From positions 1-36,823 of the forward strand of contig JALWJZ010000096.1 in NCBI GenBank assembly GCA_026996855.1: a stretch of DNA of 36,823 nt, written 5' to 3'. This DNA comes from Anaerolineales bacterium. GTDB taxonomy: Bacteria > Chloroflexota > Anaerolineae > Anaerolineales > DRMV01. Both the position numbers and the translations under genes were made by a program. The notes under the pieces were generated by a model. That model saw only the letters and a program-made list of their open reading frames with translations, ran no database searches and was not told the DNA's origin. Of the stretch, positions 1-36,823 are shown piece by piece (positions within the stretch are counted from its first letter, which is position 1; each line of letters begins with the position of its first letter).

Positions 1-1738
1 CCACCGGGAGGAGGGTGACCTGCCCCGGCGCCTGGTGGGCGACCCGTTCCAGCGCGGGGGTCACCCGCCGCACGATGACCGCGTCGGCCCAGGGAGCCAG
101 GGCCGCAGCCAGGGCCTTTTCGTGCTCGGGGGGAAGGAAAAACCGCGCGGCCACCAGCCCGACGAGCACCCCTTCCCGTTCTGCGGCCCGGGCCACGTGA
201 CGGGCGGCCTGAGCGTAGCCCGCCTGGCGGGCCTCGGCCTGCTCCAGCACCTCCAGCCGTGCTTCCAGTTCTTTCATCCGGGCCTGAAGGCGGTGCAGGG
301 CTTCCTGGGCCTGGCGGTAGGCCCTTTCCAGGTTTTCCACCCGTTTTCGTGCCCGGGTTTCGTTTTCCTGGGCCTGGCTCAGTTCCTGCCGGGCCTGTTG
401 CAGGCGCCCTTCGGCCGCTTCCAGGTTTTTCTGGGCCGTTTCCACCTGCCGCTCCAGGTCGTTCAGGAGGCGTTGCAAACCCTGAATATCTTCTCGGATT
501 TGTGCAGCGCGACGTTCCAGCGCCCTGGCCTGGGCCTCCAGTTCGGTTTTGCGTTGCTGCAAACGTTCCAGCGTTGCCTGGGCCTGGCGTAAGCGTCTCC
601 GGGCTTCTTCTTGAAGCCGCTTTTTCTCCTGCCAGGCCAAGCGGGCTTCTTGGTAGCGGGTGCGGGCTTCTTCCCGTTCTTCGTGCAGGCGCTGGACCTC
701 CTCCTGGGCCTCCTGGTAGCGGGCCTGGGCCAGCGCGGCCCGGGTGCGCAGGGCGTGCTCCTCCCGCTCCAGTTGCAGAAGGCGGTCTCGTTGTTGTTGC
801 AATATCTCTTGCAGGCGGGTTTGTTCCTGAAGGGCCTGTTGCCAGGCGGCTTCGGCTTCGCGCAGTTGGGCCAGCACGGACTGTTGGGTACACCGCAGTT
901 CTGCCATCCGTTGCTCGTGGGCGGCCCGAACACGGCGCAGATGGAGTTCGTGCTGGCGGAGCCGGACCAGTTCCTCCCGCGACCGGGCCAGGCGCAAGCG
1001 GGTTTCTTGTACTTTTTCCCCAATGTGCCGGGCTTGTTGCGTGTAGTACAACGTCAACAGGCCACGGAGTTCTTCCTGAACCCGTTGGGCTTCTTCCATG
1101 CGGGCGACCCGCCGCTTCAGCCGCTCGAACCGGGGTTCCAACTCGGCCAGCAGGTCCTCCACCCGGCCCAGGTTTTGGCGGGTGATGTCCAGGCGGCGTA
1201 GGGCTTCTTCCCGCCGTTGGCGGTGCAGGCCGATGCCCGCGGCCTCTTCGAAGAGGCGTAGTCGCTCCTCCGGGCGCAGTTGGAGGATGCGGTCTACCAT
1301 GCCCTGGCCGATGAAGGTATATCCGCCTTCGGCCAGGCCGGCCTGGGCCAGGAGTTCCTTCACGTCCCGCAGGCGCACCCGGCGACCGTTGAGGAAGAGG
1401 TCGCTGCGGCCTTCCCGATCCACTCGGCGGGTGAGGGCCACCTCGGTGAAGTCCACGGGCAGCCAGCCGTCCTCATTGTCGAAGACCACGGTGACCGAGG
1501 CCATGCCGGCCCGGGGGCGGCGATCGGTGCCGGCGAAAATCAGGTCTTCCACCCGTCGGGCCCGGAGCAGGCGCAGGGAAGGTTCGCCCAGCACCCATCG
1601 CAGCGCGTCCACGATGTTGGACTTTCCCGCGCCGTTGGGCCCCACGATGGCGGTGAGCCGGTCACCGAAGACCAGGGTGGTGGGCCGGGCGAAACTCTTG
1701 AAGCCGTGCAGTTCCAGGGATTTCAAGCGGGTGGGCAT
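1..1738 (-). CDS. smc: Chromosome segregation protein SMC, N-terminal part (truncated by window edge)
   Basis: This reading frame is not in the ORF track because it runs off the left edge; I translated it from the reverse complement. It begins MPTRLKSLELHGFKSFARPT and carries the Walker A GPNGAGKSN at about residues 33-41, followed by the conserved VDALRWVLGE segment. Around residues 150-175 it has IGQGMVDRIL...FEEAAGI, typical of SMC heads. A long Gln/Glu/Arg/Leu-rich coiled coil follows, then the start of a hinge (GYAQAARHVARAAEREGVLVG) near residues 510-540. About 579 residues are visible; the second coil and the C-terminal ABC signature/Walker B lie outside. SMC is the ATPase core of bacterial condensin, which acts with ScpA/ScpB on the nucleoid. 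The start is the ATG at 1738, preceded by AGGA at a 6-base spacing. Its upstream neighbour on the same strand is rpmB. Confidence 0.93.
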   Translation of the reverse strand, partial: MPTRLKSLELHGFKSFARPTTLVFGDRLTAIVGPNGAGKSNIVDALRWVLGEPSLRLLRARRVEDLIFAGTDRRPRAGMASVTVVFDNEDGWLPVDFTEVALTRRVDREGRSDLFLNGRRVRLRDVKELLAQAGLAEGGYTFIGQGMVDRILQLRPEERLRLFEEAAGIGLHRQRREEALRRLDITRQNLGRVEDLLAELEPRFERLKRRVARMEEAQRVQEELRGLLTLYYTQQARHIGEKVQETRLRLARSREELVRLRQHELHLRRVRAAHEQRMAELRCTQQSVLAQLREAEAAWQQALQEQTRLQEILQQQRDRLLQLEREEHALRTRAALAQARYQEAQEEVQRLHEEREEARTRYQEARLAWQEKKRLQEEARRRLRQAQATLERLQQRKTELEAQARALERRAAQIREDIQGLQRLLNDLERQVETAQKNLEAAEGRLQQARQELSQAQENETRARKRVENLERAYRQAQEALHRLQARMKELEARLEVLEQAEARQAGYAQAARHVARAAEREGVLVGLVAARFFLPPEHEKALAAALAPWADAVIVRRVTPALERVAHQAPGQVTLLPV

Positions 1739-1862
1739 GGGTCATCCTGTGCACGCTTCCCCAAATCCAATATCCCGGGGCCTTTTGCGGCCGTGTTCCA
1801 GGGGCTTTCGACCACGGGGGGGGAAGGCCGACTTGGGAAAGGTCGAAGGCGTTGGGCCTGGC

Positions 1863-1916
1863 GGAAACGACAAACCCCCGGCAGGATGACCACGCCCTGC
1901 CGGAGGTTGCGTTTCC
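1863..1916 (-). terminator. Long stem-loop between rpmB and smc (possible terminator or processing site)
   Basis: The inner arms CCGGCAGG (1878-1885) and CCTGCCGG (1896-1903) are perfectly complementary. Outer arms GGAAACG and CGTTTCC extend the hairpin over about 54 bases. On the minus strand it lies downstream of rpmB and upstream of smc. It is followed by GGGTTTGT rather than a clean T-run, so an intrinsic terminator is only one reading; an mRNA processing or attenuating hairpin is another. I see no gene in the rest of the 321-base gap 1739-2059. Confidence 0.5.
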
Positions 1917-2059
1917 GGGTTTGAGCAACTGAAAGATTCCTGCGGTCCGTTTCGGGGGTGTCGCAAGCCCTTGAAACAGACTTGGACGCCCCTCGCGTCC
2001 CGAAAGAGATGCATAAATCGCTTTGAAAAACCGGATATCCACCCTTTCCTACACCCTTT

Positions 2060-2245
2060 TTAGACCTTGGCTTTCATCAGGGTGCGAAGACAGCGGGTGC
2101 ACACCTTTTTGCGCACACGACGACCGTTTTCCCACAAGGTAACCTTTTGGATATTGGGCTTGAACATGCGCTTGGTGGCCTTGCGGGACCAGGGGCGGTT
2201 CAGCCCGAACCCCGGCTTCTTGCCACAAATTTCGCACTTGGCCAT
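2060..2245 (-). CDS. rpmB: 50S ribosomal protein L28 (zinc-ribbon form)
   Basis: This 61-residue protein starts [16 protein letters not shown] and has the L28 signature of a short basic chain with KRMFKPNIQ and a C-terminal [10 protein letters not shown]28 is a structural protein of the large ribosomal subunit. Two cysteine pairs (CEIC at residues 4-7, CTRC at 49-52) indicate the Zn-binding (C+) version. The ORF-track start at 2380 is too early: the ATG at 2245 has the Shine-Dalgarno GGGGAGG just upstream and gives the normal family length. Transcription probably starts near 2364 from its own promoter, leaving a leader of about 120 bases. Downstream on the same strand is smc. Confidence 0.96.
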
Positions 2246-2364
2246 GACAGCCTCCCCAACTGGTTTTTTTCTTGGAGTGCGGGGAAGGACGTGCTCCTCC
2301 CGTGATTTGGAACGTGCCCTTTCAAGCACGAAAAAGCCCCGGCCGACGTTTCCAGGGCCGTGCC
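2246..2364 (-). promoter_or_regulatory. rpmB 5' leader with competing hairpins
   Basis: In the transcript predicted from the minus strand, GCACG (2359-2363) can pair with CGTGC (2326-2330). That CGTGC can instead pair with a second GCACG (2313-2317). Between the first two lies CGGCC...GGCCG followed by GGGGCTTTTT, a weak terminator-like element. Mutually exclusive pairings before a ribosomal protein gene resemble an attenuator or autoregulatory leader. This is inference from base pairing only; no known riboswitch was recognised. Confidence 0.3.
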
Positions 2365-2370
2365 CGGTGC

Positions 2371-2399
2371 ATCTTACCATAAACCCGGGCCAGATGCAA
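2371..2399 (-). promoter_or_regulatory. Promoter of rpmB
   Basis: Reading the minus strand, TTGCAT (-35) and TAAGAT (-10) are separated by exactly 17 bases, a good match to the sigma-70 consensus. The predicted start is near 2364. It lies back to back with the aapJ-type promoter, whose -35 begins 20 bases to the right. Confidence 0.65.
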
Positions 2400-2419
2400 T
2401 GACCCCGGGGGCCGAAACC

Positions 2420-2448
2420 TTGTCAAAACAGCGGGAGAGGCCTATAAT
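2420..2448 (+). promoter_or_regulatory. Promoter of the aap-type amino-acid ABC operon
   Basis: TTGTCA at 2420-2425 and a perfect TATAAT at 2443-2448 are separated by 17 bases. This is one of the best sigma-70-type promoters in the window. The transcript would start near 2455 and carry a leader of about 40 bases with the strong Shine-Dalgarno AAGGAGGAG before the binding-protein gene. Confidence 0.85.
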
Positions 2449-2495
2449 TGCGCCCATCCTTTTTGACCATCTCCGTTTTGTAAGGAGGAGAAGTG

Positions 2496-3635
2496 ATGCG
2501 AAGGAAAGGGCTTTGGTTCCTCTTTGTTGGCCTGATGGCCCTGCTCCTATTGGCCGCGTGCCAGCAACAGGCCGGTGGACAGGAGGGAGCCGTCAAAGAA
2601 ATCGTCAAGACGGTGGTGGTGACCGTGGAAGTGCCGGCCGAAGGCGCGGGCGAAGCCGGTCCTGCCGTACCCCAGGGTTACGGAGCGACCCTCAAGGCCG
2701 TGCAGGAGCGGGGCTACCTCATCTGCGGTGTGAACGCCAAGGTGCCCGGTTTCGGTTTCCTCAACGAGCAGGGTGAATATCAGGGCTTCGACATCGACTT
2801 CTGCCGGGCGGTGGCTGCAGCCATCTTCGGCGACCCCACCAAGGTGGAATTCCGTCCCTTGAGCGCTAAGGAGCGCTTCACTGCTTTGCAGACGGGCGAA
2901 ATCGACGTGCTCATCCGCAACACCACCTGGACCCTGACCCGGGACACCGAGGTGGGTGCCAATTTTGTGCACACCACTTTCTACGACGGCCAGGGCTTCA
3001 TCGTGCGCAAGGACAGCGGCATCGAGACCCTGGAAGACCTGGAAGGCGCGGCCATTTGTGTGCAGACCGGCACCACCACTGAGACCAACCTGCGGGATGT
3101 GCTGGACGCCCACGGCATTGAGGCCGAAGTGGTGGTGTACGACGACGTGGAAGCCGGTTGGGCCGCGTACGAAGAGGGCCGCTGCGATGCCTACACCACG
3201 GACAAGTCCGGCCTGGTGGCCCGCCGCACCCTGCTCAAGAACCCCGAAGAGCACGTCATCCTGGATGTGACCGTGTCCAAGGAGCCTCTGGGCCCCGTGG
3301 TGCGCCACGGTGACGACCAGTGGTTCGACATCGTGCAATGGACCGTGTTCGCCACCTTCTACGCGGAAGAGGCCGGGGTCACTTCCCAGAACGTGGACCA
3401 GGTGAAGGCCGAAACCAAGAACCCGCGGGTGCGTTCCATGCTGGGCCTGGAAGGCGACCTGGGCAAGAAACTGGGCCTGAGCAACGATTGGGCCTACAAC
3501 ATCATCAAGCACGTGGGCAACTACGAGGAAATCTACAACCGCAACCTGGGCCCCGACACCCCCACCTACATCCCGCGTGGCCTGAACAAACTCTACACCG
3601 AAGGCGGCTTGCTGTACTCGCCTCCCTTCAAGTGA
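2496..3635 (+). CDS. aapJ: Amino-acid ABC transporter substrate-binding lipoprotein (AapJ/BztA type)
   Basis: This 379-residue protein captures amino acids outside the membrane for the permeases encoded next. The N-terminus is a lipoprotein signal (MRRKG then LLLLAAC, lipidated Cys about residue 22) followed by a short linker. The periplasmic-binding type 3 fold starts near residue 65 (TLKAVQERGYLICGV) and shows the family stretches FDIDFCRAVAAAIFGDP, RFTALQTGEIDVLIRNTTWT and DAYTTDKSGL. The combination VGANFVHTTFYDGQGF is typical of AapJ/BztA, whose systems import several polar amino acids. I chose the ATG at 2496 over the GTG three bases earlier because AAGGAGGAG is then 5 bases away. Expression is driven by the TTGTCA/TATAAT promoter, and a terminator follows directly. 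The exact substrate cannot be read from the sequence. Confidence 0.93.
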   Translation: MRRKGLWFLFVGLMALLLLAACQQQAGGQEGAVKEIVKTVVVTVEVPAEGAGEAGPAVPQGYGATLKAVQERGYLICGVNAKVPGFGFLNEQGEYQGFDIDFCRAVAAAIFGDPTKVEFRPLSAKERFTALQTGEIDVLIRNTTWTLTRDTEVGANFVHTTFYDGQGFIVRKDSGIETLEDLEGAAICVQTGTTTETNLRDVLDAHGIEAEVVVYDDVEAGWAAYEEGRCDAYTTDKSGLVARRTLLKNPEEHVILDVTVSKEPLGPVVRHGDDQWFDIVQWTVFATFYAEEAGVTSQNVDQVKAETKNPRVRSMLGLEGDLGKKLGLSNDWAYNIIKHVGNYEEIYNRNLGPDTPTYIPRGLNKLYTEGGLLYSPPFK

Positions 3636-3655
3636 ACTTCGCCGAGGGCAGATAA

Positions 3656-3688
3656 GGGCCGGGTCGGTGAAGGCCCGGCCCCTTTTTT
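3656..3688 (+). terminator. Intrinsic terminator between binding protein and permease genes
   Basis: GGGCCGGG (3656-3663) and CCCGGCCC (3674-3681) form a perfect 8-bp stem followed by C and six T. It sits inside the operon, so partial read-through would give more binding protein than permease, as is common for ABC importers. Confidence 0.9.
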
Positions 3689-3797
3689 CGAGCAAGTCGC
3701 GCGGTTTTCGCATTGAACAGGCGGTTTGCTTCCTTCCACTTTTTGTGCCTTCCAAGAGCGATTGCCATGCGCCGCGATTTCAAAAGGAGTGGTCCAC

Positions 3798-5018
3798 ATG
3801 GAACATTGGGACTGGCGCTCCTTCTGGCGTGACGAACGTTTCCTGCGGGTTTTCGGACAAATTCTTTTCCTTCTCGTAGTGTTTCTGGTGGGGCGTTTCC
3901 TGTTCCTCAACATGTACAGCGCCCTGGAGCAGCGGGGCTTGCTGCCCGATTTTTCCTTTTTGAACACCGCGGCCGGTTTCCACATCGGCGAGGTGCCTTC
4001 TTTCATCGAGTATTCGGGGGATTCGCCCAATAAAATGGCCTTTTTGGTGGGGTTGTGGAACACGTTGCGGGTGAGTTTCATCGGCATTCTTCTGGCCACC
4101 CTTGTGGGCGTCATTGTGGGCACCGCGCGGGTGCTCCCCAACCCCCTTACCCGGCTTTTGGCCACAGGGTACGTGGAATTTCTGCGTAACGTTCCCCTCT
4201 TGGTGCTGTTGGTCTTCTGGTATCGGGGTGTGTTCATCGTGCTTCCCAAGTTAAAGGAAACGCCCCTGGTGATGGGAAAAACCATGCTGCCCGACGGCCA
4301 ATGGCAGGCCTGGTTCATCCTGAGCAATCGGGGCATGGCCATGGCCTGGGCGGTACCTACGGAAGCCTGGCCCCTGTACAAAACCTGGTTATGGGCCGCT
4401 TTGGCCGTGGCGGTGGCGGTGTACCTGGCCGTCCGCTACTATGGCCGCAAGACCGGGCGCATGTACCTGGCCTTTCCGTGGGCGTTGTTGGCCTTCGTTT
4501 TGGTGGCGGTGGTGGGATGGTTCGTGGTGCAGTCTGCCGCCGGTCAGGCGCCCCTGGCCCTTACCGTTCCCCGCCTCAAAAAGCGGCTCATCAAGGGCGG
4601 CATTAAACTCACGCCCGAGTTTCTGGCGCTGCTCTCGGGGTTGGTGCTCTATACGGGCGCCTACATCGCGGAGGTGGTTCGGGCGGGTTTGCAATCCGTG
4701 ACCAAGGGGCAAATCGAGGCGGCTCGCGCCCTGGGGCTGACCACCTACCAGATGTTACGGCTGGTGGTGTTTCCCCAGGCCTTGCGGGTCATCGTGCCGC
4801 CCCTTACCAGCCAGTACCTGAACCTGACCAAGAACTCCACCCTGGCCGTGGCCATCGGTTACCCGGACCTGTTCAACGTGGCCGGGACCATCTTCAACCA
4901 AACGGGTCGCTCCATCGAAGTCATCCTCATCATCATGGGCGTGTACCTGAGTTTCAGCCTGCTCACTTCGCTGTTCATGAACTGGTACAACCGCCGGATT
5001 CAATTCGTGGAGCGATGA
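3798..5018 (+). CDS. aapQ: Amino-acid ABC transporter permease (AapQ type)
   Basis: This 406-residue inner-membrane permease of the His/Glu/Gln/Arg family forms the translocation channel with the next gene product. Several hydrophobic helices are visible. The first core segment starts near residue 85 (FLVGLWNTLRVSFIGILLATLVGVI). A central insertion with additional helices lies between residues 160 and 260, as is usual in AapQ/BztB. The EAA loop that contacts the ATPase reads GLQSVTKGQIEAARALGL around residue 300. The ORF-track start (3726) is too early: the ATG at 3798 has AAAGGAG at a suitable distance and starts MEHWDWRSFWRDERFLRVF, a plausible cytoplasmic N-terminus. It is separated from the binding-protein gene by an intrinsic terminator, so it is probably transcribed by read-through. 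Confidence 0.92.
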   Translation: MEHWDWRSFWRDERFLRVFGQILFLLVVFLVGRFLFLNMYSALEQRGLLPDFSFLNTAAGFHIGEVPSFIEYSGDSPNKMAFLVGLWNTLRVSFIGILLATLVGVIVGTARVLPNPLTRLLATGYVEFLRNVPLLVLLVFWYRGVFIVLPKLKETPLVMGKTMLPDGQWQAWFILSNRGMAMAWAVPTEAWPLYKTWLWAALAVAVAVYLAVRYYGRKTGRMYLAFPWALLAFVLVAVVGWFVVQSAAGQAPLALTVPRLKKRLIKGGIKLTPEFLALLSGLVLYTGAYIAEVVRAGLQSVTKGQIEAARALGLTTYQMLRLVVFPQALRVIVPPLTSQYLNLTKNSTLAVAIGYPDLFNVAGTIFNQTGRSIEVILIIMGVYLSFSLLTSLFMNWYNRRIQFVER

Positions 5019-5044
5019 GCGCGCTCCCTGCGAGGTCGCGCGCT
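5018..5044 (+). other. Stem-loop in the permease-permease spacer
   Basis: AGCGCGC (5018-5024) and GCGCGCT (5038-5044) are complementary across a 13-base loop, starting on the last base of the aapQ stop codon. There is no T-run, so it is not an obvious terminator; it may stabilise or process the mRNA. Confidence 0.4.
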
Positions 5045-5088
5045 TTGCTGGACGCAGGCAACCTTTCGCCAGGCAAACGGAGACGACC

Positions 5089-6609
5089 ATGAGCACGGTG
5101 AGGACCACCACCTCTTCCGAAACCCTGCCGCCGCCTACCGAGCGGTTTTCCCTCTTGGGCTGGGTGTACAAGAATTTGCTCACGCCGTGGTACAACCTGG
5201 TTTTGACCCTCATCAGCGGGTGGATTTTGTACGTAATTGTGCGAGGGACCCTCACCTGGGCTTTGGGTGCCCGCTGGGAGGTCATTCCCGCCAACTTGCG
5301 CATTTTGATGGTGGGTTCGTATCCCGGGGAATTCTTGTGGCGCATTGGCGCGGCCATTTTGTTGCTGGGCTGGACCGTGGGTTTTTCCTGGGGCGTGTGG
5401 GTTCGCCAAAGGGAGCGGGTGGTCTGGGTGTTGGTGGCCCTTCCCGTGGGGCTGGCCCTGGTGACTGCGGGCCCGGTGCGCTGGATGTGGGCGGGTACGC
5501 TGGCCCTGGCCCTGGCCGGATGGGCGGTGAGCCGGCGTTTGCCCGAACGCATGGGGACGGTGCTGGGTCTGTTGCTCTGGGCCCTTTACTTCCCCGCTTT
5601 CGTGCTTCTGGTACGGGGATGGGGCGTACCCGAAACGCCCAACTGGAAGTATCTGGCCGCATGGCAGGTCACCGTGGTGACCTTTTCCTTCGTGGTGGGG
5701 GTGTGGTGGTCGCGCGTTCCCTGGGTGGCCGCGGTGCACGCGGGTATGTTGGTCGCGTCCTTTTTGGCGCCCCCGGGCTGGCGCGGGGCCTTGTTGCTTT
5801 CCGCGGTACTGGGCTTTCTGGCCTGGCAGGTGGCCCGGCGTTACGCCCACCTGGAAGGCATCAAGCGGTTCAGCCTGCAAGTGGGCATGGCCTACATTCC
5901 CCTCTTGGTGTTCATCTTCTTCGCCTACGAGCCTTTGAGCCAAACCTGGATGGCCAAGGTGGAATCGGCCCATTGGGGCGGGATGTTGCTGAACCTGCTC
6001 ATCACCGTGTTCGGCATTATGTTCAGTTTCCCCCTGGGGGTGCTGTTCGCCTTGGGTCGGCGTTCCTCCCTCCCCGTCATCCGGTTGTTCAGCATTTTGT
6101 ACATCGAGTTCATCCGGGGCGTGCCCTTCGTGACCATCCTTTTCATGGCCCAGGTCATGTTCCCCATTTTGTTGCCCCCGGAGATGTCCGTGGACCGGGT
6201 GGTGCGGGCCATTCTGGGCGTGGTGCTGTTTGCGGCCGCGTACATGGCGGAGAACGTGCGCGGTGGCTTGCAGGCCATTCCCAAGGGCCAGTACGAGGCC
6301 GCTTATGCCCTGGGCCTGACCACCAGCCAGACCCTGTTGCTCATCATTCTGCCTCAGGCCCTGCGCAACGTCATCCCTGTGTTGGTGGGGCAGTTCATCG
6401 GTCTGTTGAAGGACACCACGTTGGTGACCATCGTGGGCCTGTTGGACATCTTGGGCGTGGCCCAGAGCGTACTTTCCAATCCCGAGTGGATTGGGACGCA
6501 GCGGGAAGTATACTTGTTCGTGGCCCTGCTCTTCTGGGTCATTAGTTATGGCATGTCCTACGCCAGCCGGCGTTTAGAGAAGGCGTTGGGCATTGGTGAA
6601 ACCCGCTGA
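5089..6609 (+). CDS. aapM: Amino-acid ABC transporter permease (AapM type), with extra N-terminal membrane region
   Basis: This 506-residue permease partners the AapQ-type protein. The conserved core is C-terminal. [20 protein letters not shown] begins near residue 296, and the EAA loop [18 protein letters not shown] lies near residue 393, followed by [15 protein letters not shown]. The N-terminal half has a run of additional hydrophobic stretches (about residues 40-255) before the usual transport domain, making it longer than I expect for AapM/BztC proteins (roughly 380-430 residues). The ATG at 5089 is preceded by CGGAGACGACC, an acceptable Shine-Dalgarno. It lies 70 bases after aapQ and 46 before the ATPase gene, consistent with one operon. 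Confidence 0.9.
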
Positions 6610-6655
6610 GGGGTTGTCCCTTTCCCATCATTTTGTGGACCAGGAGGATTGGACC

Positions 6656-7468
6656 ATGACGGAATCAGTCGGTACGGCCCTGAACAAGCAATATCAGCCC
6701 ACCACCACCCGGCAGAGCCACGCCCGTTACGACGAGCCGCCCATCATCGTGGCCAAGGACGTGCACAAGTGGTTCGGCCACTTCCATGCCCTGCGGGGTA
6801 TCAGCATGGAGGTGTACCCGGGCGAGGTGGTGGTCATCTTCGGGCCTTCGGGTTCGGGGAAATCCACCTTCATCCGGTGCATCAACCGCCTGGAGGAGCA
6901 CCAGAAGGGCACCATCATCGTGGACGGGGTGGAGTTGACCCACAATCTGAAGAACATCGAACAGGTGCGCCGCAAAGTGGGCATGGTCTTCCAGCAATTC
7001 AATTTGTTCCCCCATCTTACGGTCCTGGAAAACGTGACCCTCGCGCCCATTCACGTGTTGAAGTGGCCCAAGGAAAAGGCCGAGAAGGTGGCCATGGAGT
7101 TGCTGGAACGCATGGGCATTCCCGACCAGGCGCACAAGTATCCCGGTCAACTCTCCGGTGGGCAGCAGCAACGGGTGGCCATTGCCCGCGCCCTGGCCAT
7201 GCAGCCCAAAATCATGCTCTTCGACGAGCCGACTTCGGCTCTGGACCCGGAGATGATCAAGGAAGTGCTGGACGTGATGGTGGAACTGGCTCGCTCGGGT
7301 ATGACCATGGTCGTGGTCACCCACGAGATGGGCTTCGCCCGCGCAGTGGCTGACCGTATGTTCTTCTTCGACCAGGGCAAGATTGTGGAAAGCGGTACTC
7401 CGGAAGAAATCTTTACCAACCCCAAAGAAGAACGGACCAAGCAGTTCCTGGCGCAGATTTTGCATTGA
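6656..7468 (+). CDS. aapP: Amino-acid ABC transporter ATP-binding protein (AapP/GlnQ type)
   Basis: This 270-residue ATPase powers the importer. After an unusual N-terminal tail of about 30 residues it shows [17 protein letters not shown], Walker [10 protein letters not shown] near residue 64, the Q-loop [12 protein letters not shown], the signature LSGGQQQR and Walker [15 protein letters not shown], followed by the H-loop [10 protein letters not shown]. All catalytic motifs are intact. The ORF-track start at 6593 lies inside aapM; the ATG at 6656 has AGGAGG 8 bases upstream and is preferred. It is the last gene of the operon and is followed by a strong terminator. Confidence 0.95.
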
Positions 7469-7520
7469 GCGGCCGCATTTCCGGTCGGCGCCTGGATGGG
7501 GTTCCCGTTCCCCCTGGATT

Positions 7521-7553
7521 CACCGCGAGAGCGAAACCTCGCGGTGCCTTTTT
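7521..7553 (+). terminator. Terminator of the aap-type operon
   Basis: CACCGCGAG (7521-7529) and CTCGCGGTG (7538-7546) form a perfect 9-bp stem followed by CC and five T. It lies 52 bases after the ATPase stop codon. Confidence 0.9.
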
Positions 7554-7636
7554 CTTCGGGCGGCTTTGGAAACCCGAGCGCTTTTCGACATCGAACGAAA
7601 ACAGCAAAAGTTTTCGCATTTTCCCACAGGGGTATA

Positions 7637-7686
7637 GAGCACACAGAGGGAATTTTGACCTTCCCCGGGGAACACTCTGTGTGCTC
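7637..7686. repeat. 12-bp perfect inverted repeat in an intergenic region
   Basis: GAGCACACAGAG (7637-7648) is repeated as its exact reverse complement CTCTGTGTGCTC (7675-7686) with 26 bases between. The right arm continues into CGTGGCTCTGTG, a further partial copy. There is no T-run next to it. The composition suggests a dispersed intergenic repeat rather than a terminator. The rest of the 386-base gap 7469-7854 holds the aap terminator and no gene that I can support. Confidence 0.6.
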
Positions 7687-7854
7687 CGTGGCTCTGTGTA
7701 TGTTCCAACATAAGGAACGTCTGTTTGAAAACTCGGGCGCGCCTCCCCAAAAAAGGGAAAATGATGTAAAATTTCCTCGCGTTTCCCCGGAGGAAATTGG
7801 CGCCGTTCGTCTCGACCGGCATGCCGATTCACCAATCGACGGGAGGGAATGGAT

Positions 7855-9282
7855 ATGCGTTTGCGTTTTGTCTTGCTTGGCCTTGGCATGGTGTGGGTCC
7901 TGGCTGCCTGTCAGATGATGAAGCCAGGGTCGGGCCAACAACCCGTTTCGCCGCCGCCACCTCAAGAGGTGTACCTCAGCCCTGAAGCGACGGTTACGAT
8001 GCCCACGGTCGTCGGCACCGAGGCGCCCCACCTGACCCTGACCGTGACCGAGGCCGCCGCATCCGAAGGTACCGTGGCTCCTCCTACCGCGACAGCGGAA
8101 GCCACACCCACGGCGGCGCCTACGATTATGCCCACGTTGACCTCCATACCGCCCACGGCTACGGCAGCGGCCCCCTTACCTACCTCCGTGCCCCCTACGG
8201 CAACCACGGGCATCATCCAGGGTCGGGTGTGGGAAGACGCATGCACCCTGACCGAGGAAGGCCGGCCCGGTCCCAATTGCTGGGCTTACGAAGACCAGAC
8301 CTATGTGGGCAACGGCCTGTACGACGAAGGGGAGCGCCGGGTGGCCGGGGTGGTGGTGAGTCTGGCCCGGGGGGCCTGCCCGGGTGAGGCGGCCTCCACC
8401 ACCATCATGGTCACCGACGCGGAGGGCCGTTTTGCCTTTACCGGGCTTGAGCCGGGGACGTATTGCGTGTTCATCACGCCGGATACCACCAACCCCCTGT
8501 TCCGGGATGCCGTCTGGACCCAACCGGAACTCACGGAGCAGAACCCGGCGTTTACCGTGAACCTGGCGGCCGGGCAGACCTATAGCGTGGATTTCGCCTT
8601 CAGCAAGAAGGTGGGCCTGGGCACACCCACGCCGGAGCCTTCGCCTTCCCCCACCGTGACCCCGACGCCCACGCCGCAGATGGCCACCAACCCTCACCAG
8701 TTGGGTGAACCGGACTTCCGCGATGACATGCACGTACCCGGCAAGTACTGGTACCTGTGGAAGAACAACTACGCCGAATTCACAGGGCAGTACGACTACC
8801 TGATCATGCGCATCATCAAGCAGTCGGCCTCCAGTTATTGGGTGCGCAACACCCTGCCGCCGCTGAAGGACGCCTATGTCGAGGCTGCGTTCATCACCGG
8901 GGCCAATTGCCTCCATAAGGACCGGTACGGCCTGGTAGTGCGGGCGCCCAACCGGTACGAAGGTGTGTGGTTCATGGTTTCCTGCGATGGCATGTTCAAG
9001 ATTTTCCAGTGGAACGGCGGCCTCAAGGTGTTGAAGGAGTGGGAGTACGCCTATCCCATCCACACCGGCCCGCGACAGGTGAACCGGGTGGGGGTGTGGA
9101 TGGAGGGGGACACCCTGACCCTGTACATCAACCGTTCCAAGGTGGCCGAGGTGAAGGTGGACGAACCTTTCACGAAAGCGGGTCTGTTTGGGCTGGCCAT
9201 CGGTGCGGAAGGGGAGGAACCGTTGGAAATCAAGGTGGATTGGTTCCAGTATTGGATGCTTCCCAAGGAGGCCCAACCCTGA
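7855..9282 (+). CDS. Lipoprotein with Thr/Pro-rich linkers, an SdrD B-like domain and a C-terminal jelly-roll-like domain
   Basis: This is a 475-residue predicted surface lipoprotein: MRLRFVLLGLGMVWVLAAC gives a lipobox with Cys at residue 19. A low-complexity Thr/Ala/Pro stretch follows to about residue 115. Next comes a domain resembling SdrD B-like/prealbumin-like modules (GIIQGRVWEDACTLTEEG...RVAGVVVSLARG...DAEGRFAFTGLEPGTYCVF) to about 245, then a TPEPSPSPTVTPTPTP linker. The last 180 residues (from DDMHVPGKYWYLW) look like a DUF1080/concanavalin-type beta-sandwich often linked to carbohydrate binding, though no catalytic residues could be assigned. The ATG at 7855 is preferred over 7849 because GGGAGG is then 8 bases away. 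It is a single gene ending at a bidirectional terminator. Ligand unknown. Confidence 0.82.
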   Translation: MRLRFVLLGLGMVWVLAACQMMKPGSGQQPVSPPPPQEVYLSPEATVTMPTVVGTEAPHLTLTVTEAAASEGTVAPPTATAEATPTAAPTIMPTLTSIPPTATAAAPLPTSVPPTATTGIIQGRVWEDACTLTEEGRPGPNCWAYEDQTYVGNGLYDEGERRVAGVVVSLARGACPGEAASTTIMVTDAEGRFAFTGLEPGTYCVFITPDTTNPLFRDAVWTQPELTEQNPAFTVNLAAGQTYSVDFAFSKKVGLGTPTPEPSPSPTVTPTPTPQMATNPHQLGEPDFRDDMHVPGKYWYLWKNNYAEFTGQYDYLIMRIIKQSASSYWVRNTLPPLKDAYVEAAFITGANCLHKDRYGLVVRAPNRYEGVWFMVSCDGMFKIFQWNGGLKVLKEWEYAYPIHTGPRQVNRVGVWMEGDTLTLYINRSKVAEVKVDEPFTKAGLFGLAIGAEGEEPLEIKVDWFQYWMLPKEAQP

Positions 9283-9301
9283 AGGGCGAAAGTGCGAAAA
9301 G

Positions 9302-9338
9302 AAAAAAGCCGAGCGGTGCATGACCGCTCGGCTTTTTT
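9302..9338. terminator. Bidirectional terminator between the lipoprotein gene and dnaK
   Basis: AGCCGAGCGGT and ACCGCTCGGCT form an 11-bp stem with a 5-base loop. It has six T on the right for the plus-strand lipoprotein gene and six A on the left, serving the convergent dnaK transcript. Confidence 0.92.
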
Positions 9339-9359
9339 CGTGCGAGGAGGGGAGGAGGC

Positions 9360-11279
<1,920 letters not shown>

Positions 11280-11408
11280 GTTTTCACCTCCTAAGACAAT
11301 AGCTTCCGGGTGGGTTCGGGGAACGCTTCGGGTTTCCCCAATTTTCTGGCCTTTAGCATAACAGGCCTTTGCAAGAAGCACGTTAACATTTGCCCATCTT
11401 TTGGAAAC

Positions 11409-11444
11409 GAAAAACACCCGGGCTTTCCATCCCCGGGTGTTTTG
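11409..11444 (-). terminator. Terminator of tRNA-Lys
   Basis: On the minus strand, ACACCCGGG and CCCGGGTGT form a perfect 9-bp stem followed by further T residues and CG. It begins immediately after the CCA end of the tRNA gene. Confidence 0.85.
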
Positions 11445-11519
11445 GTGGGCCGTGCAGGACTCGAACCTGCAACCCGCGGATTAAGAGTCCGCTGCTCTGC
11501 CAAATTGAGCTAACGGCCC
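11443..11519 (-). tRNA. tRNA-Lys (anticodon CTT)
   Basis: On the minus strand the acceptor stem GGGCCGT pairs with ACGGCCC, followed by discriminator A and an encoded CCA. The anticodon arm GCGGA-CTCTTAA-TCCGC gives anticodon CTT (Lys, AAG codons). The T arm GCAGG-TTCGAGT-CCTGC is canonical, and the D arm contains TTAGCTCAATTTGGCAGAGCA. It lies between its own promoter and terminator, upstream of dnaK on the same strand. Confidence 0.97.
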
Positions 11520-11533
11520 ACAGGGCACTTGCC

Positions 11534-11561
11534 ATTATATGCGTTCCTGCGGGTTTGTCAA
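11534..11561 (-). promoter_or_regulatory. Promoter of tRNA-Lys
   Basis: Minus-strand TTGACA (11556-11561) and TATAAT (11534-11539) both match the sigma-70 consensus perfectly and are 16 bases apart. The expected start is about 10 bases before the mature tRNA end. Confidence 0.88.
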
Positions 11562-11580
11562 CGTTTTTGATGTGCGGCGG

Positions 11581-11627
11581 AAAAAAACAAAAACCCGTTG
11601 GCAACGGCATCGCCCGGCCAACGGGTT
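11581..11627 (-). terminator. Terminator of the liv operon
   Basis: Minus-strand AACCCGTTGGC and GCCAACGGGTT form an 11-bp stem with a 14-base loop, followed by TTTG and a run of seven T. It lies 27 bases after the livF stop codon. Confidence 0.92.
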
Positions 11628-11653
11628 CCTTTCCGGCAAAGGTAGGAGGGCCG

Positions 11654-12364
11654 TCAGATGCCCAGGTAGGCCTCCCGCACGTGGGGGTTTCGGGCCACCT
11701 CTTTGGAGGGGCCTTCCAGTTCTACCCGGCCCTCGGCCAGCACGTAGGCGTAGTCCGCGATGGAGAGGGCCATGTGCACGTTTTGCTCCACCAGCAACAC
11801 GGTGATGCCGGCTTCCCGCAGTTTGCGCAGGCTTTCGTACAGTTCCAGCACCAACACGGGGGCCAGGCCCAGGGACATCTCGTCAATCATGAGCACCTTG
11901 GGCGCGCCCATGAGGCCCCGGGCCACCGCGAGCATCTGGCGTTCGCCGCCGCTCATGGTGCCGGCCTTTTGGTGGAGCCGCTCCTTGAGGCGGGGGAACA
12001 TGTCGAAGACCAGTTCCAGGTTTTCCTGGAATTTCTCCCGGGCGCGCGGGGGCGTGGCGCCCATTTCCAGGTTCTCCAGCACCGTCATGTGGGTGAAGAG
12101 TTGCCGGCCTTCGGGCACCAGAATCAAGCCCATGTTGGCCTTCCGGTGCGGGGGAAGGCGGGTGACGTCCTCGCCCTCGAAGAAAATCTTGCCCTGCCAG
12201 GGTTTGAGCAGCCCCACGATGGTGCGGAGCAGGGTGGTCTTGCCCGCGCCGTTGGCGCCCACCAGCGCGGTCACCTGGCCGGGTTCCAGGCGCAGGCTGA
12301 CATCCCACAGTACCTGCACCTCGCCGTAACCCGTGGAGACGTTTTGCACTTCCAGAATGGCCAT
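11654..12364 (-). CDS. livF: Branched-chain amino-acid ABC transporter ATP-binding protein LivF
   Basis: This 236-residue ATPase is one of the two nucleotide-binding subunits of the liv importer. It shows VSTGYGEVQVLWDVSL, Walker A GANGAGKTT near residue 38, the LivF-specific LVPEGRQLFTHMTVLENL, signature MSGGERQ and Walker B VLMIDEMSLGLAP, with HAL-type VLLVEQNVHMAL after it. The ATG at 12364 starts one base after the livG stop and has GGAGGAG upstream, so translation is probably coupled; the ORF-track start at 12382 is inside livG. It is the last gene of the operon, ending at a strong terminator. Confidence 0.95.
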   Translation of the reverse strand: MAILEVQNVSTGYGEVQVLWDVSLRLEPGQVTALVGANGAGKTTLLRTIVGLLKPWQGKIFFEGEDVTRLPPHRKANMGLILVPEGRQLFTHMTVLENLEMGATPPRAREKFQENLELVFDMFPRLKERLHQKAGTMSGGERQMLAVARGLMGAPKVLMIDEMSLGLAPVLVLELYESLRKLREAGITVLLVEQNVHMALSIADYAYVLAEGRVELEGPSKEVARNPHVREAYLGI

Positions 12365-12365
12365 G

Positions 12366-13118
12366 TCACTCCTCCAGGGCAAAGCGCTGGGCCAGTTTGG
12401 GGTCGCCCAGATAGGCCCGGATGACCTCTTCGTTTTGGGCGATTTCTTCGGGCGTGCCCTCGGCGATGAGTTCGCCGAAGTTGAGGACCAGAATGCGGTC
12501 CGAAAGGTTCATGATGGCCCGCATCACGTGCTCGATCATCAAAATGGTGATGCCCCGCTCCCGAATGCGGCGGATGGTCTCCACCATTTCGTCCACTTCC
12601 GTGGGGTTGAGGCCGGCCAGCACCTCGTCCAACAGGAGCAATCGGGGCTGGGCAGCCAGCGCGCGGGCCAGTTCCAGCCGCTTTTTCTGGGCCACGTTCA
12701 GGCTCCCGGCCAGTTGGTCGGCCCGTGGGGCCAGCCCGAGGAATTCCAGCACCTCGTCCGCAATTTTCGCGGCCTGGCGCAGGGGCATTTGCTTTTCGCC
12801 GAAGGCCGCGCCCACCATCACGTTCTCCCGCACGGTGAGTTCGGCCAGGGGCCGCACAATCTGAAAGGTGCGGGCCATGCCCATGTGAGCCAGGCGCCAG
12901 GGCCGCCAGCCGGTGATGTCGGTATCCCGGAAGAAGATGCGGCCCTCCTCCGGCCGGTAGATGCCGTTGATGCAGTTGAACAGGGTGGTTTTGCCCGCGC
13001 CGTTGGGGCCGATGAGGCCCAGGATTTCCCCTTCGTACAGTTCAAAGGAGACCTGGTTGACGGCCACCAGGCCGCCGAAGCGTTTCACCACGTTTTCGGT
13101 GCGCAGGAGCACGTTCAT
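12366..13118 (-). CDS. livG: Branched-chain amino-acid ABC transporter ATP-binding protein LivG
   Basis: This 250-residue ATPase pairs with LivF. It begins MNVLLRTENVVKRFGGLVAV; Walker A is GPNGAGKTT near residue 39, followed by ARTFQIVRPLAELTVRENVMVG and Walker B LLLLDEVLAGLNP. The signature region reads SLNVAQKKRLELARAL instead of LSGGQ. LivG proteins often vary here, but this is further from the consensus than LivF. The ATG at 13118 overlaps the livM stop in an ATGA arrangement and has GGAGG upstream; the longer ORF-track version (to 13271) is the antisense-free extension into livM. Confidence 0.94.
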   Translation of the reverse strand: MNVLLRTENVVKRFGGLVAVNQVSFELYEGEILGLIGPNGAGKTTLFNCINGIYRPEEGRIFFRDTDITGWRPWRLAHMGMARTFQIVRPLAELTVRENVMVGAAFGEKQMPLRQAAKIADEVLEFLGLAPRADQLAGSLNVAQKKRLELARALAAQPRLLLLDEVLAGLNPTEVDEMVETIRRIRERGITILMIEHVMRAIMNLSDRILVLNFGELIAEGTPEEIAQNEEVIRAYLGDPKLAQRFALEE

Positions 13119-14080
13119 AACAGGAACCTCCGGGTCGCGGGGAACCGGCGACGCAGCCAGCCCACCAACCCCGCGGGGATGAACAGCACGATGAGCAACA
13201 ACAGCGCGCCGGCCACGGCCAACTGGATGTTCTTCAGAAGGGGATTGGTCAGCAAGAAAACCCGCATCCACTGGTAGCCGATGCCTCCCACCAGGGGACC
13301 GATGACCGTACCCTGTCCGCCCAGCATCACCATGACGATGGACTCGATGGACACGTGTAGGGGAAAGGCGTCGTGGGGTTCGATGGAGGCGTTGCGGAAG
13401 AAGAAAATCGCGCCCACCAGGCCGGGGAAGAACGCGGACAGGGTGAAGGCCCAGGTTTTGAAGCGGGCGGTGCGCACGCCCATGACCTCGGCCGCGTCTT
13501 CATCTTCCCGAATGGAGAGCAGGCCCAGGCCGAACTTGGAGGTGCGAATCCAGTAAGTGACCAGCACCAACAAAATGGCAATGGCGAAGAGCCAGTAGTA
13601 CGTCATCCATAGCACGGCTTTGGGTCCGCCGTAGGCTTTGTACACCGCGAAGTTCATGGTCAACCCGGTGGGGCCGCCGAAGGGCTGGAAATTGTAAATG
13701 AAAGCCTTCATGGCTTCGTTCACACCGATGGTCACCAGCGCGAAGTACGCGCCCCGCAGGCGCAGGATGCCCGCGCCGATGAGGTAGGCCAGCAAGGCCG
13801 CGGCCACGCCACCCATGAGCATGGCCGCCCAGAAGGGCCAGCCCTTCACCGCCACCAGGTAAAAGGCCACGTATCCGCCCAGGCCGTAGAAGACCACATG
13901 ACCGAAACTGACGTACCCGGTGAAGCCGAGGATGATGTTCAAACTCGCGGCCAGGGCCACGGCCCGGAGCAAGGTAAACGCGGTTTCCCGGTGCAGGTCC
14001 TTTTGGGTGACCAGGGGGAACAACCCCACGGCCAGCACCACCAAAAGGGGCAATAGGAAAGACCACACGGAACGTTTCAT
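13115..14080 (-). CDS. livM: Branched-chain amino-acid ABC transporter permease LivM
   Basis: This 321-residue inner-membrane permease has an N-terminal helix (VWSFLLPLLVVLAVGLFPLV). It then shows the conserved FTLLRAVALAASLNIILGFTGYVSFGH segment of LivM, and several further hydrophobic helices follow. The ATPase-contact loop near residue 195 reads SIREDEDAAEVMGV, the LivM form of the EAA motif. It forms the channel with LivH. The ATG at 14080 has GGAGAAGG upstream and lies 21 bases after livH; its stop overlaps the livG start. Confidence 0.95.
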   Translation of the reverse strand: MKRSVWSFLLPLLVVLAVGLFPLVTQKDLHRETAFTLLRAVALAASLNIILGFTGYVSFGHVVFYGLGGYVAFYLVAVKGWPFWAAMLMGGVAAALLAYLIGAGILRLRGAYFALVTIGVNEAMKAFIYNFQPFGGPTGLTMNFAVYKAYGGPKAVLWMTYYWLFAIAILLVLVTYWIRTSKFGLGLLSIREDEDAAEVMGVRTARFKTWAFTLSAFFPGLVGAIFFFRNASIEPHDAFPLHVSIESIVMVMLGGQGTVIGPLVGGIGYQWMRVFLLTNPLLKNIQLAVAGALLLLIVLFIPAGLVGWLRRRFPATRRFLL

Positions 14081-14101
14081 AGCGCCTTCTCCACCGTGAA
14101 A

Positions 14102-14968
14102 TCACGAAGCCCGTCCGCCGAAGAGGCCCGTGGGCCGAACGAGCAGAATCAAAACGAAGAGCACGAACTCCACCACCAGCACCCAGGTGGTGGGCAGAAA
14201 CACGGGCACCAGGCCCTCGATGAGCCCGATGATGATGCCACCTACCAGGGCGCCCATGGGGTTGCCCAGCCCACCCAGTACGCTGATGACGAAACTCTTG
14301 AGTTCGTACTTGCCCCCTTCCAGGATGGTGAAGGGGAAGAGGGTGGCAATCAGCCCGCCGGAGAACATGGCCAGCATGGTGCCCAGGCCGAAACTGAAGG
14401 CCAGCACCTTGTTGGAAGGAATGCCCACCAGTTCGGCCGCGTCCCGGTTGTCCGTGACCGCGCGAATGAATTTGCCCCAGCGGGTGTACTGCATGAAGAA
14501 ATACAACGCCACCGCGGCCAGCAAAGCGGCCACCGCGGCCACGATGCGGGCCACGGGTATGGTGGCCGGGCCCAGGGTGATGCTCCCCAGGCTGAACTCG
14601 ATGTTGCGGGGCGACGCGGTGAACACCGCGGTGCCGATGCCGATGATCATCATGTTGACGGAATAGGTGGCCAGCAGGCTGGAGAGGTGGGGCTGGCCGA
14701 TGACCCGTTGCACCGCGATGGCGTAAATGAGGATGCCCAGCAGCAATCCCGTCACCGCGGAAAGGCCCACGCCCGCGTAGGGATGCAGGCCCAGCAGGGT
14801 GGCTGCAAAGTACACCGTGAACATACCCAGGGCAATGACCGGCCCGTGGGCCAGGTTGATGACCTCCATGACGCCGAAAATCAAGGTCAGGCCAATGGCG
14901 GCGATGCCAAAGACGAAGCCCAGGAGCAGGCCGTCGATTAACGATGCCATGAGGAAACCCATGTCCAT
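14102..14968 (-). CDS. livH: Branched-chain amino-acid ABC transporter permease LivH
   Basis: This 288-residue membrane permease starts MDMGFLMASLIDGLLLGFVFG and continues with IGLTLIFGVMEVINLAHG, the LivH hallmark. The ATPase-contact loop RAVTDNRDAAELVGIPSNKV lies near residue 170. The ATG at 14968 has GAGGAGG 9 bases upstream and is preferred over the second ATG six bases later. It is preceded on the minus strand by the livK gene, its terminator, and a striking palindrome 26 bases before the start codon, so permease expression may be set separately from that of the binding protein. Confidence 0.95.
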   Translation of the reverse strand: MDMGFLMASLIDGLLLGFVFGIAAIGLTLIFGVMEVINLAHGPVIALGMFTVYFAATLLGLHPYAGVGLSAVTGLLLGILIYAIAVQRVIGQPHLSSLLATYSVNMMIIGIGTAVFTASPRNIEFSLGSITLGPATIPVARIVAAVAALLAAVALYFFMQYTRWGKFIRAVTDNRDAAELVGIPSNKVLAFSFGLGTMLAMFSGGLIATLFPFTILEGGKYELKSFVISVLGGLGNPMGALVGGIIIGLIEGLVPVFLPTTWVLVVEFVLFVLILLVRPTGLFGGRAS

Positions 14969-14993
14969 ACGGGGAAACCTCCTCGGGTAGGCT

Positions 14994-15017
14994 CCGAAAA
15001 GGCCCGGGCCTTTTCGG
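14994..15017. repeat. 24-bp perfect palindrome upstream of livH
   Basis: CCGAAAAGGCCC is followed immediately by its exact reverse complement. It lies between the livK terminator and the livH Shine-Dalgarno. On the minus strand it could be an operator for a dimeric regulator or a leader hairpin; no T-run follows, so a terminator is unlikely. Confidence 0.6.
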
Positions 15018-15121
15018 TGTTCGAGTTTGGTGCGTTATGTGCTTTTCCAAAGCCGACGATTCGGCCGGGATTGAACCATCAAGCAGGCGTTTGCGGAGTT
15101 CGGATGCCTTTTCGAGGGCAG

Positions 15122-15156
15122 AAAAGGGGGATGGAACCCATGCGGTTCCATCCCCC
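15122..15156 (-). terminator. Terminator/attenuator between livK and livH
   Basis: Minus-strand GGGGGATGGAACC and GGTTCCATCCCCC form a 13-bp perfect stem with a 5-base loop and are followed by TTTTCT. As in the aap-type operon, it directly follows the binding-protein gene, so only part of the transcripts would continue into the permease genes. Confidence 0.9.
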
Positions 15157-15165
15157 TTGGGCTCA

Positions 15166-16479
15166 TTAGCGGGGCAGCGGGTAAATCAGTTCCGCGGTGG
15201 CGCCTTCTTTCGGCCATACCACCTCTTTCACCAGTTGGCCGTCCTTCTTCTGCCACTGGATGTACACCATCTCGTGGCCGATTTGCAAGCCGTGGGCCTC
15301 TTCGCTGGTGTCGAACTTGATGTGGCCGAAGAAGGTGAGCACGTCGGTGGCCTCCAGCGCAGCCTTCACCTTCTTGGGATCCACGGAATCGGCCTTCTTG
15401 ATGGCGTATTCCAGGATGACGCCCGCGGCGTAGCCGCCCGCGGAGTGGTAGGAGGGTTCTTCGTTGTACGCCGCCTCATAGGCCTTGATGAATTCCTCGT
15501 TGGAAGGCCCGTACCATTCGATGCCCAGTTCCTTGGCGGCTTCGGGGGTGAATTTAACCTGGGGTTCCCACTGGCTGGGCCCGATGATGCCGTAGGCCGC
15601 GTCGCCCAGTTCCGCGAAATCCGGCTCCGGCGGTGCCACCAGCAGCACCACGGCCTTCACCGGGGCCTTCTTCTCGTACAACTGGCGGGCAAAGGTGGAG
15701 CCATCCTGGAAGTGGCCGCCACCCAGCACGGCTTCGGCACCGGATTCCACGATCTTGTTGATGAAGGGGCCGAAGTCGGTGGTGTCCGCGGGGTAGCCCT
15801 CGAAGAGCACCACCTCATAGCCCTGCTCTTCCGCGTAGGCCTTGGCGGCTTTCACCACCGCAGTGGCGAACTTGGCCTGCTCGTACACGAAGGCCACCTT
15901 CTTCAGGTTGGGGTCGGCCTCCTTGAGCATGTCGATGGCGCCCGTCAGGTAGCGGCTGGCCGGGGTGTAAATCTGGAAAACGTGCATGTACCCCTGCTTG
16001 TAGATGGAGTCCGACGCGGCGCCGGTGGTAATCATCACCTTTTCGTACTGCTCGGCGATGACGGCGGAAGCCGCGGTCAGGCCGCTGGAGTAGGGGCTGA
16101 TGAGGAAGTCCGCATTGTCTTCGGTGATGAGTTTGGTGTAGAGTTCCTGCACCCGGTCCTTGCTGGATTCGTCGTCATAGGAGGCTTCCTTGAACTTGAC
16201 CACGGTGCCGTCGCTCAGTTTGATGCCGCCCGCTTCGTTGACCTGCTTCATCCACAGGCGCAGGCCTTTGGCCTGGCGGCCCGAGGACACGTTCAGTTTG
16301 CCCGTCTTGGATTCGGTGAAGCCGATGGTGAGCACGATTTCCTGGGCCTCGGCCTGGGCTTGGGTTTCTCCGGCCGGGGCTTCTTCGGCAGCCGGCGCGG
16401 TGGGTTCGGCCTTCTTGCAACCCACCAGCAATCCCAGCGCCAAAGCCAACACCAGGGCCATCCAGAACAGTCGTTTCAT
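15166..16479 (-). CDS. livK: Branched-chain amino-acid ABC transporter substrate-binding lipoprotein
   Basis: This 437-residue extracytoplasmic receptor belongs to the type 1 periplasmic-binding fold. The signal MKRLFWMALVLALALGLLVGC ends in a lipobox with Cys at residue 21, followed by an Ala/Pro/Glu linker. The binding domains run from about residue 47 (IVLTIGFTESKTGKLNVSSGRQAKG) through SYDDESSKDRVQELYTKLITED, PYSSGLTAASAVIAEQY and ADTTDFGPFINKIVESGAEAV. The ATG at 16479 with GGAGGTG upstream is preferred to the ORF-track start at 16557, which would precede the signal peptide. It is the first gene of the liv operon. The natural ligand may be a branched-chain or another amino acid, amide or urea-like compound; the sequence alone does not decide. 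Confidence 0.92.
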   Translation of the reverse strand: MKRLFWMALVLALALGLLVGCKKAEPTAPAAEEAPAGETQAQAEAQEIVLTIGFTESKTGKLNVSSGRQAKGLRLWMKQVNEAGGIKLSDGTVVKFKEASYDDESSKDRVQELYTKLITEDNADFLISPYSSGLTAASAVIAEQYEKVMITTGAASDSIYKQGYMHVFQIYTPASRYLTGAIDMLKEADPNLKKVAFVYEQAKFATAVVKAAKAYAEEQGYEVVLFEGYPADTTDFGPFINKIVESGAEAVLGGGHFQDGSTFARQLYEKKAPVKAVVLLVAPPEPDFAELGDAAYGIIGPSQWEPQVKFTPEAAKELGIEWYGPSNEEFIKAYEAAYNEEPSYHSAGGYAAGVILEYAIKKADSVDPKKVKAALEATDVLTFFGHIKFDTSEEAHGLQIGHEMVYIQWQKKDGQLVKEVVWPKEGATAELIYPLPR

Positions 16480-16587
16480 AGCGCACCTCCACAGAGCTGT
16501 TTTGCTCTTATTAACTGGAACACAGCGGGCAAGAAAAAGTTGCTCGATTGGCAGCATAGCGGTACGAAATGGAAGGCCTTTGACTTC

Positions 16588-16593
16588 ATTATA
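16588..16593 (-). promoter_or_regulatory. Candidate -10 element for livK
   Basis: A perfect TATAAT lies on the minus strand 109 bases before the livK start, but no good -35 is found 16-19 bases upstream. Elsewhere in the 371-base gap 16480-16850 I see only a possible TATACT -10 (16809-16814) for the divergent peptidase gene, again without a clear -35. Confidence 0.4.
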
Positions 16594-16850
16594 AAAGCGA
16601 ATATGCGCGCTGGCTCACAGTGCGAGGGCGAACAACGTAATTTCGTGACTTTCGTCCTATTACTTTTATCGTAAAGTTTTCGGCGCTTGGAAAACGGCCT
16701 GCGTCGTTTGGAAGGTGGTGGCGTTGCCGACCAAGGTGGGCGTACGCGGGATTGAGGCCAAAGCAGCGCCCAGGCCCCACACGCCAACGTTCGCCCATTC
16801 GATTCGATTATACTTTCCCATACATGCCACATGCTTGAGGAGGAAGTCTC

Positions 16851-18239
16851 ATGGACACCAGGGCTTTGGATGCGTACATTCGCGACCATTTGGACGAGGC
16901 TATTGCCCAATTGCAGGATTATGCCCGCATTCCCAGTGTGTTCCACGACGTGGACGCATTGCACCGCACCGCGGATTGGGTGGCCGAGGCCTTTCGCCGT
17001 CGTGGTTTCGACGTGGTGGTGTATTCGCATCCTTCGGGCATCACGCCCGTGGTGTGGGCCGAGCGGCAGGGCCGACGCAGCGACCGGGTACTGTTGATTT
17101 ACAACCACTACGACGTGCAACCCCCCGACCCGCTGGACGAGTGGGAGACCCCGCCCTTCGAGCCTACCCGTCGGGGCAATTTCCTCTACGGACGCGGGGT
17201 GAGCGACGACAAGGGCCACCTCATCAGCCGGTTGCTCGCGGTGGATGCCTGGCTGGCCGTTCACGGGGAACTGCCCTGCACCGTGCGTTTCGTGGTGGAG
17301 GGCGAAGAAGAAGGCCGTAAGAGCGAGACCCTGCAGGCCATGATGGACGAGCACCCTGAGCGTTTCCAGGCGGATGGGTGCATTTGGGAGTTCGGCGGCG
17401 TGGGCAAGGACGACGTCCCCCTGCAACATTTGGGGATGCGGGGGATTGCGTATTTCGAACTGGAAGTGAAAGCCCTGAAGCGAGACGTGCATTCGGGTAT
17501 TGGCGGTTCCTTCCTCCCCAACGCGGCCTGGCGCCTGGTGTGGGCGTTGAACAGCATCAAGACCCCCGACGAGCGGGTGCACATCCCCGGTTTTTACGAC
17601 GACGTGCAGCCGCCCACGGAACGCGACCTGGAACTTTTGAGCCAGATGCTCGACCGCTTGCAGGATTTCGAGGAACTGTTGGAGCCGGGCCAGACTTTCT
17701 TGAAAGGGGAAACCGACCCTCTGACCCTGTACCGCATGGCCGTGTTCGAGCCTTCCTGCACCATCACCGGGCTGACCGCGGGCTACCAAGGGCCCGGGGC
17801 CAAAACCGTGCTCCCGGCCCGGGCCCGGGCCAAACTGGAGTTTCGCCTGGTCCCCTGGCAAAAACCCGAGGACATCGCGGCGAAACTGGTCCGCCACTTG
17901 CAGGCCCAGGGCTTTGGCGACGTGCAGGTCCGCTTCCTGGGTGGCCTGCACCCTATGAAGATGGACCCGGACCATCCCTTCGTGGACCTGGTAGTGGAGA
18001 CGGCCCGGGACGTGTATGGCCGGCCCATGGTCAAAGTGCCCATGGTGGGGCCCTCGGGCCCGGCCTATATGTTCGTGCATAAGTTGGGCCTGCCCACGGC
18101 CACCGCGGGCATCGCCTACCCCGGTTCCCGCATCCACGCGCCCAACGAGAACATCCGCATCGATCTTTTCGAGAAGGGTGCGCGCCACATGGCCCGCATC
18201 TTCCACGCGATGACCGAATACACGCCGCCGGTAGGATGA
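16851..18239 (+). CDS. M20 family metallopeptidase (dipeptidase/carboxypeptidase-like)
   Basis: This 462-residue cytoplasmic zinc peptidase is of the ArgE/DapE/CNDP-like M20 family. The metal site is visible: YNHYDVQPPDP (His86, catalytic Asp88), GRGVSDDKGH (bridging Asp119), and VVEGEEEG (catalytic Glu about 152 and ligand Glu about 153). A late His in GSRIHAPNE completes the site. The lid/dimerisation domain starts around residue 205 (FELEVKALKRDVHSGIGGSFLPNA). Length and order are normal for the family. The ATG has GAGGAGG 8 bases upstream. It probably cleaves small peptides, which suits the two amino-acid importers nearby, but the precise substrate is unknown. It converges with the next gene, only 7 bases between stop codons and no terminator seen. 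Confidence 0.92.
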   Translation: MDTRALDAYIRDHLDEAIAQLQDYARIPSVFHDVDALHRTADWVAEAFRRRGFDVVVYSHPSGITPVVWAERQGRRSDRVLLIYNHYDVQPPDPLDEWETPPFEPTRRGNFLYGRGVSDDKGHLISRLLAVDAWLAVHGELPCTVRFVVEGEEEGRKSETLQAMMDEHPERFQADGCIWEFGGVGKDDVPLQHLGMRGIAYFELEVKALKRDVHSGIGGSFLPNAAWRLVWALNSIKTPDERVHIPGFYDDVQPPTERDLELLSQMLDRLQDFEELLEPGQTFLKGETDPLTLYRMAVFEPSCTITGLTAGYQGPGAKTVLPARARAKLEFRLVPWQKPEDIAAKLVRHLQAQGFGDVQVRFLGGLHPMKMDPDHPFVDLVVETARDVYGRPMVKVPMVGPSGPAYMFVHKLGLPTATAGIAYPGSRIHAPNENIRIDLFEKGARHMARIFHAMTEYTPPVG

Positions 18240-18246
18240 CGCGTTT

Positions 18247-19116
18247 TCACGAATTGGGGAAAGGAGGAGGCACGTCGTCGAACAGGGGTTTCAGGTCGGG
18301 CAGGGTGTGGTCGGGGGGCGGTTCGGCCCTGGTGGGGGGTTCCATGTGCTGGAACGCGTCCCGCAGCGCGGAGAGGGCCTCGGGGAGGAGGCGATGGGGA
18401 AACGGGGTGGCGCCCCAGGCCGCGAGCCAGGTTTCCTGGAACACCGGTAACGCGTAGAACCAGTAGGACCCCAGGTCGTCGTCCCACCAGGCGTAGCGGG
18501 CCAGCGGGGCTTCCCCGGGGCTGGGCGGATGGGGGCGGAAGGTCTCCGGCCACAGGTCGCCCATCCACATCAGGGGGCCGACCCGGAAGTCGTACCAGCC
18601 CATGCCGCGCAGGGCCAGGCGGCTTTTCACCTCCACCAAGCGCTCCCGTACCACGTCGGCGTCCAGCCATTCCGGTCGGGGTGGAAGGGCTGTGGAGAGG
18701 GCCAGCGCGGCCTGCACTTCCGCATGGGGCAGCAACAATTCTTTGAGCACCTGGGCCAGGGTTTCGGGCGTCCAGGGTGGCGTGAGGGTGCGATGAAAGC
18801 GCAACCAGCGGGGAAGCAGGTGCAGTTTGGTCATGGTGGAGCCGCAGGCCACCCATTTGGTCCGGGGGTAACGGCGGAACAAACGGCGCAAGACCGGGGA
18901 CCAGGTTTCGACTTCTTCCCGGTGCAACAGAGCCATATCCAGGAAAATCACGGCCCAGGGAGTGGGTGCATCCAGCACACCGGGATGCACCAACGATGGG
19001 TAGCGGAATATCCGTACCGGCCGGTTCATCAGGCCCGGTACCCGGCGAAAAGCGGTGTGCAATTCTTCGTTTTCGGTGACGACCAACACGTCCGCCCGTT
19101 TGAACCTGGAGGTCAT
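18247..19116 (-). CDS. Uncharacterised protein with a receiver-like (pseudo-receiver) N-terminal domain
   Basis: I do not recognise this 289-residue protein as a named family. The first 125 residues alternate in a way that resembles a response-regulator receiver: ADVLVVTENEEL (strand 1), WAVIFLDMALL (strand 3, with an Asp at the phospho-site position), TKWVACGS (strand 4) and TLTPPWTPETLAQVLKELL (strand 5/helix 5). The acidic pair after strand 1 and the usual Lys in strand 5 are not evident, so if related it is probably degenerate. The remainder is Trp/Pro-rich with no DNA-binding domain seen. The ATG at 19116 has AGGA 9 bases upstream; the TTG start at 19125 would have no room for a ribosome site. 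It follows the 61-aa gene and the AI-2E-family gene on the same strand. Confidence 0.7.
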   Translation of the reverse strand: MTSRFKRADVLVVTENEELHTAFRRVPGLMNRPVRIFRYPSLVHPGVLDAPTPWAVIFLDMALLHREEVETWSPVLRRLFRRYPRTKWVACGSTMTKLHLLPRWLRFHRTLTPPWTPETLAQVLKELLLPHAEVQAALALSTALPPRPEWLDADVVRERLVEVKSRLALRGMGWYDFRVGPLMWMGDLWPETFRPHPPSPGEAPLARYAWWDDDLGSYWFYALPVFQETWLAAWGATPFPHRLLPEALSALRDAFQHMEPPTRAEPPPDHTLPDLKPLFDDVPPPFPNS

Positions 19117-19200
19117 GGTCTTCAATCCTGTTCGGTTCTGCTTCGAAGGCCTTTCAGGGAAGGGGCCCGTCCCTTCCCCGGTTGTGGGCCTTGCGCTTCG

Positions 19201-19386
19201 TCATTTCGAGGGCACCTCCAAAATCTTGCCGATGAGTTGCAAAAATTCATCCCACTCTTCCTGGAAGAAATGCAGGGTCACGTTTCCCAGTTCGATGTGG
19301 TAGGTGGTTTCGCCGTCGGGCTCTTCCGCGGCCCAGGCGATGAAATTGGGCGTTTCCGCCATGATCATGGTTCGGGGTTCCTGCAT
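19201..19386 (-). CDS. Small uncharacterised acidic protein (61 aa)
   Basis: This gene is short but well supported: the ATG at 19386 has the strong Shine-Dalgarno AAAGGAGGCG at good spacing, and it starts three bases after the stop of the AI-2E-family gene. The product is acidic with alternating hydrophobic residues (TYHIELGNVTLHFFQEEWDEFLQLI), suggesting a small beta-alpha fold without a membrane segment or metal motif. I do not recognise a family. Its position suggests co-expression with the transporter-like protein before it. A GC-rich hairpin (GGGAAGGG/CCCTTCCC) lies in the 84-base gap after it, without a T-run. Confidence 0.75.
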   Translation of the reverse strand: MQEPRTMIMAETPNFIAWAAEEPDGETTYHIELGNVTLHFFQEEWDEFLQLIGKILEVPSK

Positions 19387-19389
19387 GGT

Positions 19390-20670
19390 TTATCGCCTCC
19401 TTTTGGGGTCTTTGGACGGGGACGAGGCTTCGGTGGAAGGCGCGGTCCACTCGCGACGCAGGCGTTCCGCTTCCCGGCGGACATGACGCCAGGCCCGGTG
19501 CCACCAGGGTTTGGGCGGCTCCGGTTTGGCCGGCAGGCCTTCGGGATGCCAGGGGTCCATGTCGAAGAGTTTGTAAATCACGTAGCGCAGCAGCACCTTG
19601 GCCGAAGCCACCACAGGCGCGGCCAGCATGAACCCGATGATGCCGATGAGCCGGGTGAGCATGATGGCCGCCAGCAACACCATGGCCGGATGCACCCCCA
19701 GGATGCGGCCGAAGAAACGGGGCATCACCAGATTGTCGTAGACCTGGTCCAGCACCATGAGCAGGCCGATGCTAAGGCTCGCGTGTTTCCAGGGTTCCAG
19801 GCCCCAGAAGTTGCCCGGCTGGAGCATGACCACCAGGCCGATGACGATGTACACCACCAGAGGCCCGATGTAAGGCAGGAAGCGGGCCGTACCCACCAGC
19901 AGGGCCAGGCCCAGGCTGTAGCGCACACCCAGCCCGGTGAGCACCACCGCGGCCAGCACGGACATCACCAGAAACGCGGTGAACTGCCCCCGCAGGAAGG
20001 TATGCCAGATGCGCCCCAGTTCTTCCTGCAGGCGGCGCAGGTCATAACCGTAGTGGGGTAGGTTCAGGGGCAGCCAGGTCATGGCCGCCTGGTCGGATTC
20101 CGCCAGCAGGAAGTAGGCAATGAGCAAAACGAAAGCTAGCCAGCCCAGCAGCGCCAGGGTGCGGGTGGCGATGACGCTGACCAGCACGCCCACCTGGCCC
20201 AAAAGGGGCTGTACGCCGGTGAGCACCTGTTGCGCGATGGCATCCCAGTCGTAGCGGGTCAGATCCAGGCGGAAGGGCCCGATGAGATACACCGATTGGG
20301 AAAGTTCCCGGGCCAGTTGGGGTACTTCGTCCAGGAAGAAAGCCAGCAGCACCTGGTACAGGCTTTGGATTTGTTGCACCAGCACGAAGCCCAAAAGCAC
20401 CAGTACACCCATGAGCAGCACGATGAATAAAAGGAAGACCATGCTCACCGCGAGGCGCCAGGAAAGCCGCAATCGCCGGTGGACCCACTGGCACACGGGA
20501 TAAAGCAGATAGGCCAACACCAGCGCGATGGTCAGCGGCGCAATGTACTGCCGAAAGGTGATGATGATGCCCGCGACCAGTGCCACCAGGGTCAACCCCA
20601 CCACCAGTTTGGTGGTAGGGTTCCAGTGGGGCGAGTATTCGGGCGCGGAAGAGGGGCGAGGCGTGAACAT
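19390..20670 (-). CDS. AI-2E family transporter (PerM/UPF0118-like membrane protein)
   Basis: This 426-residue multi-pass membrane protein shows the AI-2E family pattern. Two N-terminal helices (LVVGLTLVALVAGIIITF and IALVLAYLLYPV) are followed by a long hydrophobic helix and an amphipathic extracytoplasmic region. Then comes the conserved C-terminal block with TARFLPYIGPLVVYIVIGLVV and LDQVYDNLVMPRFFGRILGVHPAMVLLAAI. Family members export small molecules or ions (autoinducer-2, or Na+/H+ exchange in some); the substrate here cannot be read. The C-terminal tail is basic and Pro/Ser-rich. No Shine-Dalgarno precedes the ATG; instead a TAAAAT -10 lies about 10 bases upstream, which would give a nearly leaderless mRNA. 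It is divergent from the dinG-type gene. Confidence 0.88.
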   Translation of the reverse strand: MFTPRPSSAPEYSPHWNPTTKLVVGLTLVALVAGIIITFRQYIAPLTIALVLAYLLYPVCQWVHRRLRLSWRLAVSMVFLLFIVLLMGVLVLLGFVLVQQIQSLYQVLLAFFLDEVPQLARELSQSVYLIGPFRLDLTRYDWDAIAQQVLTGVQPLLGQVGVLVSVIATRTLALLGWLAFVLLIAYFLLAESDQAAMTWLPLNLPHYGYDLRRLQEELGRIWHTFLRGQFTAFLVMSVLAAVVLTGLGVRYSLGLALLVGTARFLPYIGPLVVYIVIGLVVMLQPGNFWGLEPWKHASLSIGLLMVLDQVYDNLVMPRFFGRILGVHPAMVLLAAIMLTRLIGIIGFMLAAPVVASAKVLLRYVIYKLFDMDPWHPEGLPAKPEPPKPWWHRAWRHVRREAERLRREWTAPSTEASSPSKDPKRRR

Positions 20671-20679
20671 GGTGTGAGT

Positions 20680-20685
20680 ATTTTA
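20680..20685 (-). promoter_or_regulatory. -10 element immediately upstream of the AI-2E-family gene
   Basis: Minus-strand TAAAAT ends 9 bases before the ATG at 20670. The expected start would leave a leader of only a few bases, with no ribosome-binding site. No clear -35 is visible; that region is G-rich. Confidence 0.5.
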
Positions 20686-20724
20686 CCAGGAAGCCGCGAA
20701 CTGGGGGGGCCGGGAAAGTCGGGG

Positions 20725-20730
20725 TATAAT
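20725..20730 (+). promoter_or_regulatory. -10 element immediately upstream of the dinG-type gene
   Basis: A perfect TATAAT ends 7 bases before the ATG at 20738, so transcription would begin at or next to the start codon. There is no Shine-Dalgarno, consistent with a leaderless mRNA. No good -35 is seen. Confidence 0.6.
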
Positions 20731-20737
20731 GTGACTC

Positions 20738-23551
20738 ATGATGCGCTCTTTTGTGGCTCTGGACCTGGAAACCACCGGCCTGGACGCGCGGCAGCATGAA
20801 ATCATCGAGATTGCCGCGGTGCGCTTTGAAGCGGGCCGGATTGTGGCGCGATGGGCGGAACTGATCAAGCCGCGCCAGCCCATTCCTGCCCATATCACCC
20901 GCATCACGGGTATTGACAATGGCATGGTGGCCAATGCGCCCCGCATCCACCAGGTAGTGGATGCGCTGCAAGCCTTCGTGGGCGATTCCCTGCTGGTGGG
21001 GCACAACCTGCACAAATTCGACCTGCCCTTTTTGCACATGCAGGGCCTGTTCCGCCGGCATCCCATCGCGGATACCCTGCGGGCTGCAGAGGTGCTTTTG
21101 CCCCGGGCGCCGGATTTCTCCCTGGGGACCCTGGCCCACTACCTGCACCTGCCCCAAACCCCTGCCCATCGGGCGCTGCAAGACGCGGAGACCACGGGCT
21201 GGCTTTTCCTGGCCCTGTGCGAAAAGGCCGCGGAATTGCCCGAGAATTTGCTGCGTCTGCTGCTGCGCTGGGCGCAGCGGGTGCACTGGCCGGCCGCGGT
21301 GGTGCTCCAGGAGGGCCTGCGCCGCCACCGCGGACCCAAAACCCGCCCGCTGGGGTGGACGGGACGCGATGAGCCCATGACCTCTCCGCCACCGCCAGGG
21401 GAACGCCTTCCCCACCCCCTGGAAAGCGGGGCCTTGTTGGGCCCGGAGGGGCCGCTGGCCCGGGTGTTCCCCGGTTACGAAGTGCGGGAATCCCAGATGC
21501 ACATGGCCGAAGCCGTGGCCGAAGCCCTGTTGCGGGAAGAGCACCTCATGGTGGAGGCGGGCACGGGTACGGGTAAGTCCCTGGCGTACCTGGTTCCCGC
21601 CGCGTTGTGGGCCCTGCGTCACCAGCAGCCCGTGGTGGTTTCCACTTACACCAAAGTGCTCCAGGACCAGTTGCTGCACAAGGACATTCCCCTGGTGCAA
21701 AAGATGCTGGGGGATGTGGGCCTGCGGGCCGTAGTGCTCAAAGGCCGGGGAAATTACCTGTGCCCCCGGCGCCTGGAAGACCGATTACGAGAAGGCCCCC
21801 GGGACGAGAGCGAATTCCAGGTGTTGGGCCGCACCCTGGTGTGGTTGGTGGAAGGGGGCACCGGTGAGCAGGACGACCTGACCCTGCGGGGCCATGAAAT
21901 GTGGGTGTGGCGTCAAATCAACGCGGAAGACGAGGGGTGTACCGCCAAGACCTGTACCCAGCGCATGGGCGGGCAGTGTCCTTTCTACCGGGCCCGCCGC
22001 GCGGCCCACGAGGCCCACCTGGTCATCGTCAATCACGCGCTGCTCATGGCCGATGCCATTGGGGGCTTTCGCGTGCTGCCCGAGTTCTCCCGCCTGGTGC
22101 TGGACGAAGCCCACCACCTGGAGCGGGCCGCCACCGAGGCCCTTACCCAGGAGTTTTCCCCCGGCACCTGGCGCGGGTTTTTGCGGGAGTTGGGCCACCG
22201 GCAGAAGGGGTTGTTGGGACGCATCGCTTTCCTCTTCCAGCAGCACGCTTCCCCCGACTACCAGGTGCGGGTCCGGGGGTGGATTCAACACGCGGTGGAC
22301 GCGGCCTTTCAATTCCAGGAAGAACTCAAAATCCTGGAGGCCCTTTTCCAGGACTATCTCAATCAGACCCACCCCAACCGGGAGCGCTATCGGTACACCT
22401 TGCGCATCCGCATGACGCCTCATTTTTACCATCAGCCCTGGTGGAAGCAGGTGGAGCGGGAGTGGTTGCGGGTGCGCACGTACCTGGAAACCCTGCACGA
22501 CCGCTTGGAGCAATTGGCCCTGCTGGTGCACCGGTTGTACCAGCAACTCGAAGACCCCGAAGCCCAGGAGGCCCTGGAAGACGTCCACGGCCGGCTGCTG
22601 ACCCTGGACCAGCGGGCCCTGGAGGTGCGGGAGCACTTGCAGGCCTTCTTCCTGGAAGGGGAATTGCGCTGGGACGCGGAGGTCCACTGGCTGGAATGGG
22701 ACCCCAAGCGGAAACAGATGGCCTGGGTGCGGGCGCCTCGCCGGGTGGACCACCTGCTCCAGGAAAGCCTGTGGGAAAAGAAGCCCGCCGCGGTGCTCAC
22801 TTCCGCCACGTTGACCGTGGCTGGTTCCTTTGCCTTCATGCAGGAGCGGCTGGGGATGTTCCAGGCCCGCACGTTGCTGTTGCCTTCCCCCTTCGATTAC
22901 GAAAACCAGGCCCTGATGTACGTGGTGCGCAACGTGCCGCGTCCCAACGGGCCGGAGTACACCGAGGTACTTTCGGCCGCGCTGGTGGAACTGGCCCGCG
23001 CGACGCAAGGACGTATGTTGGTGCTGTTCACTTCCTACGCCCAGATGGACGCGGTGGCCCGGCGCATTCGTTCCGCGTTGGAGGCCGCGGGCATCCGGCT
23101 GCTCCTCCAGGAGGAAAAGCGCTCCGTGCAGTCTCTGGTGCGGGCTTTTCGGGCCGGGGGAGCGGCGGTGCTTTTGGGCACCCGCTCCCTGTGGGAGGGC
23201 ATCGACATCCCCGGCCAGGACCTTTCGGTGCTGGTGCTGACCAAACTGCCCTTTGGCGTGCCCGATGACCCTTTGCACGCGGCCCGGGCCGAGATGTACC
23301 CGGACCCTTTCACCCAGTACTCCCTGCCCGACGCGGTGCTGGCCTTTCGCCAGGGCTTCGGTCGGCTCATCCGCACCCGCACGGACCGGGGCCTGGTGGT
23401 GGTGTTCGATTCCCGGCTGATTCACCGCCGGTACGGGCAGGTATTTCTGCGGTCCCTGCCGGCCTGCCGGGTGTACCAGGGGCCGTGGGAGTCCCTGCCG
23501 GACCTGGCGGCCCAATGGCTGGACGCGGCGGCGGTGCCCGCAGAGGTGTGA
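20738..23551 (+). CDS. dinG: DinG-family helicase fused to an N-terminal DnaQ-like exonuclease
   Basis: This 937-residue DNA repair/replication protein has two parts. Residues 1-170 are a DEDD 3'-5' exonuclease: FVALDLETTGLD (Asp9, Glu11) and AHRALQDAETTGWLF (a late His/Asp pair). After a linker, the helicase core begins around residue 270 with Walker A EAGTGTGKSLAYLVP. Four cysteines in the XPD/DinG iron-sulphur arrangement follow (NYLCPRR near 340; GCTAKTC near 400; QCPF near 412). The DEAHH box lies near 457, and late motifs include LLGTRSLWEGIDIPG and FRQGFGRLIRT. It is predicted to be a 5'-3' superfamily 2 helicase that resolves damaged or structured DNA. Two adjacent ATGs occur (20738, 20741); neither has a ribosome site, and the upstream TATAAT suggests leaderless translation. 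The next gene begins 40 bases after its stop. Confidence 0.92.
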   Translation: MMRSFVALDLETTGLDARQHEIIEIAAVRFEAGRIVARWAELIKPRQPIPAHITRITGIDNGMVANAPRIHQVVDALQAFVGDSLLVGHNLHKFDLPFLHMQGLFRRHPIADTLRAAEVLLPRAPDFSLGTLAHYLHLPQTPAHRALQDAETTGWLFLALCEKAAELPENLLRLLLRWAQRVHWPAAVVLQEGLRRHRGPKTRPLGWTGRDEPMTSPPPPGERLPHPLESGALLGPEGPLARVFPGYEVRESQMHMAEAVAEALLREEHLMVEAGTGTGKSLAYLVPAALWALRHQQPVVVSTYTKVLQDQLLHKDIPLVQKMLGDVGLRAVVLKGRGNYLCPRRLEDRLREGPRDESEFQVLGRTLVWLVEGGTGEQDDLTLRGHEMWVWRQINAEDEGCTAKTCTQRMGGQCPFYRARRAAHEAHLVIVNHALLMADAIGGFRVLPEFSRLVLDEAHHLERAATEALTQEFSPGTWRGFLRELGHRQKGLLGRIAFLFQQHASPDYQVRVRGWIQHAVDAAFQFQEELKILEALFQDYLNQTHPNRERYRYTLRIRMTPHFYHQPWWKQVEREWLRVRTYLETLHDRLEQLALLVHRLYQQLEDPEAQEALEDVHGRLLTLDQRALEVREHLQAFFLEGELRWDAEVHWLEWDPKRKQMAWVRAPRRVDHLLQESLWEKKPAAVLTSATLTVAGSFAFMQERLGMFQARTLLLPSPFDYENQALMYVVRNVPRPNGPEYTEVLSAALVELARATQGRMLVLFTSYAQMDAVARRIRSALEAAGIRLLLQEEKRSVQSLVRAFRAGGAAVLLGTRSLWEGIDIPGQDLSVLVLTKLPFGVPDDPLHAARAEMYPDPFTQYSLPDAVLAFRQGFGRLIRTRTDRGLVVVFDSRLIHRRYGQVFLRSLPACRVYQGPWESLPDLAAQWLDAAAVPAEV

Positions 23552-23590
23552 CCGAAGCCGAAAACGTGGCGTTGCTCAAGGAGGGGGCGC

Positions 23591-25516
23591 ATGGCGAGGA
23601 AAGGCGGAAAGCTCGGACAAATGCAATTTTGTCGCTGTAATGACGATAAATGGTCTTGTTGGGGTAAGTACGGGGCTATTATATCTATACTTTTGTTTTC
23701 TGCGCTTCTCGTCTTCAATGTTTATTTTCAAAGTTTAGCGCCTTCAGAGGAAGATTTTGAAATTTTATTAAAAGAAATATGGCTGGCGCGCTTTGCCCAT
23801 CACGTGTGGAAGTATGGTGGCGCGGGTATTACGATATTTGTGACTTTTTGGGGGAGTTGGTTGCTCCGGGAATGGCAATTGCAAACCGAAGCGCTACAGT
23901 TTCGCCAAGAAATGTACACCAAACTCGCTCAGTCTCCGGATTTACCTCATTTAAAATTGTGGTTATTCCATCCGAATGCTCACGTACGGTGTTATCCCCT
24001 ACCCAACATGGTCACGGAAGAAGAATGGCTGCAGACCCTTTCTTTGATTTGCCTGGAAGCCGACGACCTTTTGGATTCCACGCTGCATGATGTATTGGCG
24101 GAAGCCGTGCGCCTGGCCCGAAGACGCTTTCGTTCCCCTATTTGGGAGGATTTGGCGCGGCTGCTTTCCAAGGGATGGACGTGTCGTTCTGTTGGGGAAT
24201 GGGCGGAACGGATTGCCGCCTGGCCCTTTGCTCCTCACGCGAATCCCAAAGACTATGACAGGGCGGATTTGCCTTCGGTGCGTGGGTTGCAAATTTGGGC
24301 CTTGGCGCAGTTGTTGAAATTCGGGCAGATTGCAGATCGGCGCTTATCTCGCTCCTTTAAGGAAGCCGCTGTTTTACTGCGTGACCACCGGCTTTTGGAT
24401 CTGGCCCGGCAACTGGGTTACGAACCGCATATCGCCTGGCTTCGCGGCGACAGTCCCCGCTTTTTTGTCGAATCCGCAACCAAATCCCTTCCTTTTTTGG
24501 AATTACGAGGTGAAAAGGCGCCTTATAAGGGAAGGTCATCGCGCCCTTCTCCTTCCTTTTTCATCCAGGAAGATGGCACCTTGCGTTTTCCTCGACCGGT
24601 AAGCGATATCTGGGAACCTCCCAAAGCGTGGCCTGGAGATGACGAGGTTAGACGGCACTGGTGGATGATAGGCGCCTCCCCCTGGGATCTCCGTCTGGCC
24701 GCCGTCTACATGCTGGAAACCCTGGCAAGGCCACTTTCGAGCACTTTTCCTCTGGCATGGGAATTTGGTGATGCTCCATCGCCTCGCGAAGCGGGGCAGG
24801 GGTTGTTGTGGGTTTTGGCGGAAAATTGGCTTCGGCATCTGGCTTTTTGGCCTACGTTGTTCGTGGAACTGAGGCCGCATCAACGCCGCAGTTTTTTCCG
24901 GTTGTTGGAACTCGTATACGGGGATCGTGACATTATAAAAAGCCGGTTTGAGGATTTTTCAACGCAGGGGCAGTCGTTTGTTCAAAATTTGCCTTCTCGG
25001 ACGCGAAGGGAGTTTGACTTGGCCCGCACTTTGTTCCTCCGTTACTATTTGAAATTCATGCAACCCGAAGAATCGGGCATAAATGTGCCGCCCTCTTGGG
25101 AAGCCTTTTGGTTGAAATTGCGTCCTTTGGGATTCGAGCACTCTTTCTTTTTCATTCGGGTGCCTTCTGGAAGCGAAGAGGCTTTGCTGCAATGGTTGAA
25201 GCAAAACGCTTTGGCCTTGGACCAATGGGCTCGCTTGGGCGTCTTTCTGCGAGTGTTTGCCCAAAACGAACCCACCAACTCCACATCCTTCCGGGTAATT
25301 TCCCTTCGTTGGTCTCCCCAGGCCCTACGCAATATGTTGGAGCAATGGATTCATATCATTTTTGGGTTCCGAACGCCCTGGGAGGGTCTGTGGGAGCCTG
25401 AACAGCGGGCGGAGGCGGAGGCGGCGTGGCAGAATGCATTGCAGTACGCCGACGGTTCTTTCGGCCGGTTTCTCCAATCGCTGGCAAAAGCCCTTGAGCA
25501 CCAAGGTTTGCTTTGA
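23591..25516 (+). CDS. Uncharacterised two-TM membrane protein with a large soluble domain (gene A of accessory cluster)
   Basis: I do not recognise a family for this 641-residue protein. The N-terminus has three cysteines (CRCNDDKWSC, residues 14-23). Two membrane segments follow (about 27-47, YGAIISILLFSALLVFNVYF, and 76-92, GAGITIFVTFWGSWLL) with a short acidic loop between, so both ends should face the same side, probably the cytoplasm. The remaining 545 residues are soluble, Trp/Arg/Leu-rich and mostly helical in appearance, without a nucleotide-binding or catalytic motif that I can see. The ATG has AAGGAGGGGG upstream. Its stop overlaps the start of gene B by one base (TGATG), so the two are probably translated together. 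The first 200 bases are AT-richer than the flanking genes: 22 of 60 bases are G/C in 23641-23700. Confidence 0.8.
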   Translation: MARKGGKLGQMQFCRCNDDKWSCWGKYGAIISILLFSALLVFNVYFQSLAPSEEDFEILLKEIWLARFAHHVWKYGGAGITIFVTFWGSWLLREWQLQTEALQFRQEMYTKLAQSPDLPHLKLWLFHPNAHVRCYPLPNMVTEEEWLQTLSLICLEADDLLDSTLHDVLAEAVRLARRRFRSPIWEDLARLLSKGWTCRSVGEWAERIAAWPFAPHANPKDYDRADLPSVRGLQIWALAQLLKFGQIADRRLSRSFKEAAVLLRDHRLLDLARQLGYEPHIAWLRGDSPRFFVESATKSLPFLELRGEKAPYKGRSSRPSPSFFIQEDGTLRFPRPVSDIWEPPKAWPGDDEVRRHWWMIGASPWDLRLAAVYMLETLARPLSSTFPLAWEFGDAPSPREAGQGLLWVLAENWLRHLAFWPTLFVELRPHQRRSFFRLLELVYGDRDIIKSRFEDFSTQGQSFVQNLPSRTRREFDLARTLFLRYYLKFMQPEESGINVPPSWEAFWLKLRPLGFEHSFFFIRVPSGSEEALLQWLKQNALALDQWARLGVFLRVFAQNEPTNSTSFRVISLRWSPQALRNMLEQWIHIIFGFRTPWEGLWEPEQRAEAEAAWQNALQYADGSFGRFLQSLAKALEHQGLL

Positions 25517-26922
25517 TGGGTGCGCGAATACGTGCTCGGCTGCTGCAAGTGTTCACCCGCCAAACGGCCGAGCAGGAGGAGGAATGGCTGGCCCAGGTCT
25601 TCCTTCCGCCGGCCCGTTGGCCCTACTGGCAGCGGGAGGACGAATCTCTGTTGGTGGTGGGGGAAAGCGGCAGCGGCCGGACCGCGCTGGCCCGCATGTT
25701 CCTGAGCGGGACCCCTTCCCAGGGCGCCCCTTCGCCTTTCAAAGTGCTCTGGGAACCCGCCCCTCCGGCCCGAACCGCATATGCCACGGCGTGGGAGGTG
25801 TTGGGTGCTCAGTTGTTGCGGGAAGGGGTGAAGGCGCTGTTGAGTTATCTGGCCCGGCATGGCCATTGGACGGCCACCCGCCCCCAATGGTTCGATACCG
25901 CGCTGTACCAGTTGGTCCACGGCGTGCTGCCCGAACCCGTGCAGATGCACCTCTGGCCCCTGGTGCGCCAGGGGGAGGGCGACGCTTCGGCCCTCCAGGA
26001 CATCCTCCTGGGGGAGCAGGAGGTGCCCGTCGAACACGTGACCTTTGCCGAGGGCGCGGCTTATTTGGTGACCCTGGTACAGGTTTTGGGCTTTTCCGCG
26101 GTGTGGGTGGTCATGGACATCCCGTCCGAGGAAACCGAGTTCGGCCTTGGCCTGCTGGAGGCCTGGGCCAATACCCTGCGCTTCATGGACGTGCCCGGCC
26201 TGGTGTTCAAGTGCCTGGTGCCGCGGCACATTTTCGAGCGGCTTTCGCACACCGTGGGGGTATTGCGTCGCCGTCTCCCGCCCGAGGCCCTGCGCTGGAC
26301 CGGGGAAGACATGCAAGCCCTGGTGGAAAAACGCCTGGCCTGGGCCACCGAGGGCCGTTGGACCCGCCTCCAGGACGTGGTGGCCGACGACGCCTTTTTG
26401 GAATGGCTGCGGGATTACGGTCGCGGCCATCCCCGAGCCTGGTTGGGGTTGATGGCGCCCTTCATCCAGGCCCGGGTGGAGCGGGAGCAGCCTTTGGGAC
26501 CGGAAGATTGGCTACGCTTGGCCCGGGCTTTTCCGCCTCCTCTCTACGTGGATGAAGCCCAACGCCGGGTGTACGCGGGCGCCCGGGAAATTTCCCTGGC
26601 GGGGGAGGAAACGTGGAAGTTGTTGCGCTATTTGTACCGCCGAGGCGGACAGATTTGCTCGCGCGAGGAAATCTATTTCCAAGGATTGCTGGGCATGGCC
26701 CGGGTACCCTCGCCCGACGACCCGGACTATGAAGCCCCGGCGTTGTGGCGCGCCCGGCTGGACACCCTGCTCTATCGCTTGCGCAAGGACATCGAGCCGG
26801 ACCCTCGGAAGCCGGTATACCTGGAAACGGTGCGGGGGCAGGGTATTCGCCTGCGCCACACGGCCACGGCGTTGGGGTTGCGCCGGCAGCCCCTGGACCT
26901 TGGCTTTGTGAGACGGGGGTAG
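25516..26922 (+). CDS. P-loop NTPase-like protein with C-terminal OmpR-type winged helix (gene B)
   Basis: This 468-residue protein is a probable NTPase-linked transcription regulator. The P-loop reads GESGSGRT (residues 49-56): the invariant Walker A Lys is Arg55, so ATP hydrolysis may be weakened or lost. A Walker B-like VWVVMD lies near 196-201. The surrounding sequence (FLPPA...DESLLVVGESGSGRTALAR) aligns with gene C (YLPPA...ETSLLVFAPAGGGKTALR). From about residue 350 to 450 is a winged helix of the OmpR/PhoB kind: a RRVYAGAREISLAG beta-hairpin, LLRYLYRRGGQICSREEIY, LDTLLYRLRKDIEPDP and VYLETVRGQGIRL. No receiver domain is present. The ATG at 25516 overlaps the stop of gene A. It is more GC-rich than gene A. 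I infer that it links a signal from A or C to DNA binding. Confidence 0.8.
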   Translation: MGARIRARLLQVFTRQTAEQEEEWLAQVFLPPARWPYWQREDESLLVVGESGSGRTALARMFLSGTPSQGAPSPFKVLWEPAPPARTAYATAWEVLGAQLLREGVKALLSYLARHGHWTATRPQWFDTALYQLVHGVLPEPVQMHLWPLVRQGEGDASALQDILLGEQEVPVEHVTFAEGAAYLVTLVQVLGFSAVWVVMDIPSEETEFGLGLLEAWANTLRFMDVPGLVFKCLVPRHIFERLSHTVGVLRRRLPPEALRWTGEDMQALVEKRLAWATEGRWTRLQDVVADDAFLEWLRDYGRGHPRAWLGLMAPFIQARVEREQPLGPEDWLRLARAFPPPLYVDEAQRRVYAGAREISLAGEETWKLLRYLYRRGGQICSREEIYFQGLLGMARVPSPDDPDYEAPALWRARLDTLLYRLRKDIEPDPRKPVYLETVRGQGIRLRHTATALGLRRQPLDLGFVRRG

Positions 26923-27230
26923 CCGCCTCAAAAGATGGGCAATCATCTTGCTTTGGATACCGGGCCGCTGGCAAAGAGACAAATTGAGGGGCGACTTTTT
27001 TGCGGGCTACGATGCACTTGTCCTATTTTATCGGAGAATGGATGCAATTTATGCTTCATTTCTGAAGAGGTCGAACTTGAGGGGTTGTCTTGGCTGCCTT
27101 TGAGAGCCGGGTAAATGTAAGGGAGTTGTGAGACATTTGCAAGATGAATGTCAGTCAATTGAGGTTTTTAAGGTTAGAAAAAGATTATGGTAGAAAGCGC
27201 TCGGATGCAGGATCGTGTGAGGATTTTATC
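26923..27230 (+). other. Gap between genes B and C
   Basis: This 308-base stretch is AT-richer than the flanking genes. It holds no protein gene that I can support. The ORF-track start of gene C at 27144 lies in it, but has no ribosome site close by and codes for a sequence unlike the conserved domain that follows. TTGCGG/TATTTT with 18 bases between (27000-27029) is a weak candidate promoter. No terminator or repeat was seen. Confidence 0.4.
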
Positions 27231-28349
27231 ATGCAATGGTATCGCCGTTATGGGTGGGTGTACAATCCCTTTGCCCATCTGGATGCGGCCAAAGACCCGC
27301 ATCTGCTGGAATATCTATACCTGCCTCCCGCCCTGTATGGCGTGAAGGACGAAACCTCCCTCCTGGTCTTTGCCCCGGCCGGGGGTGGCAAGACGGCTTT
27401 GCGTATCGGCCTGGAACGAGAGGCCCTGATGGAACAGGGGGTGACCATCGTGTTGCCCGTGGTGCCCGAAAGGCCCTGGGAAACCCTGGACCACTTTTAT
27501 GAGGATGCGCTGCGGGTGCTGGCCCGCCGCTTGTGGTTGCAGGCCCTGTGGGGTGGCGAGGCGACGTGGCGCGCGTTGACGGCCACGGACCTGGCCTTTT
27601 TAGGGGGACTCTGGCATGCCTACCTGCCCTTCCGCCCCTTGCTGGAAGCCTGGGTGCGGAACCGGCAATGGGAGACTTTGGAACGCCATTTGCAGTTGCT
27701 CATACCCTCTTGGATGCCGGTTCCGGAGCAACTGGAAGGGTTTCTATCCTGGTATCGAAAGGCCCTGGAAGGGGCTTCGGGGCGGATTCCGGCCATACGG
27801 CAGGCTTTGTGGGATGGATTGGCGTTGCTGCGGGCACGTATGGGCGCGCAGCGGTTTTTTGTGTACGTGGATGGCCTGGATGCCTTCCCGGAAACCCGTA
27901 CCCCCCAGGCCGCGTTGGCCCAGTTACGGCCGGTGTTGGAGCATCTGGGCGAGTGGGAAGCCCGGGGCGTGTATCTGAAGGCCTTTCTCCCCGGTCCTGT
28001 TCCGGAGGGCGCGCATCTTCCTCTGGATTTCGTCGAGTTGGCCTGGGGCGAGGAAGACCTGATACGCATCCTGCAATTGCGCGTGCGTGCCGCCAGTCGG
28101 GGGGTGATGACCTCGCTGGATGCCGTTGCGGTTCCGGGCTTTCGCGAGGTGGAACGGTATCTGGTGCAACGCCTGCCCCCGAAGCGCGCCTGGCCCCGGG
28201 AACTCATCTACCTGACCCGTTGCTTGCTGGAGCAGGCCCAGGGACGCCGGCTCCGTCCCGAGTATCTGAACCAGGTTATGAGGGAGATAATGTTTGCATG
28301 GATACCTGCTTATGGTCCTGAAGGTTTTGGCGTGCAGGCGACCCTTTGA
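27231..28349 (+). CDS. P-loop ATPase, paralogue of gene B's NTPase domain (gene C)
   Basis: This 372-residue predicted cytoplasmic ATPase starts MQWYRRYGWVYNPF, an opening I associate with AAA-like ATPases. Walker A is APAGGGKT (Lys54) and Walker B FFVYVDGLD (Asp near 215). Gene B and this protein share the order PPA - D/E-x-S-LLV - P-loop - TALR. They also share a later block: RLPPEALRWTGEDMQALVEKR in B against LPLDFVELAWGEEDLIRIL here. Here the P-loop is intact and there is no DNA-binding domain. The start at 27231 is chosen for its TGAGGA 9 bases upstream; 27144 (401 aa) is the alternative. Its role, with B and D, is probably signal-dependent NTP hydrolysis; this is inference. Confidence 0.75.
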   Translation: MQWYRRYGWVYNPFAHLDAAKDPHLLEYLYLPPALYGVKDETSLLVFAPAGGGKTALRIGLEREALMEQGVTIVLPVVPERPWETLDHFYEDALRVLARRLWLQALWGGEATWRALTATDLAFLGGLWHAYLPFRPLLEAWVRNRQWETLERHLQLLIPSWMPVPEQLEGFLSWYRKALEGASGRIPAIRQALWDGLALLRARMGAQRFFVYVDGLDAFPETRTPQAALAQLRPVLEHLGEWEARGVYLKAFLPGPVPEGAHLPLDFVELAWGEEDLIRILQLRVRAASRGVMTSLDAVAVPGFREVERYLVQRLPPKRAWPRELIYLTRCLLEQAQGRRLRPEYLNQVMREIMFAWIPAYGPEGFGVQATL

Positions 28350-28375
28350 AATGCAGATTCAAATCGACAGGCCGC

Positions 28376-29644
28376 ATGAGTGGGATCCAGAAAATGGTGG
28401 AGAAAGCGCCTCTGTCGTACCAAAATGGTGATTTGGAAATGAAGCAAGTAGTAGAATTTACACCATATCACCCACAGGTGTTCCGCTGGCATCGGGGAGC
28501 GGTGAAAGCATGCGATACGATACTGGTTTGGTTGCAAAATTTTAGTCGGCATTATGTCAGGATTCTGCGTACGCCTGTGGGCATGGGAAAGAGTTGGCTG
28601 CAATTGCATCTCTGGCACTTGTTTGTTGGGGAGATAGGCGTTCCGAACACCATTGACGAAGCGGATAACTTTCAATCGTACCTTGAAAAGGTCCGTTCCC
28701 GTTACGGTGCCTTTTGGTCAATCGTCGTTGCTCCCGTGCCCATAGAGGGAGATTTCGAGGAAAAGAAAAAATATGCTTTTCGGAAAAGGCCAAAAGGCGT
28801 GCTTTGGGTGAGTAAAGAACATCCGGAAAAAGACCCCAATTGGTTGGACGGTTTGACCCGTTTTCTGGCGAAGGAATTCGGCTTGTGGGTTTCTGGGGGC
28901 ACCGAAAACGAAGCCCTTTTCATTCAGAATTTGACCAAAGTGTTGCGGGAGCGGGAGAGGCCCCTGGTTTTGATGGTGGACGGTCTGGACGAGTTGTCCG
29001 ATGATACCCTCGCGCAATTTGAAAGACTGGTTTTGGTGCCTTTCTTGGCTACAAGAGTGCCCCTGCTGCTCAGCCTGCGGGAAGGCCGGGACCCCATCTG
29101 GCGACGGGACGAATTGCGCAGGGCCGGAGAAATCCCTTTGGGCAAACCCGGGGAAGAAGAAGTTCCTAAATTTATCGAGGGTCTCTCTGAGGAAGACAGA
29201 AAACGAATTATCACATATACCGCTCGCGTTCCTTTCCTTCTGGATGCAGCGGCTCAATGCAAGACAAAGTATTTCGGGCAGAAATTTTGGTCTCAAATTT
29301 GGCAGGATGATGAGGTGCTACAAGCATGGCGTAGGTGTTTGAAATGGTCCTGGTTGCGCAGGGCCTTTGGTCCTTTGTTGAAAGTAACCAACGGTGAAGA
29401 GGTTCTCGAATGGAAGACCTATTATAGAGAGCGTGAGCAGGTGCCTCTGTCCGCTTGGTTGAAGATTTTGGAAATGGTGGTCGAAAAAGTCGAGGCCCGT
29501 GCATTCGAGCCAGCGGAGATAACTTCCCCTGAGATTCGGGACCCCTGGAGCGTGGTGCACCTGCTCCAGAAGCGAGGACTGCTGCGGTGGACCCGCAGCC
29601 AGGCTTGGGTTTTGGATGAGGGTATGGTTGCCGTTCTTGGGTGA
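28376..29644 (+). CDS. NTPase of STAND/AAA type (gene D)
   Basis: This protein of about 422 residues has a P-loop-like RTPVGMGKSW (Lys72) and a clear Walker B with second acid LVLMVDGLDEL (Asp202, Glu206). It is followed by VPLLLSLREGRD, resembling a sensor strand. The VDGLD motif is shared with gene C. The last 40 residues (VVHLLQKRGLLRWTRSQAWVLDEG) look like a small winged helix, as in many STAND proteins. The longest frame begins with a TTG at 28346 overlapping the gene C stop; I use the ATG at 28376, but neither has a convincing Shine-Dalgarno and 28394 or 28439 are possible. It is AT-richer than C. Function unknown. Confidence 0.7.
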   Translation: MSGIQKMVEKAPLSYQNGDLEMKQVVEFTPYHPQVFRWHRGAVKACDTILVWLQNFSRHYVRILRTPVGMGKSWLQLHLWHLFVGEIGVPNTIDEADNFQSYLEKVRSRYGAFWSIVVAPVPIEGDFEEKKKYAFRKRPKGVLWVSKEHPEKDPNWLDGLTRFLAKEFGLWVSGGTENEALFIQNLTKVLRERERPLVLMVDGLDELSDDTLAQFERLVLVPFLATRVPLLLSLREGRDPIWRRDELRRAGEIPLGKPGEEEVPKFIEGLSEEDRKRIITYTARVPFLLDAAAQCKTKYFGQKFWSQIWQDDEVLQAWRRCLKWSWLRRAFGPLLKVTNGEEVLEWKTYYREREQVPLSAWLKILEMVVEKVEARAFEPAEITSPEIRDPWSVVHLLQKRGLLRWTRSQAWVLDEGMVAVLG

Positions 29645-29837
29645 ACAAGGTCTCAGTTTGGGCAGCTTTTGCAGGCGGGCCTTTTTGGAATGCTTTGGTC
29701 GGACCGGCTCCGGGGCCAACATCGGCCTACGGTCGTCCGCCTTTGAAGTCTTCGGCGACTTTTGAGTGTCCCCTTATGAATCCCAGGATATATCTATGGT
29801 ATGATTGAAGCGAGACGTTTTTGAGGGAGGGGATTGG

Positions 29838-32800
29838 ATGCGGGTACCAGTTGGTTTTCGCCGTTTGACCGAAATGGTGGGCCGCCAAGACGTGGTACGG
29901 GACCTGGAACAGGCCCTGGAAACGGTCCAGGACCAGCGGGGGGTTCAGGTGGTCTTTCTCATGGGGAAAGGTGGTTATGGCAAGACCTATCTGCTGGAGC
30001 AGATGTTGCGGAAGTGGCGCGACAAATATGCTTATGTGTTGCTGCCGGACCGGGTGGTGGATTTGTACGATGTCGTGACCCACACGGTAGAAGGCTTCGT
30101 CGAGCAATTGATGGCGGCTTTTGATTCGGCATGGGAGGACCCCATGCTGGCCCCCCATTATCGCCGCTACCAGGACGTCCGCGCCCGCCTGGCCCGGGCT
30201 CGTTTGCAAGGCGACGCGGCCCGGATTCGGGACGCCCGACAGGCGTATCAGAACCAGGTGAAATCCATTTTTCGGGAAATCAGCCGCACCCTGCCCCTGG
30301 TCTGGATGCTGGACACCGCGGAGCGCTGGGTCTACCGTACCGGGCCGGGGGAGGATGACGTGACGCTGGCCGAGGCCTGGAACTGCCTCTGGAAATGGTT
30401 GCAAGACGAAACCCAGCGGCCCGAGTCCCTGCTTCTCATCATTGCCGGGCGGCCGCAACGCACCCGCGCCCTCCAGCGGGCCGTGCGCGAGAAGCGCGAT
30501 TTTTGCTGTGAACGGGACATTCTGCTCCGGCCCTTCACGGTGGAAGAAGTGGAAGCCTATTTACGCCAGGTGGAAATCGAACTGGAAGTGGAGGGTTTGG
30601 CCAGGGACGCGGCGCGCATCCACCGTTTGACCCAGGGTTCGCCCATCCGTTTGGGCGTTTTCGTGGACATGTATTTGCGCCGGCCACAAGAGGCGGAAGC
30701 CTTGCTGGAATCCGGGCGACCCGCGGACATGCTGGAATCTTTGTTCAACATGGCCCCCTGGTCCGAATTGTTGCGCTACCTGGGCGCGGCCGCGCGCGGG
30801 CTGTCGCCGGGCCTGTTGGCTTATTTGGAGAAACCGGGCACGGATTTGCCCTCCGAGGAGGAAATCCAGCGGGCCAGACGCAAATTGGAGGCCGCTCGAA
30901 ACATGGTGTTTATCAAAGTCCGGCCTTTGTACGGGGAAGACCATTTCTTCCTGCACGACGAAGTGTACGATTGGGTGCGGGAATTGCTGTTCCGTGAAGA
31001 AGTCCACCGAACCGAACGCGGGCCTGAAAGGAGCGAATCAACGCGTCTGGAACGCCTGTTGGCGGCGGCCGCGGACTTTGTGGTGAAGCATCGTTTGGAG
31101 CGGGAAATCTGGGGTAAGTTGCGGAACTTGTATGCCCGCATCGCCGAAGGCGGCCATGGCCACGGGGAAGAGGTTCAAAACGCTGCAGCACTGTGGGAAC
31201 AACAAACCCGCCTGGAGGCCTGGCGCCGGCAGGCCTACGCCGACGTGGTCTATTACCGCCTCCGCAGCAAACCGAGCGCCGGCATGCGGCGGGTTTTGCG
31301 CATGCTGTGGGAGGCCCGAAGTTTGAAGCGGGACGACATCGTGCGAGCCTTGTTCGTGGAACTCTCCGAATACTGGCACGATTTGATTGAAGAAGAAGGG
31401 AAGGACCGGCCCTGGTTCCCCCTGCCCACCGAGGAAAAACGTTATTACATCACGGGCTTGATGAAATTGCGACCTTTATGGGAAGCCGCGACGCTTCGTC
31501 GTCGTCTTGAAGGGGTGTTGGAACAAGTGCGGGGCGATTTGGAGCAATGGATGGAGACGGCTTTGCCCCGGTTGGAAGAAAAACACGCGCAAACGCTTCG
31601 CGTGATTTTGGAATCTTTGCTGGATTTGGCCGCGAGTGATGAGAAAATCCGCGATGGAAAGTTGGACGAAGTCTTGCAGACGTTGCGCAACGCGTTGAAC
31701 CGGGTGCATGCATTGCGAGGGTCTTCCGAAGACCCTTTTCTCCGTTGGTGGCGATATTTCCTGGAGGGCGTCATCAATCGGGTGATGGGCTATGCGTATG
31801 CCCGTGAAAAAGCCTGGTCTGTGGCTATCGAGCGGTATACCGAGGCTTTCAACCTGCTTCGGAACGCGGTCTTCTATCTGGAAGAAGCCATTGCCGCCAA
31901 CGACGGCGCCTTTGCCCTGGCCCATGTGGGGGCATTCGAACGGGCAGAGCGTTTCGTGCTCTATGCCTTGAGTTTACGCTTGAAAATGGGGCTGGGGTTG
32001 TTCTACGGATTGAGCCTGAACACCCGGGCGCGTATCAATCTTTTGCAGGGTTCCTTTTGGGACGCAGTACAGGATTCTACCGCGGCCTTGCGGGTCTTCC
32101 AGGCCGTAGAGTACCGTCGGGGCGAAGGGCTGGCTCATCTGGCCCTGGCCGAGGCCTACCGCCGATTGGGCAACCAGGAGTTCCGCTCTTTGGAGCAGCG
32201 TCGTGAATTCTTGCAAAACGCCCAGGAACACGCCCAAAAGGCCCTGGACATCTTTACCCATGAAGTGGACGAAGTGCTACGGCGCCTGGAGGCCTACGAC
32301 CAACTGGCCCGGGCCTTGCGCCAGTTGTACCGCTTGTCTCGAGATGCTGACCAACCCGATGAGCGCTTGAAACGCAAAGCCCTGCGCACCTTCCAGGTGG
32401 TGCGCCGTATGGCGCAGGAAATGAAACTACCCGTTTACGAAGTGCAGGCCCTGGTGGGCGAAATGTGGTTGCGCTTCCACACCGGCGAAGGGGTGGCCTC
32501 GTTGTTGAAAGAAATTCATCGAATTATCGTTGAACGCTGCCCTCAAGCCCAGGATGTGCCGGAATGGGTAAAAGCGCTTCAAGAGGGGCGGGTGTATGGT
32601 GGAATTTGTTCTTCCCTGGCGGGGGAATACGGCCGCGCCCTGGTCGTGGCGGCCTTGTATGCCTTGGATCACGGCCTCACAGCCGGCGCCGAAAAGAATA
32701 GCGAGTGGCTCCAAAAGGCCGCGCGGTCGGCTTTGTTGGGTCTGGAAATCCTTCAGCGAGCGCCGGGCCAGCATTACGTGCGCTGGCAGGCCGAAGAGCA

Positions 32801-32960
32801 CCTGGACAAACGCTTACGGCGCATGAATCCTGGGGAGTTGCGGGTTTTCATAACGGTTTTTTGCGAGGTGGCCCAGGAGCTGGGGCTCGCTTTTGAGGAG
32901 ACCCGCCTGTACAAACTTTTGGTAGAAGGCGGGTTGTGGGGTAATGGGCATTGTTGGTAG
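29838..32960 (+). CDS. Large STAND-like NTPase with helical-repeat C-terminus (gene E)
   Basis: In this 1040-residue protein the NTPase begins at once (RLTEMVGRQDVVRDLEQAL). Walker A is GKGGYGKT (residues 43-50), Walker B LPLVWMLDTAERW (Asp near 158), and the strand LLLIIAGRPQR resembles the STAND sensor. A winged-helix-like segment follows near residues 340-400 (EDHFFLHDEVYDWVRELLF). Residues 430-1040 are almost entirely helical with TPR-like pairs (AHLALAEAYRRLG, AQEHAQKALDIF), as in signal-sensing arms of MalT/Apaf-like proteins. No effector domain and no HTH of LuxR type are present, so any output must come from another protein. GGGAGGGG precedes the ATG at 29838 (the ORF-track TTG at 29805 is less likely). 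A 193-base gap without a gene separates it from D. Confidence 0.8.
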   Translation: MRVPVGFRRLTEMVGRQDVVRDLEQALETVQDQRGVQVVFLMGKGGYGKTYLLEQMLRKWRDKYAYVLLPDRVVDLYDVVTHTVEGFVEQLMAAFDSAWEDPMLAPHYRRYQDVRARLARARLQGDAARIRDARQAYQNQVKSIFREISRTLPLVWMLDTAERWVYRTGPGEDDVTLAEAWNCLWKWLQDETQRPESLLLIIAGRPQRTRALQRAVREKRDFCCERDILLRPFTVEEVEAYLRQVEIELEVEGLARDAARIHRLTQGSPIRLGVFVDMYLRRPQEAEALLESGRPADMLESLFNMAPWSELLRYLGAAARGLSPGLLAYLEKPGTDLPSEEEIQRARRKLEAARNMVFIKVRPLYGEDHFFLHDEVYDWVRELLFREEVHRTERGPERSESTRLERLLAAAADFVVKHRLEREIWGKLRNLYARIAEGGHGHGEEVQNAAALWEQQTRLEAWRRQAYADVVYYRLRSKPSAGMRRVLRMLWEARSLKRDDIVRALFVELSEYWHDLIEEEGKDRPWFPLPTEEKRYYITGLMKLRPLWEAATLRRRLEGVLEQVRGDLEQWMETALPRLEEKHAQTLRVILESLLDLAASDEKIRDGKLDEVLQTLRNALNRVHALRGSSEDPFLRWWRYFLEGVINRVMGYAYAREKAWSVAIERYTEAFNLLRNAVFYLEEAIAANDGAFALAHVGAFERAERFVLYALSLRLKMGLGLFYGLSLNTRARINLLQGSFWDAVQDSTAALRVFQAVEYRRGEGLAHLALAEAYRRLGNQEFRSLEQRREFLQNAQEHAQKALDIFTHEVDEVLRRLEAYDQLARALRQLYRLSRDADQPDERLKRKALRTFQVVRRMAQEMKLPVYEVQALVGEMWLRFHTGEGVASLLKEIHRIIVERCPQAQDVPEWVKALQEGRVYGGICSSLAGEYGRALVVAALYALDHGLTAGAEKNSEWLQKAARSALLGLEILQRAPGQHYVRWQAEEHLDKRLRRMNPGELRVFITVFCEVAQELGLAFEETRLYKLLVEGGLWGNGHCW

Positions 32961-33146
32961 TTTATTTGCCGGACAATTGAGGTGTACACGTTGACAAACA
33001 TAAGTGGCGTGCTCATTTTGCAACAAAGATTGGAAATTAGTAAGGGGAAGGGAGGGGCGTTATCTCAATGCGACTGCGCCCCGCCCAGCCCTTCCGCGCG
33101 GTGGCCCCAATGCGATTGCGCCTGCACCCCCGCGGGCGAAGGCGCT

Positions 33147-34451
33147 GTGCTGGCGCTGGATACCGCTACCCATGCCCTGCGCCGGGCCGAGCCTGTGGTC
33201 ACCGCCGGGCTGCCGGGGGGCTACACCGCGTTCCTCAGCCCCTATGAGCCCTTTGGCCGGGTAGCGGTGCTGGACCCTCGCGCGGTCCAGGTGTGGCACC
33301 GCCTCCCCCAGGGCACCTTTCGGCCCCAGGACCTGCCCGCGGCGCACCGGGACCTGTTGGAGCCCATGCGCATGGCCGGCCTGGTGGTGCCCGCGGAGGC
33401 CCGGCCCGCGCCCCTGTGGCAGGGGCCGCCTCCGGTGCGCACCTACTGGGTGGAACTCACCCCCGCGTGCAATCTGCGCTGCCCCTACTGCTACGTGGAC
33501 AAACAGGGCCCCGTGCTCTCGGTGGAGGTGGCCCGCGCCTTTTTGGCCTCCGTCTTCCAGCAGGCCCGGCAGGAGGGCGGCGAGGTCTACCTCAAATTTG
33601 CGGGCGGTGAGCCTACTTTGGTCTGGGAGCGCCTGGTGGAAATCCATCGCCTGGCCGCGGCCCTGGCCCGGGAGGCCAACGTGCCCTACCGCCCCGGCCT
33701 GCTCACCAACGCCACCCGCCTGACGCCGGAGCGTCTGGACTGGCTGGCCCGGGAAGGGTTTTCCCTGATGGTGTCCATCGACGGCGTGGGCGCCTTCCAC
33801 GACCACACCCGGGCGCTGCCCCTCCAGGGCCGGGGCACCTTCGAGCAGGTGGACGCGGCCATTCGCCAGGCCCGGGCGCGCGACCTGCCCTTGAGCCTGA
33901 GCCACACCGTGACCCGGCTCAACGTGGCCGGCCTGGTGGATTTCGTGGCGTACGCGGTGGAGGTGGGCGCGGCCTTCAACCTCAACTTCTACCGGCCGCC
34001 TCAATGGCCCCACCCCCTGGCTCCCGATTTGGAGGAACTCACCGAGCACCTCCACCGGGCCATGGACTGGCTGGAAGCCCACCTGCCGCCGTACCGCATC
34101 ATCGACGGCTTGCTGGACCGGGCCCGCTTCGACTATCCCCACCAGCATGCCTGTGCCGCGGGGCATACCTACTTTGCCCTGGGGGCCCGGGGCCAGGTGG
34201 CTTCCTGTCCCATGCTTCTGGGGCGGGAAGGGGCGTCCGTCGCGGCGCCGCGGGTGGAGGAGAAACCCGATTGTGCCTCGTGCCCCTGGCGGTACTGGTG
34301 CGGCGGAGGTTGTCCGGTGCTGGCCCAAGCGGCCGCGGGGGACATAGGCGCCGCCTCGCCCTACTGCCCGGTGTACCGCTCCCTGTACCCCCGCCTGGTG
34401 CGGCTGGAAGGCCTGCGGGTGCTGCAAACGGTGGGCGCAGCCGTTGCATAA
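33147..34451 (+). CDS. Radical SAM/SPASM-domain protein (start uncertain)
   Basis: This enzyme binds a [4Fe-4S] cluster through CNLRCPYCY and uses S-adenosylmethionine. GGEPTL, TNAT and SIDGVGAFHDHTR are typical of the SPASM/anaerobic-maturase branch, which modifies peptides or proteins. The C-terminal SPASM region supplies auxiliary-cluster cysteines (CAAGHTYFAL, SCPM, CASCPWRYWCGGGCP, YCPVYR). An N-terminal region of about 80 residues resembles a precursor-recognition (PqqD/RRE-like) domain (LSPYEPFGRVAVLDPRAVQVWHRL...LEPMRMAGLVVP). The in-frame start is unclear: I use the GTG at 33147; the track gives 32982. A better Shine-Dalgarno (GGGAGGGG) belongs to the ATG at 33068, which is out of frame. 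No precursor peptide gene was identified. It follows gene E on the same strand and precedes the groE promoter. Confidence 0.8.
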   Translation: MLALDTATHALRRAEPVVTAGLPGGYTAFLSPYEPFGRVAVLDPRAVQVWHRLPQGTFRPQDLPAAHRDLLEPMRMAGLVVPAEARPAPLWQGPPPVRTYWVELTPACNLRCPYCYVDKQGPVLSVEVARAFLASVFQQARQEGGEVYLKFAGGEPTLVWERLVEIHRLAAALAREANVPYRPGLLTNATRLTPERLDWLAREGFSLMVSIDGVGAFHDHTRALPLQGRGTFEQVDAAIRQARARDLPLSLSHTVTRLNVAGLVDFVAYAVEVGAAFNLNFYRPPQWPHPLAPDLEELTEHLHRAMDWLEAHLPPYRIIDGLLDRARFDYPHQHACAAGHTYFALGARGQVASCPMLLGREGASVAAPRVEEKPDCASCPWRYWCGGGCPVLAQAAAGDIGAASPYCPVYRSLYPRLVRLEGLRVLQTVGAAVA

Positions 34452-34480
34452 GAGTTTCGTAAGAACCCCTCCGCCATACC

Positions 34481-34510
34481 TTGACACCTTTTCCGGCCCT
34501 CGGTTAACAT
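34481..34510 (+). promoter_or_regulatory. Promoter of groESL
   Basis: A consensus -35 TTGACA (34481-34486) is followed after 18 bases by TAACAT (34505-34510), or after 17 by TTAACA. The start site should fall around 34517, about 12 bases before the CIRCE operator. Confidence 0.75.
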
Positions 34511-34528
34511 GAGGGCCGGATATTCGTT

Positions 34529-34555
34529 TTAGCACTCGAAGGGCGAGAGTGCTAA
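34529..34555 (+). promoter_or_regulatory. CIRCE operator (HrcA binding site) of groESL
   Basis: TTAGCACTC - 9 bases - GAGTGCTAA is a perfect match to the CIRCE inverted repeat. It sits in the groES leader just downstream of the promoter, so the operon is expected to be repressed by HrcA and released on heat shock. Confidence 0.97.
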
Positions 34556-34578
34556 ATCCCCCTTGAAGGAGGCAAGCC

Positions 34579-34884
34579 ATGGCCACCGAATTGCGCCCCT
34601 TAGGGAATCGCGTTGTGGTCAAACCCATCGAACAGGAAGAGCGCACGCCCAGCGGCTTGGTGCTTCCCGAGACCGCCAAGGAAAAGCCCCAAGAGGGTGA
34701 AGTGCTGGCCGTAGGCCCCGGCGAGTGGGCCGAGGACGGCAAGACCCGCATCCCCGTGGAAGTGAAGGTGGGTGACCGGGTCATTTTCGCCAAGTATGCC
34801 GGCACCGAGGTGAAAGTGGACGGCGAAAAACTGCTCATCCTGCGGGAGAGCGACATCCTGGCCATCGTGGAGCGCAAGGAATAG
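34579..34884 (+). CDS. groES: Co-chaperonin GroES (Hsp10)
   Basis: This 101-residue protein begins [20 protein letters not shown], has the mobile loop [20 protein letters not shown] that docks on GroEL, and ends with [18 protein letters not shown]. Seven copies cap the GroEL cavity. The ATG has GAAGGAGG 9 bases upstream. It is the first gene of the CIRCE-controlled operon; a 145-base spacer with heptamer repeats separates it from groEL, longer than usual for this pair. Confidence 0.98.
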
Positions 34885-34886
34885 CC

Positions 34887-35015
34887 GTCAGCAAGTCAGG
34901 AGTCAGCAGTCAGGCGTCAGCAGTTAGTCGTCAGCCGACAGCAGAACTGACCACTGTTCACTGACCACTGTTCACTGGCCACTCATCACTGACCACTGAC
35001 CACTCACCACTCCCC
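34887..35015 (+). repeat. Heptamer repeat array with polarity switch between groES and groEL
   Basis: The first half (34887-34943) consists of eight 7-base units of the form GTCAGNN (GTCAGCA, GTCAGGA, GTCAGGC and variants), with one extra base after the first. The second half (34946-35015) is five 14-base units. Two are identical ACTGACCACTGTTC, followed by ACTGGCCACTCATC, ACTGACCACTGACC and ACTCACCACTCCCC. The second half is the reverse-complement type of the first (GTCAG versus CTGAC), so the transcript could fold into an extended hairpin. It ends at the groEL Shine-Dalgarno AAGGAGG. Confidence 0.88.
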
Positions 35016-35029
35016 AAGGAGGTGAAACC

Positions 35030-36661
<1,632 letters not shown>

Positions 36662-36683
36662 GCCGTAAATTCGGCCTAAAGGT

Positions 36684-36712
36684 CCCCGCCCTTCCCGGCG
36701 GGGGTCTTGTTT
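36684..36712 (+). terminator. First terminator after groEL
   Basis: CCCCGCC (36684-36690) and GGCGGGG (36697-36703) form a 7-bp stem with a 6-base loop, followed by GTCTTGTTTT. The T-run is interrupted, so termination may be incomplete; a second terminator follows at once. Confidence 0.75.
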
Positions 36713-36713
36713 T

Positions 36714-36742
36714 GATGGGGCGGTTTTGCCGCCCCATCTTTT
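36714..36742 (+). terminator. Second terminator after groEL
   Basis: GATGGGGCGG (36714-36723) and CCGCCCCATC (36729-36738) form a perfect 10-bp stem with a 5-base loop, followed by TTTT. Together with the first it should end the groESL transcript. Confidence 0.88.
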
Positions 36743-36757
36743 CATCTTTACACCACT

Positions 36758-36823
36758 CCGCCGCCTGAGTTTTGAGCCGTAGCGTCGATGTGGCCTCCAA
36801 GGTCCCCGCCCTTCCCGGCGGGG
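36758..36823 (+). repeat. Partial duplicate of the groEL 3' end and its first terminator
   Basis: CCGCCGCCTGAGTTTTGAGCCGTA at 36758 copies the groEL end at 36644 with two changes; both encode Pro-Pro-Pro-Glu-Phe-stop in that frame. After a diverged segment, AAGGTCCCCGCCC and its hairpin partner recur exactly and run to the window edge. The copy has no visible groEL body before it. Confidence 0.85.

Follow-up and report, generated by a model that had tools for sequence, protein, structure and literature searches.

What is a tandem heptamer array, its polarity reversed midway, doing between groES and groEL in an uncultured member of the Anaerolineales (Chloroflexota)? Heptamers have been reported to be over-represented among the simple repeats of many bacterial genomes; to our knowledge, both their function and their origin are unsettled. 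In heterocystous cyanobacteria (Calothrix), tandem heptanucleotides lying between genes are known as STRR (also cited in PMC4692102). The analysis below leads us to consider it likely that the groESL array is a DNA-level product that has been remodelled, without a dedicated role in the expression of groEL. It resembles rapidly changing spacer sequence, not a switch controlling groES and groEL. It is best read as a two-armed, degenerate Chloroflexota form of the known heptameric simple-sequence repeats and, as a feature of groESL, it is ordinary. Its polarity rule deserves an explanation all the same.

A two-armed heptamer array fills the groES-groEL spacer

The window, that is, the whole stretch of DNA analysed (36,823 nt), belongs to a MAG of 2.56 Mb in 119 contigs whose host was placed via its GroEL relatives. 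On the + strand, a sigma-70-like promoter (34481-34510, pattern scan only) is followed by a perfect CIRCE operator, TTAGCACTC-N9-GAGTGCTAA (34529-34555; exact match, 0 in 100 shuffles), by groES (34579-34884; Pfam Cpn10, E 4.6e-34) and by groEL, which runs from an ATG at 35030 to 36661 and has full-length GroEL relatives within the order. The spacer between the two genes covers 145 nt (34885-35029): after the groES stop codon TAG (34882-34884) come CC and then the array.

The initial annotation had described eight GTCAGNN heptamers followed by five 14-mers of opposite polarity reaching the groEL ribosome site, and both the window sequence and TRF bear this out. The R-type (G-rich) arm (34887-34943, + strand) reads, unit by unit, GTCAGCA-A-GTCAGGA-GTCAGCA-GTCAGGC-GTCAGCA-GTTAGTC-GTCAGCC-GACAGCA, with one mismatch in GTCAG in 2/8 units and one additional A. 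The flip point consists of two bases, GA (34944-34945), and the sequence around it, CAGCAGAACT, is identical in an array of the same genus. The C-type arm (34946-35015, + strand) is made of five 14-mers, equivalent to ten ACTGNNC heptamers, in the order ACTGACCACTGTTC (twice), ACTGGCCACTCATC, ACTGACCACTGACC and ACTCACCACTCCCC; these units decay in the direction of the groEL ribosome site. Directly after the C arm lies the groEL Shine-Dalgarno sequence AAGGAGG (35016-35022, + strand), which family members conserve whether or not they carry the array. TRF reported period 7/14 arrays at 34883-34944 and 34946-35011. The lag-7 identity of the spacer was 0.62, as compared to 0.26 +/- 0.04 in 2000 dinucleotide shuffles (maximum 0.41), and did not exceed 0.37 in any other 145-nt stretch of the window away from the array. 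The period is therefore far beyond chance.

Judging by the layout of the operon, the array is presumably transcribed. A literature search on groESL intercistronic processing returned nothing relevant to the groES-groEL spacer. The layout itself varies within the family, since four members of other genera (G006, G010, G007 and G014; stretches L057-L060) have a groEL without a preceding groES and with its own CIRCE-like element upstream. At the contig end (window 36640-36823), a second copy of the groEL 3' end and of its G+C-rich terminator-like stretch lies about 120 bases downstream of the first; the two occurrences of CCGCCTGAGTT...GGTCCCCGCCCTTCCCGGCGGGG suggest a partial tandem duplication.

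Related arrays are dispersed through the genome and the phylum

Used as a query, the groESL array gave 34 matches at E<=1e-3 in its own genome, and the degenerate pattern (RCYRNYN)x5 gave 516; the reversed pattern is not a clean control in this search because arrays in another phase match it as well. The pattern is carried by 29 of the 41 genomes of the order and, with a patchy spread, by 79 of the 251 genomes in a sample of the phylum. Thus, the genome-wide search proposed in the initial annotation found an array that is neither unique in its genome nor absent from relatives, with many counterparts in both, and the kinship to STRR-like heptanucleotide tandem repeats that it had put forward is supported by these counterparts.

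In the stretches around the array matches, period-7 arrays and some period-8 arrays occupy spacers between co-directional genes, often extending from the stop codon to just short of the Shine-Dalgarno sequence. The genes that adjoin or hold them encode S3, L16, L14, L5, S14, L6, L15, L17, TruA and L13, as well as ferrochelatase, URO-D, HemC-HemD, MurJ and MutS. A minority of the arrays are intragenic and in frame (mutS, hemH, hemE and hemC-hemD). Nothing links the arrays to heat shock, because others occupy ribosomal-protein operons, haem operons and the mutS gene. Period-8 arrays of the types GCGAATNN and GCGGATNN were seen in the same genome (L087:1632-1729, L096:3412-3500, L103:6240-6343 and L109:4236-4322); period-8 arrays often form the left arm of an array whose right arm consists of heptamers. 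Our surveys of spacers and of arm order covered genome stretches chosen around array matches, whose densities are not genome averages, given that an unbiased 276-kb sample held far fewer arrays (6/122 co-directional and 1/21 convergent spacers). This lower density also indicates that the arrays are clustered.

Arrays turn over between close relatives

The array is retained in both congeners with a readable groESL spacer. Comparison of its length among relatives, as the initial annotation had advised, showed that in one species of the same genus (G002) it is about half as long (spacer of 75 versus 148 by the same count), with the same flip and the same junction, whereas in three family members from a different genus the groESL spacer is plain, 56-67 nt long and devoid of an array. 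The 119-contig state of the MAG and the proximity of some arrays to contig ends could be taken to indicate an assembly or binning artefact. This is scarcely credible: the independent congener has the same junction, which refutes an artefact at the groESL locus, and in-frame arrays lie between intact gene halves in several genomes.

The same turnover was observed at other loci. In the ribosomal operon, the L5-S14 spacer holds an array in one species (141 nt) but is plain in three congeners (22-33 nt), and the L17-TruA spacer has arrays in five species with differing unit letters; the flanking genes align well where the spacer arrays differ between congeners. Within mutS, a two-armed heptamer array lies in the domain III region (L099:13468-13569, G000:C17, within L099:12314-14992). 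Three congeners carry this insertion at one site and in frame, with different letters and lengths in each, and it is lacking in relatives outside the genus. The mutS array is of interest because altering its length by a single unit would throw a mismatch-repair gene out of frame. The hemE array differs by 42 nt (6x7 or 2x21, in frame) between near-identical flanks, and the hemH insertion is missing from congener G002. Peptides encoded by such arrays (PTADRRPPTAD, SVVSGQW) should not be taken for conserved protein features.

The haem-gene stretch itself (L081:1-3989, G000:C16) shares about 92% identity with congeners G001 and G003 and, over part of its length, 97% with G002, compared with 73-85% for most of the ribosomal operon; this high identity possibly reflects recent exchange between species. 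Several ribosomal-operon spacers of G000 (L105, e.g. 2112-2233, 6908-7021, 11159-11295 and 11938-12118) are far longer than those of congeners. As these long spacers are not heptamer arrays, spacer growth is broader than the arrays.

Sense-strand folding does not point to a regulatory hairpin

The initial annotation had suggested that the transcribed array folds into a hairpin affecting groEL translation or mRNA decay. In such a model, base pairing between the two arms of the mRNA would determine how well groEL is translated or how stable the groES and groEL portions of the message are. The arms are indeed roughly complementary, the array occupies the spacer up to the ribosome site and, folded together with flanking sequence, the spacer reached -50.1 kcal/mol (z -2.58) on the sense strand. 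The array alone, however, folded no better than shuffles in the sense direction (z -0.84), whereas its antisense strand did (-56.8 versus -37.5 kcal/mol in shuffles, z -2.89); the values for the congener array were z -0.22 in sense and -2.03 in antisense. Over 21 two-armed spacers, sense-strand folding tended to be weaker than antisense folding (mean +6.5 kcal/mol, Wilcoxon P 0.065), and among 15 arm pairs an arm did not pair better with its own partner than with arms of other loci (P 0.63). Other loci are single-armed or have arms of different period, and an octamer left arm next to a heptamer right arm leaves no possibility of a regular stem. Searching Rfam gave no match to the array at E up to 1. 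Neither folding nor arm pairing thus revealed a sense-strand structure kept by selection, as would be expected of an intercistronic regulatory RNA hairpin, and the groESL spacer of three relatives from a different genus is plain. We consider the hairpin very unlikely and advise against taking such arrays for regulatory hairpins.

Another way for the arrays to act would be through an RNA- or DNA-binding regulator that reads the heptamers and governs a post-transcriptional network over many operons. Such a network has been proposed for the TAACTGA repeats of Beggiatoaceae (PMC4679880), and C arms do often lie close to start codons. It is nevertheless highly improbable here: even in ribosomal operons, the sites come and go from one congener to the next, their letters differ between species at one site, arrays also lie within mutS, hemH and hemC-hemD, and a normal Shine-Dalgarno sequence follows the groESL array.

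The R arm always precedes the C arm

Arms were classed as R (G-rich, NRNYRGY units) or C (C-rich, the complement RCYRNYN), and flips were counted between unambiguous arms within 60 nt. The first set gave 37 R>C flips and 0 C>R, and two other families gave 7 and 0, so that all clear flips combined were R>C (44/44), 5 of them each inside a single called gene; these cases may not be fully independent, as arrays may have been copied between loci. The restriction to unambiguous arms was made because self-complementary units match both types; a looser count had yielded several C>R cases, and the ones we inspected were units of this kind, such as GGCCGTTGGCC. Loci from other Chloroflexota classes had no flips to count. 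An R-then-C order reads the same on both strands and is therefore independent of gene direction. In co-directional spacers, with genes called by a simple ORF caller, R arms were nearer the stop codon (59 to 7, then 11 to 0; 70/77) and C arms leaned to the start codon (52 to 38, then 9 to 2; 61/101). A role in translation could be an alternative source of this lean.

The two arms are independent of each other, as at some loci the left arm has a period of 8 and the right arm one of 7. The idea that one arm arose as a fold-back copy of its partner was rejected, given that arms differ in letters and sometimes in period and that the own partner is not preferred. One could also imagine a mobile composite element, whole R-C arrays being copied by a transposase-like or gene-conversion process and inheriting their order from a founder. 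Composites (octamers, then CGAACGACC, then CACTGACC) do recur at several loci and in both orientations, and the fixed order would follow. We regard this as unlikely, since single-arm arrays are common, neither constant ends nor target duplications were seen by eye, and the same order is found in other families with different units and in Xanthomonas arrays.

The arrays are dispersed, turn over rapidly between congeners, change in length by whole units, survive in frame within genes and keep a fixed R-then-C order. For the remodelled spacer DNA that we favour, units would be gained and lost in 7-base steps through replication slippage and exchange between arrays, and would drift in sequence. 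Arrays would persist where they do little harm, either in the space separating a stop codon from the Shine-Dalgarno sequence that follows or, within a gene, in frame in a tolerant protein loop. The groESL array was probably gained in the ancestor of the genus and changed in length later. G000 and most relatives possess MutS, so the mere loss of mismatch repair does not account for the slippage, and MutS loss was dismissed as its cause.

As to the cause of the polarity, the likeliest in our view, though a tentative guess that we offer with considerable doubt, is that both flanks of a gap or break extend their G-rich strand 3'-ward; where the two extensions join, an R arm would face a C arm. Growth from one flank only would leave single-arm arrays. 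Among possible agents, the genus contains neither Ku nor an RVT_1 reverse transcriptase, and PolX, which is present, is nearly universal; these results count against the two-ended outgrowth. Ku-dependent end joining and reverse-transcriptase templating were set aside as sources of the arrays on the same grounds. It is conceivable, if quite unlikely, that bacteria of several phyla share an activity that extends 3' ends at breaks or gaps in the chromosome with G-rich heptamers, each unit being copied from the last. If true, this would amount to telomere-like repeat synthesis, in which each joined site would become two convergent arrays and leave R-C scars at gene boundaries.

Comparison with known heptamer repeats

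The cyanobacterial STRR resemble the present arrays in being intergenic tandem heptanucleotides; the host here belongs to another phylum (Chloroflexota). Within this phylum, Chloroflexus aurantiacus has (GATAGRA)n satellites, which are likewise heptamer-derived arrays; the passages on them (PMC6749651) describe neither polarity nor order relative to genes.

The TAACTGA repeats of Beggiatoaceae, Cyanobacteria and Bacteroidetes have one fixed unit, are almost never inverted and occur where canonical ribosome sites are rare (MacGregor 2015, PMC4679880). They share with our arrays the position of spacer heptamers next to start codons and indels that are mostly 7-nt steps between close strains (PMC4679880). 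The arrays described here are, in contrast, inverted and degenerate and are followed by a normal Shine-Dalgarno sequence; with its GTCAGNN / ACTGNNC units and inverted arms, the groESL array is not a TAACTGA direct repeat.

The closest likeness is to the heptameric long simple-sequence repeats of the Xanthomonas and Nostoc type: the period of 7 is beyond chance, the arrays are dispersed and mainly intergenic, their length and letters vary between close relatives, and paired arrays converge (44/44). The units of Xanthomonas (GGGAATC) and Nostoc (GGGGA(C/T)T) are more uniform and contain a G-run with quadruplex potential, whereas those here follow the degenerate RCYRNYN; moreover, the arms here often differ in lettering or period, and arrays also lie in frame inside housekeeping proteins. 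GGGAATC arrays form 70 and 75 convergent pairs in two Xanthomonas genomes, with the same gene-relative strand preference as here and no function given (Rehm et al. 2015, PMC4692102). By these published counts, Xanthomonas obeys the same R-then-C rule with another unit and in another phylum. An invariant polarity that holds within genes and across Chloroflexota families, and that matches the published Xanthomonas data, places a sharp constraint on models of how such arrays originate.
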